Assembly (NCBI GenBank): GCA_947454255.1
Contig: CANGIU010000001.1
Span: 1-64,000, forward strand
Source of the DNA: Micrococcales bacterium
GTDB taxonomy: Bacteria > Actinomycetota > Actinomycetes > Actinomycetales > Microbacteriaceae
Direction: 5' to 3'
Length of the DNA stretch: 64,000 nt
Part shown: positions 1-64,000 of the stretch, piece by piece
Layout: every line of letters starts with the position of its first letter
Position numbering within the stretch: the stretch's first letter is position 1
Notes under the pieces: generated by a model
What the model saw: only the letters and a program-made list of their open reading frames with translations
Databases searched by the model: none
What the model was told of the DNA's origin: nothing
Translations under genes and position numbers: made by a program

Positions 1-1626
<1,626 letters not shown>

Positions 1627-1636
1627 TACTTGAATA

Positions 1637-2362
1637 GTGCCTACCTACCGAGATGAAGCAGTTGTTCTGCGCACCCACAAACTGGGTGAAGCAGACCGTA
1701 TAGTCACACTGCTCACTCGTTATCACGGTCAAGTTAGAGCAGTTGCTAAAGGAGTTAGAAGAACTGCATCAAAGATTGGATCACGACTAGAGCCATTTAT
1801 GGTTGCTGATATTCAGTTCTATGAGGGTAGAAATTTAGATACCGTCACTCAGGTTGAATCAATCGGTGCATATGGTTCAGCAATTTCAGATAACTACGGA
1901 GCATTCACAGTCGCCAATGTTATGGCTGAGACAGCCATGAAACTTACCGGTGACGAGAGAGCAACTCAGCAGTATTTACTCCTTGTTGGGGGTCTTAGAT
2001 CGCTCGCAACCAAAGAGCATGCACCTGAACAGATTCTGGATAGCTATTTACTTAGAGCTCTAGCAGTTGCCGGTTGGGCGCCTAACTTTGCTGATTGCAC
2101 TGGTTGCAACATGGCTGGCCCGCATCAGGCATTCGTGATTCAAACAGGAGGGGTGGTCTGTGAGTCCTGCATGCCACCGGGAGCTGCAATCATTAGCAAG
2201 GAAGTAACTGTTTTACTTGGCGCACTACTTTCTGGTGAGTGGGAGCATGTTGAGGCATCAACTGAACAGGCTAGGTCATCAGCATCGGCTATCGTAAGTG
2301 CATATAGTCAATGGCATATTGATCGTGGATTGAAATCAATGAATCACTTGGAGCGCATGTGA
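1637..2362 (+). CDS. recO: DNA repair protein RecO
   Basis: N-terminal [40 protein letters not shown]; Cys pairs CTGC/CESC. Confidence 0.93.
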
Positions 2363-3102
2363 GTAAAAAGTTTGTCGATGTTCCATCTCACGTTGCCATT
2401 GTCATGGATGGCAATGGCCGTTGGGCTAACGCTCGAGGTCTTACTAGAGTCGAGGGCCACCGTGCCGGTGAAGCTGCGCTTATGGATGTCATTGAAGGTG
2501 CAATCAAAGCAGGCGTGAAGTATCTAACAGTCTTTGCCTTCTCTACCGAGAACTGGAAAAGATCTCCTGATGAGGTTAAGTTCTTGATGAACTATAACCG
2601 CGAGGTGCTTCGAAGAAGAAGAGATCAGCTAAACGGTTGGAATGTGAAGATACGTTGGGCTGGGAGAAGACCTAAGCTTTGGCCAAGTGTTATCGATGAA
2701 TTGCTAACTGCAGAGAAGTTAACTTCCAAAAACACCGGTTTGGTATTTACTATGTGTGTCAACTACGGCTCTCGGATTGAGATGCTCGATGCTATCAATC
2801 AGATTGTTGATGACAGTAATGCGGGAAAACTCAAGGGCAAAGTCACTGAGAAGACTTTTCAGAAGTACTTACTAACCAAGAACCTGCCTGATGTTGATCT
2901 ATTCATCCGTTCCAGCGGTGAGCAACGGATTAGTAATTTCCTTTTGTGGCAATCCGCTTACGCTGAGTTTGTCTTCCTTGACGTGCTTTGGCCAGATTTC
3001 AACAGAGAGCACCTTTGGTCAGCAATCGAAGCGTATTCCAAGCGGAATAGGCGTTTCGGTGGCGCAGTGGACAAGCCTAAGAAAGCCAAGCGCTCAGGCT
3101 AA
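2359..3102 (+). CDS. uppS: Isoprenyl (undecaprenyl/decaprenyl) diphosphate synthase
   Basis: [31 protein letters not shown] and [29 protein letters not shown] motifs; 4-nt overlap with recO. Confidence 0.94.
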
Positions 3103-3150
3103 ACTTATCTAGCACCGTAAGCCAACGGCGCCAAAGAATAGGGAGCAACA

Positions 3151-4530
3151 ATGGCCACCCCAAACCGTCTCGAATCAGTTATCTCTCTCGCTAAGCGCAG
3201 AGGCTTTGTCTTTCCAGCAGGTGAAATCTATGGTGGAACCCGTTCTGCCTGGGATTACGGACCTTTGGGAGTTGAACTCAAAGAGAACATCAAGCGCCAG
3301 TGGTGGCGAGCAATCGTCAACTCCCGCGAGGACATCGTAGGTCTTGATAGCTCAGTAATCCTTCCTCGTAAGGTTTGGGAATCATCCGGTCACGTAAAAG
3401 AATTCGTGGATCCGCTAATTGAGTGCACATCCTGTCACAAGAGATTCAGAGCAGATCACCTAGAAGAAGCTTTCGAAGAGAAGAAGGGCAGAGGTCCTGT
3501 TTCAATGGCTGAGATTGCTTGCCCTAACTGTGGTGGCAAAGACATCTGGACGGAACCTAAGTTATTCAATGGACTGTTGAAGACCTACCTAGGACCTGTT
3601 GAAGACGAGTCAGGACTGCATTATCTGCGTCCTGAAACTGCTCAGGGAATCTTTGTGAACTTTGCAAACGTCTTAGGCGCTTCTCGTATGAAGCCACCAT
3701 TTGGTATCGGTCAGATTGGCAAATCTTTCAGGAACGAAATCACCCCAGGTAACTTCATCTTCAGAACTAGAGAGTTCGAACAGATGGAAATGGAATTCTT
3801 TGTTGAACCAGGAACTGATGAGACTTGGCATGACTATTGGATCAACGAAAGACTCAACTGGTATTTAGATCTTGGCATCAATAGAGATAACCTGCGTCTA
3901 TTTGAGCACCCGAAGGAAAAGCTCTCACACTATTCAAAGCGAACAGTTGATATTGAATACAAGTTTGGTTTCCAGGGCTCTGAGTTTGGTGAGCTAGAAG
4001 GTATCGCAAACCGTACAGACTTTGACCTGACTACTCACTCTCGTGAATCTGGAGTTGATCTTTCATACTTCGATCAAGCTAAGGGTGAGCGTTGGACTCC
4101 TTACGTTATTGAACCTGCTGCTGGTCTTACACGTTCACTAATGGCATTCCTAGTTGATGCATATGCAGAAGATGAAGCACCTAACACCAAGGGTGGTGTT
4201 GATGTTAGAACTGTTTTGCGTTTGGACTATCGACTAGCACCTGTGAAGGTCGCAGTTCTTCCGCTATCTCGTAATGAAGATCTTTCGCCGGTTGCTAAGA
4301 ATCTGGCTCAAGAGCTGCGCGGACACTGGAACATTGACTTTGATGATTCAGGTGCTATTGGTAGAAGATACCGTCGTCAAGATGAGATTGGAACTCCTTT
4401 CTGTGTGACTGTTGACTTTGATTCTCTAGAGGACCAAGCAGTAACCGTTCGTGAACGTGACACCATGGCTCAAGAACGAGTATCGCTAGATAAGCTCCGC
4501 GGATACTTGGCTGAGAAGCTAGTCAAATAA
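3151..4530 (+). CDS. glyS: Glycyl-tRNA synthetase (single-chain, GlyRS1 type)
   Basis: [45 protein letters not shown]; class II motifs; SD gggagcaaca upstream. Confidence 0.95.
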
Positions 4531-4536
4531 TCTAAC

Positions 4537-5703
4537 GTGAATACACCAGCTCTGCAGTATGGAAGCATTTCGATAGCCACGCCCGTCGTACTCGCTCCAA
4601 TGGCTGGAATTACTAATACCGCATTTAGAAGGCTTTGCCGCGAATACGGTGGTGGGTTATATGTTTCAGAGATGGTGACATCCCGTGCTCTGGTCGAAAG
4701 AACTGAAGAGTCAATGAGGTTGATTGGTCATCACGAAAGTGAAGGAACCAGGTCGGTGCAGTTATATGGAGTTGATCCAAAGACCATCGCTGAAGCTGTC
4801 ACCATGTTGGTTGCTGAAAATAGAGCAGATCACATTGATTTGAACTTTGGCTGTCCAGTTCCGAAAGTAACTCGTAAAGGCGGCGGAGCAGCTCTTCCTT
4901 ATAAGCAAGATTTGTTCTCTGCAATTGTGAATGCAGCTGTAAAGGCAGCAGGGGATATTCCAGTGACAGTAAAGATGCGTAAAGGCATCGATGCTGACCA
5001 TCTGACTTTCTTAGATGCAGGTAAAGCAGCTCGAGATGCAGGGGTCGCAGCCGTTGCACTGCACGCTAGAACTGCTTCAGAGTATTACTCAGGGAATGCA
5101 GACTGGTCAGCAATTGCGGAACTGAAGAACTCTCTGGGGGATGTTCAAGTCTTAGGTAATGGAGATATCTGGTCAGCTGGAGGTGCCATCAGAATGATGC
5201 GGGAAACAGGTTGCAATGGGGTAGTGGTGGGTCGAGGATGCCTCGGACGACCTTGGCTATTCGCAGATCTGCAAGCTGCTTTCGAAGAGTATTCAAAGAA
5301 CCCTAATTCTGATGCCGCCATTGATCCGGTTCAACCTAATCTTGGTCAAGTGGCACAGGCTTTCAAGAAGCACGCTGAGTTGCTGGTTGAATTCTTCGAA
5401 TCGGAAGAACGTGCCTGCAGGGACATTCGAAAGCACGTTGCCTGGTATTTCAAGGGTTATCCAGTCGGTGGAGAGTTTAGGGCTGCCTTAGCTCAGGTGG
5501 AGTCTTTACAGCACATGGATGACATTTTGGGAACCATAGATTGGTCAGCCCCATACCCAGGTGAGCTGGCTGAGGGCCCTAGAGGGCGCTTGGGAGGAGC
5601 AAAAGTCTGTGCTCTGCCGGAGAATTGGTTGCAATCAAGAGAACTGGTCGGAGACCAGCGTAAAGTGCTTCTAGAAGCAGAGTTATCGGTGTCGGGAGGA
5701 TGA
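4537..5703 (+). CDS. dusB: tRNA-dihydrouridine synthase
   Basis: VVLAPMAGITNTAFRRLCREYGGGLYVSEMV; DHIDLNFGCPVPKVTRKGGGAAL. Confidence 0.92.
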   Translation: MNTPALQYGSISIATPVVLAPMAGITNTAFRRLCREYGGGLYVSEMVTSRALVERTEESMRLIGHHESEGTRSVQLYGVDPKTIAEAVTMLVAENRADHIDLNFGCPVPKVTRKGGGAALPYKQDLFSAIVNAAVKAAGDIPVTVKMRKGIDADHLTFLDAGKAARDAGVAAVALHARTASEYYSGNADWSAIAELKNSLGDVQVLGNGDIWSAGGAIRMMRETGCNGVVVGRGCLGRPWLFADLQAAFEEYSKNPNSDAAIDPVQPNLGQVAQAFKKHAELLVEFFESEERACRDIRKHVAWYFKGYPVGGEFRAALAQVESLQHMDDILGTIDWSAPYPGELAEGPRGRLGGAKVCALPENWLQSRELVGDQRKVLLEAELSVSGG

Positions 5704-5709
5704 TCGTAA

Positions 5710-6975
5710 GTGTCTGAATACAGCGCATTTGATCGTGCTCGCTTCTTCGAAGAAGAGGGGACTAGTCGATCTGCTAGAACAGAGTTCGCTAGGGACAGAG
5801 CTCGAGTTACTCACTCTTCTGCTCTAAGAAGATTAGGCGCAAAGACCCAAGTGCTAGCTCCAGGTGCTGGAGATTTTGCTAGAACTAGGTTGACCCATTC
5901 GCTTGAAGTTGCTCAAGTTGGTCGTGAGATGGCCGTTGAGTTTGGAATTGATCCTGATGTGGTTGACACTGCGTGTCTGGCTCATGATTTAGGTCATCCG
6001 CCTTTTGGCCACAATGGTGAAAAAGCTTTGAATGAGTGGGCTCAAGACTTTGGTGGCTTCGAAGGAAACGCACAAACACTTCGTCTAATAACCAGAATTG
6101 AGCAAAAAGTTCAAAGCCCAGAGGGAAGATCTTTTGGACTAAACCTGACTAGAGCAACTTTGGATGCGAGTTGTAAATATCCTTGGACACGTGAACATGC
6201 AATAAATGATTCTGGTGCGGATAGATCAATCAAGTTTGGTGTGTATGAGGATGATGCCCCTGTCTTTGAGTGGCTTAGACAAGGCACCCCGGATAGATTG
6301 AAATGCTTCGAAGCTCAGATTATGGATTTCAGTGATGATGTTGCATATTCGGTTCATGATTTTGAAGATGCCATCGTTGAGGACTTTATCAAACTTGAAG
6401 AGTTGACAATCCAAGCCAACGAAGATTCCATTGTGTCTGAAATTGAAAGATGGAATGGTAATCGAATTCCAAGGCATGAGTTGGTCTCAGCAATGAACAG
6501 ATTGCAAGCGAATCCATTCTGGCTTACTTCATTTGCAGGAGAACCAGCAGAGGCTGGTCAACTCAAGAACCTAACTTCTAACGTCATTGGTTCATTTGTT
6601 TCTAGAACCACTGAGGCAACATTTGCAAGCAATCCTGGTTCTAGCTTTGCTAGGTACGCCGCGGATGTTGTTGTCCCACCTGAAGTTGAAGCAGAAATAG
6701 CCATCTTCAAGGGCTTGGTTTCATACTTCTTGATGTCAGCTCAGCGCAGACAAACATACTATGAGTGGCAACGAGCGCTACTGACTGAACTTGCCGATGA
6801 ATTGCTTGCTACCAACGGCGAGTACTTGGATCCATACTCTCGAATTCAATGGGCTAAAGCCTCAAATGATATTGAGAAGCACAGAGTAATCGTTGACCAG
6901 ATAGCTGTCTTTACCGATGCTGCAGCACTCAAGTTGCACAACGGTCTTATCGGTTCGAAGCGAAGAACACTCTAA
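5710..6975 (+). CDS. dgt: Deoxyguanosinetriphosphate triphosphohydrolase-like HD protein
   Basis: FARTRLTHSLEVAQVGREMA...ACLAHDLGHPPFGHNGEKALNEW HD motif. Confidence 0.92.
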   Translation: MSEYSAFDRARFFEEEGTSRSARTEFARDRARVTHSSALRRLGAKTQVLAPGAGDFARTRLTHSLEVAQVGREMAVEFGIDPDVVDTACLAHDLGHPPFGHNGEKALNEWAQDFGGFEGNAQTLRLITRIEQKVQSPEGRSFGLNLTRATLDASCKYPWTREHAINDSGADRSIKFGVYEDDAPVFEWLRQGTPDRLKCFEAQIMDFSDDVAYSVHDFEDAIVEDFIKLEELTIQANEDSIVSEIERWNGNRIPRHELVSAMNRLQANPFWLTSFAGEPAEAGQLKNLTSNVIGSFVSRTTEATFASNPGSSFARYAADVVVPPEVEAEIAIFKGLVSYFLMSAQRRQTYYEWQRALLTELADELLATNGEYLDPYSRIQWAKASNDIEKHRVIVDQIAVFTDAAALKLHNGLIGSKRRTL

Positions 6976-8840
6976 TGGCTGGCAGAATCCCACCTCGAGA
7001 CATCGAGGCAATTAAGCACCGCACCAACATTGCTGACATCGTTGGAGAGTTTGTTCAGCTAAAAGGGGCAAGCGTTGGTTCGCTGAAGGGGCTTTGTCCT
7101 TTTCATGATGAGAAATCACCCTCGTTCAATGTTCGACCTGATCAGGGCTTTTATCATTGCTTTGGTTGTGGTGAGGGTGGCGACGTATATAAGTTCTTGC
7201 AAAAAATGGAGAACATCACCTTCTACGAGGCAGTAGAGAAATGTGCTGGCAAGATTTCTTACCAGATCACCTATGAGGCTGGAACTGGTCGAGACGAAGG
7301 GGTTAATCGCGCCAGACTGCTTCAAGCAAACGAAGCTGCCGCTAAGTTCTTTGCGGAGCAACTTGCCTCACCTGAAGCACAATCAGCCAGAGATTTCTTG
7401 ACTCAGAGAAAATTTGACCAACAGGCTTCTGTTCACTTTGGCTTAGGTTACGCTCCGAAGGGCTGGAACGCTCTAGGGGATGCTCTAAAGGCGCAAGGAT
7501 TTACCGAAGAAGAGCTTGTAAAAGTTGATCTCTTAGTTTCTAAAGACGGTAGGAGCTATGACAAGTTCAGGGGGCGGTTAATCTGGCCAATTAGGGATGC
7601 AACTAACTCGGTAATTGGCTTTGGGGCTCGCAAGATTTATGAGGACGACCCCTTAGCAAAATACATCAATACCGGTGAGACTCCGGTCTATCACAAATCG
7701 CAGGTGCTCTACGGGCTTGATTTGGCTAAGAAGGATATTTCTTCAAAACGCCAAGTTGTAGTGGTTGAAGGTTATACCGATGTAATGGCTTGTCACCTAG
7801 CGGGCATAACAACAGCGGTTGCTACCTGTGGAACAGCTTTTGGTGATGACCACATTAGAAGAATCAACCAACTCTTTGGTTCCAGCGATGCACCGTCTCA
7901 AGTCATATTCACATTTGACCCTGACGCTGCAGGTCAAAAAGCGGCTATGCGAGCATTCGAATCCTCAGGAAAATTTATTGCCAGCACTTTTGTTGCTGTT
8001 GGGCCTGAAGGTTTAGACCCATGTGATCTGCGAATTAGTTACGGTGATGCTGCTGTTGCACAGATGATCGAGAGCAAGAAGCCAATTTATGAATTTGCTC
8101 TAGATCAAAAGATTTCAGGCCATGATCTAAGTTCATACCCAGGTAGATTATCGGCTGCTGGGGCAGCGGTTTCTGTGCTCACCAAGATTTCCGATTTAGG
8201 TGCTCGTGAAGAATATGTTCGTATTCTCGCCAGCAAAGTTCAGTTGGCAAATGATGAAATCAATCGCCTTTTGTCCGCTGAGCTAACCAAGTTGCGAAGT
8301 AGTGCAGTGCAGAGCGCTAGAAGAGGCATTGACCCAGATCCTGGCGAACCACCGGTTGCAGAAGATGGACCAGAGTTTCCAACACCTAATCTCAACGATC
8401 CAAATACTCGTATGGAACAAGAAGTTCTGGCCGTCATTCTGCAAGCACCAACAGCTCTTACCGAAGAGGGAGTTCTTCTGGTTTGTCAGCAGATGTTTGG
8501 AACTCCCGCCTACGTTGTCATCGCTGAGGCTGCTGCACAAACGATCACTTCACTTAAGCAGGCTGATTGGTTCAGTCAAATAGCTTCGAAAACTCCAGAA
8601 GTTTTGCATGGCTTGCTTCGAACTCTTGCATCCAAGGAACTTCCAATCAGAGATCTAACTCAGCTCAATGAGTATGCAGTTAGCGTCGTGAACTCCGCGC
8701 GAAAGAAAATCCTGGTTAGACAAAAGAGTTCCCTGCTCTCTGCTCTTGGGGTTTTAGATGTTGATAGCCAGTTGGAAGAGCACAATCGAATTCAGCAATC
8801 GTTAGTGGTATTAGAGGAGCAGATTAGAGCAATCGAATGA
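6975..8840 (+). CDS. dnaG: DNA primase
   Basis: CPFHDEKSPSFNVRPDQGFYHCFGCGEGGDVYKFL CHC2 zinc finger; TOPRIM VVVEGYTDVMA. Confidence 0.95.
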   Translation: MAGRIPPRDIEAIKHRTNIADIVGEFVQLKGASVGSLKGLCPFHDEKSPSFNVRPDQGFYHCFGCGEGGDVYKFLQKMENITFYEAVEKCAGKISYQITYEAGTGRDEGVNRARLLQANEAAAKFFAEQLASPEAQSARDFLTQRKFDQQASVHFGLGYAPKGWNALGDALKAQGFTEEELVKVDLLVSKDGRSYDKFRGRLIWPIRDATNSVIGFGARKIYEDDPLAKYINTGETPVYHKSQVLYGLDLAKKDISSKRQVVVVEGYTDVMACHLAGITTAVATCGTAFGDDHIRRINQLFGSSDAPSQVIFTFDPDAAGQKAAMRAFESSGKFIASTFVAVGPEGLDPCDLRISYGDAAVAQMIESKKPIYEFALDQKISGHDLSSYPGRLSAAGAAVSVLTKISDLGAREEYVRILASKVQLANDEINRLLSAELTKLRSSAVQSARRGIDPDPGEPPVAEDGPEFPTPNLNDPNTRMEQEVLAVILQAPTALTEEGVLLVCQQMFGTPAYVVIAEAAAQTITSLKQADWFSQIASKTPEVLHGLLRTLASKELPIRDLTQLNEYAVSVVNSARKKILVRQKSSLLSALGVLDVDSQLEEHNRIQQSLVVLEEQIRAIE

Positions 8841-9757
8841 GCGTAGTTGCGAACAAAGTTGCAATCGAGCCAAAATCTTTCCCTGCCTATGAACAAGCAG
8901 TAGTTGATTCAAACTGTGTACTAGCTCCTTTGGATGATTCGGTCGGCGCACTGATCTGGACTGATTATGGCAACCCTCAAGGGTTAGCAGATGCCATCGC
9001 GAATAACCCGCAACTAACTTTTGTGCAGCTTCCTTTTGCTGGAGTTGACGCTTTCAGTGAAGTCATTCAATTACCGGTTCGATTCGCCTGCGCTAAGGGC
9101 TCATACCGTGAACCGGTTGCGGAGCATGCTTTGGCACTGGCACTATCACTGGCTCGAATAATTCCAGAGCGAGTAAAGACTAAGACTTGGGGAAGAAAGT
9201 TTGCCGATTCGCTATACGATTCCAAAGTACTAATAGTTGGTGGCGGTGGAATTTCAGAAGAATTAGTGAAACTGCTGACTCCTTTTCGAGCAGAGATCAC
9301 TGTAGTTAGAAATCAAAACATTCCCTTTCAAGGAGCGAAGAGAACTGTGGGTCTTGAAGTCCTAGGAGGTGTTCTAGGGGAGGCTGACTTTGTGTTTCTT
9401 GCCTGCTCTTTGACAGATAAAACTAAAGGTCTTTTTGATCTAGAAACCTTTAGGAAATTCAAGCCAACTGCTTATTTTGTCAATATCGCTAGGGGGCCAA
9501 TCGTGGTAACCGGAGATTTGGTAGAAGCTCTCAATGCTGGGTTGATTGCTGGGGCAGGGGTTGATGTTACCGACCCTGAACCATTGCCTGACGGGCATCC
9601 GCTTTGGGAAGCCAAGAACATCATCATCACCCCCCACTCGGCTGATACCAACGCTCAGGTGATCAGACTCTTCTCCGAGCGCATTAGAGAGAACCTAGCC
9701 GCCTATCAAGGTTTAGGCCCTTGGAGTGGGCTAGTTGACCCTGAACTTGGTTACTAA
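8837..9757 (+). CDS. D-isomer specific 2-hydroxyacid dehydrogenase
   Basis: KVLIVGGGGISEELVKLLTPF; ARGPIVVTGDLVEALNAGLIAGAGVDVTDPEPLPDGHPLW. Confidence 0.88.
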   Translation: MSVVANKVAIEPKSFPAYEQAVVDSNCVLAPLDDSVGALIWTDYGNPQGLADAIANNPQLTFVQLPFAGVDAFSEVIQLPVRFACAKGSYREPVAEHALALALSLARIIPERVKTKTWGRKFADSLYDSKVLIVGGGGISEELVKLLTPFRAEITVVRNQNIPFQGAKRTVGLEVLGGVLGEADFVFLACSLTDKTKGLFDLETFRKFKPTAYFVNIARGPIVVTGDLVEALNAGLIAGAGVDVTDPEPLPDGHPLWEAKNIIITPHSADTNAQVIRLFSERIRENLAAYQGLGPWSGLVDPELGY

Positions 9758-9819
9758 GCCACACGGTTAGCCATAGCCTCTAGTTTTTGGTAAAGTATTC
9801 AAGTTGCCTAAAGCAATAT

Positions 9820-9892
9820 TCCTCGGTAGCTCAATTGGCAGAGCAATCGGCTGTTAACCGATAGGTTCTTGGTTCGAGTCCAAGCCGGGGAG
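9820..9892 (+). tRNA. tRNA-Asn(GTT); genomic CCA at 9893-9895
   Basis: Acceptor TCCTCGG/CCGGGGA, anticodon loop ctGTTaa, GGTTCGAGTC T-arm. Confidence 0.95.
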
Positions 9893-9921
9893 CCATTTGA
9901 GTCAAACCTTCAGGAGAGCCC

Positions 9922-11178
9922 ATGTTTCTCTGGATTAGAGACCAGAAGTGGCTCCCAACAACCTGCCTCTCATTGATTGCTCTAACGGCTTTTGGGACTA
10001 TGGATTTCATTTTCCAGGGACCAAAAACTCTAGTTGCATCATTAGTTCTTGTATTGTCGGTTACTTTTTCTAGACCTTTGCCTTGGCTTTCAATAGCCCT
10101 AAGTTCAGTTGGAACATTACTGCCCCAATATTTAGGCCTTCAGCCTCAATTCACGATGCTCTTGGCTACTTTGAATCTCTTCATCATTGCTTCATTTGGA
10201 ACGGTTGCTCAAAGAGTTCTCGCATATTCCCTTAACGCGGTGCTTGGAAGTATTGCCGCCGTTTGGTTTGTATTTTCTCTTCCGGTAGATGGAAAGATTT
10301 ATGGAATTTTGATGCCAACAGCAGCATCCAAGATGGCTGTTTTTGCTGCTGGTTTTATTGCGATGATTGCTGTCAACGCGAACGCTTGGTTCCTGGGACG
10401 ATTATTCATTACACGTGTTACTCACGTCGGCACAGATTTTGACCGAGAAATACTTGAGCGTGAGATTGCCATCACCCAGCTCTCACTGGCTGAGCAGGAT
10501 AGAAGATTCGAAATTGCTCGAGACGTGAATGATCTACTGCTGGAACAGGTCAGCTCAACTCTCAGTTCAACTGAGGCTGGCATGTATAGCGCTAAATCAG
10601 ACCCTAGTGTTGCGCCTCGAATACTCGAGAATGTATTCGATGGATTGAAAAAGTCGCACGCGGAAATAAGGCGGCTAAGCGACCTCCTCGGTTTGCAAGA
10701 TGTGAAGGCTCTGGCTTTACCGGGCTTGCGAGATTTGCCTAAGCTCATGATCAGTTATCGAGAACTTGGATATGGGGTCAATTACCGTGTTTCTGGTGAA
10801 GCGCTCAATCTTGATGACGGTGCAGAGCTAGTGCTTTACAGGATTGTCTATGAGTCTCTGGAAAACATTAAGGCTCACACTCCTGTCTCCACTGAAGTAG
10901 ACATTGATTTCATTTGGCAAGGAAACGCAATGCAGGTCGTAGTTAAAGACAATGGCGAGGAAACTAGAAGGCGACAAGATCAGGCGTTGACCGGTTACAC
11001 AGTAGATGAAGACCACCGCGCTTTGGTTGAAAGGCCATCTGGGGCGAACCTGACAGCCTTGCAGGAACGCGCTGGTTTATATGAGGGCGCAGTTGAGTTC
11101 GCGAGAGTACCTGGTGTCGGCTTTACTGTTTCCGCTGCTTTTCCTGATATCGCGAAATATAGAAAAGGCAAAAACTAA
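9922..11178 (+). CDS. Membrane histidine-kinase-like protein (HisKA_3/HATPase_c type) with the acceptor His replaced by Asn
   Basis: Several N-terminal TM helices, then RRFEIARDVNDLLLEQVSSTLS (cf. RxRIARELHDxVxHxLS) and an HATPase-like C-terminus ...RIVYESLENIKAH...VVVKDNGE...ANLTALQERAGLYEG. Confidence 0.75.
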   Translation: MFLWIRDQKWLPTTCLSLIALTAFGTMDFIFQGPKTLVASLVLVLSVTFSRPLPWLSIALSSVGTLLPQYLGLQPQFTMLLATLNLFIIASFGTVAQRVLAYSLNAVLGSIAAVWFVFSLPVDGKIYGILMPTAASKMAVFAAGFIAMIAVNANAWFLGRLFITRVTHVGTDFDREILEREIAITQLSLAEQDRRFEIARDVNDLLLEQVSSTLSSTEAGMYSAKSDPSVAPRILENVFDGLKKSHAEIRRLSDLLGLQDVKALALPGLRDLPKLMISYRELGYGVNYRVSGEALNLDDGAELVLYRIVYESLENIKAHTPVSTEVDIDFIWQGNAMQVVVKDNGEETRRRQDQALTGYTVDEDHRALVERPSGANLTALQERAGLYEGAVEFARVPGVGFTVSAAFPDIAKYRKGKN

Positions 11179-11850
11179 TTGCCAAAGGAAATACGAATTG
11201 CTCTAGTTGGCGGTTCTGACTCTATTAGGACATCTAGACGACAAATATGTGCAACGGTTTCCCACCTAAAAGTCGTCTTCGACTCCGATGGGTTCGGGAT
11301 TAGTCCGAGCCAGTTGCTGGATTTGAATTTCGATGTTGCCGTCATTGATCTCCGATTAGATGTATCAGCGTTGGACCTAATTAAGTCACTGTTTGTGCTC
11401 GCAAAAATTCAAAATCAAACTGTCGGAAGAATCCTAATAGCCAGCCAGTTTAGTGATCTGGCTTTGAGGCTAGAGGCTATTAGAGCAGGCGCAGTTGATG
11501 TCGCTTTTGTCAGCGATGGAATGACTAGTTATATTTCCAAAATCGATAATTGTGCAGATGAATATACGGATTTTGCCATCAGGGAGATTCTGCCAACTCT
11601 CGACAAAACTTCTAGCGATGCTGAATCCTTCCAAAAAGTAAGTGTTGCGCTCGATTCGCTAGACGTTAAGGAAGCTAAACTCTTGAAGGCATTTTGTCAG
11701 TTGAAGTCGGATTCTCAAATCGCTATTGAAGTTCAGATTCCTAAGCAAAAAGTACGTCAGATAATCACCAAGGTGCAAAACATATTGTTATTAGACACTA
11801 GGTCCCAGCTATTGTTGCGGCTTTTTGAAGTTGGCGCGTTAGCCCTCTAG
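11179..11850 (+). CDS. Degenerate response-regulator-like protein (receiver + LuxR-like HTH)
   Basis: Immediately downstream of the kinase-like gene (TTG start abutting its TAA); IRIALVGGSDSIRTSRR...FDVAVIDLRLDVSALDL; C-terminal LDVKEAKLLKAFCQLKSDSQIAIEVQIPKQKVRQIITKVQNIL. Confidence 0.65.
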   Translation: MPKEIRIALVGGSDSIRTSRRQICATVSHLKVVFDSDGFGISPSQLLDLNFDVAVIDLRLDVSALDLIKSLFVLAKIQNQTVGRILIASQFSDLALRLEAIRAGAVDVAFVSDGMTSYISKIDNCADEYTDFAIREILPTLDKTSSDAESFQKVSVALDSLDVKEAKLLKAFCQLKSDSQIAIEVQIPKQKVRQIITKVQNILLLDTRSQLLLRLFEVGALAL

Positions 11851-12405
11851 TTTGTCTTTGCCTGGGAGCCAATTCTGGCCTGGAATTCCCCAACCGCGTT
11901 CTTGAATGATTGCTGCACAATCAGATTTATGTGGCTCGGCAAGTCTGTCAACATAAAGTGTTCCATCCAGATGGTCATACTCATGCTGGAAAATTCTTGC
12001 AAACCAACCTTCCGCCTCTATTTGAATCGGATTGCCATCTAGGTCAAACCCTCTGACAGTTGCTCGATCAGCACGTCTAAGTGGGAATCTCTCACCAGGT
12101 ACGCTCAGGCAGCCTTCGCTCTCAGAGTCCCAGTCTGCTTCTCCGGTTGGAGTTTCTGAGAGTTCGAGTGTTGGGTTAATCACTACTCCGCGTTGAGCAG
12201 AACCATCTTCGGCATCCCAGTCATATACAAATACTCTTAGGTTTACACCAATCTGAGGCGCTGCCAATCCAACGCCAGGGGCTTCGTCCATGGTTTCATA
12301 CATGTCTTGCACTAAATCTCTAAGTTCTTGATTGAATTCGCTGACTTCTAGCGCTTTAGTGTGTAATACCGGGTCTCCGGTGATAACTATGGGTCTGATT
12401 GGCAT
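11839..12405 (-). CDS. def: Peptide deformylase
   Basis: GVGLAAPQIGVNLRVFVYD; EGCLSVPGE; HEYDHLDGTLYVDRL. Confidence 0.95.
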   Translation of the reverse strand: MPIRPIVITGDPVLHTKALEVSEFNQELRDLVQDMYETMDEAPGVGLAAPQIGVNLRVFVYDWDAEDGSAQRGVVINPTLELSETPTGEADWDSESEGCLSVPGERFPLRRADRATVRGFDLDGNPIQIEAEGWFARIFQHEYDHLDGTLYVDRLAEPHKSDCAAIIQERGWGIPGQNWLPGKDKLEG

Positions 12406-12411
12406 AATTCA

Positions 12412-12417
12412 AATTTA
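12412..12417 (-). promoter_or_regulatory. Predicted -10 (TAAATT) of leaderless def promoter
   Basis: TAAATT-N6-ATG on the minus strand; no SD. Confidence 0.55.
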
Positions 12418-12483
12418 CCCTAAAGGGCTTTTATTGCCCTTCTGACTAGGCTTAGAGAAGACTTTAGGAGAGTTGGGGAAGTC

Positions 12484-13401
12484 TTGAAGATTATTGCCAT
12501 TGGATTAGCGTTGCTGTCAGCGGTTGCGTTAGCCTTTGGCGCTCAAATGCAAAACGATGCAATTGGCATTCAAAAGAAAGCAGCGCTCTCCGGTAGGTCA
12601 CATGTTGGTTTTAGACAACTATTAGATCTCCTCAAGCACCCACGCTGGATTACTGGTTTAGCAATTTCTGGTTTTGCTTTGATCTTGCAATTTACTGCTT
12701 TGCTGTTAGCACCTTTGATCGTTGTTCAACCAATTGGTGCAACAGCTCTGGTTATTACTTCAATTCTTAATGCTCGGATAACTAAGACCAAACTAAACAA
12801 AGCATCCATTTTCGCTATTGCGCTTTGCACCGTGGGGCTTGGTGCGTTCGTTGTAATGGCTCATCAAGTTGCGGTTGAACCTGAGATTGTTGACAGCAAC
12901 CTCTTATTGATTCTTGGAATGGCTATTTTGCTAATTGCAATTTTTAGCTACATATTCTTTAGCGGAGCAAGCAGGTTTAAGCCGCTCACTTTCATTATTG
13001 GTGCGGGAGTTCTCTATGGATTCGTAGCGACTTTGACAAAGGTTGTTGTCAAGAGACTATTTAACCAAGATGGTTTCAACCGAATAGTCTCTGGAACCTT
13101 TGAGTGGGAGACCGACTCGCTCACTTTGCTAGCTCTTTTGAGCATGTTGGCAGCAGCCTTCTTGGGCGGATGGTTCGTCCAAAACGCCTATGCCTCCGGG
13201 CCACCGGATCTAGTTGTTGCTGGTCTAACTGTTATTGATCCACTAATTGCTGTCAGCATTGGTGTGGTGATCTTGAACGAGGCTATGAACGCTCCATCAC
13301 TGATTTTGCTGGGCTTTTTGGGTTCAGGCGCGATGGCTGTAACAGGCGTCTATCTGCTCTCAAAGGTGCATCCCCAGGTGGCAACCAAGTCCGCAGGTTA
13401 G
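12484..13401 (+). CDS. DMT/NIPA-like (EamA-type) integral membrane protein
   Basis: About 9-10 hydrophobic segments; VVQPIGATALVITSILNARITKTKL and ASGPPDLVVAGLTVIDPLIAVSIGVVILNEAM. Confidence 0.7.
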   Translation: MKIIAIGLALLSAVALAFGAQMQNDAIGIQKKAALSGRSHVGFRQLLDLLKHPRWITGLAISGFALILQFTALLLAPLIVVQPIGATALVITSILNARITKTKLNKASIFAIALCTVGLGAFVVMAHQVAVEPEIVDSNLLLILGMAILLIAIFSYIFFSGASRFKPLTFIIGAGVLYGFVATLTKVVVKRLFNQDGFNRIVSGTFEWETDSLTLLALLSMLAAAFLGGWFVQNAYASGPPDLVVAGLTVIDPLIAVSIGVVILNEAMNAPSLILLGFLGSGAMAVTGVYLLSKVHPQVATKSAG

Positions 13402-13419
13402 CAGTCTTCGGATAAACTT

Positions 13420-14940
13420 GTGCCATGGTCAAATTCGACCAAACCCTTTCAACCTATCCCACAGAATAGACAGGTTTTAGCTTTGGCTGAATCAATAAGA
13501 CATCCAGGGGAACCCCTTAGGGTTCTGATTGCCTCCGATACTTTTCCACCTGACATCAACGGTGCTGCAAGATTTACTGAACGTCTTGCCGGAGGACTAG
13601 TTAGAAATGGCAATAACGTTCACGTAATTGCACCTGCTGTTGACAAGAATTTTGGAACCTTTATTGAGACCCATGATGGTGTTGAAATGACCGTGCACAG
13701 GATTCGCTCTCGCAAATTGATTGTTCACAAGACTTTGAGATTCGTCTCCCCACTTACACTAAAGAAGAAAATTGACCCAATTCTGGATAGCTTTCAACCA
13801 GATGCAATTCATTCTCAGTCGCATGTTGTTCTGGGAAGAGTTTTAGCAAAGAGCGGGCATGAGCGCGGCATCAACCTAATTGCTACCAACCACCTCATGC
13901 CTGAGAACATGCTTAGATACATCCCTTTGCCTAAGTTCCTTGAAAAACGAATTATGCGAATCCTTTGGAAAGACAGCGGCAAGGTACTGTCCCAATTTGA
14001 TCAGGTGACTACCCCAACTAGAAGAGCGGCTCAATTGCTTGAGGATTCGGCTGGGATAAAGAATGTCTTAGCAATCTCTTGTGGAATCGATGCCACCAAG
14101 TTTGCTAACGCAACGCCTACGACAAATAAGCCATTCAGGATCCTCTTTCTTGGACGTTTGGATTGGGAGAAACACATTCACAACCTGCTGAGAGCAGTTG
14201 CTAAGTTTCCACCTGAAATTGACTTTCATGTTGAAATTGCCGGCGATGGTAATCAGCGCAAGTATCTGGGGGAGTTAGCTCAGGAATTGAAGATTGCAGG
14301 CCGAGTGACTTTCTCAGGCCACATCACCGAGGAAGCGCTTCCTATCGCATATGAAAAAGCCACAGTGTTTGCAATGCCTTCCATCGCTGAGCTACAGTCA
14401 ATCGCCACGATGGAGTCTATGGCTTCGGGCAGGCCTGTGGTTGCCGCTAATGCAATGGCATTGCCTCACCTGGTTCACAGCGGTGACAATGGTTACTTAT
14501 TCGAGCCTGATGACGTTGATGACTTCAGCCAAGCTCTAATGAAGATTGCGACGGCAAGCCAGAAGGAACTAGATCGTTTATCTGAGAACTCTTTGCATCT
14601 AATCCAATCGCATGACATCAAAAGGACGCTTGCCATTTTTGAAGGGCTTTATAGGGCTGAGGATGGCTCTAAACGTGAAACAGACGATAACCAGCCTGAA
14701 TACATGAAGCCAATTGGCAAGCTCAGCGTTGCCGTCAGAAGAGCGGAACAGCGTATGCGTAAACAGACTCTTCTAGCTCTAGGCAAGATCTCTGGCCTCG
14801 GAGACGAAATCAAGGATGGTCTGGATGAACTTAGGGCGGATGTTGTTAAACAAGCCAAGAAGGTCGACAAACAGGTCCGTAAGGGCGTCAAAAAGACAGT
14901 TACCAAGGCCAAAGAGGCCATAAAGCGATTGGACGAGTAA
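13420..14940 (+). CDS. Glycosyltransferase family 4 (GT-B) with C-terminal Lys-rich coiled-coil tail; N-terminus/start uncertain
   Basis: LRVLIASDTFPPDINGAARFTERLAGGL; EIAGDGNQRKYLGELAQEL; TVFAMPSIAELQSIATMESMASGRPVVAANAMALPHLV. Start conflict described in findings. Confidence 0.85.
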   Translation: MPWSNSTKPFQPIPQNRQVLALAESIRHPGEPLRVLIASDTFPPDINGAARFTERLAGGLVRNGNNVHVIAPAVDKNFGTFIETHDGVEMTVHRIRSRKLIVHKTLRFVSPLTLKKKIDPILDSFQPDAIHSQSHVVLGRVLAKSGHERGINLIATNHLMPENMLRYIPLPKFLEKRIMRILWKDSGKVLSQFDQVTTPTRRAAQLLEDSAGIKNVLAISCGIDATKFANATPTTNKPFRILFLGRLDWEKHIHNLLRAVAKFPPEIDFHVEIAGDGNQRKYLGELAQELKIAGRVTFSGHITEEALPIAYEKATVFAMPSIAELQSIATMESMASGRPVVAANAMALPHLVHSGDNGYLFEPDDVDDFSQALMKIATASQKELDRLSENSLHLIQSHDIKRTLAIFEGLYRAEDGSKRETDDNQPEYMKPIGKLSVAVRRAEQRMRKQTLLALGKISGLGDEIKDGLDELRADVVKQAKKVDKQVRKGVKKTVTKAKEAIKRLDE

Positions 14941-14954
14941 CCTAGTAAAGGCTG

Positions 14955-15028
14955 GGGGCGTTAGCTCAGCCGGTTAGAGCAGCGGACTCATAATCCGTCG
15001 GTCGCGGGTTCAAGTCCCGCACGCCCCA
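14955..15028 (+). tRNA. tRNA-Met(CAT), elongator-like; genomic CCA at 15029-15031
   Basis: Acceptor GGGGCGT/ACGCCCC, anticodon loop ctCATaa, GGGTTCAAGTCCC T-arm. Confidence 0.93.
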
Positions 15029-15052
15029 CCAAGTATCAAGATTTGGTATGTA

Positions 15053-15071
15053 TGTAATCGTTATCATATTG
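15053..15071. promoter_or_regulatory. Putative LacI-family operator half-match upstream of secreted PUD-like gene
   Basis: TGTAATCGTTATCATATTG shares TGTAATCGTT (13/19 positions overall) with the reverse complement of the palindrome at 16560-16578. Confidence 0.4.
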
Positions 15072-15186
15072 CGACCCAAAAACAACCTTAAAACAAACTT
15101 AAGAGTCCGAATGGGTGTTATTTTCTTAGTAATTCGATTGCCAAAAACGTCGAAGAAATTAACCATCAACCTGGAGGCATTCAAAT

Positions 15187-16497
15187 ATGAATCGTCAAAT
15201 CAAGCGGGCTCTCGGGACCGTAGCAGCACTAAGCCTTGGATTTGCGGGCTTTGTTGGAGCAGTAGCTCCTGCACACGCAGATGCAAGCACCACATTCAAG
15301 ATCCACCTAAACGTTCCATCATCAGAAACTGCACAATGGAACATTTGGTACTGGGGCCTAGCAGCTGACCTAAACAGCGACAAGGCAAACAACACTTTCG
15401 GTGACTCAACCGCTGGTGGATTTACCTTCGACAGAACTCCTAACTTCTCTCACGATGATGCTTACGGTTCATACGCAGAATTCACAATTCCTGCATCTGT
15501 TACAGCTTTGAACAACGTTATGCGTACCACAGAGTCGTGGGACGGACAGGCAGCTGTTGACGCAATTCCTGCAGATGGAGACACTCCAGAAGTGCCTGCA
15601 GTGCCTGAAATTGCAGCTTCTGACAAGCCTTTCGGTGGTGACAACATCTTCCCAGCTGGTGAAAGCTGGTGGAACGTTGGAACTCAGAAGCGCGAATACC
15701 CAACTAACTACAAGGTTCACCTAAACATCCCGCTAAAGACCGCTTTGGCTCAGGGCTGGAACCTATACAGCTGGGGAACTTCACGCCCACCACTTCTAAC
15801 TGACTACAGCTACACCGTTACCACTACCAAGAAGGTAAAGGGAAAGACTGTAACCAAGAAGACCAAGGTCTACCCATTCAGAGGCAAGATCCCTACTGAC
15901 CAGAACGACTGGAACGGTAACAATGGTTGGCCATTCGTTGGTGAAGACACTTACGGTGCCTATGCAATCGTTCCTGTATTCCCGGCTTATGCTAGCGGCG
16001 TTGGACTGATCCCTCGTCGTGGTGACGCTACAAGCCCATGGAAGATTCAGTCAGGCGACTTCAAGGCTGATAACAACAACGGTCTTGGAAACATGACTGG
16101 CACAGACATGTACATCGCTCTAGGTAGCAACGAGGCATACAGCAAGGCTCCAGCCTTCGTTGGACGTTACGGTGCGACTGCAAGCTACGCAAATGGAAAA
16201 TTGACTGTAACTCCAGTCAGACCTTCATACGCTGGTCTAAAGGGCGCTTACCCAACAAGCATCGTGGTAACAGCAAAGAAGGGTCCTACAAAGAAGACCT
16301 GTACTATTGCAACCACTGCAACCAAGGCAACATTTGAGGGTGCTTCATGGGGTCTAGCTGAGAGCTGTGACATGGACATCGTCGCAGGCGACACAGCAGC
16401 TACTTGGGAAATCTACGTTCAGGCATCTTCTTCAGGTGTTGGAACTGGCCCAGGTGCAACTGACAAGGCTAACGCTAAAGTAACAATCGGCGGCTAG
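15187..16497 (+). CDS. Secreted protein with two CBM41/PUD-like alpha-glucan-binding segments, no catalytic domain recognised
   Basis: Signal peptide MNRQIKRALGTVAALSLGFAGFVGAVAPAHA; KIHLNVPSSETAQWNIWYWGLA and YKVHLNIPLKTALAQGWNLYSWG resemble the pullulanase segment LIVHYKRNNPTNYSDWGLWLWAF; SD ggagg. Confidence 0.6.
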   Translation: MNRQIKRALGTVAALSLGFAGFVGAVAPAHADASTTFKIHLNVPSSETAQWNIWYWGLAADLNSDKANNTFGDSTAGGFTFDRTPNFSHDDAYGSYAEFTIPASVTALNNVMRTTESWDGQAAVDAIPADGDTPEVPAVPEIAASDKPFGGDNIFPAGESWWNVGTQKREYPTNYKVHLNIPLKTALAQGWNLYSWGTSRPPLLTDYSYTVTTTKKVKGKTVTKKTKVYPFRGKIPTDQNDWNGNNGWPFVGEDTYGAYAIVPVFPAYASGVGLIPRRGDATSPWKIQSGDFKADNNNGLGNMTGTDMYIALGSNEAYSKAPAFVGRYGATASYANGKLTVTPVRPSYAGLKGAYPTSIVVTAKKGPTKKTCTIATTATKATFEGASWGLAESCDMDIVAGDTAATWEIYVQASSSGVGTGPGATDKANAKVTIGG

Positions 16498-16516
16498 TCT
16501 TACCAAAAGATCCAAG

Positions 16517-16555
16517 GAGCTGGGTCCTGTTCATAGGACCCAGCTCTTCTTTTTA
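16517..16555 (+). terminator. Rho-independent terminator
   Basis: Perfect 12-bp stem GAGCTGGGTCCT/AGGACCCAGCTC, 6-nt loop, followed by TTCTTTTT. Confidence 0.93.
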
Positions 16556-16559
16556 ACGC

Positions 16560-16578
16560 TGTAATGGAAACGATTACA
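16560..16578. promoter_or_regulatory. Putative LacI/MalR-type operator
   Basis: TGTAAT-GGAAACG-ATTACA inverted repeat directly upstream of the pullulanase gene. Confidence 0.5.
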
Positions 16579-16652
16579 TAACGAAGCATGTTTCGCTTCT
16601 CTAATCCAAAATCCGCGGAAATAGTATTGCCTTAGGCCAATAAAGGAAAATA

Positions 16653-19328
16653 GTGAAAATCAAGCAATTCAAGGGTTTCAAAAGAGCACTTCTAGCACTA
16701 GTACTAACTGCCGGCATAACATTGCCTGGAGCTGTGATTTCTGGCCCTGCGCAAGCCGCAAATGGCTGCGCCACTGCACAGTGTGCCCATCTAATCGTTC
16801 ATTACAAACGCAATAACCCGACCAACTACAGTGACTGGGGCCTTTGGCTCTGGGCTTTCAAAGGCGTGAACCTTCCTGAAACCAAGGTTCCAATCGGATT
16901 TAGCGCATCAAGACTTGATTCCAATGGCTTCGCCACCATCGACATTTTAGTTCCAATTAGCGCTGGCGTTACACAGCTGGGCATGATCCCTCGAAAGATA
17001 AGCAGCTGGGACAAAGACGTTGACATGGATCGAGTAGTCGATCTCGACTCGAATAAGTTCGCTGAGATTTGGATCAAACAGGGCGACGGCTACCTATACA
17101 AGAACGACACGTTCGTTATCCCACCAGAAATCTGGGGAGCCTCAATTGAGTCTTTTAGGACGATCAAGATCACTCTAAGCAAGGCTAACGCCACAGCAGG
17201 TCCAGGATTCTCAATCAGTGGCGATGGAGCGCCAGCAATTGCCTCATACGAAAAGATTAAAGATCTTTACGGTGCAACTGTTGCGAGCAACAAGCAGTGG
17301 TTGATTACTACTGCGAGCGATATTCCTCTCGGTTCTATTCTTACTATCAATCACACTGATGCTGATCCTGCGAGAGTTTTTGGTTCAAGGCAAATTGTTC
17401 CTGCTGGAGTATTCACTAGCCAAGGATTCATAGACGCATTCACATACACGGGCAATGATCTGGGTGCAACATACTCTGTCGCGAAAACTGACTTTAGAGT
17501 CTGGGCTCCGACTGCAAGTGAAGTTGAAATCGCAACGTACTCGTCGGCGACAGTTGGGGCTGATCAGGCTGTTGTCACTTCGATGACAAAGAGCGTTAAT
17601 GGAACTTGGATTGCATCTCTAACTGGTGACAAGAACGGCTTGATTTACAACTACCGCGTAACAGTTGGCGGTAACACTGAAGAGGCAGTTGACCCTTACG
17701 CCAGGTCTGTCACCATGAATGGTAACCGCGGTGTTGTTTTGGATCTTTCTAAGACAAACCCTGCTGGTTGGGCAACTCAAGCTAAACCTGCATTCTCTGG
17801 AAAAGCAACTGATGCAGTGATGTATGAGTTGCATGTGCGTGATGCTTCAAGCGATCCTTCTAGCGGAGTCTCTGCTGCGAAGCGTGGGAAATACCTTGGT
17901 CTTGCTCAACTTGGTACCTCAGTTAAATCTGGCAGCAAGACGGGCACAACTGGGCTGAGTTATTTCAAAGAACTCGGCGTTACCCACATTCAACTTCTGC
18001 CTTTCTACGATTACGCCTCAGGTGGTTCAGAAGATTCTTCTTCGTTCAACTGGGGTTATGACCCAAAAAACTACAACGCACCTGAAGGTCAATATTCAAG
18101 TGATCCTACAAACCCAGTTGCGAGAGTTAAGGAACTAAAGACTGCTATTCAGGCAATCCATAAAGCTGGCTTGCGTGTAACCATGGATGTCGTTTACGGA
18201 CACGTTGCTAGCGCTACAGAATTCAGTGAACAGCTAATCGTTCCGGGTTACTGGTTCAGAAGAGATGCCAGCGGTGTTTTGACTAATGGTTCAGGATGTG
18301 GAAATGACGTTGCAACTGAGCGGCCAATGGTCCGTAAGTTCATTGTTGACTCTATGAAGTACTGGACTAGCGAATACAAGCTAGATGGATTCAGAATCGA
18401 CCAAATGGGTCTTTGGGATGTCACAACTTTGAATGCAGTTCGTGCCGGAGTTTCTTCAGTTGAGCCAAAAGCAACGATTCTTGGAGAAGCTTGGAGTATG
18501 GGTCCATCAATTGGTGTGCCTCAGGGTACTCAGGGCCAGCTAGTAAACATGCCTGGACTTGGTGCATTCAATGATGGTATTCGTAATGCTGTTAAGGGAA
18601 GCCCAGACGGCATGGATGGTGGATATGTCAACGGCAATCCGAGCGGAGCACTAGGAGCGCTAAAGGCTGGAACTATCGGCCACACTAGCGCTGACAACCT
18701 TGTAGTGCCTTGGTTGACTCTAGATGCTGGACAGTCAGTTAACTACGCAGAAGCACACGACAACTCAACTCTGTTTGACAAATTGTGGTCGGTCAATGGT
18801 GGAACTTCTCGTTCTGCTGTCGCTAAACAAGATCGTCAGGTTGCTGCGCTGATCCTTTTGGCACAAGGAACACCGTTTATTCAAGCTGGACAGGAATTCC
18901 TTCGTACTAAAGAGGGTGAGACCAACAGTTACAACCTTCCAGATTCAATCAACAGTTTGAAGTGGGGTCAGCGACTCTCGGAGAAGACAACAGTTGATTA
19001 CTACAAAGGTTTGATTGCACTTAGAAAAGCTCACCCTGCCTTCCGAATGAATAAGCCAACTGCTATCTCTGCCAACTTGAATTTCCTCAGCGCTCCGGCT
19101 GACATTTTGGCCTACGAGCTAGATGGCAAAGCTGCTAAAGATTCTTGGTCAAGCATCGTCGTAATCGCTAACCCGAACGATGTTGCTAAAAAAGTTTCAT
19201 TACCAGAATCAGGTAACTGGAAGATTGTTGTTCAAGGGGATAAGGCTGGAACCACAGCTTTGGCAACTTTGAAAGGCGCTGGATCAATTTCAGTGGCCGC
19301 TCATTCAACACTCGTGGTCTATAAGTAA
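16653..19328 (+). CDS. pulA: Secreted type I pullulanase (CBM41 + CBM48 + GH13)
   Basis: Signal peptide; FNWGYDPKNY; GFRIDQMG nucleophile; GEAW acid/base; EAHDN; N-terminal PUD. Confidence 0.9.
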   Translation: MKIKQFKGFKRALLALVLTAGITLPGAVISGPAQAANGCATAQCAHLIVHYKRNNPTNYSDWGLWLWAFKGVNLPETKVPIGFSASRLDSNGFATIDILVPISAGVTQLGMIPRKISSWDKDVDMDRVVDLDSNKFAEIWIKQGDGYLYKNDTFVIPPEIWGASIESFRTIKITLSKANATAGPGFSISGDGAPAIASYEKIKDLYGATVASNKQWLITTASDIPLGSILTINHTDADPARVFGSRQIVPAGVFTSQGFIDAFTYTGNDLGATYSVAKTDFRVWAPTASEVEIATYSSATVGADQAVVTSMTKSVNGTWIASLTGDKNGLIYNYRVTVGGNTEEAVDPYARSVTMNGNRGVVLDLSKTNPAGWATQAKPAFSGKATDAVMYELHVRDASSDPSSGVSAAKRGKYLGLAQLGTSVKSGSKTGTTGLSYFKELGVTHIQLLPFYDYASGGSEDSSSFNWGYDPKNYNAPEGQYSSDPTNPVARVKELKTAIQAIHKAGLRVTMDVVYGHVASATEFSEQLIVPGYWFRRDASGVLTNGSGCGNDVATERPMVRKFIVDSMKYWTSEYKLDGFRIDQMGLWDVTTLNAVRAGVSSVEPKATILGEAWSMGPSIGVPQGTQGQLVNMPGLGAFNDGIRNAVKGSPDGMDGGYVNGNPSGALGALKAGTIGHTSADNLVVPWLTLDAGQSVNYAEAHDNSTLFDKLWSVNGGTSRSAVAKQDRQVAALILLAQGTPFIQAGQEFLRTKEGETNSYNLPDSINSLKWGQRLSEKTTVDYYKGLIALRKAHPAFRMNKPTAISANLNFLSAPADILAYELDGKAAKDSWSSIVVIANPNDVAKKVSLPESGNWKIVVQGDKAGTTALATLKGAGSISVAAHSTLVVYK

Positions 19329-19373
19329 ATATCAATGGTGATTAAAAGTGACAACTAAGAGAAAGAACAAAAA

Positions 19374-20639
19374 ATGAAAACAACAGCGAAAAGAGTAGTC
19401 GGGATTCTGGCTGCACTAACAGTGGTTGGAAGTGGAATCACACTTGCCACTCCGGCCTCTGCTGTCTCAACACTTATTGTTTGGGCAGACAAAGGAACTA
19501 TTGACACAATTCAGGCACAGGTCAAGAAGTGGGATGACGCAAACGCTGATTACTCAGTAAGCCTTGTTCAGAAGGACTTCGGTACTGTTCGCGATGCTCT
19601 AAAGGTCGCAGTGCCAAAGGGTCAAGGTCCTGACATTCTTGCAGGTGCTGCCCATGACTGGATTGGTAACCTTGTTGCCTCTAACGTTCTACTTCCAATT
19701 GACAGCCAACTACCAAGCAACTTCAAAGACGATTTTGTTCCTGGAGCTTTGCAGGCAATGAAGTACAACGGTCACTATTACGGTGTTCCAGGATGGACTG
19801 AGAACATTGCGATGCTTAGAAACGTTAAGAAGGCTCCAAAGCCGTTGAAGTCAGTTAACGACATCAAAGATGGCGAGCTTGGAATTAACTACTCAGCAAC
19901 CACCTCTGACCCTTACCACTTCTACCCATTCCAAACTATGTTTGATGCCCCAGTTTTCAAGACTGATTCAAAGGGTGACTGGACCAATACTGTTGGCATG
20001 GGTGGCACAAATGGTGGAAACTTCGCAAAGTGGCTAAAACTTAAGGGAACCAAGTTCTTTGGTCCTCCGGCTAACGCAAACATTCTTTGTGACTTCCTAA
20101 ACCCAGTCAACAAGGCCAAGAAGACTGGAATGGTCAAGTACTGGGTTACTGGTGCTTGGAACATCAATGCTATTGAGGCTGGTGCAGGTAACTGTAAGAA
20201 GGGTCTAGAAATTGGCACTGGATACGCTATTGATCCATTCCCAACCGGCCCTACTGGTCTAAAGGCAAAGCAGTTCCTTGGTATCCGTGGCTACCTAATG
20301 GTTGCTTCTGGTCCAGGAAACACAACCAACGTGCCAGCTGCGTCTTTGTTGATGAGATACATGTCATCTGAAACAGCTCAGTTCAGCCTTTATGACAACT
20401 ACAACAAGACACCAGCTAACGCGGCTGCACTAAACCGCGCTAAGGATAACCCTGTTATTGCTGGTTTCGCTGACGCAGCTAACACTGTACCAATGCCTAA
20501 CTCACCTGCCATGGATGCAACATGGGTTATCTGGGGTAAGGCTCAGACTCGGATCATTCAAGGTAAAGAAGCTAAACCAGATGTCGCTTGGGCGAATATG
20601 GTGAAAGCTCTGCAAAAGACAATCGACAAAGTTAAGTAA
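19374..20639 (+). CDS. malE: Maltose/maltodextrin ABC transporter substrate-binding protein (no lipobox)
   Basis: TLIVWADKGTIDTIQAQVKKWDDANADYSVSLVQKDFGTVRDALKVAVPKGQGPDILAGAAHDWIG; signal peptide ending TPASA|VS. Confidence 0.85.
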   Translation: MKTTAKRVVGILAALTVVGSGITLATPASAVSTLIVWADKGTIDTIQAQVKKWDDANADYSVSLVQKDFGTVRDALKVAVPKGQGPDILAGAAHDWIGNLVASNVLLPIDSQLPSNFKDDFVPGALQAMKYNGHYYGVPGWTENIAMLRNVKKAPKPLKSVNDIKDGELGINYSATTSDPYHFYPFQTMFDAPVFKTDSKGDWTNTVGMGGTNGGNFAKWLKLKGTKFFGPPANANILCDFLNPVNKAKKTGMVKYWVTGAWNINAIEAGAGNCKKGLEIGTGYAIDPFPTGPTGLKAKQFLGIRGYLMVASGPGNTTNVPAASLLMRYMSSETAQFSLYDNYNKTPANAAALNRAKDNPVIAGFADAANTVPMPNSPAMDATWVIWGKAQTRIIQGKEAKPDVAWANMVKALQKTIDKVK

Positions 20640-20654
20640 CAAGCGTTCGCAGCG

Positions 20655-20684
20655 GTGGGTGTCTCAAATCTTTGAGGCACCCAC
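20655..20684 (+). terminator. Intercistronic stem-loop between malE and malF-like genes (attenuator/mRNA stabiliser, no U-tract)
   Basis: GTGGGTGTCTCAAA / TTTGAGGCACCCAC, 14-nt arms with a single G-U pair. Confidence 0.6.
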
Positions 20685-20732
20685 TACTACGACAAACACA
20701 TGGTGCAAACTGGTTAGCGGAGAGGTAAGTTA

Positions 20733-22406
20733 ATGGCCAGATTTAGAATTCGCTCTTGGGGATCTGACACCCCAAGTATGTCCGGAATCCTTTGGAAACT
20801 GGGAGTGCTTGGAGTTGTTGATGCTGTAGCTACCACCATGATCATGGTTCTACTTGGCCAGGGTAGATATTGGATTGCTGCACTAAGCATCGCAGTGCTT
20901 CTGATCGTTAACTGGATTTACCTTCGAAAAGGTGGATTGCCGGCTAAATACTTGGCACCAGGCGTTATTTTCCTTTTGATTTTCCAGGTCTATGTTCTTC
21001 TCTTTAGTGGTTATACCGCCTTTACTAACTACGGCAGCGCACACAATGGTGACAAATCTCTTGCAGTTCAAACTATCCAAAATGCTGCATACAGAACTTT
21101 AGATGGCGAAGACTATTCGGTCGCTTTAGTTAAAGCCGACGCAACGGGACATGAGGCGTTACTTCTCACTAGCAATCTAGATCAGCGAGTTTATGTCGGT
21201 GAAAACGGCCAACTTGCCGTTGAAATTCCAGCAGGCAGTTATACCCTGAGTCCAAAGTGTGCTGATCCTTACGCAGAGGATGTCACTACCTGTATGCATG
21301 CGGCTGAAAAAGCCGTTGGCTATTCAGCAGTTACAGTAGATTCTCTTTCTCCAAGCCAGAAGCTCTCATACACTTCGCTTCGAGTAGCAACAGACTTGGC
21401 TGATCCAACAGTTGGTATCAAAACTGCTGATTTCTCAACCGCTCTTCAAGTGCAGGCAACTCTTGCATATGATGACAAGACTGGTTTTTTCACCGCTATT
21501 GCCGACGACGATTACGGTAACTACGTTAAAGGTGACGTTTTCAAGCCAAGCTCTGACGGATATTTCCACATTAACGGTGACGTTAATTCGGCCAAGCTAG
21601 ATGGTGGTTGGCGTGTAGAGGTTGGATTCGCTAACTTCCAAACCATATTCACTGACGTCCAGTTGCGCGCTCCACTCATCAAGGTAATTACCTGGACTTT
21701 CGTTTTCGCATTCCTAACAGTATTGACAACTTTCATTCTGGGTCTGCTGATCGCATTCTTGTTCAATCATGAAAAGCTTCGCGGTAAGAAGATATATCGC
21801 GCTGTTATGATTTTGCCTTACGCGTTCCCGGGATTCCTGTCGGCATATGTCTGGGTCGGTCTTTTGAACCGTGAAAATGGATTTATAAACACCGTGATCC
21901 TTGGGCAAACCCCAGGTAACGAAGGTAACTTTCCCTGGCTTTTGGAAGAGAACCCTGCTCGACTAGCAGTGCTCTTGGTCAACCTGTGGCTTGGGTTCCC
22001 ATACATGTTCTTGATCACAACCGGTGCCTTACAATCTATTCCACCAGAGCTAAACGAAGCGGCTGAAATCGACGGGGCCTCTGGTTGGCAGAACTTTAGA
22101 TTGATTAAGCTGCCTTTGCTTTTGATCTCTATAGCACCGTTGCTGATTTCATCCTTCGCATACAACTTCAATAACTTCTCAATAATCTATCTTTTGACTA
22201 AAGGTGGACCAAACGATTCGGGAGTCACGGATTATGACGTTGGAGGTACGGATATCCTTATCACCTTTGTCTATAAGATCGCGTTCTCTGGAACCGGACA
22301 AAACTATGGTCTTGCAAGCGCATTCTCAATTCTTATCTTCTTCGTAATTGCAACCATTTCATTGATCAGCTTTAGACGCACCAAGGCCTTTGAGGAGATT
22401 CTCTAA
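20733..22406 (+). CDS. malF: Maltose ABC transporter permease MalF with large extracytoplasmic P2-like loop
   Basis: GGWRVEVGFANFQTIFTDVQLRAPLIKVITWTFVFAFLTV; EAA loop ELNEAAEIDGASGWQNFRLIKLPLL. Confidence 0.88.
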   Translation: MARFRIRSWGSDTPSMSGILWKLGVLGVVDAVATTMIMVLLGQGRYWIAALSIAVLLIVNWIYLRKGGLPAKYLAPGVIFLLIFQVYVLLFSGYTAFTNYGSAHNGDKSLAVQTIQNAAYRTLDGEDYSVALVKADATGHEALLLTSNLDQRVYVGENGQLAVEIPAGSYTLSPKCADPYAEDVTTCMHAAEKAVGYSAVTVDSLSPSQKLSYTSLRVATDLADPTVGIKTADFSTALQVQATLAYDDKTGFFTAIADDDYGNYVKGDVFKPSSDGYFHINGDVNSAKLDGGWRVEVGFANFQTIFTDVQLRAPLIKVITWTFVFAFLTVLTTFILGLLIAFLFNHEKLRGKKIYRAVMILPYAFPGFLSAYVWVGLLNRENGFINTVILGQTPGNEGNFPWLLEENPARLAVLLVNLWLGFPYMFLITTGALQSIPPELNEAAEIDGASGWQNFRLIKLPLLLISIAPLLISSFAYNFNNFSIIYLLTKGGPNDSGVTDYDVGGTDILITFVYKIAFSGTGQNYGLASAFSILIFFVIATISLISFRRTKAFEEIL

Positions 22407-23290
22407 TGACTTATGTACCTTCCAAAAGAAAATTCAATTTTGCTAGATGGTTTCTTCGCACCGGATGGAGGCATCTACTAGGCCTAGCGGTTTGTGTGTT
22501 TGCTGTTTTCCCAATTCTCTATATCTTGTCGACCTCTTTGTATCCAAACAACGACATCAACAACACAACTGCTTTGTTCACTGCGTTCTCTCCGCAGAAC
22601 TATATTGAGCTTTTCGCCCAGGAAACAAGACCGTTTGCTAGGTGGTACACCAACACTGTATACATCGGTATCGTGACCTCTGTCGGGTCAGTATTTCTAA
22701 GTGCACTAGCTGCCTATGCATTCTCAAGACTTAGGTTCAAAGGTAGAAGAGGTGGATTGCTGTCTCTAATCCTGATGCAAATGTTCCCTTCAATTCTTGG
22801 CTTAGTAGCGGTATTTAGCTTGCTCAGCGACTTCGGACAGGTCTTTCCAATAATTGGCCTCAATAGCCAGCTCGGTTTGATTCTTGTATACATGGGTGGT
22901 GCTCTTGGAGCAGGAACCTATCTAATGTATGGATTCTTTAACACAGTGCCAAAAGAAATTGACGAAGCAGCAACAATTGATGGTGCTAGCCATGCGAGGA
23001 TCTTCTTCTCGATTATTTTGAGGCTTGTAGCTCCAGTGCTAGCTGTACAGATGTTGCTTAGCTACATCGGTGTCACTAGCGACTATGTGTTGGCGTCTAT
23101 TCTTTTGAGTGACCCTAACCAGCTAACTCTGGCAACCGGTCTTCAGCAGTTCATCAACGACCCTTACTCAAAAGACTGGTCGATGTTTGCGGCGGGTGCA
23201 GTGCTGTCAGCCCTTCCGAGCTTGGTGTTATTCCTGTTCCTTCAGAAATACATCACGTCAGGTCTTACTGGTGGAGCAGTTAAGGGTTAG
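22406..23290 (+). CDS. malG: Maltose ABC transporter permease MalG
   Basis: EAA loop PKEIDEAATIDGASHARIFFSIILRLVAP; overlaps malF stop. Confidence 0.88.
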   Translation: MTYVPSKRKFNFARWFLRTGWRHLLGLAVCVFAVFPILYILSTSLYPNNDINNTTALFTAFSPQNYIELFAQETRPFARWYTNTVYIGIVTSVGSVFLSALAAYAFSRLRFKGRRGGLLSLILMQMFPSILGLVAVFSLLSDFGQVFPIIGLNSQLGLILVYMGGALGAGTYLMYGFFNTVPKEIDEAATIDGASHARIFFSIILRLVAPVLAVQMLLSYIGVTSDYVLASILLSDPNQLTLATGLQQFINDPYSKDWSMFAAGAVLSALPSLVLFLFLQKYITSGLTGGAVKG

Positions 23291-24851
23291 CCCTAAAAAT
23301 CTCTTTTCCAGCCTTGAACGTTGCCAAGACTTTTGTGTTTATCAGCAACTCAGCAGGCACCTCAAAGACATTCTGATTGAGTACCACAGCGTCAAAGGGT
23401 TCGCCCAACTCAAGAGTTCCCGTCGCCTGGTCTTTGAGCATTAGCTTCAAGTTTTTGGTAAAGGCTGCTAGCGCCTGTTCAACCGATACAGCCTGATCTG
23501 CATTGTGTATTGGCTGAGTTGGATGCTCGCGCCTGTTTACCGCTACAGCAATCCCTTTGATTGGTTCATAGCTTGAAATTGGCCAGTCACTCGAAAAGAC
23601 AGTTGTTATATCTGCCTCAAGCATGTCCCTAAAGGCATATAGACTCGCCAGACGAACCTCTCCCAAGTGATGCTGACAACTAAGCAGCAAACCGTTGTTT
23701 TGAGCCCAGTATGGCTGGACGCAGGCTACGACTCCTAAATCAGCCATACGCTGCAATAGCTCTTGATCAGTGAGTTCTGCGTGTGCGATGACAGGAGGAT
23801 AGGTGAAGCCATCCAATTCAGCGAGTAGGTCCAGGCAGAGACTCGTTGCAGCGTCGCCGATGGCATGAATGTGAATCTGGAATCCGTGACTATGTGCCAT
23901 GTTGATGGCGTTCCTGAAATCATCCTCAGGCCAAATCGATTCACCATGCATTCCGGTAGATAGGTAGGGCTCTCTGACCAATGCGGTAGCACTTCCGAAC
24001 ACCCCATCTGCAAAGAATTTGATGCTGGTACCTCTAACCTGCCCATTAGTTTGTCCCAGAAGAGTTCTCTGATCAATGAAATATGAAATGTCGTCGAAAA
24101 ATGTTTTTGGGTCGCCGCGGAAACCTAGGGTGTAATCGAGATTTAGTTCTCCTGTTTGCCAAGCGGCAAAGTATGTTTCTGCCATGCCTCTATCAATCCA
24201 AGCATCAACACATTCCACGATTCCAGCAGCCGCCATGGTTTTATCGGCCCAGAGCAGAGCGGAGATATCTTCCGCTACGGTCAACTTTGGAGCAAGGTTC
24301 ATCACAAGCGACATTGCAGGCCACTCACGAAGAATTCCTGTTGGCAAACCAAACTCGTCTAGGTCGATGCTTCCCGATTCGATAGCCGGCAATTCTCCAT
24401 GGAGTAAACCAGCGACCTCAAGAGCTTTTGAGTTAACCCAAAGGGTGTGGTGGTCATCGCCATGCAGGACGACAGGTTTATTGCTCACTGCTTTATCAAG
24501 AGTTGTTCTATCAAACTTCATGTCTAGCGAGCGATCAAATACTGCGGCATCAATCCAATTAATCGCTGGATTAGTTTCTTCGTAACGTTTGAGCTTGGCT
24601 ATAAGAGCGCTTTCGGTAAGACAATCAGATATGTCTAAACCAAGGGATTCTCTTCCGGCAAAGAGAGGGTGGGTATGTGCATCTCTAAACGCAGGGGAGA
24701 GGAAGGAACCATTTAGGCTAAAAGTCTCTTGAACAGTACTTGAGGAATACTCACCTTCGGTGATTACTAAGCCCTCATCCGATACATATATGCACTCGCT
24801 GAAAGAAGAGTTGCCAAGGTAGATGGCTCCAGAGTGAAACTTTTTTGCCAC
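23280..24851 (-). CDS. YtcJ-like amidohydrolase family 3
   Basis: LSPAFRDAHTHPLFAG; HGDDHHTLWVNSKAL; QIHIHAIGDAATSLCLDLL; VFSSDWPISSYEPIKGIAVAVNRREHP. Confidence 0.87.
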   Translation of the reverse strand: MAKKFHSGAIYLGNSSFSECIYVSDEGLVITEGEYSSSTVQETFSLNGSFLSPAFRDAHTHPLFAGRESLGLDISDCLTESALIAKLKRYEETNPAINWIDAAVFDRSLDMKFDRTTLDKAVSNKPVVLHGDDHHTLWVNSKALEVAGLLHGELPAIESGSIDLDEFGLPTGILREWPAMSLVMNLAPKLTVAEDISALLWADKTMAAAGIVECVDAWIDRGMAETYFAAWQTGELNLDYTLGFRGDPKTFFDDISYFIDQRTLLGQTNGQVRGTSIKFFADGVFGSATALVREPYLSTGMHGESIWPEDDFRNAINMAHSHGFQIHIHAIGDAATSLCLDLLAELDGFTYPPVIAHAELTDQELLQRMADLGVVACVQPYWAQNNGLLLSCQHHLGEVRLASLYAFRDMLEADITTVFSSDWPISSYEPIKGIAVAVNRREHPTQPIHNADQAVSVEQALAAFTKNLKLMLKDQATGTLELGEPFDAVVLNQNVFEVPAELLINTKVLATFKAGKEIFRANP

Positions 24852-25448
24852 CTAGCCACGCTCGTTGAGGTAGCAGACACCACAGAGTGATTCGTAGGTT
24901 ACTTCAACACCATCGATGGCAACTTGGTCACCATGGAATATGAAATCGCCGTCAAACTTCCTTGCATTAAACATTGCTTTACGACCACAGCGACATATTG
25001 TCTTTAGCTCCTCGAGGCTGTGTGCTATCTCCATAAGGCGCAGAGACCCCGGGAAACCGTTTGTTAGGAAGTCGGTTCTGATGCCGTAGGCGAGAACTGG
25101 AACTCCATCTAGCACGGCCAATTCAAAGGCTTGATCTACTTGATCTCTGGTGAGGAATTGGGCCTCATCAATAAGCAAACAGGACAGGTTCTTTACCCCT
25201 GGAATGATAAGTGAGTCATTTGATCGCTCATGGGCTAAGTCCCGAAGGTTAGTTTCAGGAGTGATCAGAAAGTCGACTCTTCGGTCAACTCCGAGCCTTG
25301 AGACGATGGTGGAATCGCCTTTGGTGTCTATGGCTGGCTTGGCAATTAGAACCTGCTGGCTGCGTTCCTCGTAGTTATGAGCTACCTGCAACAAAGCCGT
25401 GCTCTTACCGCTGTTCATTGCTCCGTAGCGGAAATATAACTTAGCCAT
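24852..25448 (-). CDS. tdk: Thymidine kinase
   Basis: YFRYGAMNSGKSTALLQVAHNYEER; LLIDEAQFLTRDQVDQAFELA; C-terminal Cys pairs. Confidence 0.93.
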   Translation of the reverse strand: MAKLYFRYGAMNSGKSTALLQVAHNYEERSQQVLIAKPAIDTKGDSTIVSRLGVDRRVDFLITPETNLRDLAHERSNDSLIIPGVKNLSCLLIDEAQFLTRDQVDQAFELAVLDGVPVLAYGIRTDFLTNGFPGSLRLMEIAHSLEELKTICRCGRKAMFNARKFDGDFIFHGDQVAIDGVEVTYESLCGVCYLNERG

Positions 25449-25594
25449 ATCAGCCCTTTCTAGCCTTCTCCAATGCTAGAGCGGAACTTGGATAGGTTTG
25501 CGCATTTGGCTCGCTAGTCGTAATCTATAACTCTTACGAAGCACACTAGGACGTTGGGGAAGACGCACCTTGTGTCTGTTTCGGAGGACTCTCT

Positions 25595-26062
25595 ATGGCC
25601 AAAGGCCAGCTACCCACCAGGCTAGTGATTCACGCCTGCCCGGCAGCAGAGACTCATCTCATTCCGTCAATTACACTGTGGGCTAGTCAGCCACTGCTAC
25701 TCGGTTTTCAGGCGGGTCGCGTGAATCTTCGCTTAACTGAGTTGGAAGCCGAGAATCTTGTCTCTCAGTTGGCTTTGGTGCCAAATACAACCTTTGAACT
25801 GACTCAAACTGGCAGAGACTCTGGCGTCTTGTTTATGCATTTACCAAGTCAAGGCATCTTTAGAGGTCAACTAAATTCAGCAGGGTCTTTGACGTTGAGT
25901 GAGGAGCGATTGCAACTCATGCTTGATCAAGCTGCTGGAAATCATCGTGAATTTACAAGGCTACTCAGGTTGGCTCTTGGTCAATCCTGGGATGATTTGC
26001 TGGAACCGTTCAGGGCAATCCGACATTCAGAGAATGTATTACTACTTAATCGCGCTGGTTAG
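25595..26062 (+). CDS. DUF3145-like conserved actinobacterial protein
   Basis: VIHACPAAETHLIPSI...LALGQSWDDLLEPFRA...VLLLNRAG; adjacent to fabF as commonly seen in Actinobacteria. Confidence 0.7.
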   Translation: MAKGQLPTRLVIHACPAAETHLIPSITLWASQPLLLGFQAGRVNLRLTELEAENLVSQLALVPNTTFELTQTGRDSGVLFMHLPSQGIFRGQLNSAGSLTLSEERLQLMLDQAAGNHREFTRLLRLALGQSWDDLLEPFRAIRHSENVLLLNRAG

Positions 26063-27294
26063 TTATAAGAGCGGAACGCTATAACTGCGTTGTGTCCACC
26101 AAAACCAAATGAGTTAGAGATAGCAAGGATGTTATCTCCCAGAGCTCTTGGAGATGTGACAACATCTAAGTCGATAGCTGGATCTGGGTTATCTAGATTT
26201 AGGGTCGGTGGAGCAACCTTTTCATGCAAAGCAAGAATTGTGAATACAGCTTCAATAGCTCCAGCACCACCGAGTAGGTGACCGGTGGAAGATTTGGTTG
26301 CTGACAGAGGAATCTTCTTTAGGTGATCACCAAATACTCGCTTTAGTGCCGTGTATTCAGCAATATCTCCAACTGGTGTGCTCGTCGCATGCGCGTTGAT
26401 GTGGCCCACGTCTTCAGGTTTAGCTCCTGCCATTTCTAGCACTCCAATTACTGCACGAGCGGCAGCAGTTCCCTCAGGGTCTGGTGCTGTTATGTGGTGA
26501 GCGTCGCTTGTTACATAACCACCAGCTAGTTCTGCATAAATCTTTGCTCCGCGCGCAATTGCGTGTTCTTCAAGTTCAAGAACGATAGCGCCTGCGCCTT
26601 CGCCCATGACGAATCCATCGCGGTTGATGTCATAAGGTCGAGATGCTTTGGCTGGTTCATCATTTCTACGGGAGAGGGCGTGCATTGAAGCGAAAGCAGC
26701 CATTGGTAGTGGGTGCATTGCCGCTTCACAGCCACCTGCAACAACAATGTCAATTTCACCTGAACGTAGTCGAGTGATGGCATTTGCAATTGCTTCAGTT
26801 CCAGAAGCACAAGCGGAAACAGAAGTTCGAACTCCACCTCGTGCGGATATGTCCATTCCAATTGCCGCAGCTGGCCCGTTAGGCATAAGCATTGGCACTG
26901 TCATTGGGAGCACTCTTCTTGGGCCTTTAGCTAGCAGAGTGTCATAAGCATCTAGAAGAGTCCAAACGCCGCCGATGCCGGTTGCGAATTCAACTGATAG
27001 ACGTTCAGGAACGTAATCAGTTATGCCTGCATCAGCCCAAGCCTCACGAGCTGCAATAAGAGCAAATTGGCTTGACGGATCTAGTCTCTTTGTTTCCTGC
27101 AAAGTTAGAACAGCGGAAGCATCAACTTTTGCACGACCGGCAAAGGTAACGGGTAGTTCGTGTCGAGTCACCCACTCATAGTCGAGAGTGACTATGCCAG
27201 ACTCACCGGCAAGCAATGCTTGCCAGGTGGCCTTGACGTCGCCACCGAGAGGCGTCGTAGCGCCTAACCCGGTAACAACTATTTTTTGATTCAA
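26059..27294 (-). CDS. fabF: Beta-ketoacyl-ACP synthase II (TTG start at 27294 preferred over track start 27336)
   Basis: MNQKIVVTGLGATTPLGGD; SVSACASGTEAIANA; NAHATSTPVGD; NSFGFGGHNAV. Confidence 0.93.
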   Translation of the reverse strand: MNQKIVVTGLGATTPLGGDVKATWQALLAGESGIVTLDYEWVTRHELPVTFAGRAKVDASAVLTLQETKRLDPSSQFALIAAREAWADAGITDYVPERLSVEFATGIGGVWTLLDAYDTLLAKGPRRVLPMTVPMLMPNGPAAAIGMDISARGGVRTSVSACASGTEAIANAITRLRSGEIDIVVAGGCEAAMHPLPMAAFASMHALSRRNDEPAKASRPYDINRDGFVMGEGAGAIVLELEEHAIARGAKIYAELAGGYVTSDAHHITAPDPEGTAAARAVIGVLEMAGAKPEDVGHINAHATSTPVGDIAEYTALKRVFGDHLKKIPLSATKSSTGHLLGGAGAIEAVFTILALHEKVAPPTLNLDNPDPAIDLDVVTSPRALGDNILAISNSFGFGGHNAVIAFRSYN

Positions 27295-27301
27295 TACTTT
27301 A

Positions 27302-27550
27302 TTAGCCCTGTGCTGAGGTGATGAAGTTAACTGCATCGCCTACTGTTAGTAGGTTCTTTACTTCTTCATCAGGGATCTTTACACTGAATTTCTCTTCAGC
27401 GTTAACAACGATTGTCATCATTGAGATTGAGTCGATGTCTAGGTCATTGGTGAATGATTTCTCCAACTTCACTGAGTCGGTATCGATACCAGTCTCTTCG
27501 TTAACGATTTCTGCGAGTCCTGCTAGTACTTCGTCATGCGAAAGTGCCAT
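27302..27550 (-). CDS. acpP: Acyl carrier protein
   Basis: FTNDLDIDSISMMTIVVNAEEKFSVKIPDEEVKNLLTVGDAVNFI; DxDS phosphopantetheine site. Confidence 0.95.
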   Translation of the reverse strand: MALSHDEVLAGLAEIVNEETGIDTDSVKLEKSFTNDLDIDSISMMTIVVNAEEKFSVKIPDEEVKNLLTVGDAVNFITSAQG

Positions 27551-27589
27551 TGATTTTGCTCCTTGTTGGTTTTGATTGTTGGGTTAAGT

Positions 27590-28594
27590 CTAGGGCAGAA
27601 CTACTACTTGAGCGGCGAAGGCAAGCCCTGCGCCAAACCCGATCTGAAGGGCTAATCCGCCAGATTTTACGGTTCCGTCCTTTAGTAATTGGTGCATAGC
27701 CAGCGGTACGCTCGCTGCCGAAGTGTTTCCGGTATTCACGATATCCCTTGCCACAGCAACGCTTTCTGGTAGCTGGAGCTGCTTTACCAATTCATCGATA
27801 ATTCTGATATTGGCTTGGTGAGTGACGAGAGCGGATAAATCTTCAGCCTTGATGCCAGCTACCTCTAGGGCCTCCTTAGCAACCTTTACCATTTCCCAGA
27901 CAGCCCACTTGAACACAGTTAGGCCGTCCTGTCGAATTGTTGGCCAGGCCACTGATCCGTCCCTAAAATCCAACAGAGAGGCCGTCATGCTCACTGATGA
28001 CCAATGAGAACCATCTGATCCCCAGACAGTAGGGGAGATTCCAGGCTCATCTGATGGGCCAACAATGGCAGCCCCTGCGCCATCGGCTAGAAGGAAGGAA
28101 ATAGAGCGATCTGTTGGATCGATAAAGTCGCTGAGCTTTTCGCCTCCGACAACTAGTACGTATTTGGCAACACCTGAGCGGACTAATGCGTCAGCTTGAG
28201 CAATGCCGTAGCAGTAGCCAGCACATGCGGCAGATATGTCAAAAGCTGGTGCTGGGTTCGCTCCAATAAGTTCCGTAAGTAGTGTTGCAGCCGAAGGAGT
28301 TTGATAAGGATGTGAGATAGTGCTGAAAATTACAGCACCAATCTCTTGAGGGGATATCCCTGCATTCAGAATTGCTTCTTTAGATGCTTCAACAGCCATG
28401 TCCATCAAAGATTGCTCCTTGCTGGCTCTTCTTCTTGTGATGATTCCAGTGCGTTGCCTAATCCACTCATCGCTTGAGTCAATTGGACCAGCGATGTCAT
28501 CATTTGTGACTACAAGGTCCCCTCGGGAGGCGCCAAGAGAGTAAATCTTGCTGAATCGAACAGTTTCATACTGGTTCAGTTTTGCGTGAGTCAT
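27590..28594 (-). CDS. fabH: Beta-ketoacyl-ACP synthase III
   Basis: SSDEWIRQRTGIITRR; AFDISAACAGYCYGIAQA; THQANIRI; NTGNTSAASVPLA. Confidence 0.94.
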   Translation of the reverse strand: MTHAKLNQYETVRFSKIYSLGASRGDLVVTNDDIAGPIDSSDEWIRQRTGIITRRRASKEQSLMDMAVEASKEAILNAGISPQEIGAVIFSTISHPYQTPSAATLLTELIGANPAPAFDISAACAGYCYGIAQADALVRSGVAKYVLVVGGEKLSDFIDPTDRSISFLLADGAGAAIVGPSDEPGISPTVWGSDGSHWSSVSMTASLLDFRDGSVAWPTIRQDGLTVFKWAVWEMVKVAKEALEVAGIKAEDLSALVTHQANIRIIDELVKQLQLPESVAVARDIVNTGNTSAASVPLAMHQLLKDGTVKSGGLALQIGFGAGLAFAAQVVVLP

Positions 28595-28598
28595 ATCT

Positions 28599-29510
28599 CT
28601 ACTTCCCTAGACGTTCAATCAGACTATTGGCATAATCAAGATCTGCGGGGGACTTCAGTGCAACTATTTCAACTCCGGGCATTCCACGCTTGGCTAATCC
28701 CGCTAATGTTCCAGCCGGGGATACCTCTATTACGCCTGTCACGCCAGCATTAACCATTGCCGCCATGCATAGATCCCATCGAACAGAGTTGGCAACCTGC
28801 CCGACGAGCAAAGTCATGAAATCTGTTCCGCTGGGGACGATTTGCCCAGCCTGATTAGACCAAATACTCATTGCAGGGTCTTTCAACTCCAAGGAACTTG
28901 TGAAGCTTTGAAGTTCAGCAACAGCCGGTTCCATAAATTTAGTGTGGAAAGCACCAGCGACGCTCAGCGGTATTACTTTGGCACTTTCTGGAGGGGACTT
29001 TACTAATTCCTGGATTGCTGCCATGGAACCGGCAGCGACAATCTGTCCTGCGCCGTTGAAGTTTGCACCGGATAATCCAAGCTCTGTCAATTTAGCAATG
29101 ACTGCATCTTGGTCTCCACCAAGAATGGCCGCCATTGACTGCTCTGACGCTGCGGCAGCTTTAGCCATAGCCTGTGCTCGAACATTAACCAACTGCATAG
29201 CATTCTGGCTACTAATAATCCCAGCAATGCTGGCCGCACTTACTTCTCCAACTGAGTGTCCAGCAACTCCGGAAACCCCCTTTAGGTTCAAGAGGCTTGC
29301 ACTCGCGATGCTTGCAGCAACTATTAGCGGTTGCGCAACAGCTGTATCGCGGATGGTCTCTTCATCGCTCAGTGTTCCATGCTTGATTAGGTCAAGTGAG
29401 ATTGAATCAGAGAGCTCGGTCAACTGGTTTTTGAATTGAGGTATCTCCAACCAGTCGTTTAGGAAGCCAGGTTTCTGAGAACCCTGTCCAGGACAAAGGA
29501 TTACGATCAT
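28599..29510 (-). CDS. fabD: Malonyl-CoA:ACP malonyltransferase
   Basis: LCPGQGSQKPGFL; VAGHSVGEVSAASIAG; SVAGAFHTKFMEPA. Confidence 0.93.
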   Translation of the reverse strand: MIVILCPGQGSQKPGFLNDWLEIPQFKNQLTELSDSISLDLIKHGTLSDEETIRDTAVAQPLIVAASIASASLLNLKGVSGVAGHSVGEVSAASIAGIISSQNAMQLVNVRAQAMAKAAAASEQSMAAILGGDQDAVIAKLTELGLSGANFNGAGQIVAAGSMAAIQELVKSPPESAKVIPLSVAGAFHTKFMEPAVAELQSFTSSLELKDPAMSIWSNQAGQIVPSGTDFMTLLVGQVANSVRWDLCMAAMVNAGVTGVIEVSPAGTLAGLAKRGMPGVEIVALKSPADLDYANSLIERLGK

Positions 29511-29513
29511 TGA

Positions 29514-32237
29514 CTAAGCGTCTCCACCTGAAGCACCAGAGGTTCCAGCCGCCACATCAAGCAGGCGATACTTATCAATAGCCAGCTGTGGAATGTGAGG
29601 AGCAACTTCACCTCTGGATGCGAGTTGTTCAAGCACTCGAACAACTATTGATGGACCATCAATCTTGAAAGCTCGTCTAGCAGCTGCTCTGGTGTCAGAG
29701 AAACCAAAACCATCAGCACCAAGAGTTGCATACTCTCCTGGAATCCATTTACGTAGTTGGTCAGGCACTTGGTGCATGTAATCACTGACGCCAAGGAACG
29801 GTCCAGGCGATCCCGCTAGCTTGTTGGTTAGATATGGAAGCGGCGCAGGTTCTGAAGGATAGAGGAACTTCTGTTCATCACAAGCAAGTGCGTTTCTTCT
29901 AAGCTCTGTCCAAGAAGTAACAGACCAAATATCTGCTGAGACATTCCAATCATCGAGTAGAAGCTGTTGAGCTTCGAAAGCCCAAGGGACTGCAACGCCA
30001 GAAGCTAGAATCTGTGCTTTCTTCGTTGATTCTCCACCCACGCTGATGCGGTGAATGCCCTTTAGAATTCCTTCAACGTCAACTTCAGCTGGTTCAGCTG
30101 GCTGCACGATTGGTTCGTTGTATACGGTGATGTAGTAAATCACGTTTGGATCGACATGGGTCCCGCCATACATTCTTTCGATACCGGCTCTAATGATGTG
30201 GCCAATCTCATAACCGTATGCAGGGTCGTAGGTTAGAACACCAGTGTTTGTTGCGGCAATGATAGGGGAGTGCCCATCCGCATGCTGGAGTCCTTCACCG
30301 GTGAGAGTTGTTCTACCAGCAGTTGCACCAATCATGAATCCGCGCGATAGCTGATCAGTTGCTGCCCAGATTGCATCTGCTGTTCGTTGGAATCCAAACA
30401 TCGAGTAGAAGACATAGAACGGAATAAGTGGCTGACCTTGAGTTGCATAGGAGGTCGCAATCGCGGTAAAGGCAGCAACAGAACCTGCTTCGTTAATACC
30501 GGTGTGCAAAATCTGTCCTGCTTCTGATTCTTTGTATGAAAGCAGTAGATCGCGGTCAACTGATATGTAGTGCTGACCTCGAGGGTTATAAATCTTTGCC
30601 GTTGGGAAGAATGCATCCATTCCAAAAGTTCTTGCCTCGTCTGGAATGATCGGAACAATTCTTGGACCAAGCTCAGGAGTTCTTAGAAGATCTTTGAGCA
30701 ACCGGACAAACGCCATTGTCGTTGCAATTTCCTGAGTACCGGAGCCACCCTTTGAGATTTCATATGCTTTATCACTTGGTAGTTCAAATGAAACATATTT
30801 GCTTCTTCGCTCTGGCAGATATCCACCAAGAGCCTTACGTCTCTCGTGCATGTAATCAAGCTCAGGAGCTGCTTGCGGTCTGAAATAAGGAGGCTGATAC
30901 GGATCTGCCTCAAGAGCTGCATCACTGATTGGGATGTTTAGGTCATCTCTGAACGATTTCAGGTTCTCCAGAGTTAGTTTCTTCATCTGGTGAGTAGCAT
31001 TCCTGCCTTCGAAAGCCTTGCCCAAACCGTAACCCTTAATGGTCTTAGCCAAGATCACTGTTGGTTGGCCCTTGTGAGCTAGAGAAGCTGCGTAGGCTGC
31101 GTAAATCTTGCGGTAGTCATGTCCACCACGCTTTAGTCCCCAGATCTGAGCATCGCTCATTCCTTCAACTAGTTTTGCGGTCCGAGGATCTCTTCCGAAG
31201 AAGTTCTCTCTGATGTATCCACCGTCCATGGTTTTATAAGTTTGGAAGTCACCATCTGGTGTTGCATTCATTAGATTCACTAATGCGCCTTCGTTATCTG
31301 ATCCTAGAAGTGAATCCCATTCACGTCCCCAAATAACCTTTATTACATTCCAACCTGCGCCTCTGAAGAAGGACTCAAGTTCCTGGATAATTTTTCCATT
31401 ACCGCGAACAGGTCCATCAAGTCTTTGCAGATTACAGTTCACAACGAAAGTTAAGTTGTCTAGCCCGTCATTGGCAGCGAGTTGCAATGCGCCACGAGAC
31501 TCAACTTCATCCAACTCGCCATCGCCCAGGAAAGCCCAGACATGTTGATCCTGAGTTTCCTTAAATCCACGACCAGCCAAATATCTGTTTGTCTGCGCTT
31601 GGTAAATAGCGTTGATTGGTCCGATACCCATCGAAACAGTTGGGAACTGCCAGAACTCTGGCATTAGGCGCGGGTGTGGGTAAGAAGATAGTCCTCCACC
31701 GGCGTGCGATTTCTCTTGTCTAAAACCATTTAGCTGGTCTTCAGAAAGACGACCCTCTAGGAAAGCTCTAGCGTAAGGACCAGGGCTTGCGTGTCCTTGA
31801 ATAAAGATTTGATCTCCACCTGATGGGTGATCTTGTCCTTTGAAAAAGTGGTTGAACCCAACTTCGTAAAGCGAGGCTGATGAAGCGAATGTTGAAATGT
31901 GACCACCAACAGAAATTCCAGGACGCTGAGCGCGGTGGACAAGTATCGCTGCGTTCCAACGCATCCAGGCGCGGTATGTTCGCTCGATGGTTTCATCTCC
32001 TGGGAATGCCGGCTCATCCGCAGTTGCGATTGTGTTGATGTAATCAGTGGTCGGAATTGAAGGGACGTTTAGCTGCAGTTCATGAGATCTACGGAGTAGG
32101 TTCAACATGATTTCGCGAGCACGTGCTTTGCCGTGGACTCTAGCTAGGGCATCGAGCGACTCAAGCCACTCTCTGGTTTCTTCCGGATCTTGGTCTGGAG
32201 CACTGCTTGCAAAAGCGTCCTGGTTGTTAACGGACAA
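29514..32237 (-). CDS. aceE: Pyruvate dehydrogenase E1 component, homodimeric type
   Basis: [56 protein letters not shown]. Confidence 0.95.
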
Positions 32238-32297
32238 CTTATCCTCGTTTCAATTCTTTGGCTCGAAGGCATTCATGGCGACTTCAAACAAAAATGG

Positions 32298-32390
32298 TAA
32301 TCTAGCCCTGTTCGGACCCTAACTAAGTTTAGGGTTTGTTCGCAGGGCTTACTTGGATTAGCCCACTAAAACCTAACTAAGGAGTTTTTG
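32298..32390 (+). promoter_or_regulatory. Predicted promoter (-10 TAATCT at 32298-32303) and structured 5' leader of ahpE-like gene
   Basis: ACCCTAA(32316-32322)/TTAGGGT(32329-32335) hairpin; GGGCT(32345-32349)/AGCCC(32360-32364); direct repeat CCTAACTAAG at 32318-32327 and 32372-32381; SD AAGGAG at 32379-32384. Confidence 0.45.
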
Positions 32391-32855
32391 ATGTCATTGC
32401 TAATCGGCGACCTAGCACCAGATTTTTCACTTCCGAATCAGTTCGGCGAAACAGTGACTCTTAGTCAATTCAGGGGAGTAAAGCCTGTTGTCTTGGTCTT
32501 CTACCCGCTTTCTTTTTCAGGTATCTGTACCGGTGAGCTATGTGAAATCAGAGACAATTTTGCTCGTTTTGAGTCAAATGATGCTGAATTGCTTGCTATT
32601 TCGGTAGATAGCAAGTTCGTTCAGAAGGTTTTCGCCGAACACGAGGGCTATAAATTCTCCGTTCTAGCTGATTTTTGGCCTCATGGGCAAGTTGCCAAGG
32701 ATTATGGAGTGTTCCTTGAGGAACATGGAATCTCAAACAGAGCGACCTTTGTGATCGATAAAGATGGGGTTCTGGTGTCAAAATTCGTCACCGCCCCTGG
32801 CCAGGCTCGTTCTTTAGATGAATACGATCGCGCTCTGGCAACATTGAACGCCTAG
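32391..32855 (+). CDS. Peroxiredoxin (AhpE/bacterioferritin comigratory type)
   Basis: APDFSLPNQFGETVTLSQF...VVLVFYPLSFSGICTGELCEIRD; SD AAGGAG. Confidence 0.9.
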   Translation: MSLLIGDLAPDFSLPNQFGETVTLSQFRGVKPVVLVFYPLSFSGICTGELCEIRDNFARFESNDAELLAISVDSKFVQKVFAEHEGYKFSVLADFWPHGQVAKDYGVFLEEHGISNRATFVIDKDGVLVSKFVTAPGQARSLDEYDRALATLNA

Positions 32856-32902
32856 CCTGCGGTATAGTTTTCTAAGCGCCACTTGGCGCTGCGTCGAGAG
32901 TC

Positions 32903-32975
32903 GGGCCTTTAGCTCAGTTGGTAGAGCGCCACGCTTACACCGTGGATGTCATCGGTTCGAGCCCGGTAGGGCCCA
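32903..32975 (+). tRNA. tRNA-Val(TAC), no genomically encoded CCA
   Basis: Acceptor GGGCCTT/AGGGCCC, anticodon loop ctTACac, GGTTCGAGCCC. Confidence 0.93.
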
Positions 32976-32988
32976 CTTTTCGACTTTT

Positions 32989-33022
32989 ACCGCCTTGAGG
33001 CATTGCTATTTGCCTCGGCGGT
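32989..33022 (+). other. Stem-loop between tRNA-Val and downstream gene (possible tRNA transcript terminator)
   Basis: ACCGCC..GAGGCA / TGCCTC..GGCGGT arms around an 8-nt loop. Confidence 0.5.
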
Positions 33023-33033
33023 AGAATTTGCCT

Positions 33034-35109
33034 ATGGAATCCAACCAATACAAGCCACCGGTTCGCAAGTCTCTGACTGATGAAGAACTTGAGGCACGCG
33101 TCAATTACGCCACCTCAACCAAAATGGGGCTTGAGGCAATGATGGATCTAGTTGTTGCCCAAGAAGCGCTTCGCGCTCAAGAAGCAATCGAAATTCAGCA
33201 GTGGCTAGATCAGATGGATGCAGAGGGTTCACCTGAATCATTAGCCGCAGCTTCCGCGTACCGCAATTCAGAGTCAGGCATTGTTATTCCTTCACCTGTT
33301 GAAGTTGCAGTAGAACCAATCGTTGAAGAAAAGCCATCATCTTTCAGTTGGTTCACTCAACCAGAAGCTATTGAAGAAGAGCCAGAACCTGAAGTTGTTG
33401 AACCTGAAGTTGTTGAACCTATTGCAGAAGTGGTTGTTGAAGAAATCCTTCCTGAGTTGGAAGTCGAAGTGGAGATTGCTTCTTCGGTTGTTGAACCTGT
33501 TGGGACTGAAACAGCAGACGAATTTGAACATCTACTTGCAAGCGCTGCAGCTGAAGAAGAATTAACCGCCTTGGAAGAATCAGATAACTCTGACGCGTTT
33601 CATGTTGAAGATGAGTCGTCATCAAACACCGTTATCCCTTCAGATGAGCATCGCAACCGCAAGCCAATTTCTCAACTTCTTGTTTGGTTAGGTGTTAGTG
33701 GAACAGTTGTTCCAATCATCCTCACCTGGTTGCTGATTTCTCTTGGCTTGAGCGCAACTACAGTTCTCATTGATTTAGTTGCTGGGTATTTTGTAGTCGG
33801 AACAGTTATAGCAACTGCGAGCCTTGCTGGAAAACGAAGTGGTCTTTCTACCTCTATCGTTTCGAGAGCTGTATTCGGTGTTTGGGGTAATGCAATCCCA
33901 GGTACATTCGTTTTTATCTCAAGAGTTGCTATTGCAGCACTTTTGCTTTCTTTCACGACTCTGCTCGTGAGTGGAGCCGATTCGAGTATTCCTGATCTAA
34001 GTACCTCTGTTGCTTCTTTGGGTTCATTCAGTCTCACAGAAGGCCTTACAGTTTCAGCAATCTTAGTTTTGCTTGTTGCTGCGCTTTCCCTGGTTCGTGG
34101 CAAAGCTACAAGAGTAGTTCAAGTTGTTCTGAGTTCAATAGCATTTGCTTCAACTGTCGTTGCATGCGTTGGGCTAAATAGTAAGCACTTGGCGTTTGTG
34201 GCTCCTGGCAGTTCGGCTCTAACTTCTAAAGAGTCACTCCTTGGTATAGCGACGGTTATCACCGTGGTAACAGTGCTATGGGTAGCGGTTGCACCGAACC
34301 TGGCAAAGGCTATTCCTATGCGGGAAAGAGGATTGCAAGTATTCGGTTGGGTTGTCGTTTCAAACTTCGTAGTGCCGTCTGTGGTTGGGGTAACAGCTCT
34401 AGCTTGGCTTGGCCCAAGAGCTAAAGAACTGGCTGTTCTTTCACCAATCGATTTGAGCACCTTTATCAAAATAGTTTTGGAGTTGCCTCAGTACTCAAGA
34501 ATCGCACTTGTCGTTGCAATTGGAGTGACTCTTGGTTACTCACTTTTGCTTAACATTAAGACCGCTGCTCTTGACGCTTCTGCATTGCTTCCAGTCAAAT
34601 CTCGAGTTGGTGGATTGCTACTTAGCGTTTTTGCGGTTCTAAGTGCGCTCACCTTGTTTGCTATGCAGCCTGCAAATATTGCCTTGGACTACTTAGTAAA
34701 CGTTTTTGTTCTGGTAGCAGCTCTAAGTGCCGGCTGGATTGGAATGTTGGTTACTGATGTAGCGCTGAGAAGAATTGCATATCACGAGCTCTCGCTCAGT
34801 CGCTCCTATGGTTTCTATAAGAGATTCAGCATCGGATCTATTTTGGTTTGGATGGTTACCATTGCATCGGCTCTGGCTTTGATGCCTATCAATTTGAGGG
34901 GCCTTAGCTTTACAGGTTTTGGTGATTCACTTCTCGGCTTAGACAGAAAAATATCTTCTGTTCCATTCGGTTTTGTGATTACTCTTTTGGTTGGTGTTTT
35001 GCTCACTTTGGGTTCCAGGATCCCTGAGATCAGAAAGCAAGAGCGTGAAGTGCTTGCTGTCGAAGCTAGAAGAGATCAGCTAAACAACATTTTCCTTGGA
35101 CAGGAATAA
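33034..35109 (+). CDS. NCS1-like (cytosine/purine permease-related) membrane protein with long acidic N-terminal domain
   Basis: Leaderless start at ATG 33034 preferred over TTG 33028 (TAGAAT-N6-ATG). About 190-aa Glu/Val-rich N-terminus, then about 12 TM helices with GYFVVGTVIATASLAGKRSGLSTSIVSRAVFGVWGNAIPG. Confidence 0.65.
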   Translation: MESNQYKPPVRKSLTDEELEARVNYATSTKMGLEAMMDLVVAQEALRAQEAIEIQQWLDQMDAEGSPESLAAASAYRNSESGIVIPSPVEVAVEPIVEEKPSSFSWFTQPEAIEEEPEPEVVEPEVVEPIAEVVVEEILPELEVEVEIASSVVEPVGTETADEFEHLLASAAAEEELTALEESDNSDAFHVEDESSSNTVIPSDEHRNRKPISQLLVWLGVSGTVVPIILTWLLISLGLSATTVLIDLVAGYFVVGTVIATASLAGKRSGLSTSIVSRAVFGVWGNAIPGTFVFISRVAIAALLLSFTTLLVSGADSSIPDLSTSVASLGSFSLTEGLTVSAILVLLVAALSLVRGKATRVVQVVLSSIAFASTVVACVGLNSKHLAFVAPGSSALTSKESLLGIATVITVVTVLWVAVAPNLAKAIPMRERGLQVFGWVVVSNFVVPSVVGVTALAWLGPRAKELAVLSPIDLSTFIKIVLELPQYSRIALVVAIGVTLGYSLLLNIKTAALDASALLPVKSRVGGLLLSVFAVLSALTLFAMQPANIALDYLVNVFVLVAALSAGWIGMLVTDVALRRIAYHELSLSRSYGFYKRFSIGSILVWMVTIASALALMPINLRGLSFTGFGDSLLGLDRKISSVPFGFVITLLVGVLLTLGSRIPEIRKQEREVLAVEARRDQLNNIFLGQE
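33385..33420 (+). repeat. Tandem in-frame repeat (GAACCTGAAGTTGTT x2 + GAACCT; EPEVV units)
   Basis: Direct 15-bp tandem repetition in the sequence. Confidence 0.9.
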
Positions 35110-35942
35110 TGCCTGTTCAGCTAAGTTCCGTTATTGATAGTTTTGAATCACTTTGGCCTATCCGCAATGCCGAAGATTGGGATGTAGTTGGCCTAGTTTC
35201 GGGAGATAAGAACCAACACGTTACTAAAGTTCTTCTAACTATTGATGTAACGGTTGAAGTTGTTGAACATGCCAGTGCAGTTGGAGCGAATCTCATTGTT
35301 GCTCATCATCCGCTGTTACTAAAGCCAGTGAACTCAATTGCAGAAGACACTTCAAAAGGAAATGTCCTGAACAAGTTAGTTAAATCCGGCATCGCTCTGT
35401 ATTCAGCGCACACGAATGCGGATGCAGTTCCAACTGGAACTTCAGCTGTCTTGGCCAAGGCGATTGGACTGACCGAATCAACTGCATTACATCCATTTGA
35501 AGATGGCATTCATGGCATTGGACGAATCGGAAAGCTGTCTAAGCCGGTCACGCTCGGGGACCTAGCGGCTATTTTAAACACTGCCCTTCCGCCTACAGCA
35601 ACTGGAGTGAGGGTTGCTGGAGATTTCAATAGAGAGGTACAGACTGTTGCTCTATGTGCAGGTGCTGGAGACTCTTATCTTGGACTAGCTCTAGATAGCG
35701 GAGCTGATGTTTACATAACTTCTGACCTACGTCACCACCCAGCACAAGAGATACTTGAACTTGCGCATGCTAGAAATGTTGAATTTTCACTTATCGATAT
35801 TTCACACTGGGCTGCTGAGTATCTTTGGCTGGAGCAAGCGAAACGTGAATTGGCTAATTTGTCACCTGAGTTATCAATTGAATTGTGCGAGATACGTACC
35901 GATGTGTTTGATTTTCTAATGAACGCACCAAAGATTAGTTAG
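35109..35942 (+). CDS. Nif3-like dinuclear metal centre protein
   Basis: NAEDWDVVGLVSGD; NLIVAHHPLLLKPV; YSAHTNADAVPTGTSAVLA; CAGAGDSYL. Confidence 0.9.
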   Translation: MPVQLSSVIDSFESLWPIRNAEDWDVVGLVSGDKNQHVTKVLLTIDVTVEVVEHASAVGANLIVAHHPLLLKPVNSIAEDTSKGNVLNKLVKSGIALYSAHTNADAVPTGTSAVLAKAIGLTESTALHPFEDGIHGIGRIGKLSKPVTLGDLAAILNTALPPTATGVRVAGDFNREVQTVALCAGAGDSYLGLALDSGADVYITSDLRHHPAQEILELAHARNVEFSLIDISHWAAEYLWLEQAKRELANLSPELSIELCEIRTDVFDFLMNAPKIS

Positions 35943-35952
35943 AGGAATCAGA

Positions 35953-36666
35953 ATGAAACTTGATATGGCATCGCAGTCTGCGCTTTTGCGTTTGAGCGAG
36001 GTTGATATGGCAATCGCTCACATTAAGCAAGAAATCACAAAGGCTATTGAGTCACCTGAATTGGTTGAGCTCAGAAATAGACAGAGTGATCTGGCCGGTG
36101 AACTAATAGCAGCAAGAACAGTGGTTGAAAACTTTTCGTCAGCTCAACACAGAGCTGACGATGACCTTCACCTAGTTGAAGAACGCATCGCAAAGGACAA
36201 GGATCGACTAGCCCAAACAAGCTCTCCTAAAGACGCCCAAGGCTTGCAAAGCGAGATTGAGTCTCTCCAGCGTAGGCAATCCGATTTAGAAGATGCTGAA
36301 CTTGAACTTCTGGCGGAGCTTGAAAAGGCCAATGTGGTGCTTGCAGATGTCACTTTAAGGAAAAGCGAGAACTCTCTTGCTCTTGAAGCGTTACAAGAGA
36401 GCATTCAGATGCATATCGATGAACTGAAAACTAAAGGCCGAAAACTTACTGCGGACCGAGAAATTCTGATCGGGAAAATTACCGAAGAAGTGCTAAAGAA
36501 GTATTCCGCATTGGCCGCAAGACAGGTTGCTGTTGGTCAGATCGAGAATCGTTCCTGCACTGCTTGTCGCATGGGATTGACGGCGAATGTTATCGATAGC
36601 ATCAATGCTCTCGCCGATGACGAATTAGGTATCTGCCCTGAATGTCAAGCGTTCATAGTTCGATGA
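35953..36666 (+). CDS. Coiled-coil zinc-ribbon protein (C4-type, CT398-like)
   Basis: Long heptad region; C-terminal RSCTACRMGLTANVID...LGICPECQAFIVR. Confidence 0.85.
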   Translation: MKLDMASQSALLRLSEVDMAIAHIKQEITKAIESPELVELRNRQSDLAGELIAARTVVENFSSAQHRADDDLHLVEERIAKDKDRLAQTSSPKDAQGLQSEIESLQRRQSDLEDAELELLAELEKANVVLADVTLRKSENSLALEALQESIQMHIDELKTKGRKLTADREILIGKITEEVLKKYSALAARQVAVGQIENRSCTACRMGLTANVIDSINALADDELGICPECQAFIVR

Positions 36667-37853
36667 CTTCTCGCGTATTAATAGAAGCCGATGGTGGATC
36701 CAGAGGTAATCCAGGGCCTGCTGGTTCAGGTGCGGTATTAATTGATTTCGATTCAGGCTCTATTCTTGCTGAGATCGCATTGTTCATCGGGGTTGCAACT
36801 AATAACGTAGCTGAATACCGAGCAGTGTTAGCTGCCGTTGAACTTGCCAATGAAATTGCACCAGAAGCAAAGCTTTTAGTCCGGATGGACAGCAAACTTG
36901 TTGTTGAACAGATGTCTGGTCGCTGGAAAATTAAGCATGAGGGAATGCAGGATCTTTCCGCTCAAATGACCAGAGCGATTGGCACAAGAGATGTCACTTT
37001 TGAGTGGATACCGAGAGAGCAGAACTCTAAGGCGGATTCCTTGGCTAACGAAGCAATGGATGCTGAAAGTAGTGTTATCCGAAAGTTCGTTGGTGAACCT
37101 GGAACCTCGACAATCAACGTTGTGACTTTGGCTAGCAAAGTCACTGCTGCTGATTTGGAATACAACCCTGAACTGCCTAGCTCGGTTAGAGCACCAAGAG
37201 ATGTGACCAAGAAGTTGACCACTGTTATTCTGGTTCGACACGGTAGAACACCGCTAACTGAATCGCATAAACTCTCAGGCAGAGGCGGCGAAGACCCTCA
37301 GCTTTCTGAACTTGGCAGAGACGATGCTCGCAAGGTGGCACTTGAATTAGCGAAAGTAGGAAAAAGTTCAACTTTCGCAAAATTTGCAGCCCCAACAGCA
37401 ATCATTAGTTCACCCCTTGCTAGAACAAGGGAGACGGCACAGATCATAAGTAACGAACTGGGTCTCAGTGCTTCGACACTAGATGACATAGCTGAGATAT
37501 CCTTCGGTGAGTGGGATGGCCACACCAATCAAGAGGTAGCTGAAACTTGGCCAGAGCAATACAGTGCTTGGCGTGGTGATGTGAAGATAGCCCCACCGGG
37601 TGGAGAATCACTTGAAGAGTTCGACCAGCGAGTTCAACGAGGCAGAGCGCAAATACTTTCTGATTACGAAGGGCAGACGGTAGTAGTGGTCAGTCACGTC
37701 ATGCCGATCAGGGGATTCCTAAGGGCAGCGGCGGTCGCTGATTGGCCGATCTACTGGCGAGCTAGCGTTGCTCCTTGTTCAATAACAGTGTTGCGTTTTT
37801 GGGGTGACCAAGCAGCAGAGATTTCTGTGGTAAACCACACAACCCATCTCTAA
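36663..37853 (+). CDS. Bifunctional RNase H / histidine phosphatase
   Basis: LIEADGGSRGNPGPAGSGAVL RNase HI-like domain; VILVRHGRTPLTESHKLSGRGG phosphatase domain; ATG 36663 overlaps preceding stop (ATGA). Confidence 0.9.
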   Translation: MTSRVLIEADGGSRGNPGPAGSGAVLIDFDSGSILAEIALFIGVATNNVAEYRAVLAAVELANEIAPEAKLLVRMDSKLVVEQMSGRWKIKHEGMQDLSAQMTRAIGTRDVTFEWIPREQNSKADSLANEAMDAESSVIRKFVGEPGTSTINVVTLASKVTAADLEYNPELPSSVRAPRDVTKKLTTVILVRHGRTPLTESHKLSGRGGEDPQLSELGRDDARKVALELAKVGKSSTFAKFAAPTAIISSPLARTRETAQIISNELGLSASTLDDIAEISFGEWDGHTNQEVAETWPEQYSAWRGDVKIAPPGGESLEEFDQRVQRGRAQILSDYEGQTVVVVSHVMPIRGFLRAAAVADWPIYWRASVAPCSITVLRFWGDQAAEISVVNHTTHL

Positions 37854-37891
37854 GTCTTTTGCTAACGAGCTAACTGCATTACCCTTGAAGC

Positions 37892-38239
37892 GGAAGGGTC
37901 GGCTAGACGGTCGCGGTAGCGAAAGCTAACGAGGAACGTCCGGGCTCCATAGAGCGCAGTGGTGGGTAACACCCACTCGGTGTAAACCGCAAGAAAGTGC
38001 AACAGAGAGTAGACCGCCACGAAAGTGGTAAGGCTGAAACGGTGGTGTAAGAGACCACCAGCGTTCTAGGCAACTAGAGCGGCTAGGTAAACCTCGCTGG
38101 GAGCAAGGTCGAACAGAAGGCGTTTGAGGGCTGCTCGCCCAAGTCTTCGGGTAGACCGCTTGATGGCAGTGGTAACACTGTCACTAGATAGATGGCCGTC
38201 ACCGAAAGGGACAGAACCCGGCGTATCGGCCGACCCTCC
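37892..38239 (+). ncRNA. rnpB: RNase P RNA, bacterial type A
   Basis: GGTCGGCTAGACGGTCGC...GAAAGCTAACGAGGAACGTCCGGGCTCC...CAGAGAGTAGACCGCC...ACAGAACCCGGCGTATCGGCCGACCCTCC; P1 ends complementary. Confidence 0.95.
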
Positions 38240-38241
38240 AA

Positions 38242-38997
38242 CTAATCTGATGCGTGCTTTTTTGCAAAATGTGCAGCACCAAGGATTCCAGCACTGTTTC
38301 TGTTTTGAGCTGGAATTATTGGTGTCTTTAGTTTCAAGAGCGGGATGAAAGACTCGTGTTCTTTGGAGACTCCACCTCCTACGATGAATAGATCAGGTGT
38401 TAGAAGTGCTTCCAGACGAGAGAAGTATTTCTGCAGACGTTTAGCCCATTGCTCCCAACTAAGTTCTTCTCTTTCCTTTGCTGAAAAAGCTGCCTTTGAT
38501 TCGTAATCGACTCCATCAATTTCAAGGTGGCCCAGTTCAGCATTAGGAATCAGTTTTCCGTTGAACATTAATGCGGTGCCGATACCTGTGCCCAGAGTCG
38601 TCAGAATAGCTAGACCCTTGGCATCTCTTGCGGCCCCAAATTTAACTTCAGCGATTCCAGCGGCATCCGCATCGTTTAGGACATGAACTTCCCTCTGCAG
38701 CTCTTTCTCGAAGAATGTGTCCGCATCGAAACCAATCCATTCTTTTGAGACGTTCGCTGCTGACATCGTTCTGCCGCTTTTCACGACCGCTGGGAAACAA
38801 ATACCTACTGGCAAGCCTTGAGCTCCGGGCAACTGAACAATCAATTCCTTGAGTGTCTTTGCAATAGCCTTCGGAGTTCCTCCATCAGGCGTGGCAAATC
38901 TGATCCGTTCACTAAGTAGTGTCCCGTTTTTAGTGTCGACTATGGCACCTTTGATACCGGTACCACCAATGTCTATGCCAATTGCCTTTTTACTCAT
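38242..38997 (-). CDS. ppgK: Polyphosphate glucokinase (ROK family)
   Basis: KKAIGIDIGGTGIKGAIVDTKNGTL; TLGTGIGTALMFNGKLIPNAELGHLEIDG. Confidence 0.92.
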   Translation of the reverse strand: MSKKAIGIDIGGTGIKGAIVDTKNGTLLSERIRFATPDGGTPKAIAKTLKELIVQLPGAQGLPVGICFPAVVKSGRTMSAANVSKEWIGFDADTFFEKELQREVHVLNDADAAGIAEVKFGAARDAKGLAILTTLGTGIGTALMFNGKLIPNAELGHLEIDGVDYESKAAFSAKEREELSWEQWAKRLQKYFSRLEALLTPDLFIVGGGVSKEHESFIPLLKLKTPIIPAQNRNSAGILGAAHFAKKHASD

Positions 38998-39008
38998 CTG
39001 ATTCTTTC

Positions 39009-39878
39009 CTAGGGGAGGGTTAGTATTTCTGCACCTGTTTCAGTCACAACTATCGTGTGTTCGAACTGTGCGGTAATGCTTTTGTCTTTAGTCAAAACTG
39101 TCCAACCATCCGACCACATCTGCCACTCATGTGTGCCCAGAGTCAACATCGGCTCGATTGTAAAGACCATGCCAACTTCCATGACATCTGCAAACTGTGG
39201 TGCACTGTCATAGTGGGGAATAATCAAGCCACTGTGAAAGCTCTCTCCGATTCCGTGTCCGGTGAAATCTCGAACTACGCCGTAACCAAATCTCTTTGCA
39301 TAGGATTCAATTGTTCTTCCAATCAGGTTTACTTCTCTACCTGGTGCAACACTGGCAATACCTCTTGCTAGAGCTTCACGGGTGCGATCTACAAGGTCAG
39401 AAACTTCTTGACTGACCTCACCAACTAGAAACGTTTGGTTGCTATCGCCATGGTATCCATCAAGAAAAGCTGTGATGTCAATGTTGACAATGTCGCCTTC
39501 AACCAGAGTGGTGTCATCAGGTATTCCATGACAAATAACTTCATTTATTGAGGAGCAGATTGACTTCGGATAACCTCGGTAACCCAGTGTCGAAGGGTAA
39601 GCGCTATTAGAGATGATGAACTCGTGAGCCAGTTTGTCTAATTGATCAGTTGTCACACCAGGTTTGGCGTTTTGACCTACTAAGTCAATCGCCTGGGCTG
39701 CTACTTTTCCTGCAGCGCGAATTTTAGAGATTTGTTCAGGCGTCTTGATGTTGGAACCATTGAATTTTGCTGGTGCCTGTTTCCCTACATATTCCGGTCT
39801 TGTAATGTTTTCCGGAACGGCAAGCCTTGGGGAGACTGACCCAATGGTAAGTTTTCCGGATACTGGGTCTCTAGGCAT
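39009..39878 (-). CDS. map: Methionine aminopeptidase, type I
   Basis: NEVICHGIPDDTTLVEGDIVNIDITAFLDGYHGDSNQTF; FTGHGIGESFHSGLIIPHY; FTIEPML. Confidence 0.95.
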   Translation of the reverse strand: MPRDPVSGKLTIGSVSPRLAVPENITRPEYVGKQAPAKFNGSNIKTPEQISKIRAAGKVAAQAIDLVGQNAKPGVTTDQLDKLAHEFIISNSAYPSTLGYRGYPKSICSSINEVICHGIPDDTTLVEGDIVNIDITAFLDGYHGDSNQTFLVGEVSQEVSDLVDRTREALARGIASVAPGREVNLIGRTIESYAKRFGYGVVRDFTGHGIGESFHSGLIIPHYDSAPQFADVMEVGMVFTIEPMLTLGTHEWQMWSDGWTVLTKDKSITAQFEHTIVVTETGAEILTLP

Positions 39879-39884
39879 ATCACC

Positions 39885-39890
39885 ATCCTA
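39885..39890 (-). promoter_or_regulatory. Predicted -10 (TAGGAT) of leaderless map promoter
   Basis: TAGGAT-N6-ATG. Confidence 0.55.
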
Positions 39891-39932
39891 GGTTTGAGTT
39901 CTAAGTATGCTCAGATATGAAACGCAAGAGGA

Positions 39933-40127
39933 GTGAACAAGATTACAGACAGCGGAATACCAGAGTACTGGTTCAATACGAAAACTGGCTTGGTTGAAGA
40001 AGGTAAGCAGGCGTTAGCTCTTTACAGAATTGGGCCATTCGCAACTCGCAAAGAGGCTGAACTCGCGTTGGAAACCCAGAAACTTCGTTCACAGAATTGG
40101 ACTGAAGAAGATCAAGAGGAACGGTAA
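39933..40127 (+). CDS. Small SPOR-like conserved actinobacterial protein
   Basis: EYWFNTKTGLVEEGKQALALYRIGPFATRKEAELALE; SD gagga. Confidence 0.75.
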   Translation: MNKITDSGIPEYWFNTKTGLVEEGKQALALYRIGPFATRKEAELALETQKLRSQNWTEEDQEER

Positions 40128-40940
40128 CTACTGGTGAGACTGGTCCTGATTAGGAAATTCACTGGCCAGAACTTCTTTTCGATAGGTGCTAGCAGCATTG
40201 AATAAAATCTCCCGAAGATTCGCATACTGTTTCACAAACTTTCTTGGTGTACCTGGGTAAAGACCCGCGAAATCCGTCCAGACAAGAATTTGCCCGTCTG
40301 TTCCTGAGCCTGCGCCGATTCCAATAGTTGGTATTGACAGCATTTGAGATACTTCCGAAGCAATCTCAGCAGGTACTAGCTCAAGGACAACAGCAAACGC
40401 ACCTGCTTCCTCTACTGCCTTGGCATCGGCAATTAGGGCTTCTGCAGCATCCCCACGTCCTTGAACTTTTGCGCCGCCAAGCGTGTTTATGCTCTGTGGA
40501 GTAAAGCCAATGTGAGCCATGACAGGGATGCCAGCTGTTGTCAGAGCCTTGATCTGTTCAACGCTTCTAATTCCACCCTCAAGTTTGACTCCACCTGCGT
40601 TTGTTGCCTTCATGATTTCAATGGCATTGGCTAGAGCGATATCTGTTCCACCTTCGTAGCTTCCGAATGGCATATCCACTACCACTAGAGCCCGCTTTGC
40701 AGAACCTGCAACAGCACGGCCAAAGGGAATCATCTCGGCGACAGTAATTGGAAGAGTGTTTTTGTATCCAAGAGCATTGTCTGCTGCTGAATCACCTACC
40801 AATAGCACTTCAATTCCTGCTTCATCGAAGATGCCAGCGGTTAGATGATCATAAGAAGTAAGGCAAGAGAATTTCTGCTTTTTGTTCTTGAAGTCCTGCA
40901 GGGTAGTAGTTCTAACTACCTTCGGTGTCAGTTCTGTCAT
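40128..40940 (-). CDS. panB: 3-methyl-2-oxobutanoate hydroxymethyltransferase
   Basis: KFSCLTSYDHLTAGIFDEAGIEVLLVGDSAADNALGYKNTLP; VKLEGG; GIGAGSGTDGQILVWTD. Confidence 0.94.
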   Translation of the reverse strand: MTELTPKVVRTTTLQDFKNKKQKFSCLTSYDHLTAGIFDEAGIEVLLVGDSAADNALGYKNTLPITVAEMIPFGRAVAGSAKRALVVVDMPFGSYEGGTDIALANAIEIMKATNAGGVKLEGGIRSVEQIKALTTAGIPVMAHIGFTPQSINTLGGAKVQGRGDAAEALIADAKAVEEAGAFAVVLELVPAEIASEVSQMLSIPTIGIGAGSGTDGQILVWTDFAGLYPGTPRKFVKQYANLREILFNAASTYRKEVLASEFPNQDQSHQ

Positions 40941-40943
40941 GTT

Positions 40944-42599
40944 TTAGCCTTTGTAATTGTTAGTGATTGGAAGTCTTCTATCTCGACCGAAAGCCATACC
41001 TGTAATCTTTGGACCGATCGCGCCCTGTCTTCTCTTCCATTCAGCTCGATCGACAAGGGTAAGCACCTTCTCTACCATCGCTTTATCAAAGCCAAATGAA
41101 ACTATTTCAGCTCTCGATTTTCGTTGGTTGATATAACTATCGAGAATTGCATCCAAAACATCGTAAGGAGGCAAACTGTCCTGATCGACTTGGTCTGGTC
41201 TGAGTTCGGCAGAAGGGGGTTTTTCAATCGAACTTACTGGAATTGGTTCAACTTCATCTTTTGAAAGTGCGTAGGCGTTTCTCCATTTAGCAAGTTCCCA
41301 TACCAAACTTTTTTCGACATCCTTGAGTGGAGCGTAACCTCCAACCGTATCGCCATAAATAGTTGAATAACCAACAGCAAGTTCTGATTTATTACCTGTG
41401 GTGAGTGTTAGGTGACCTTCCTTATTGCTAAGGGCCATCAATATGACACCTCGAACTCTCGCTTGAAGATTCTCTGCTGGGAGTCCGGTTAGTTCAAGTG
41501 CTGATTCAAAAGGTGTGACGAGATCTTCAATCGCCTGCACTCGATAGTTTATTCCCCGCCTGGAAGCTAAATCCTCTGCATCGTCTTTAGAACCCAAGGA
41601 TGAGTAACGACTAGGCATTGACACACCGAAGACGTTTTCAGCACCAATTGCATCTGCCGCGATGGTGGCACAGACTGCAGAATCAATGCCACCGCTCAAA
41701 CCAAGAACTGCTGATTTGAACCCGTTCTTCTGAATGTAATCTCGAAGTCCTAAAACAAGAGCGTTCCATGCCTGCCAGTTGTCATTTGGTTTTGATAGGT
41801 GATGATCGCCTAAAACAGTCAGCTCATCTTTTGCAGCAACATCGATAAAGACTAGATCACTCTTAAACTGCTTAGCTCTAGCAACCAATCGGCCTTTACT
41901 ATCTAGAACAATTGAGTCACCATCGAAAACTAAATCATCTTGCCCGCCGACGAGATTTACGTATGCGGCTGCGCAATTCTGTCGTTTTACTAAATCTCTA
42001 ACTAACGCAAAGCGTCTATCGTCTTTATCGATTTCAAACGGCGAGCCGTTCAGGATTAGAGCGACATCAGTTTTGGCATCAGCAAGTTTCGCAACTGGCC
42101 CTCCCTGCTGCCAAATATCTTCACAAATAACTGTTGAAAACCTGAGACCCTTGTGCTCAAAGGTCAGAAGATTGTTGCCTGGAACGAAATTACGATATTC
42201 ATCGAAGACCGAGTAATTCGGTAGGTGATGTTTGGTGTAAGTACCTATGATTTGACCCTGACGTATCACGCTTGCACAGTTCTTGGCTATTGCCCAACCT
42301 GTTTGTTCCTGAGAAGTTGCCATGGCAGGGTGTCCAAGGACTACCGCAAGATCGCCATAGCCCAGGTTGAGGATTTCTGCAGCTAGAGCCTTGACGGCCA
42401 ACTCTGCCTCGAGGATGAAGGATTCACGGCTGGCGAGATCTTCGATTGGGTAGCCTGTGACGGCCATTTCTCCAAAAACTACGATGTCAGCTCCGCCTTG
42501 CTGGGCCAGAGAAACCTGGTTGAGAATCTCAGCCACGTTAGCCTGAATCGCTCCAACGGTTGGATTCGTTTGAGCTAGGGCTAGGCGAACATTCGGCAT
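40944..42599 (-). CDS. nadE: Glutamine-dependent NAD+ synthetase
   Basis: CN-hydrolase domain MPNVRLALAQTNPTVGAIQANV, then SAVLGLSGGIDSAVCATIAADAIGAENVFGVSMPSRYSS. The track ORF extends over glnA2; start MPNV supported by TAGGCT-N7-ATG. Confidence 0.93.
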   Translation of the reverse strand: MPNVRLALAQTNPTVGAIQANVAEILNQVSLAQQGGADIVVFGEMAVTGYPIEDLASRESFILEAELAVKALAAEILNLGYGDLAVVLGHPAMATSQEQTGWAIAKNCASVIRQGQIIGTYTKHHLPNYSVFDEYRNFVPGNNLLTFEHKGLRFSTVICEDIWQQGGPVAKLADAKTDVALILNGSPFEIDKDDRRFALVRDLVKRQNCAAAYVNLVGGQDDLVFDGDSIVLDSKGRLVARAKQFKSDLVFIDVAAKDELTVLGDHHLSKPNDNWQAWNALVLGLRDYIQKNGFKSAVLGLSGGIDSAVCATIAADAIGAENVFGVSMPSRYSSLGSKDDAEDLASRRGINYRVQAIEDLVTPFESALELTGLPAENLQARVRGVILMALSNKEGHLTLTTGNKSELAVGYSTIYGDTVGGYAPLKDVEKSLVWELAKWRNAYALSKDEVEPIPVSSIEKPPSAELRPDQVDQDSLPPYDVLDAILDSYINQRKSRAEIVSFGFDKAMVEKVLTLVDRAEWKRRQGAIGPKITGMAFGRDRRLPITNNYKG

Positions 42600-42638
42600 A
42601 ACCATTAGCCTAGTATTAGGCAATCGAAAGGTACTCCC

Positions 42639-43976
42639 ATGGACAAACAGCGCGATTATGTGCTGCGCACTATTGAAGAGCGAAATGTTAAGTTTGTAAG
42701 GCTTTGGTTCACCGATGTGGCTGGAACTCTCAAGTCTGTAGCTATCGCTCCAGCTGAGGTTGAGGGGGCTTTTGCCGAGGGAATCGGGTTCGACGGTTCG
42801 GCCATTGAGGGATTGGCTAGATCCTATGAGGCAGACATGTTGGCACAGCCAGACCCTTCCACATTCCAGATCTTGCCTTGGCGTGGAGAGATTGACCCAA
42901 CAGCAAGAATGTTCTGTGATATCACCACTCCAGATGGGGTTCCAGCAGCGGCTGACCCTAGAAACGTATTGAAGCGCGCATTGGCTAAAGCAGCCAGTAT
43001 GGGCTTTAGCTTCTACATCCACCCAGAGATTGAGTTCTACCTGTTAAAGTCCTCACAGATAGGCCCAGAAGGCCCTATTCCTGTTGATAAGGCTGGATAC
43101 TTCGACAACGTTCCTGGTGGAACAGCCAACGACTTTAGACGCCGCGCCGTAACCATGCTTGAACAACTTGGCATTTCTGTTGAATTCAGCCACCACGAAG
43201 GTGGACCAGGCCAAAACGAGATTGATCTTCGTTATGCAGATGCGCTGACTATGGCCGATAACATCATGACCTTCAGGACTGTGATTAAGGAAGTGGCTAT
43301 TGAACAGGGCGTTTACGCCACATTCATGCCAAAGCCTTTCACCGAACATCCAGGGTCCGGAATGCACACTCACATGTCGCTTTTTGAGGGGGACACCAAC
43401 GCATTCTTCGATGCCTCGGGTCAGTATTCACTTTCTAAGACTGCTAGATCCTTTATCGCGGGACTTCTCAAGCACGCACCAGAAATTACAGCTGTTACTA
43501 ACCAGTATGTGAACTCATACAAGAGACTTTGGGGTGGGGGAGAAGCTCCATCATTTGTTTGCTGGGGACACAACAACCGCTCTGCTCTGATCAGGGTCCC
43601 GCTATACAAACCAAATAAGGGAAACTCTTCAAGAATCGAATATCGTGCAATTGACTCTGCTGCGAACCCTTATCTTTCTTATGCACTGCTGCTTTCAGCA
43701 GGGCTAAAGGGAATTGAAGAAGGGTATGAATTGCCTGCAGAGACTGAGGATAACGTATGGGATCTCTCTGACGCAGAGCGCAGGGCCATGGGAATTCAAC
43801 CGCTACCGCAGTCACTTGATCACGCAATCCGAAAGCTTGAAGATTCAGAGCTGGCTGCCGAGACATTGGGAGAGAGCGTATTCAGTTATGTTCTTGCTAA
43901 TAAGCGACGCGAGTGGAGTGACTACCGTGCTCAGGTAACACCTTACGAATTGAAGACCAACCTCGAAGTTCTGTAA
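42639..43976 (+). CDS. glnA2: Glutamine synthetase GlnA2-type
   Basis: VKFVRLWFTDVAGTLKSVAIAPAEVEGAFAEGIGFDGSAIEG; EIEFYLL; GSGMHTHMSLF. Confidence 0.92.
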   Translation: MDKQRDYVLRTIEERNVKFVRLWFTDVAGTLKSVAIAPAEVEGAFAEGIGFDGSAIEGLARSYEADMLAQPDPSTFQILPWRGEIDPTARMFCDITTPDGVPAAADPRNVLKRALAKAASMGFSFYIHPEIEFYLLKSSQIGPEGPIPVDKAGYFDNVPGGTANDFRRRAVTMLEQLGISVEFSHHEGGPGQNEIDLRYADALTMADNIMTFRTVIKEVAIEQGVYATFMPKPFTEHPGSGMHTHMSLFEGDTNAFFDASGQYSLSKTARSFIAGLLKHAPEITAVTNQYVNSYKRLWGGGEAPSFVCWGHNNRSALIRVPLYKPNKGNSSRIEYRAIDSAANPYLSYALLLSAGLKGIEEGYELPAETEDNVWDLSDAERRAMGIQPLPQSLDHAIRKLEDSELAAETLGESVFSYVLANKRREWSDYRAQVTPYELKTNLEVL

Positions 43977-46966
43977 TGGCTACGGTTCCCTCTGGTTCCT
44001 CGCTAGCAACGTTGGCAAGATTCGGTTTTGTTGACCTTGAAGCGACAATCGCCAAATTGGACAAGCTTGTTTCACTTGTCGGTGATGTCGGTAGATCTGC
44101 GCTTGCATATTTGACTAAGTCGGCATCGCCTGATTTAGCCCTAGATCAAATTATTCTTCTTGCTGAATTGGATAAAACCAAAGTCAAGAAGTTGTTGAGC
44201 AAAGAGGATTCTGGAACTCGCTTGGCAAAAGTACTGGGCGCATCGACAGCTCTTTACGACCATCTACAACGCAATCTGCAAGATTTCGAGCTTTTCGAAA
44301 AGAATCAGAGCTCTCTTCCTAGCAAGAATGATTTTGATAAGTACTTTGAGTCAAGCTTTGCTGCTCTTAACAAAGTTGAGTTCAACTCGACGCAATACAT
44401 CAGCGCACTTCGAAGCACTTATCGAACTAACCTGATGCGGATAGCGATCTATGATCTTTCCCAAGTTGAGCCGGCGTTAGCAATCCAAAAAGTCTCTGCA
44501 GCCCTAGCAGATCTAGCAGCAAGTGCATTGGATGCTGGCTTAGTTATCGCTAGGAAAGAACTTGTTGAAAGCACAGAATTTGGTGCCCACTCAAAGGAAG
44601 AAGTGGATGCGACGCGGCTAGCCATTATTGGTATGGGAAAGGGTGGGGCAAGAGAGCTCAACTACATCTCAGACGTTGATGTTATTTATGTTGCAGAGTC
44701 GGACTCGCTCGAAAGCGAACGCATGCTTACTATCGCCACCCGATTGGCAACTCGTGTGATGCGCGCGATGGATGCCAACAATACTGAGCCTGCTCTTTGG
44801 CAGGTAGATGCAAACCTTAGGCCGGAAGGTAAATCTGGAGCACTAGTTCGAACGCTTGACTCACACCAGGCCTACTACGCTCGCTGGGCGGAAAACTGGG
44901 AATTCCAAGCACTCTTGAAAGCAAGACCATTTGCAGGAGACATGACTCTTGGTAACAGATACTTTGAAGCCATAAATCCACTTGTCTGGCAATCAACTCA
45001 GCGCGAAAACTTTGTTGAATCTGTTCAACGAATGCGTGAGAGGGTGAGTGCAAACATACCATCCGATGAAGCTGACTGGCAGATAAAACTTGGCGTGGGA
45101 GGACTTAGAGACATCGAATTCACAGTGCAACTGCTTCAGTTGGTTCACGGTAGAAGTGATAACACTGTTCGCATGCCAGATACGATTTCTGCTATCGATG
45201 CTCTAGCTGCGGCTGGATACATCGGTCGTTCAGAAGCAAACGAGTTTTCATCACATTACAAGTTCCTGCGATTGTTAGAGCATCGAATTCAATTGCGTCA
45301 GATGCGTAGAACTCATCTAATGCCGCAGGACGAAATCACTCAGAGATCAATAGCCCGCTCGGTGCAAACCGATTGGAATGCTGAGGACTTACTCAAACGC
45401 TGGGCGGAAGTTAAGATTCAGGTCCGCGCACTGCATCAGAAGATCTTCTACCGACCGCTCTTAGCGGCTGTTTCCAAAGCAAGCGGTGAATTTGAAATCA
45501 CCAGTGATCAAGCAGTAGACCGATTAGCTGCCATTGGGTTCTTTGACCCTCAAGGAGCCCTCACACACATTAACGCTCTAACCTCAGGGCTCTCTCGAAG
45601 AGCCCAAATTCAAAGGCAGTTGCTACCAGTTTTGCTCCAATGGTTTGCTGAGGGAACTGACCCAGATGCTGCGATTCTGGCTTTCAGAAGACTGAGTGAA
45701 AACTTGGGTGAATCACATTGGTATTTACGAATGCTTAGAGATTCAAGTGGCGCAGCAGAGCGAATGACCATCGCACTGTCAACAAGCAAATTGGCAACCG
45801 CATTGCTTGAACTAATCCCGGAAGGAGCTGCTTGGTTCGAAGATCTCTCGGAGCTTGAACCGCAGAATCTATCGGAACTGAACTCTCAGTCTCAATCGTT
45901 GGCAGCACGTCACGAGAGCATTGAGGATTTCGCTAAATCAATTAGGCACATCAGAAGACGCGAAACTCTACGTCTTGCGTTGGGTGCTGTTGTCGGGGAG
46001 CTAACACTTTCCCAACTTGGCAGTGGTCTAACTGATCTGACTCAGTGGTATTTATCCGCTCTTGCTGAGGAATTGATTGCGACAATGAAGCACAACCAAG
46101 AGAGAGTTGCGGATCTGCTTGATTTTGGAATTATCGCAATGGGAAGATTCGGCGGTGGTGAATTGGGATTTGGTAGTGATGCCGACGTCATGTTTGTTTA
46201 CGAACCAAAGCCAACTATTCCCGTTGCGATTGCACAGAAAGCGGCTGAACTCGTCATTTCCGAGATTCACAGGCATGCTTCTGATCCTCAACTTGAGTTT
46301 GAACTAGACCTGGGATTGCGGCCTGAAGGTAAAAATGGCGCGATAGCAAGGTCTTTAGAGTCATACTCCGCATACTATTCACGGTGGGCTGACATTTGGG
46401 AAAATCAAGCCTTGCTTCGAGCTCGCATGTTCTTTGGGAGCGCAGAGCTTAAATCTGGGTTCAATGAGTTAGTTGACAAATATCGTTACCCTTCAGAATT
46501 AACTGAGAAATCAATCATCGAAATCCGAAGAATCAAAGCCAGAGTTGAAACTGAAAGATTGCCTCAGGGCGCGGATCCGAAACGTCACCTAAAACTTGGC
46601 CGTGGTTCGTTGAGTGATATCGAATGGCTAGTCCAACTTCTACAGTTGAAATTTGGTAATGCTCATCCTGGAATCAGAACGCCTAAGACATTGGAAGCAC
46701 TGGAAGCCTGTGTCTCAGCCGGACTTATAGAACCTCATGATGCAAGAGTTCTCGAAGAGGCGTGGTTACTCACCTCACGAATTAGATCAGCAGCTGTGCT
46801 TTGGTCCAATAGGCGCTCAGATGTACTACCTATCGATCGCAAGCAACTAGAAGGAATGGCACGCATTCTTGAATACCCAAGGGGTAGTGCTAGCAAACTT
46901 GAAGAGGACTATTTAGCCTTTACTCGAAGATCGAGAATGGTCTTTGAAAGAGTCTTCTTTCAATAG
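43976..46966 (+). CDS. glnE: Bifunctional glutamine synthetase adenylyltransferase/deadenylase
   Basis: Two nucleotidyltransferase domains: GGARELNYISDVDVIYVAES and GGGELGFGSDADVMFVYEP. Confidence 0.93.
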   Translation: MATVPSGSSLATLARFGFVDLEATIAKLDKLVSLVGDVGRSALAYLTKSASPDLALDQIILLAELDKTKVKKLLSKEDSGTRLAKVLGASTALYDHLQRNLQDFELFEKNQSSLPSKNDFDKYFESSFAALNKVEFNSTQYISALRSTYRTNLMRIAIYDLSQVEPALAIQKVSAALADLAASALDAGLVIARKELVESTEFGAHSKEEVDATRLAIIGMGKGGARELNYISDVDVIYVAESDSLESERMLTIATRLATRVMRAMDANNTEPALWQVDANLRPEGKSGALVRTLDSHQAYYARWAENWEFQALLKARPFAGDMTLGNRYFEAINPLVWQSTQRENFVESVQRMRERVSANIPSDEADWQIKLGVGGLRDIEFTVQLLQLVHGRSDNTVRMPDTISAIDALAAAGYIGRSEANEFSSHYKFLRLLEHRIQLRQMRRTHLMPQDEITQRSIARSVQTDWNAEDLLKRWAEVKIQVRALHQKIFYRPLLAAVSKASGEFEITSDQAVDRLAAIGFFDPQGALTHINALTSGLSRRAQIQRQLLPVLLQWFAEGTDPDAAILAFRRLSENLGESHWYLRMLRDSSGAAERMTIALSTSKLATALLELIPEGAAWFEDLSELEPQNLSELNSQSQSLAARHESIEDFAKSIRHIRRRETLRLALGAVVGELTLSQLGSGLTDLTQWYLSALAEELIATMKHNQERVADLLDFGIIAMGRFGGGELGFGSDADVMFVYEPKPTIPVAIAQKAAELVISEIHRHASDPQLEFELDLGLRPEGKNGAIARSLESYSAYYSRWADIWENQALLRARMFFGSAELKSGFNELVDKYRYPSELTEKSIIEIRRIKARVETERLPQGADPKRHLKLGRGSLSDIEWLVQLLQLKFGNAHPGIRTPKTLEALEACVSAGLIEPHDARVLEEAWLLTSRIRSAAVLWSNRRSDVLPIDRKQLEGMARILEYPRGSASKLEEDYLAFTRRSRMVFERVFFQ

Positions 46967-46979
46967 GAGTTAAAGCAAA

Positions 46980-47005
46980 ACGGGCCACCATTTCTGGTGA
47001 CCCGT
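46980..47005. terminator. Bidirectional stem-loop terminator between convergent glnE and glnA
   Basis: ACGGG-CCACCA-tttc-TGGTGA-CCCGT followed by TTTCTACT. Confidence 0.75.
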
Positions 47006-47019
47006 TTCTACTATTGTGA

Positions 47020-48453
47020 CTAAACGCCGTAGTAAAGCTCGAATTCGTATGGGTGAGGACGTTGAGCGAATGGCTTGATTTCCTTTTCGCGCTTGTAATC
47101 AATCCATGTCTCGATTAGGTCCTTGGTGAACACATCTCCCTGAAGTAGGTAGTCGTGGTCAGCTTCAAGAGCCTTTAGAACATCTTCAAGTGAGCCTGGA
47201 ACCTGAGGAATGTTCTTAGCTTCCTCTGGTGGTAACTCATATAGGTCCTTGTCCACTGGAGCGTGTGGCTCAATGCGGTTTTTGATTCCATCAAGACCAG
47301 CCATCAACATTGCAGCGAAGGCAAGGTACGCGTTACCTGAAGCGTCAGGCGCACGGAATTCAATGCGCTTAGCCTTCGGGTTTGTACCGGTCATTGGAAT
47401 ACGAATAGCAGCTGATCGGTTACCAGCTGAGTAAACAAGGTTTACTGGAGCCTCGAAGCCAGGAACTAGACGACGGTAGCTGTTAACTGTCGGGTTAGTG
47501 AACGCTAGCAGGCTTGGAGCATGCTTTAGTAGTCCACCGATGTACCAACGTGCTAGATCTGATAGACCGCCGTAGCCGTTCTCGTCGTAGAACAATGGCT
47601 TGCCATCTTTCCAAAGTGACTGGTGAACGTGCATACCTGAACCGTTGTCACCAAATAGTGGCTTCGGCATGAAGGTTGCAGTCTTGTTGTAGTTGAAAGC
47701 TGTGTTCTTAACGATGTACTTGAACTTCAGAACGTCATCAGCTGACTTCACTAGAGTGTCGAATCTATAGTTAATTTCACACTGACCAGCAGTTCCAACT
47801 TCGTGGTGACTTCGCTCAACTGAAAGTCCAGCCTTCTCAAGGTTTAGGACGATCTCGTCGCGGATATCCGCTAGGTGGTCAACTGGAGAAACAGGGAAGT
47901 AACCACCCTTGTAAGGTGTCTTGTTGCCAAGGTTACGACCTCCATCAGACTCGATTTCACGAGCTGAGTTCCAAGTACCTTCGATTGAATCTACGAAGTG
48001 GAAAGCAGTATTAGCCTTTGTCTCGAAGCGAACTTCATCAAAGATAAAGAATTCAGCTTCAGGAGCGAAATATGCAGTGTCCGCGATTCCGGTTGATGCA
48101 AGGTAAGCCTCTGCCTTCTTGGCAACCTGACGTGGGTCACGACCATAAATCTCACCGTTACGTGGGTTATAGATGTCGAAGTTGATAACCAGAGTCTTCT
48201 CAACACGGAAGGTGTCAAGGTAAGCAGTGGTCACATCAGGGATCAACTGCATGTCTGATTCGTGAATCGAAGCGAAGCCTCGAATTGACGAAGCGTCGAA
48301 CAGTTGGCCGTTTACGAAGAAGTCTTCGTCAATCTGGCTAACCGGTAGGTTGAAGTGTTGCTGGACACCAGGCAGGTCAGTGAAGCGAACATCAAGGAAC
48401 TTTACGTCTTCATCCTTAATGAATTTAATGACCTCGGATGCTGATTTAAACAT
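47020..48453 (-). CDS. glnA: Glutamine synthetase type I (GlnA1)
   Basis: [48 protein letters not shown]-type loop; adenylylation site region DLYELPPEE. Confidence 0.95.
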
Positions 48454-48478
48454 AGGGGGAGCCCTTCAAGGTTTGTGG

Positions 48479-48543
48479 GTTTTGAGCGATCCATTACGCT
48501 CAAGACCACTTTACCGCCCATTAGGGGAGCGAAGGCTCAAAAC
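48479..48543 (-). promoter_or_regulatory. Structured/alternatively pairing region upstream of glnA1
   Basis: Perfect hairpin TTGAGCG(48482-48488)/CGCTCAA(48497-48503) plus a further GCTCAAAAC (48535-48543) complementary to 48479-48487; -10-like TAAAGT (minus strand, 48513-48508). Confidence 0.45.
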
Positions 48544-48565
48544 AATGTTTCAGGGATGTAAAAAG

Positions 48566-49273
48566 TTATTGGATTCGCTTCGAAGCGCGCATCTTGGTCG
48601 GATCAATGCCCTTAGGAATGGGTAGGCCGCCTCGGGAATCCATTGCTGCCAAACGGTTCTGGACGGCCCGAATCTCGGATTTACTAAGGGTTCGCTTGAG
48701 CTTATTGACCTTCTTGTGAAGAACATGAATCGGGACGCCGTTGCCGTCTTCTGAGCTGTAGAAGGTGTGAACGGTAACTCCAGAGGCAACTCTTTGGACC
48801 TTGCGACGCTCATCCTCAAGTAATTGCTGAGTGCTGTTCTTAGTGCCTTCACCCAAAAGCACAACACCTGCCGGACCAACTACTCGGAAAACCATGTCTC
48901 TAGTTCTCGCGTTGACAGCAACCGGCTGATTGGTTCCCTTGTAAATACGTCTTGTGAGAGTTCCTACGGTGAGGCTAATTCTGCCTGGTTCGTTTGCATA
49001 CTTTGTGAAGATCGCTTTGTTGGCACGGTTGGTCAGAGTTAGAAGCGCACTGAGATAACCAGCTACCAAACCAAGGATTGTCCAGATGGCCAACCCCAAG
49101 AACTGGAAGTTTGTAAGGAAGGCACCTAAAACAGTAATAACGACGAATGTTGCGACACCGATAAGGATCGCAGTTGGAAATGCCTTGCGGTCAACTCCTC
49201 TGAGGAATCGAACTTGCTCGCCGAATTGGGCAAAAAACCCAGGTGCCTTGTTTGCTTTAGTCTCTTTAGCCAT
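48566..49273 (-). CDS. DUF4191 family membrane protein
   Basis: Two central TM helices AILIGVATFVVITVLGAFL / LGLAIWTILGLVAGYLSALLTL; adjacent to lipA as in other Actinobacteria. Confidence 0.8.
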   Translation of the reverse strand: MAKETKANKAPGFFAQFGEQVRFLRGVDRKAFPTAILIGVATFVVITVLGAFLTNFQFLGLAIWTILGLVAGYLSALLTLTNRANKAIFTKYANEPGRISLTVGTLTRRIYKGTNQPVAVNARTRDMVFRVVGPAGVVLLGEGTKNSTQQLLEDERRKVQRVASGVTVHTFYSSEDGNGVPIHVLHKKVNKLKRTLSKSEIRAVQNRLAAMDSRGGLPIPKGIDPTKMRASKRIQ

Positions 49274-49282
49274 TGTTTAAGC

Positions 49283-50281
49283 CTAGTTCACTGCCTGGCT
49301 GAAACCGTCACGCACGGCTGCCTCAGCAAGGTGTCTTAAGTTCTCTGGAATTGTGTCTCCACGCTTCATCATTGATTGGGCCCAAAGTCTTCCAGCTCTG
49401 TAGCTACTTCTCACGAGTGGCCCACTGAGCACTCCAAGGAAACCGATTTCTTCCGCGATTTCTTTGAGTTCAACGAACTCCTGTGGCTTTACCCAACGTG
49501 AAACTGGGTGATGCTTAAGGCTTGGTCGCAAGTACTGGGTGATTGTGATGATGTCAGTTCCAGCGTCATATAAATCATGAAGAGCTTGAATAACCTCACT
49601 AATCTCTTCACCCATTCCAAGAATGAGATTGCTTTTAGTAACCATTCCAGCATTGCGTCCCTGGGTTATGACATCCAGTGATCTCTCGTATGTGAATGCG
49701 GGTCTAATCTGTTTGAAAATTCTTGGCACAGTCTCAACGTTGTGTGCATAGACCTCCGGCTTGGCGTCGAAAATCTTTTGAAGTAATTCAGGTTTTCCTG
49801 AAAAATCTGGAATCAAAATTTCGACACCAGTGCCGGGTGACTGTTTATGAATTTGGCGAATAGTTTCCGCGTAGAGCCATGAGCCTTCATCGGGAAGATC
49901 ATCACGTGCGACCCCTGTAACAGTCGCGTAGCGCAACTCCATCTGTTTTACCGATGATCCAACTCTTCTAGGTTCATCAGGGTCCAAGTTCGCAGGCTTA
50001 CCGGTATCAATCTGACAGAAATCACAACGTCTGGTGCATTGGGCACCACCAATCAGGAAGGTTGCCTCTCTGTCTTCCCAACATTCGAAAATGTTTGGGC
50101 AGCCGGCTTCCTGACAAACTGTGTGTAAGCCTTCTGTCTTGACCAATGTGTGCAGCGCCTGATACTCCGGGCCCATTTTGGCTTTGGTTTTGATCCACTC
50201 AGGTTTACGCTCGATCGGAACCTCAGCATTACGCGCTTCAACTCTAAGCATGCGCTTAGGGGCGTTAGGCTCTTGAGTCAA
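49283..50281 (-). CDS. lipA: Lipoyl synthase
   Basis: [41 protein letters not shown] radical SAM signature. Confidence 0.96.
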
Positions 50282-50908
50282 TTACTTCCCAATCTCAGTC
50301 AAATACTTTTGAACAATTTCAGCTGCCATTGCTGGTGTTACTTCCTGTTGAAGCAACTCGCTTATCGTACTCGTTGCAGCATCTTTGATGCCGCAGGCAA
50401 TGATTGTTTCATATGGGGCGAGTGAGTTATTGCAATTCAGCGCAAATCCATGCATTGTAGTTTTCTCTGCAACTCGAATACCTATGGCCGCAATCTTGAC
50501 ATGGGTATCGCCAACAGGAGCCCAAACTCCAGATCTGCCTTCTACTCGCTCTGTGTGAAGACCAAATTCGGCGATGCTATCAATTAGCACCTGCTCCAAC
50601 CATCTGACATATCCCACGACATCGATTGGTTCCGGGAGTTTCATGATTGGGTATCCGACCAACTGGCCAGGCCCATGCCAGGTAATTTTGCCGCCGCGGT
50701 CAACATCGATAACTGGAGTGCCGTCCTTTGGACGCTCTTCTTCCTCGGTGCGCTTGCCAGCTGTATAGACTCCAGCATGCTCTAGAAGCAAAACTGTGTC
50801 CTGACGAAGGCCACTAACGACATCGCTGTGGACTGACCTTTGAATGTCCCAACCTTGCTGATAATCCACGTAATTAGGCGCTAAACCTAGAATTTCAAAT
50901 TTGGGCAT
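50282..50908 (-). CDS. lipB: Octanoyl-ACP:protein N-octanoyltransferase
   Basis: [44 protein letters not shown]. Confidence 0.95.
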
Positions 50909-51009
50909 ATTGCAAGTCTAAATCCATCCACAACACTGCATAGTCTCTCTAGTCAACAACAGTTCAAAAGTTAGCCCCTAAACCCATAACTTGGCCTGAA
51001 GATTGCAAA

Positions 51010-51678
51010 ATGTTTGATAAACAAAAGCCGAGTCTGCGGAATTTTGCGATGTTGAATCTTCTGTGTCGATCAAGGAAAGGGAGAATATACAGGGTTCAAA
51101 ATAGACGAGGTGCGAGTCGCTCACAACTCCTCTTTGCCCCAAATCGTATTTGCTCTTGGCCAAGGTACCTAGCTCCACTCGTTGAAATCGGCGCAACGCC
51201 AGTTCGCCTTAGAAATACCAGAGTTGCGTTCCTGCTCAGTGAAAACGTCGACATTGACGAACTATCTCACGCACTTAAGAGCATGAATAGAGGTAAACCA
51301 CGTTTTGATGCATTGGTTGGCTTTCACTACGAGCAGCTGCGGAAAAGGTCTAGGTTCTACATTCCGGCTTTGGTTTGTCTTTGCTTAGCGGTGGTAGGAG
51401 GCATTTTCGCAAGCACTATAAGTCAGCGAGGGTCAGTTCAACAAGAAGTCTCCGAGATAGTCAGAGCTTACGTTTGCGAAGAGCCGATACACCCTGGAGA
51501 CAAATTCAGGTTGCAACAAAATCAGTTACTGAATTCCGTGTTGAAGGCCAACGCTAAACACATTCAAACCTTTGGCGGATATCTCCAAGCATCAATTCAA
51601 AGCAGTTGCACAAGCAAGGACTTGAAAATTACAGCCTGGTTACATGGGAAAACTTACGAGGTGGCTACCTTGAATTAG
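51010..51678 (+). CDS. Hypothetical protein with one central TM helix; no family recognised
   Basis: 222-aa ORF; TM IPALVCLCLAVVGGIFAS; stop overlaps convergent E2 stop. Confidence 0.5.
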   Translation: MFDKQKPSLRNFAMLNLLCRSRKGRIYRVQNRRGASRSQLLFAPNRICSWPRYLAPLVEIGATPVRLRNTRVAFLLSENVDIDELSHALKSMNRGKPRFDALVGFHYEQLRKRSRFYIPALVCLCLAVVGGIFASTISQRGSVQQEVSEIVRAYVCEEPIHPGDKFRLQQNQLLNSVLKANAKHIQTFGGYLQASIQSSCTSKDLKITAWLHGKTYEVATLN

Positions 51679-53048
51679 ATTCCGAAGTTCGGCAAGAAGT
51701 TAGCTTGCTCCAGACGAGTCTTGACATCAACTAGGAACCGACTTGCGTCTGCTCCATCGATGATTCTGTGATCGTAAGAAAGAGCCAAATAAACCATGCT
51801 GCGAATCGCGATGCTGTCTTGGCCATATTCATCTGTGACCACAACTGGACGCTTTGCAACGACTCCGGTACCCAAAATCGCAGACTGTGGAAGGAACACA
51901 ACTGGTGTGTCAAAAAGTGCTCCACGAGAGCCAGTGTTGGTAAGGGTAAATGTTCCACCTGATAGCTCATCTGGTTTCAATTTGTTCTCACGAGTTCTAG
52001 CTGCAAGATCTGCGATCTGAGAGGCGATGTTTGCAATTGAAAGCGATGCAGCGTCGCGAATAACTGGAGTTAGCAAACCACGTTCAGTGTCAACAGCAAA
52101 GCTGATGTTTTCTGATGGGTGGTAAACAATGCTTTCACCATCAACACTTGAGTTAATCTTTGGATGTGCCTTTAGTGCCTCTGCCGCAGCTAAGAAGAAG
52201 AACGGCATGAAGTTTAGTTTGACGCCGGTCTTTGCTGTGAACTCTGCTTGCTTTGCTGCTCTCAGGTGCGCAATTGCAGTCACATCGACTTCAACAACTG
52301 TCGTTAGTTGAGCAGTTGAGACCATCGATGCAACAGCTCGTTCAGCAAGAACCTTGCGAAGGCGAGACATTGGTTCAACTGTTCCGCGCAGAGCAGATTC
52401 AGTTACCTGCACAGGAGCAACACTCTTAGTAGTTGAACTTGCAGCGGCCATGACATCTTCTCGACGAATGCGACCACCAACACCCGTGCCAGCGACTGCA
52501 GAAAGATTCACGCCAGATTCATTAGCGAGTTTACGAACCAAAGGAGTCACGTAGTTTGCATCAGATCCTGAAGCACTGACATTTGGTGAAACTGCTGGGG
52601 CAGGAGTGCTGACCTGAGGAGTAAATACAGGAAGATTGGTTGGAGTTGCGATTGGCTCTGTTGCAGGCGGTGTGACAACAGGAGGAGCAACCACTACTGG
52701 TTGAGCAACTGGGGGATCTACGACTACCGGAGCGACAACAACAGGTGCAGCTTCGACAACTGGCGCGGCTTCAACAACTGGAGGAGTCGCGACAGCAGGA
52801 GCTGAGCCACCGACTGCGTCGCCAACGATTGCAAGTACTGAGCCAACGGCGGCTGTCTCATCTTCGCCAACCAAAATTTGTTGAAGGATTCCGGCAACAG
52901 GCGAAGGGATCTCGGTGTCTACCTTGTCCGTTGAAACCTCAACTAAAGGCTCATCGATAGCGACGCTATCGCCTACCTTCTTGAGCCAACGGGTTACGGT
53001 TCCTTCAGTTACGCTTTCACCAAGCGCTGGAAGCTTTACTTCACTCAT
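51675..53048 (-). CDS. Dihydrolipoamide acyltransferase (E2) with single lipoyl domain
   Basis: LPALGESVTEGTVTRWLKKVGDSVAIDEPLVEVSTDKVDTEIPSP; Ala/Pro/Val linker; peripheral subunit-binding and DHRIIDGADASRFL catalytic motifs. Confidence 0.93.
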   Translation of the reverse strand: MSEVKLPALGESVTEGTVTRWLKKVGDSVAIDEPLVEVSTDKVDTEIPSPVAGILQQILVGEDETAAVGSVLAIVGDAVGGSAPAVATPPVVEAAPVVEAAPVVVAPVVVDPPVAQPVVVAPPVVTPPATEPIATPTNLPVFTPQVSTPAPAVSPNVSASGSDANYVTPLVRKLANESGVNLSAVAGTGVGGRIRREDVMAAASSTTKSVAPVQVTESALRGTVEPMSRLRKVLAERAVASMVSTAQLTTVVEVDVTAIAHLRAAKQAEFTAKTGVKLNFMPFFFLAAAEALKAHPKINSSVDGESIVYHPSENISFAVDTERGLLTPVIRDAASLSIANIASQIADLAARTRENKLKPDELSGGTFTLTNTGSRGALFDTPVVFLPQSAILGTGVVAKRPVVVTDEYGQDSIAIRSMVYLALSYDHRIIDGADASRFLVDVKTRLEQANFLPNFGI

Positions 53049-53076
53049 TCTTACTACTCCTTATGCGAACTTAAGT

Positions 53077-54453
53077 CTATGCGTGTGCGTGCAGTGGTTT
53101 ACCGGCTAAAGCTAGATGCGCTTCGCCAAGGGCTTCATTTTGGGTTGGGTGAGCATGGACAAGTGAAGCAACCTCTTCTGGGAATGCTTCCCAGTTGACG
53201 ATTAGCTGAGCTTCACCAATTTGCTCACCAACGCGGGAGCCAATCATGTGAATACCAATGATTGGACCGTTGTTCTTGCGGATTAATTTAACGAAGCCAG
53301 CAGTTCCAAGAATTTGACTCTTGCCGTTACCGCCAAGGTTGTATTCGTAAACAGAAATGTTTTCCTGTCCATGAATTTCAGCGGCCTTCGCTTCGGTTAA
53401 ACCAACTGAAGCAATCTCGGGCTCGCTATAAGTGACCTTAGGAATACCAAGTTCATCGATAGTAGCTGGCTTTAGGCCTGCAATCTCTTCGGCAATGAAA
53501 ATACCTTGTTGGAAACCGCGGTGTGCTAGCTGTAAACCAGGAACGATATCTCCTGCTGCGAATACACCAGGAACAGAAGTTTGCAGTCTGTCATTTGTGA
53601 TCACGTATCCGCGGTCAACAGTTATGCCGTTTTCTTCGTATCCGAAACCAGCAGTGTTAGGTCCACGGCCAACTGCAACAAGAAGAAGCTCAGCGTCGAA
53701 TTGTTCTCCGTTTTCAAGAGTGACAATCACACCAGTTGCACTTTGTTGCACTCCTTGGAACCTGACGCCAGTTTTGAAGTTGATGCCGCGCTTTCTATAG
53801 GCACGTTCCATTGCTTTGGAAACGGAAGCGTCTTCGTTTGGAACAAGTGTTGGAAGACCTTCGATGATGGTGACGTCAGTTCCGAATGACTTCCAAATAG
53901 ATGCAAACTCAACTCCGATAACACCACCACCAAGAATAATTACCTTGTTTGGGACAAAGTCAAGTTGCAGTGCCTGTTCAGAGGTTATAACTCTTCCAGC
54001 AATTTCTAGACCTGGCAAAGTTTTGCTGTATGAACCTGTTGCTAGAACCAAGTTCTTTCCGGTGTAAGTATCGCTATTGACTGAAATGGACTTCTGGCCA
54101 ACCATGCGGCCTTCACCAGCAACAACAGTGATCGGTTTGGATGCAACCAATCCAGTGAGGCCTTTGAAAAGTCGATCCACAATCCCATCGCGATATTTGT
54201 TGACTGCAGGCATGTCTACACCCTGGAGTGTTGCGTTAATTCCGACTGTTGCAGCTTCACGAGTGACATCGGCAACTTCGGCTGAGTGAAGTAGAGCTTT
54301 AGTTGGAATACAGCCTCGGTGAAGACATGTACCACCTAGCTTGTCTCTCTCGATAAGTGCAACTGATAAGCCCAGCTGAGCGCTACGCAGTGCGGCTGCA
54401 TAACCGCCACTTCCGCCACCTAGGATTACTACGTCAAAGTTGTGCTCAGCCAA
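53077..54453 (-). CDS. lpdA: Dihydrolipoamide dehydrogenase
   Basis: DVVILGGGSGGYAAALRSAQLGLSVALIERDKLGGTCLHRGCIPTKALL; HAHPTQNEALGEAHLA. Confidence 0.96.
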   Translation of the reverse strand: MAEHNFDVVILGGGSGGYAAALRSAQLGLSVALIERDKLGGTCLHRGCIPTKALLHSAEVADVTREAATVGINATLQGVDMPAVNKYRDGIVDRLFKGLTGLVASKPITVVAGEGRMVGQKSISVNSDTYTGKNLVLATGSYSKTLPGLEIAGRVITSEQALQLDFVPNKVIILGGGVIGVEFASIWKSFGTDVTIIEGLPTLVPNEDASVSKAMERAYRKRGINFKTGVRFQGVQQSATGVIVTLENGEQFDAELLLVAVGRGPNTAGFGYEENGITVDRGYVITNDRLQTSVPGVFAAGDIVPGLQLAHRGFQQGIFIAEEIAGLKPATIDELGIPKVTYSEPEIASVGLTEAKAAEIHGQENISVYEYNLGGNGKSQILGTAGFVKLIRKNNGPIIGIHMIGSRVGEQIGEAQLIVNWEAFPEEVASLVHAHPTQNEALGEAHLALAGKPLHAHA

Positions 54454-54508
54454 TTTTTCTCCTCTTGAGAGTTTTTGTAAGGGTTTACTAGTAAAGATTA
54501 CTAGAAGA

Positions 54509-55999
54509 CTATTTCTTAGGTTTAGTTCCCAGTTGTTCTGCTAGTGCCACTAGGGTTCGAATCATCGATCCGGTGGCACCTTTAACGGTGGAACCATAAG
54601 GGGCCAGGTCATTATTGGCCGCTGTAGCGAAATCAAGGTGAGCCCAATTCAGGCGAGTCTTATCCTTTGAACTCTTGCTACCAACGAATTCCCTTAGGAA
54701 AAGACCCCCAACGAGCATTGAGCCCGAAGTATTGCCTACTCGTGAATTCATCATGTCAGCAACATCTGATTTCAGGAGTTCTAATAGTTCCTCAGGTAGT
54801 GGCATATGCCAAACCAGCTCACCGGCTTTAGCTGCAGCGCTCTGAAGCGCAGGGACGGAGTCATCGTCACCCATTAGCCCGGTGTATCGGTTACCGAGAG
54901 CTATCGAAGCTGCTCCAGTCAATGTTGCTAAATCAACAATCAAATCAGGCTTTAGTTCGCTGGCGAGGATTAGACCGTCCGCTAACACAATTCGACCTTC
55001 GGCATCAGTGTTGGTTATTTCAATTGTCTTGCCATTACGGAAAGTCACAACGTCATTAGGTCGAGTAGCGGAACCTGAAGGCATGTTCTCTGCAATACAG
55101 AGAAACGCTGTTACTTTGATTGGAAGCCCCAAGCGCGCGATTGCAATAGTTGCCTCGCCAACAGTGGCAGCACCTGCCATGTCGTATTTCATGCCTAAAA
55201 TTCCAGTCTTCGGTTTTAGAGAGATACCACCTGTGTCAAAAGTGATTCCTTTGCCGACTAGAGCTAGGTGAGTTTTGGCGTTTGGGGGACTGTATGAAAT
55301 CTTTACTAGGCGCGGTCCTCTTACTGATCCTTGCCCTACTGCCAAGATGCCGTGACATTTTTCCTTAGCCAGTCGCCTCTCATCCCATACTTCAACTTTC
55401 ACATTTGGAAGTTTGGCCTGAGCGGCAACAAGTTCGGCAAGCTTTGCAGGGAAAAGATCGTTTCCAGGAGTGTTCACTAGATCACGAGTTGCATCCATAG
55501 CCTCGGTAAGAACCTTTATGCGTTTTAGTTCATTTGCTTGGATCTTAATATCTGTTATGACCGTCACTTCTGAAGTTTGAATCGTGTTTGAAAAGGATGA
55601 CTTGTATTTAGTGAATTCATATTGCACAAATGAAATACCTTCGATAAGCGCAAGTACTTCTTCGACACTGGCAAGAGGGATGTCTACAGTGAATGCCTTC
55701 TGATCTTTGAATGCACGGCCGATCGCTCCGCCAATGTTCCTAGCATCAGCTGGAGATTTGATGCCTGATCCTGTGCCGATAATGCCGATGACCCCTGCGG
55801 ACGAGTTTGTTCTAGTCGAAGTCTCAGCGTTGCCGGAGAAGTTGAGTGCTTTCAGATCGAGCTGCTTGAACGCTGGGTGCTTTGATTGATCTCCAATCAG
55901 TTTTGCTGCTTTATCATCCTTTTGAGCAGCTAGAACCAAGAGTCCAGCAGTTTTAGATTTGGTACCAGAATTTGCGATTTTGAATGTGATTGAGGTCAT
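54509..55999 (-). CDS. pepA: Leucyl aminopeptidase
   Basis: GKGITFDTGGISLKPKTGILGMKYDMAGAATV; NTDAEGRIVLADGL. Start at 55999 (MTSITFKI) supported by TAGCAT-N7-ATG; track start 56038 abuts the divergent gene. Confidence 0.93.
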   Translation of the reverse strand: MTSITFKIANSGTKSKTAGLLVLAAQKDDKAAKLIGDQSKHPAFKQLDLKALNFSGNAETSTRTNSSAGVIGIIGTGSGIKSPADARNIGGAIGRAFKDQKAFTVDIPLASVEEVLALIEGISFVQYEFTKYKSSFSNTIQTSEVTVITDIKIQANELKRIKVLTEAMDATRDLVNTPGNDLFPAKLAELVAAQAKLPNVKVEVWDERRLAKEKCHGILAVGQGSVRGPRLVKISYSPPNAKTHLALVGKGITFDTGGISLKPKTGILGMKYDMAGAATVGEATIAIARLGLPIKVTAFLCIAENMPSGSATRPNDVVTFRNGKTIEITNTDAEGRIVLADGLILASELKPDLIVDLATLTGAASIALGNRYTGLMGDDDSVPALQSAAAKAGELVWHMPLPEELLELLKSDVADMMNSRVGNTSGSMLVGGLFLREFVGSKSSKDKTRLNWAHLDFATAANNDLAPYGSTVKGATGSMIRTLVALAEQLGTKPKK

Positions 56000-56024
56000 A
56001 TGAACCATGCTACTTAGTCGAAAG

Positions 56025-56030
56025 TAGAAT
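56025..56030 (+). promoter_or_regulatory. Predicted -10 (TAGAAT) of leaderless PAC2 gene
   Basis: TAGAAT-N6-ATG(56037). Confidence 0.6.
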
Positions 56031-56036
56031 GAAGTC

Positions 56037-56966
56037 ATGCCACAGCAGAATCAGCTATTCACCCTCGTAAATACGGACGTCGTTGTCCCAGAGGGCTTGC
56101 ACATGCTCGCAGCGATTTCAGGCTTTACCGACGCTGGTTCGGCTATGCAACAAGTTTCAGAACACATCTTGGGCAACCTGGAATACACAACAGTGGCCGT
56201 ATTCGATAATGATCAATTGCTTGACTACAGATCACGAAGACCGGTCATGTATTTTGAGCAAGATCACATCGAGGATTACCAGCCAGCAAGCCTTTCAATT
56301 CAACTAGTCAAGGACGAAGTAGGTAACCAGTTCCTATTCTTGAATGGCTATGAGCCGGACTTTAAGTGGGAATCCTTCGCTAGCGCAATCGAAACCATTT
56401 TTGCTCTTTTCGCAGTACAGGATCTGACTTGGCTGCATGCCATCCCTTTTCCTATTCCACACACTCGTCCCGTCGGTGTTACCGTTTCAGGAAACCAGGC
56501 CGATGTAATTGCCAAATTCTCTGAATGGAAGCCACGCACACAGGTTCCGGGAAACATAATGCACTTACTTGAATTCCGTCTAAGTCAAGCGGGTCTTCCA
56601 ACAACTGGATTCGTACTACTAGTTCCACATTATTTATCTGACTCCGAGTACCCTCAGGCAGCTGTATCTGGGCTCGAATTGATAAGCGGTCATCTCGGCT
56701 TGGTATTCCCAACCGATGATCTCAGAGATGAAGGTGTGGAGTTCGTTCGAAGACTGAGCAAGCAAATGTCAGAGAACCCGGATCTCTCAGGACTAGTAGC
56801 GAATCTCGAGATGAGCTTCAAAAGCGATCGGGCGAACTCAGCTATGGGGTCAGTTAAATCTCCCGAGCGAGAGATTCCGGACGCTGATCAAATCGCAGCT
56901 GAGCTCGAAGGCTATTTGGCAAGTCACCAGAAAAACAAACTCGAGAACGATGAGGACCAAGACTGA
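56037..56966 (+). CDS. PAC2 family protein (proteasome assembly chaperone-like)
   Basis: MLAAISGFTDAGSAMQQVSEHIL...VAVFDNDQLLDYRSRRPVM; VPHYLSDSEYPQAAVSGLELI. Confidence 0.85.
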   Translation: MPQQNQLFTLVNTDVVVPEGLHMLAAISGFTDAGSAMQQVSEHILGNLEYTTVAVFDNDQLLDYRSRRPVMYFEQDHIEDYQPASLSIQLVKDEVGNQFLFLNGYEPDFKWESFASAIETIFALFAVQDLTWLHAIPFPIPHTRPVGVTVSGNQADVIAKFSEWKPRTQVPGNIMHLLEFRLSQAGLPTTGFVLLVPHYLSDSEYPQAAVSGLELISGHLGLVFPTDDLRDEGVEFVRRLSKQMSENPDLSGLVANLEMSFKSDRANSAMGSVKSPEREIPDADQIAAELEGYLASHQKNKLENDEDQD

Positions 56967-58213
56967 AACGTTCTCCTACCCTCGTACTAATAATTGCGGG
57001 ATTCGCATATTTCATAGCTGTTACTCAACGCTCTAGCCTCGGTGTTGCAACGCTGATTGCGAGCGAGCGATTTGATACCAATGCTCAACAGCTGGCAACT
57101 CTCGCAGTTTTTCAATTGGTTGTCTACGCTGCCATGCAGATGCCTGTTGGCATTTTGCTTGATCGTTTTGGTTCAAAGAAACTTTTGGTAACCGGTGCAC
57201 TTGTCATGGCCCTGGGCTCATTCACCGTTTCACTGGCACCTAATCTTTCTGTTGCTGTAATCGGGAGAATGCTCGTCGGCATGGGCGACAGCTTCACTTT
57301 CATCTCAATGATTCGCATGATTAATGGTTGGTATCAAAGCTCTAAAGCATCAAGGGTCCAACAGAATGTGGCAACTGTTGGTCAGCTCGGACAATTCATG
57401 TCGGCTGTTCCTTTTTGGTTTTTGCTCGAAAGATACGGCTGGAGCTGGTCGTTTTCACTTATTTCTCTGGTGAGCCTTTTGGTCGTTATTTTGCTAATTG
57501 CTTTCACAGCAGATGAAGATGCTAAAGAACATCATGCTAGACACAAGCCGGCAAGCATCAAGGTAGCTGCAAGTCAACTTGTTGAGAACATAAGGAATCC
57601 AGGGATCAGAATGGCTTTCTGGACCCATTTCGTTACGCAACCAACAACAACTTCCGTTGCTTTGCTTTGGGCGGTCCCCTTTCTCGTAAGCGCTGAAGGT
57701 CAATCACACGATTTCGCTTCATTAACCTTGACGGCGATGGTTCTATTTGGATTGATTACTGGACCACTAATCGGATATCTATGCTCTAAGCATCCTTTGA
57801 AAAGAGCTTTGCTTGTCTATAGCGTTGTTGCTTTGACTTCGCTTACTTGGATAACACTTCTTGCCATCCCAGAAAAGTCTCCTAGTTGGCTTCTCTTTAC
57901 ATGTTTTTTGCTAATTTCCATTGGTGGTCCAGCCTCAATGGTCGCTTTTGATTTCACCAAGGATATAGCGCCTCGAGTTCGGCTAGGCTCTGCCAATGGA
58001 TTCGCTAACGTTGGTGGCTTTCTGGCAAGTTTCGTGATGATGTATTTGACCGGTTTAGTCATAGACATTGTTCAAAATATAGGTGGATCTAGTGAACGCT
58101 TCACTTTAGAGGGTTTTCGTTGGGGATTTGCTAGTCAGTTGCTAGTGGTGGCTGTTGGTGTGGTCTATTTCACCGTCGAACGCCGTAAATACCTAAAGAT
58201 GGCTGTCATTTAG
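56963..58213 (+). CDS. MFS transporter; probable CTG start overlapping upstream TGA (track start 57116 truncates TM1)
   Basis: Frame opens at 56954; (CTG)KRSPTLVLIIAGFAYFIAVTQRSSLGVATLIASERF continues into LVVYAAMQMPVGILLDRFGSKKLLVTGALVMALGS. Confidence 0.8.
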   Translation: MKRSPTLVLIIAGFAYFIAVTQRSSLGVATLIASERFDTNAQQLATLAVFQLVVYAAMQMPVGILLDRFGSKKLLVTGALVMALGSFTVSLAPNLSVAVIGRMLVGMGDSFTFISMIRMINGWYQSSKASRVQQNVATVGQLGQFMSAVPFWFLLERYGWSWSFSLISLVSLLVVILLIAFTADEDAKEHHARHKPASIKVAASQLVENIRNPGIRMAFWTHFVTQPTTTSVALLWAVPFLVSAEGQSHDFASLTLTAMVLFGLITGPLIGYLCSKHPLKRALLVYSVVALTSLTWITLLAIPEKSPSWLLFTCFLLISIGGPASMVAFDFTKDIAPRVRLGSANGFANVGGFLASFVMMYLTGLVIDIVQNIGGSSERFTLEGFRWGFASQLLVVAVGVVYFTVERRKYLKMAVI

Positions 58214-58312
58214 GGGAATAGTTCAGGCCCCATTGAGGTTTATAGCCTTGACCACAACCACAATCTTGGCCAGCTTCACGAGATAGCTACCAGGACGTGG
58301 CATAATGGCATC

Positions 58313-58350
58313 AAGACCCAGTCAAGCCTCACGGATTTGACATGGGTCTT
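58313..58350 (+). promoter_or_regulatory. Strong stem-loop in sigA 5' leader
   Basis: AAGACCCA-GTCAA-N11-TTGAC-a-TGGGTCTT, 13 bp with one bulged A; CATAAT -10-like at 58301-58306. Confidence 0.55.
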
Positions 58351-58402
58351 CGTAATGCTCGGATTTTGGGATAGGTCGTCCCATTAGAAGCTGAAGGGCC
58401 CC

Positions 58403-60040
58403 ATGGCTAATAAACCAAAGAAGGAATCTGCTAAAGCAGTTTCGAAAGCTGCACCTAAGGGCAGTAAGGCCGCTACAACCGCGAAAAAGACCCTGAAAAA
58501 TTTGGTCGCTAAAGGAAAAACAATTAAATCTGCAACCCCAGCAAAAAAGACTGAGACCAAGACTTCAGTTAAGGCCGTGGCTAAACCTGCCAAATCCACA
58601 GCAAAGGTGGTCGCTAAACCGGCCACAAAAACAGTTGCAAAGAGTGCCACTAAAACTTCGAGCAAGAGTGTAAAGCCGGTAGCCAAAACTGCCTCAAAGA
58701 GTGCTGCCAAAGTTGTTGCCAAACCGGTTGCCAAGACCACGGTCAAGGTTGCCAAGAAGCCTGCGACAAAGGTCGTTGCAAAGCCAGTAAAAAAAGTTGA
58801 TGCCAAGGTTGCTGTTAAGAAAGCGTCAAAGTCGATTGAAGTTGCTAAACCAGCGGCGAAGGGGAAAGTTGCTCCAGTCAAGAAGCTAAAACCTACAAAG
58901 GGTTCAGCAGATGACGATCTAGAAATTGATGATGAAGATGACATTGACCCAGAAGAGCTACTCACCGAAGCCGCAGTTGATGTAATCGTTGCCGCTGTTG
59001 AAGAAGTAGCTCCAGAGCCAGAAGTTGAAGATGAGGATGACAAGCCTGTTGTTCCAGAAGGCGCACTCATCATTTCAAGCAAAGAAGACGATGACATTCC
59101 CGCTCAGACTACGACTATCACCGGTGCGACAGCAGACCCAGTAAAGGACTATCTAAAGCAAATCGGTAAAGTTGCTTTGCTTAATGCTGAGCTTGAAGTT
59201 GAGCTTGCAAAGCGAATTGAAGCCGGTCTATTTGCAGAAGAAAAACTTGCTACAGACAAGAAGCTAAGTCGCGACATGGCTCGCGATCTTAAGTGGGTCG
59301 TTAAAGATGGTCAACGTGCCAAGAGTCACTTGCTTGAGGCAAACCTTCGTCTCGTAGTTTCGTTGGCAAAGCGTTACACCGGAAGAGGAATGCAATTCCT
59401 AGATCTAATTCAAGAAGGAAACCTAGGTCTTATTAGGGCCGTTGAGAAATTCGACTACACCAAGGGCTATAAGTTCTCGACTTATGCAACCTGGTGGATT
59501 CGTCAGGCAATCACTCGAGCAATGGCTGACCAAGCGAGAACCATTCGTATCCCGGTCCACATGGTGGAAGTTATTAATAAGCTTTCTAGAGTTCAACGAC
59601 AACTTCTTCAGGATCTTGGTCGCGAACCGACTCCGGAAGAGTTGGCGCGCGAATTAGACATGACACCTGAGAAGGTTGTTGAAGTTCAAAAGTATGGTCG
59701 TGAGCCGATTTCTCTATCAACTCCTCTGGGTGAAGATGGTGACTCTGAATTCGGTGATCTTATTGAAGACACCGAAGCTGTTCAACCGGCTGACGCAGTG
59801 GCTTTTAGAATTATGCAGCGAGAGATTGAGCGCCTTCTCGATACTTTGACACCACGTGAGGCAGCAGTTATTCGCAGTCGTTACGGAATTGGAGACGGTG
59901 TTATGAAGACACTTGACCAGATCGGTGAAGAGCACGGCGTTACTCGCGAAAGAATTCGTCAGATTGAGGCCAAGACTATGTCCAAGCTAAAGCACCCTTC
60001 CCGAGCTCAGTGGCTCAGAGACTTCATCAAAGAGAACTAG
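58403..60040 (+). CDS. sigA: Primary RNA polymerase sigma factor with Lys/Ala-rich N-terminal extension
   Basis: [82 protein letters not shown]. Confidence 0.96.
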
Positions 60041-60043
60041 TTC

Positions 60044-61312
60044 GTGCGCTACTTAGCAGCAATCCTCATCGGACGCTTGATTAGAGTTGCCGTAAGGTTT
60101 GTAAGACCTGGTGGTGGTTCAGCCTTGCCTGGGCTTGTGGTTTCAAAGCTTGCACCTAATTTGGTTTTCAAAACTCTGAGTTCATTTCCCTCAGGGTACG
60201 TTGCCATCACTGGCACCGCTGGTAAATCAACTACAACCAAAATGGTCGTTGCCATAGTAAGAGCTCATGGCGTCGAAGTTTTTACAAACCCCTCAACTGC
60301 AAACATCGAGCAGGGCTTTTTCAGCACCATTGTGCGAACAGGCAATCTCTTTGGGCAAGTTCCTGGAACCATTGCCATCCTTGAGATGGATGAAGCTCAC
60401 GCCGCTAATGTTTCCAAAGAAGTACAACCAAGAACTTCAGTGATTCTCAATGTGCTTGAAGATCAATTAGATAGATTCGTAGATCCAGCTCTTGTGCGTA
60501 AGACTCTAACTACTGTTGCGACGAACACATCGGGAAAAGTATTGCTAAATGCAGACGATCAGAATTGCTTACAGATAGCAAAAGATGTTGCTAAGTCATC
60601 AACAAATACATGGTTCGGATTTTCAGATAAAGAATTTGCAAGCTCGAACCTGCAATATGCCCCAACATATTTACCAGACTTAGCTAGACCAGCGGCGAGT
60701 GTGGTTCTGGAGAGTCAGAAGGATAGAGAAGTTGTCGTCCTCATAGATTCTCAAAGTGTTGCTTTCCAACTACCAAGTCGCGGGGCGCACTTTGCTTTGG
60801 ACGCCATAGCTGCGGTTGCCGCTGCCAAAGAGATTCTTGGAGCAGCCTTTGATGCAGAACTTTCAGCCAGAGTCCTCAATGAACTACCTCCTGTCTTTTC
60901 AAGGGGTGAGGTACGCGAAGTTGACGGTGAAGACATTGAATTCATTCTTGTTCAAAACCCAGCCAGCATGCAGCTCAATTTGGATAACCTGCAAGGCAAT
61001 CCAGATCAAGTGATGTTTGCAATTGGGCGGGATGTTCATGACCCATCTTGGCTATGGACAGTCGACTACAAAAGTTTGAAAGAAGTGAAAGTTGTCAGTG
61101 GGTTCAATTTTGCGGACGCAGCTCTTGCCCTTAAATACAACGAAGTCTCGGTTGAGAAAGTTGAGGCTGAATACTTTAAAGCTATCGATGATTTCTTGGC
61201 CTTACCAAAACCCGAGCGCGGTGTGAAAACCGTTCTTTACAGCGCTGATGCGATGAGAAGGCTCAGACGTTATAAAGGTTTTACAGATCCTGAGGATGTC
61301 AATCGTGCCTAA
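60044..61312 (+). CDS. murT: MurT-like Mur ligase family protein (DUF1727), zinc ribbon apparently lost
   Basis: GYVAITGTAGKSTTTKMV; LEMDEAHAANV; VILNVLEDQLDRF; C-terminal NPASMQLNLDNL...PSWLWTVDYKSL; paired with a GatD-like gene. Confidence 0.8.
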   Translation: MRYLAAILIGRLIRVAVRFVRPGGGSALPGLVVSKLAPNLVFKTLSSFPSGYVAITGTAGKSTTTKMVVAIVRAHGVEVFTNPSTANIEQGFFSTIVRTGNLFGQVPGTIAILEMDEAHAANVSKEVQPRTSVILNVLEDQLDRFVDPALVRKTLTTVATNTSGKVLLNADDQNCLQIAKDVAKSSTNTWFGFSDKEFASSNLQYAPTYLPDLARPAASVVLESQKDREVVVLIDSQSVAFQLPSRGAHFALDAIAAVAAAKEILGAAFDAELSARVLNELPPVFSRGEVREVDGEDIEFILVQNPASMQLNLDNLQGNPDQVMFAIGRDVHDPSWLWTVDYKSLKEVKVVSGFNFADAALALKYNEVSVEKVEAEYFKAIDDFLALPKPERGVKTVLYSADAMRRLRRYKGFTDPEDVNRA

Positions 61313-61892
61313 GGTGATTAAATTCGGTGCAGTGTCACCTCGCCATCTCAACCTCAACGGGGATGTGGGTAATTTACTTGTCCTCAAGAAGCGACTGGCT
61401 TGGCGAGGTGTAGAAAGTTCAACAGTCGAGATTCAAGGTTCTGAAGATTTGTCAAATTTCGATTTCATACTTTTGGGGCATGGATCTTCTGCTGCGTGGG
61501 CTCAGTTGCTTACCTCTCAACCAAACTTGTTGTTCAATTTGGTTTCATTCATAAAAAATGGAGGCTCAGTTCTTGCTGTTGCCTCAGCTGCTGATCTCTT
61601 GCATCCATTGCTTTCAGGGCTGCCTGTGAATAGGGGTAAGTGGGAAAGCAAGTTCGTTCAAGAGGATTCGGTTGTGGGTTATGTGAATACGACCAGCGAG
61701 GGAAAATATCTTGTCTGGATTGAGAATGCATTGCTTACTCAAATGCATGGACCGGTTCTAGCTAAGAATCCTGAACTTGCGGATGTAATAATTTCCAAAA
61801 ATGGTTGGGCCGATACTTCTATCGTGAATTCAGATATTGAAGAGGTTGACAACCTAGCAGCGCAATCAAGAAAGATTGCATTCGAGCACTAG
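61296..61892 (+). CDS. gatD: GatD-like glutamine amidotransferase homologue lacking the catalytic Cys
   Basis: Downstream overlap with murT; NLNGDVGNLLVLKKRLAWRG; QMHGPVLAKNPELADVIISK (GatD C-terminal signature). No cysteine in the whole protein. Confidence 0.75.
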   Translation: MSIVPKVIKFGAVSPRHLNLNGDVGNLLVLKKRLAWRGVESSTVEIQGSEDLSNFDFILLGHGSSAAWAQLLTSQPNLLFNLVSFIKNGGSVLAVASAADLLHPLLSGLPVNRGKWESKFVQEDSVVGYVNTTSEGKYLVWIENALLTQMHGPVLAKNPELADVIISKNGWADTSIVNSDIEEVDNLAAQSRKIAFEH

Positions 61893-62113
61893 TTGGAGAG
61901 TTTGTCTGTCTCGTCTTGCCAACTTATTGCTATCGGCTTTAGCTTGTCTTTATTGGCAGTTCCATGGTGGCCGCAGAAAACTAGATCACCTGAGCTAAGC
62001 ACTACTCGAATAAACGCTTGCGCTCCACAGATATCGCATCGATCTGCAGCGGTAAGCGCCGGTAATTCTGCGACAGCTTCTGTTGATTCTGGTGTCTCTT
62101 GTGTCTGATCCAT
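61889..62113 (-). CDS. DUF7455-like small zinc-binding actinobacterial protein
   Basis: MDQTQETPE...LTAADRCDICGAQAFIRVVLSSGDLVFCGHHGTANKDKL; SD GGAGG before ATG at 62113. Confidence 0.75.
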   Translation of the reverse strand: MDQTQETPESTEAVAELPALTAADRCDICGAQAFIRVVLSSGDLVFCGHHGTANKDKLKPIAISWQDETDKLSN

Positions 62114-62240
62114 TAGTTCCTCCATACCTAGATAAACACACAACTGTCCCATAATCTTCCTCTTTCATCTTCATTTCGCTATCTGCGAATAGTTTTCCTA
62201 GATATGAGTGTCTGAAGGCTTGCTTTCACTAGTGCTTGCT

Positions 62241-62246
62241 TAGGCT
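62241..62246 (+). promoter_or_regulatory. Predicted -10 (TAGGCT) of leaderless topoisomerase gene
   Basis: TAGGCT-N6-GTG(62253). Confidence 0.55.
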
Positions 62247-62252
62247 TTAGAG

Positions 62253-64000
62253 GTGCCTACAAATGACTATTCAGCCAGACATCTCTCTGTATTAGAGGGC
62301 CTTGAAGCCGTACGCAAACGGCCTGGTATGTATATCGGTTCTACAGACAGCAGAGGCTTAATGCACTGCATCTGGGAGATCATCGACAACTCGGTCGATG
62401 AAGCCTTGGCAGGCCACGGAAAGCTCATAAACATCACCCTGCATAAAGACTCGAGTATTGAGGTCACTGACGTCGCTAGAGGCATACCCGTCGATATCGA
62501 ACCCAAGACTGGCCTTAGTGGTGTCGAAGTTGTTTTTACGAAGTTGCATGCAGGTGGCAAGTTTGGTTCTGGTTCCTATGCAGCTTCAGGTGGTTTGCAT
62601 GGAGTTGGCGCTTCGGTGGTCAACGCGCTGTCTGAACGCTTAGAGGTTGAAGTTGACCGAGATGGCAAAACCTGGGCGATGTCTTTCCACAGGGGAGAAC
62701 CTGGAACTTTTGATGACAAAAAGGAACTTTCCCCAAAAAACGCCTTCAAACCTTTCAAAGATAAAAGCGTCCTTCGGGAAGTTGGCAAAGTTGCCAAGGG
62801 TAAAACAGGTTCTCGAATTAGATTTTGGGCTGACCCACAGATCTTCATCAAAGACGCAGTAATTTCACTTGAAGATCTGCTATCTCGTGCAAGACAAACC
62901 GCATTCCTGGTACCTGGTCTGAAATTAGTTGTTTCAGATCAGCGCACTGGTAAAGCAGATAATCATGAATTTCTTTTCAATGGTGGAATCACAGAGTTTG
63001 CTGATTTTCTAGCCAAGGACGCTCCCTTGAGTAACATCTGGAGACTTAGTGGATCTGGAACATACTCTGAAACTGTGCCGGTTCTCAATGCGGCTGGCAA
63101 CATGGAATCGAAAGAAGTGCAACGCAGCTGTGACGTGGACGTGGTTGTTCGATGGGGAACAGACTACGACACTGAAATTAGAAGCTTCGTAAACATCATC
63201 GCAACGCCAAAGGGTGGAACACATCTTCAAGGTTTCGAGCAGGCTTTACTAAAAGTCTTCAGGGGGCAGGCAGAAGCCAACTCTAGAAAATTCAAACTTG
63301 GGTCAGAGAAGATTGAAAAAGAGGACGTGTCGGCTGGTTTGACGGCCGTGGTGACAGTTCGCTTGCCTGAGCCTCAATTTGAAGGACAGACTAAAGAAAT
63401 ACTTGGAACACCTGCGATTAAGAACATCGTGGCGACAGTAGTGACTAAGGCTCTAACGGATAGGTTTAATAGCTCCAAACGCGAAGACAAGGCGCAGAGC
63501 GCTCTCGTTTTGGAAAAAGTTGTAAACGAGATGAAGTCTAGAATCTCAGCTAGAACTCATAAGGAAACTCAACGTCGCAAAACGGCTCTCGAATCATCCT
63601 CTTTACCGACCAAGCTCGTTGACTGTCGAACTCAGGACACCATTGATTCAGAGCTCATTATCGTTGAGGGTGAGTCTGCGCTTGGAACTGCAAAATTGGC
63701 TCGCAATTCTGAATTCCAAGCGTTGCTTCCCATTCGCGGAAAGATTCTGAATGTTCAGAAGGCAGCAATCACAGACATGCTAAACAATGCTGAGTGCGCC
63801 TCGATTATTCAAGTTATTGGCGCTGGTTCGGGTAGGAGTTTTGACATTAACTCAGCACGTTACGGCAAAGTAATTCTCATGAGCGATGCGGATGTTGACG
63901 GCGCTCACATCCGAACATTGCTGCTAACACTTTTCTATAAATACATGCGTCCACTTGTCGAAGATGGAAGGGTATTCGCTGCAGTTCCTCCGCTCCACCG
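62253..64000 (+). CDS. parE: Type IIA topoisomerase ATPase subunit (ParE/GyrB2), 3' end truncated by window end
   Basis: Open from GTG 62253 (VPTNDYSARHLSVLEGLEAVRKRPGMYIGSTDSRGLMHCIWEIIDNSVDEALAGHG) to window end ...EGESALGTAKLARNSEFQALLPIRGKILNVQKA...MSDADVDGAHIRTLLLTLF. Absent from the ORF track because there is no stop in the window. Confidence 0.93.
   Translation, partial: MPTNDYSARHLSVLEGLEAVRKRPGMYIGSTDSRGLMHCIWEIIDNSVDEALAGHGKLINITLHKDSSIEVTDVARGIPVDIEPKTGLSGVEVVFTKLHAGGKFGSGSYAASGGLHGVGASVVNALSERLEVEVDRDGKTWAMSFHRGEPGTFDDKKELSPKNAFKPFKDKSVLREVGKVAKGKTGSRIRFWADPQIFIKDAVISLEDLLSRARQTAFLVPGLKLVVSDQRTGKADNHEFLFNGGITEFADFLAKDAPLSNIWRLSGSGTYSETVPVLNAAGNMESKEVQRSCDVDVVVRWGTDYDTEIRSFVNIIATPKGGTHLQGFEQALLKVFRGQAEANSRKFKLGSEKIEKEDVSAGLTAVVTVRLPEPQFEGQTKEILGTPAIKNIVATVVTKALTDRFNSSKREDKAQSALVLEKVVNEMKSRISARTHKETQRRKTALESSSLPTKLVDCRTQDTIDSELIIVEGESALGTAKLARNSEFQALLPIRGKILNVQKAAITDMLNNAECASIIQVIGAGSGRSFDINSARYGKVILMSDADVDGAHIRTLLLTLFYKYMRPLVEDGRVFAAVPPLH

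Follow-up and report, generated by a model that had tools for sequence, protein, structure and literature searches.

A kinase-like protein without its acceptor histidine and a regulator with a degenerate receiver pocket, retained together throughout one genus of very small freshwater bacteria: a candidate pseudo two-component system

The analysed stretch of DNA, here called the window, comprises 64,000 nucleotides from a member of the Microbacteriaceae. It holds a gene for a DesK/HisKA_3-like pseudo-histidine kinase, followed by one for a NarL-type regulator with a receiver-like domain (Table 1). The original prediction had the two genes directly coupled and full length, and this is borne out: both frames are open, and the TTG start of the regulator abuts the TAA stop of the kinase. 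At its other end the regulator ORF overlaps a convergent peptide deformylase gene by 12 bases (11839-11850). The tRNA-Asn gene upstream is a constant neighbor, lying 18-59 nt 5' of the kinase start in 50/50 loci of the genus with enough upstream sequence; no promoter-like site was found between it and the kinase in the window (9820-9922), and the kinase may be expressed from the tRNA-Asn transcript. In the family, the genes run in the order dusB, dgt, dnaG, (a dehydrogenase), tRNA-Asn, kinase, further genes, def, an EamA-like gene and a glycosyltransferase; many other genera keep this order, though some genes are lost and others inserted. Beside the glycosyltransferase in the window (15187-19328) are two adjacent genes, one starch-binding-like and one pullulanase-like, which by eye look secreted and carbohydrate-active.

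Table 1. Positions of the genes, domains and key residues in the window
Feature	Position	Strand	Basis
tRNA-Asn(GTT), 26 nt before kinase start	9820..9895	+	also in genus loci
Pseudo-histidine kinase, DesK/HisKA_3-like, 418 aa, ATG start	9922..11178	+	ORF, profile and fold matches
N-terminal membrane region, residues 1-167	9922..10422	+	structure model, domain search
DHp-like two-helix region, residues 172-256	10435..10689	+	HMMER, genus profile, model
Asn203, codon AAT, acceptor-His site	10528..10530	+	sequence alignment
DLLLE (204-208), site of HisKA_3 phosphatase motif DxxxQ	10531..10545	+	alignment
HATPase/CA-like domain, residues 265-410	10714..11151	+	HMMER, model, fold match
N-box ESLENIKAH (311-319), Glu311 and Asn315 kept	10852..10878	+	alignment
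G1 box DNGEE (343-347), Asp and first Gly kept, Glu347 in place of second Gly	10948..10962	+	alignment
Pseudo-receiver NarL-type regulator, 223 aa, TTG start	11179..11850	+	ORF, model, profile and fold matches
Gly11-Gly12 at acidic-pair site	11209..11214	+	alignment
Asp57, acceptor-site Asp kept (Glu in several close relatives)	11347..11349	+	alignment
Val111 at conserved Lys site	11509..11511	+	alignment
C-terminal LuxR/GerE-like helix-turn-helix (HTH), residues 148-217	11620..11829	+	model, profile and fold matches

The acceptor His is indeed absent from the kinase-like protein, as was claimed from the sequence: Asn203 takes its place in IARDVNDLLLEQ, where HisKA_3 domains carry His. In HMMER alignments residues 196-256 fall onto positions 3-63 of PF07730 and residues 302-408 onto HATPase_c, both matches being below the curated cut-offs. 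The profile of the genus kinases puts the acceptor-site segment against the DesK H-box RIARDLHDTLGQKLS and recovers DesK itself, and 42-44 of 46 genus kinases give Pfam matches to DHp plus HATPase_c domains; a DUF7134-like N-terminal membrane region is found in 12 of the 46. A conserved His elsewhere in the DHp region would have spoken for an alternative acceptor, and none was found across both helices; close relatives have Tyr or Phe in place of the His of the SHAEIRR segment. The AlphaFold model (mean pLDDT 81.8, pTM 0.47) consists of membrane helices (10-32, 36-48, 54-70, 77-92, 95-119 and 134-167), a long DHp hairpin and a CA domain. Foldseek matches it to DesK structures, among them those of mutants without the His in complex with AMP-PCP or ADP (3ehj, 3ehh, 3gif); in these structures the H188V and H188E proteins hold the nucleotide. 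The idea that the window kinase is a canonical multi-helix paralogue was discarded on profile scores, which are 224-238 bits for syntenic orthologues vs at most 158 bits for non-syntenic proteins.

The N-, G1- and G2-like segments of the ATP site had also been described as divergent, which is true only in part. The second Gly of G1 is replaced; the N-box Asn315 and Asp343-Asn344-Gly345 of G1, however, show little or no variation within the genus, with the N-box Asn retained in 53/54 kinases and the G1 Asp in 54/54, and the second Gly of G2 is missing only among some close relatives of the window kinase. Judged from the alignments, the site is only partly divergent, and less degraded than first held. 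Moreover, almost no orthologue in the family, with or without the acceptor His, has the second G1 Gly; the altered ATP lid would thus predate the loss of His or be independent of it, and by this comparison it is a family trait, not a peculiarity of the window gene.

The losses claimed for the regulator are likewise found. Gly-Gly replaces the acidic pair, Val111 replaces the Lys, and Ala88 stands in place of the pocket Thr, so that the canonical set DD, Asp, Thr/Ser, Lys reads G, G, D, A, V; only Asp57 remains. The match to Response_reg is marginal in HMMER. The AlphaFold model (mean pLDDT 92.7) nonetheless has a REC fold with a NarL-type HTH, and its best Foldseek matches are VraR, LiaR and NarL; the genus regulator profile recovers DevR, NarL, VraR, ChrA and DesR across most of its length.

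The host genus is made up of tiny freshwater bacteria; the window genome measures 1.24 Mb, and those of its congeners about 1.2-1.6 Mb. The kinase is found in 55 of 59 genus genomes, including all 20 that are nearly complete. Among the 54 kinases that could be aligned, the acceptor site is Asn in 26, Ser in 16, Thr in 11 and Ala in one, and never His. Across HisKA_3 domains at large, 0.3% lack the His (PMC12632262); its absence from 54/54 is beyond chance. The residue that follows is acidic in 53/54, and the fifth position of the motif is Gln in 40, Glu in 13 and Asp in one; most congeners thus have (D/E)xxxQ at the DLLLE site, and the window clade xxxE. The regulator is the next gene in every one of the 50 loci with enough contig to be scored, and in 49 of these its start codon lies -8 to +8 nt from the end of the kinase stop codon. 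None of the 50 regulators has the second acid or the Lys; the first acid is present in 29, and the acceptor site is Asp in 37 and Glu in 9. An AzlC gene follows in 27 of 45 loci with enough sequence. Most genus regulators keep the HTH. In two congeners (L094 and L095) the His-less kinase is followed by only a short receiver that lacks it, and in three the HTH is reworked; an output through DNA is therefore not shared by all. The window clade has Gly-Gly in the acid-pair positions, Glu (once Asp) for the Gln of the kinase motif and no AzlC, none above cut-off being found in the window genome; by these characters this clade is the furthest-gone of the genus. The three changes fall on roughly one branch of the tree and are best counted as a single episode.

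Elsewhere in the family, the orthologue at the corresponding place is mostly ~310 aa long, its membrane part being much shorter. Next comes AzlC/AzlD, a single receiver or, with nothing in between, def; AzlC follows the orthologue in many genera, at times overlapping it. The acceptor site is His in 34 of the 53 orthologues scored outside the genus (Gln 14, Gly 2, Leu 2, Asp 1), a set that includes the outgroup L131, which has none of the neighboring genes of the locus. In the sampled loci all nine adjacent receivers (that of L131 among them) retain both acceptor Asp and Lys and adjoin a His-bearing kinase, suggesting that the pocket losses are derived; no His-less kinase with an adjacent regulator was found there. 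Within this sample, then, a His-less kinase and its regulator appear together only in the window genus. That genus forms one clade in the phylogeny, parsimony gives five His-state changes across the family, and the His was evidently lost several times. An apparent tie between loss of His and loss of the N-box Glu in other genera (raw Fisher p ~9e-9) was not significant once relatedness was considered, the tree leaving 3-5 independent pairs. In seven other-genus loci (L116-L120, L122 and L130), the degenerate orthologue is closely preceded by a second DesK-like kinase whose H-box is intact, and the regulator beside this second kinase looks intact where its output was read.

Both genes have a dN/dS of 0.02-0.07 (pairs with measurable dS), which points to strong purifying selection on kinase and regulator alike. 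Decay in sister strains would have undermined the original prediction, and it is contradicted by these values, the open frames and the retention throughout the genus. The pairwise distances of the two proteins correlate at 0.83; given the upstream dehydrogenase, the partial r is 0.73, a value reached by 0/2000 permutations, while the partial correlation of regulator and dehydrogenase given the kinase is -0.03. This covariation supports a functional coupling of the two proteins, falling short of a proof of contact, and can also stem from relatedness and saturation.

With the acceptor His absent, established chemistry should exclude His-Asp phosphotransfer from the window kinase, and the retention of the pair throughout a genus in which neither His nor a complete pocket survives points to signaling without phosphate transfer. 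The best reading of the lost residues, the kept fold and nucleotide-site residues, the synteny and adjacency, the selection and the covariation is a phosphorylation-independent pair, as first suggested; that suggestion is weakened in one respect, as Asp57 and the (D/E)xxxQ of the relatives leave room for a phosphatase or a weak, phosphorylation-linked role. We consider it about an even chance that this is a conserved pseudo two-component system, in which a nucleotide-binding pseudokinase scaffold steers its own pseudo-receiver. The membrane-bound, DesK-like pseudokinase would sense through its helices and DHp dimer and probably bind ATP or ADP in a largely retained pocket, as the kept N-box and G1 core suggest. 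Its shape, dependent on signal and nucleotide, would then set the binding or release of the NarL-type pseudo-receiver, which may then act on DNA; we favor a scaffold whose regulator binding depends on nucleotide and on the state of the membrane. The bolder form, a stable phosphotransfer-free pair in which a nucleotide-binding membrane pseudokinase directly gates a co-evolving pseudo-receiver transcription factor genus-wide, we hold more tentatively, at somewhat under even. The locus of the wider relatives is tied to the AzlCD amino-acid exporter, from which we would guess at amino-acid or membrane stress as the ancestral signal. Speaking against a fully phosphate-free design, the Asp at position 57 in 37/50 regulators and the first acid in 29/50 exceed what it would need.

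Since most congeners retain (D/E)xxxQ, the main rival is a phosphatase-only role, albeit an unlikely one: the DHp region would strip phosphate from its own weakly phosphorylated Asp57, or from another regulator, and phosphorylate none. The motif outlasts the His, NarX phosphatase activity requires DxxxQ (PMC3510030), and this activity does not need the His (PMC12632262); the prevalence of Asp57 fits as well. The window clade, however, has Glu for the Gln and has lost both regulator acids, making a metal-dependent phospho-Asp unlikely there, and PMC12632262 argues that phosphatase function does not generally explain why HisKA_3 proteins lose the His.

Somewhat less likely still, the proteins may be accessory partners that modulate another two-component system, the pseudokinase by heterodimerizing with an active kinase or the pseudo-receiver with an active regulator. 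There are precedents, namely heterodimers of the ChrS pseudokinase with HrrS in Corynebacterium (PMC9491836) and of BldM with WhiI (PMC4125116, discussed in PMC12632262), and several other genera have an intact kinase-regulator pair directly upstream of the orthologue. No such pair is present at the window locus, though, and the window genome offers few HisKA_3-like candidates (the C4 pair and a 256-aa kinase at C14:514), its remaining kinase-linked regulators looking OmpR-like by sequence. The C14 kinase (in the stretch L166 19-1757) has intact-looking LVHDSV and DDGMGF motifs; its gene overlaps that of a membrane protein of ~326 aa whose tail may be a degenerate ATPase-like one. Weak HisKA_3 matches also occur at C6 and C13; the former was rejected as a kinase, sitting inside a release-factor-like gene.

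A non-transcriptional coupling to transport, with the kinase-like protein and receiver controlling the AzlCD exporter or the membrane by binding, seems improbable to us. It would explain why AzlC so often follows the orthologue or the regulator and why some adjacent receivers have no output domain, but the pair persists in the window clade, where AzlCD is absent, and most genus regulators keep their HTH. That the pair is under relaxed constraint, or decaying as the genome is streamlined, is very improbable: the many degenerate sites and repeated His losses are outweighed by uninterrupted frames, a steady start spacing, dN/dS below 0.1 and the persistence of the pair throughout a genus whose genomes measure about 1.2-1.6 Mb.

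Pseudokinases and pseudo-receivers are each already known. We know of no adjacent, genus-conserved pair with both halves degenerate, and found no report of one in the part of the literature that was searched. Because His-bearing orthologues and intact receivers survive in related genera, the loss can be placed on the tree and its intermediates are open to study. Rhodoluna lacicola, which is amenable to genetic editing (PMC11577799), is very probably a congener and makes the function of the pair directly testable.

Among characterized systems, DesK/DesR is the closest: DesK is the best PDB match of the window kinase by both sequence and fold, membrane helices, DHp and CA come in matching order, and the regulator has the DesR/NarL layout; unlike DesK/DesR, the window pair lacks the acceptor His, the second G1 Gly, the acidic pair and the Lys. 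DivL and ChrS-CA-fs (PMC4211667, PMC5361649, PMC9491836) also reuse a kinase fold without the canonical autophosphorylation or transfer role; by their abstracts, though, they work in networks with active kinases or canonical regulators, and a degenerate partner regulator is not mentioned. A degenerate pocket is shared with aspartate-less receivers such as RitR (PMC4395418), and 9/50 congeners have Glu at the Asp site. Asp is missing in 2.0% of receivers (PMC12632262); the window regulator has Asp57 and so lies outside this class, and the Lys is lost in 50/50 genus regulators (one has His), whereas 70% of aspartate-less receivers keep a basic residue. With the pseudo-receivers and atypical response regulators reviewed in 2025 (PMC12632262), whose switching is there termed a mystery, the window regulator shares the loss of DD, T and K and the retention of fold and HTH. 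Of 20 characterized pseudo-receivers, 18 are orphans (PMC12632262); while most of those studied thus lack a known partner, the one described here adjoins, and covaries with, its own pseudokinase, and the adjacent gene is its likely partner.
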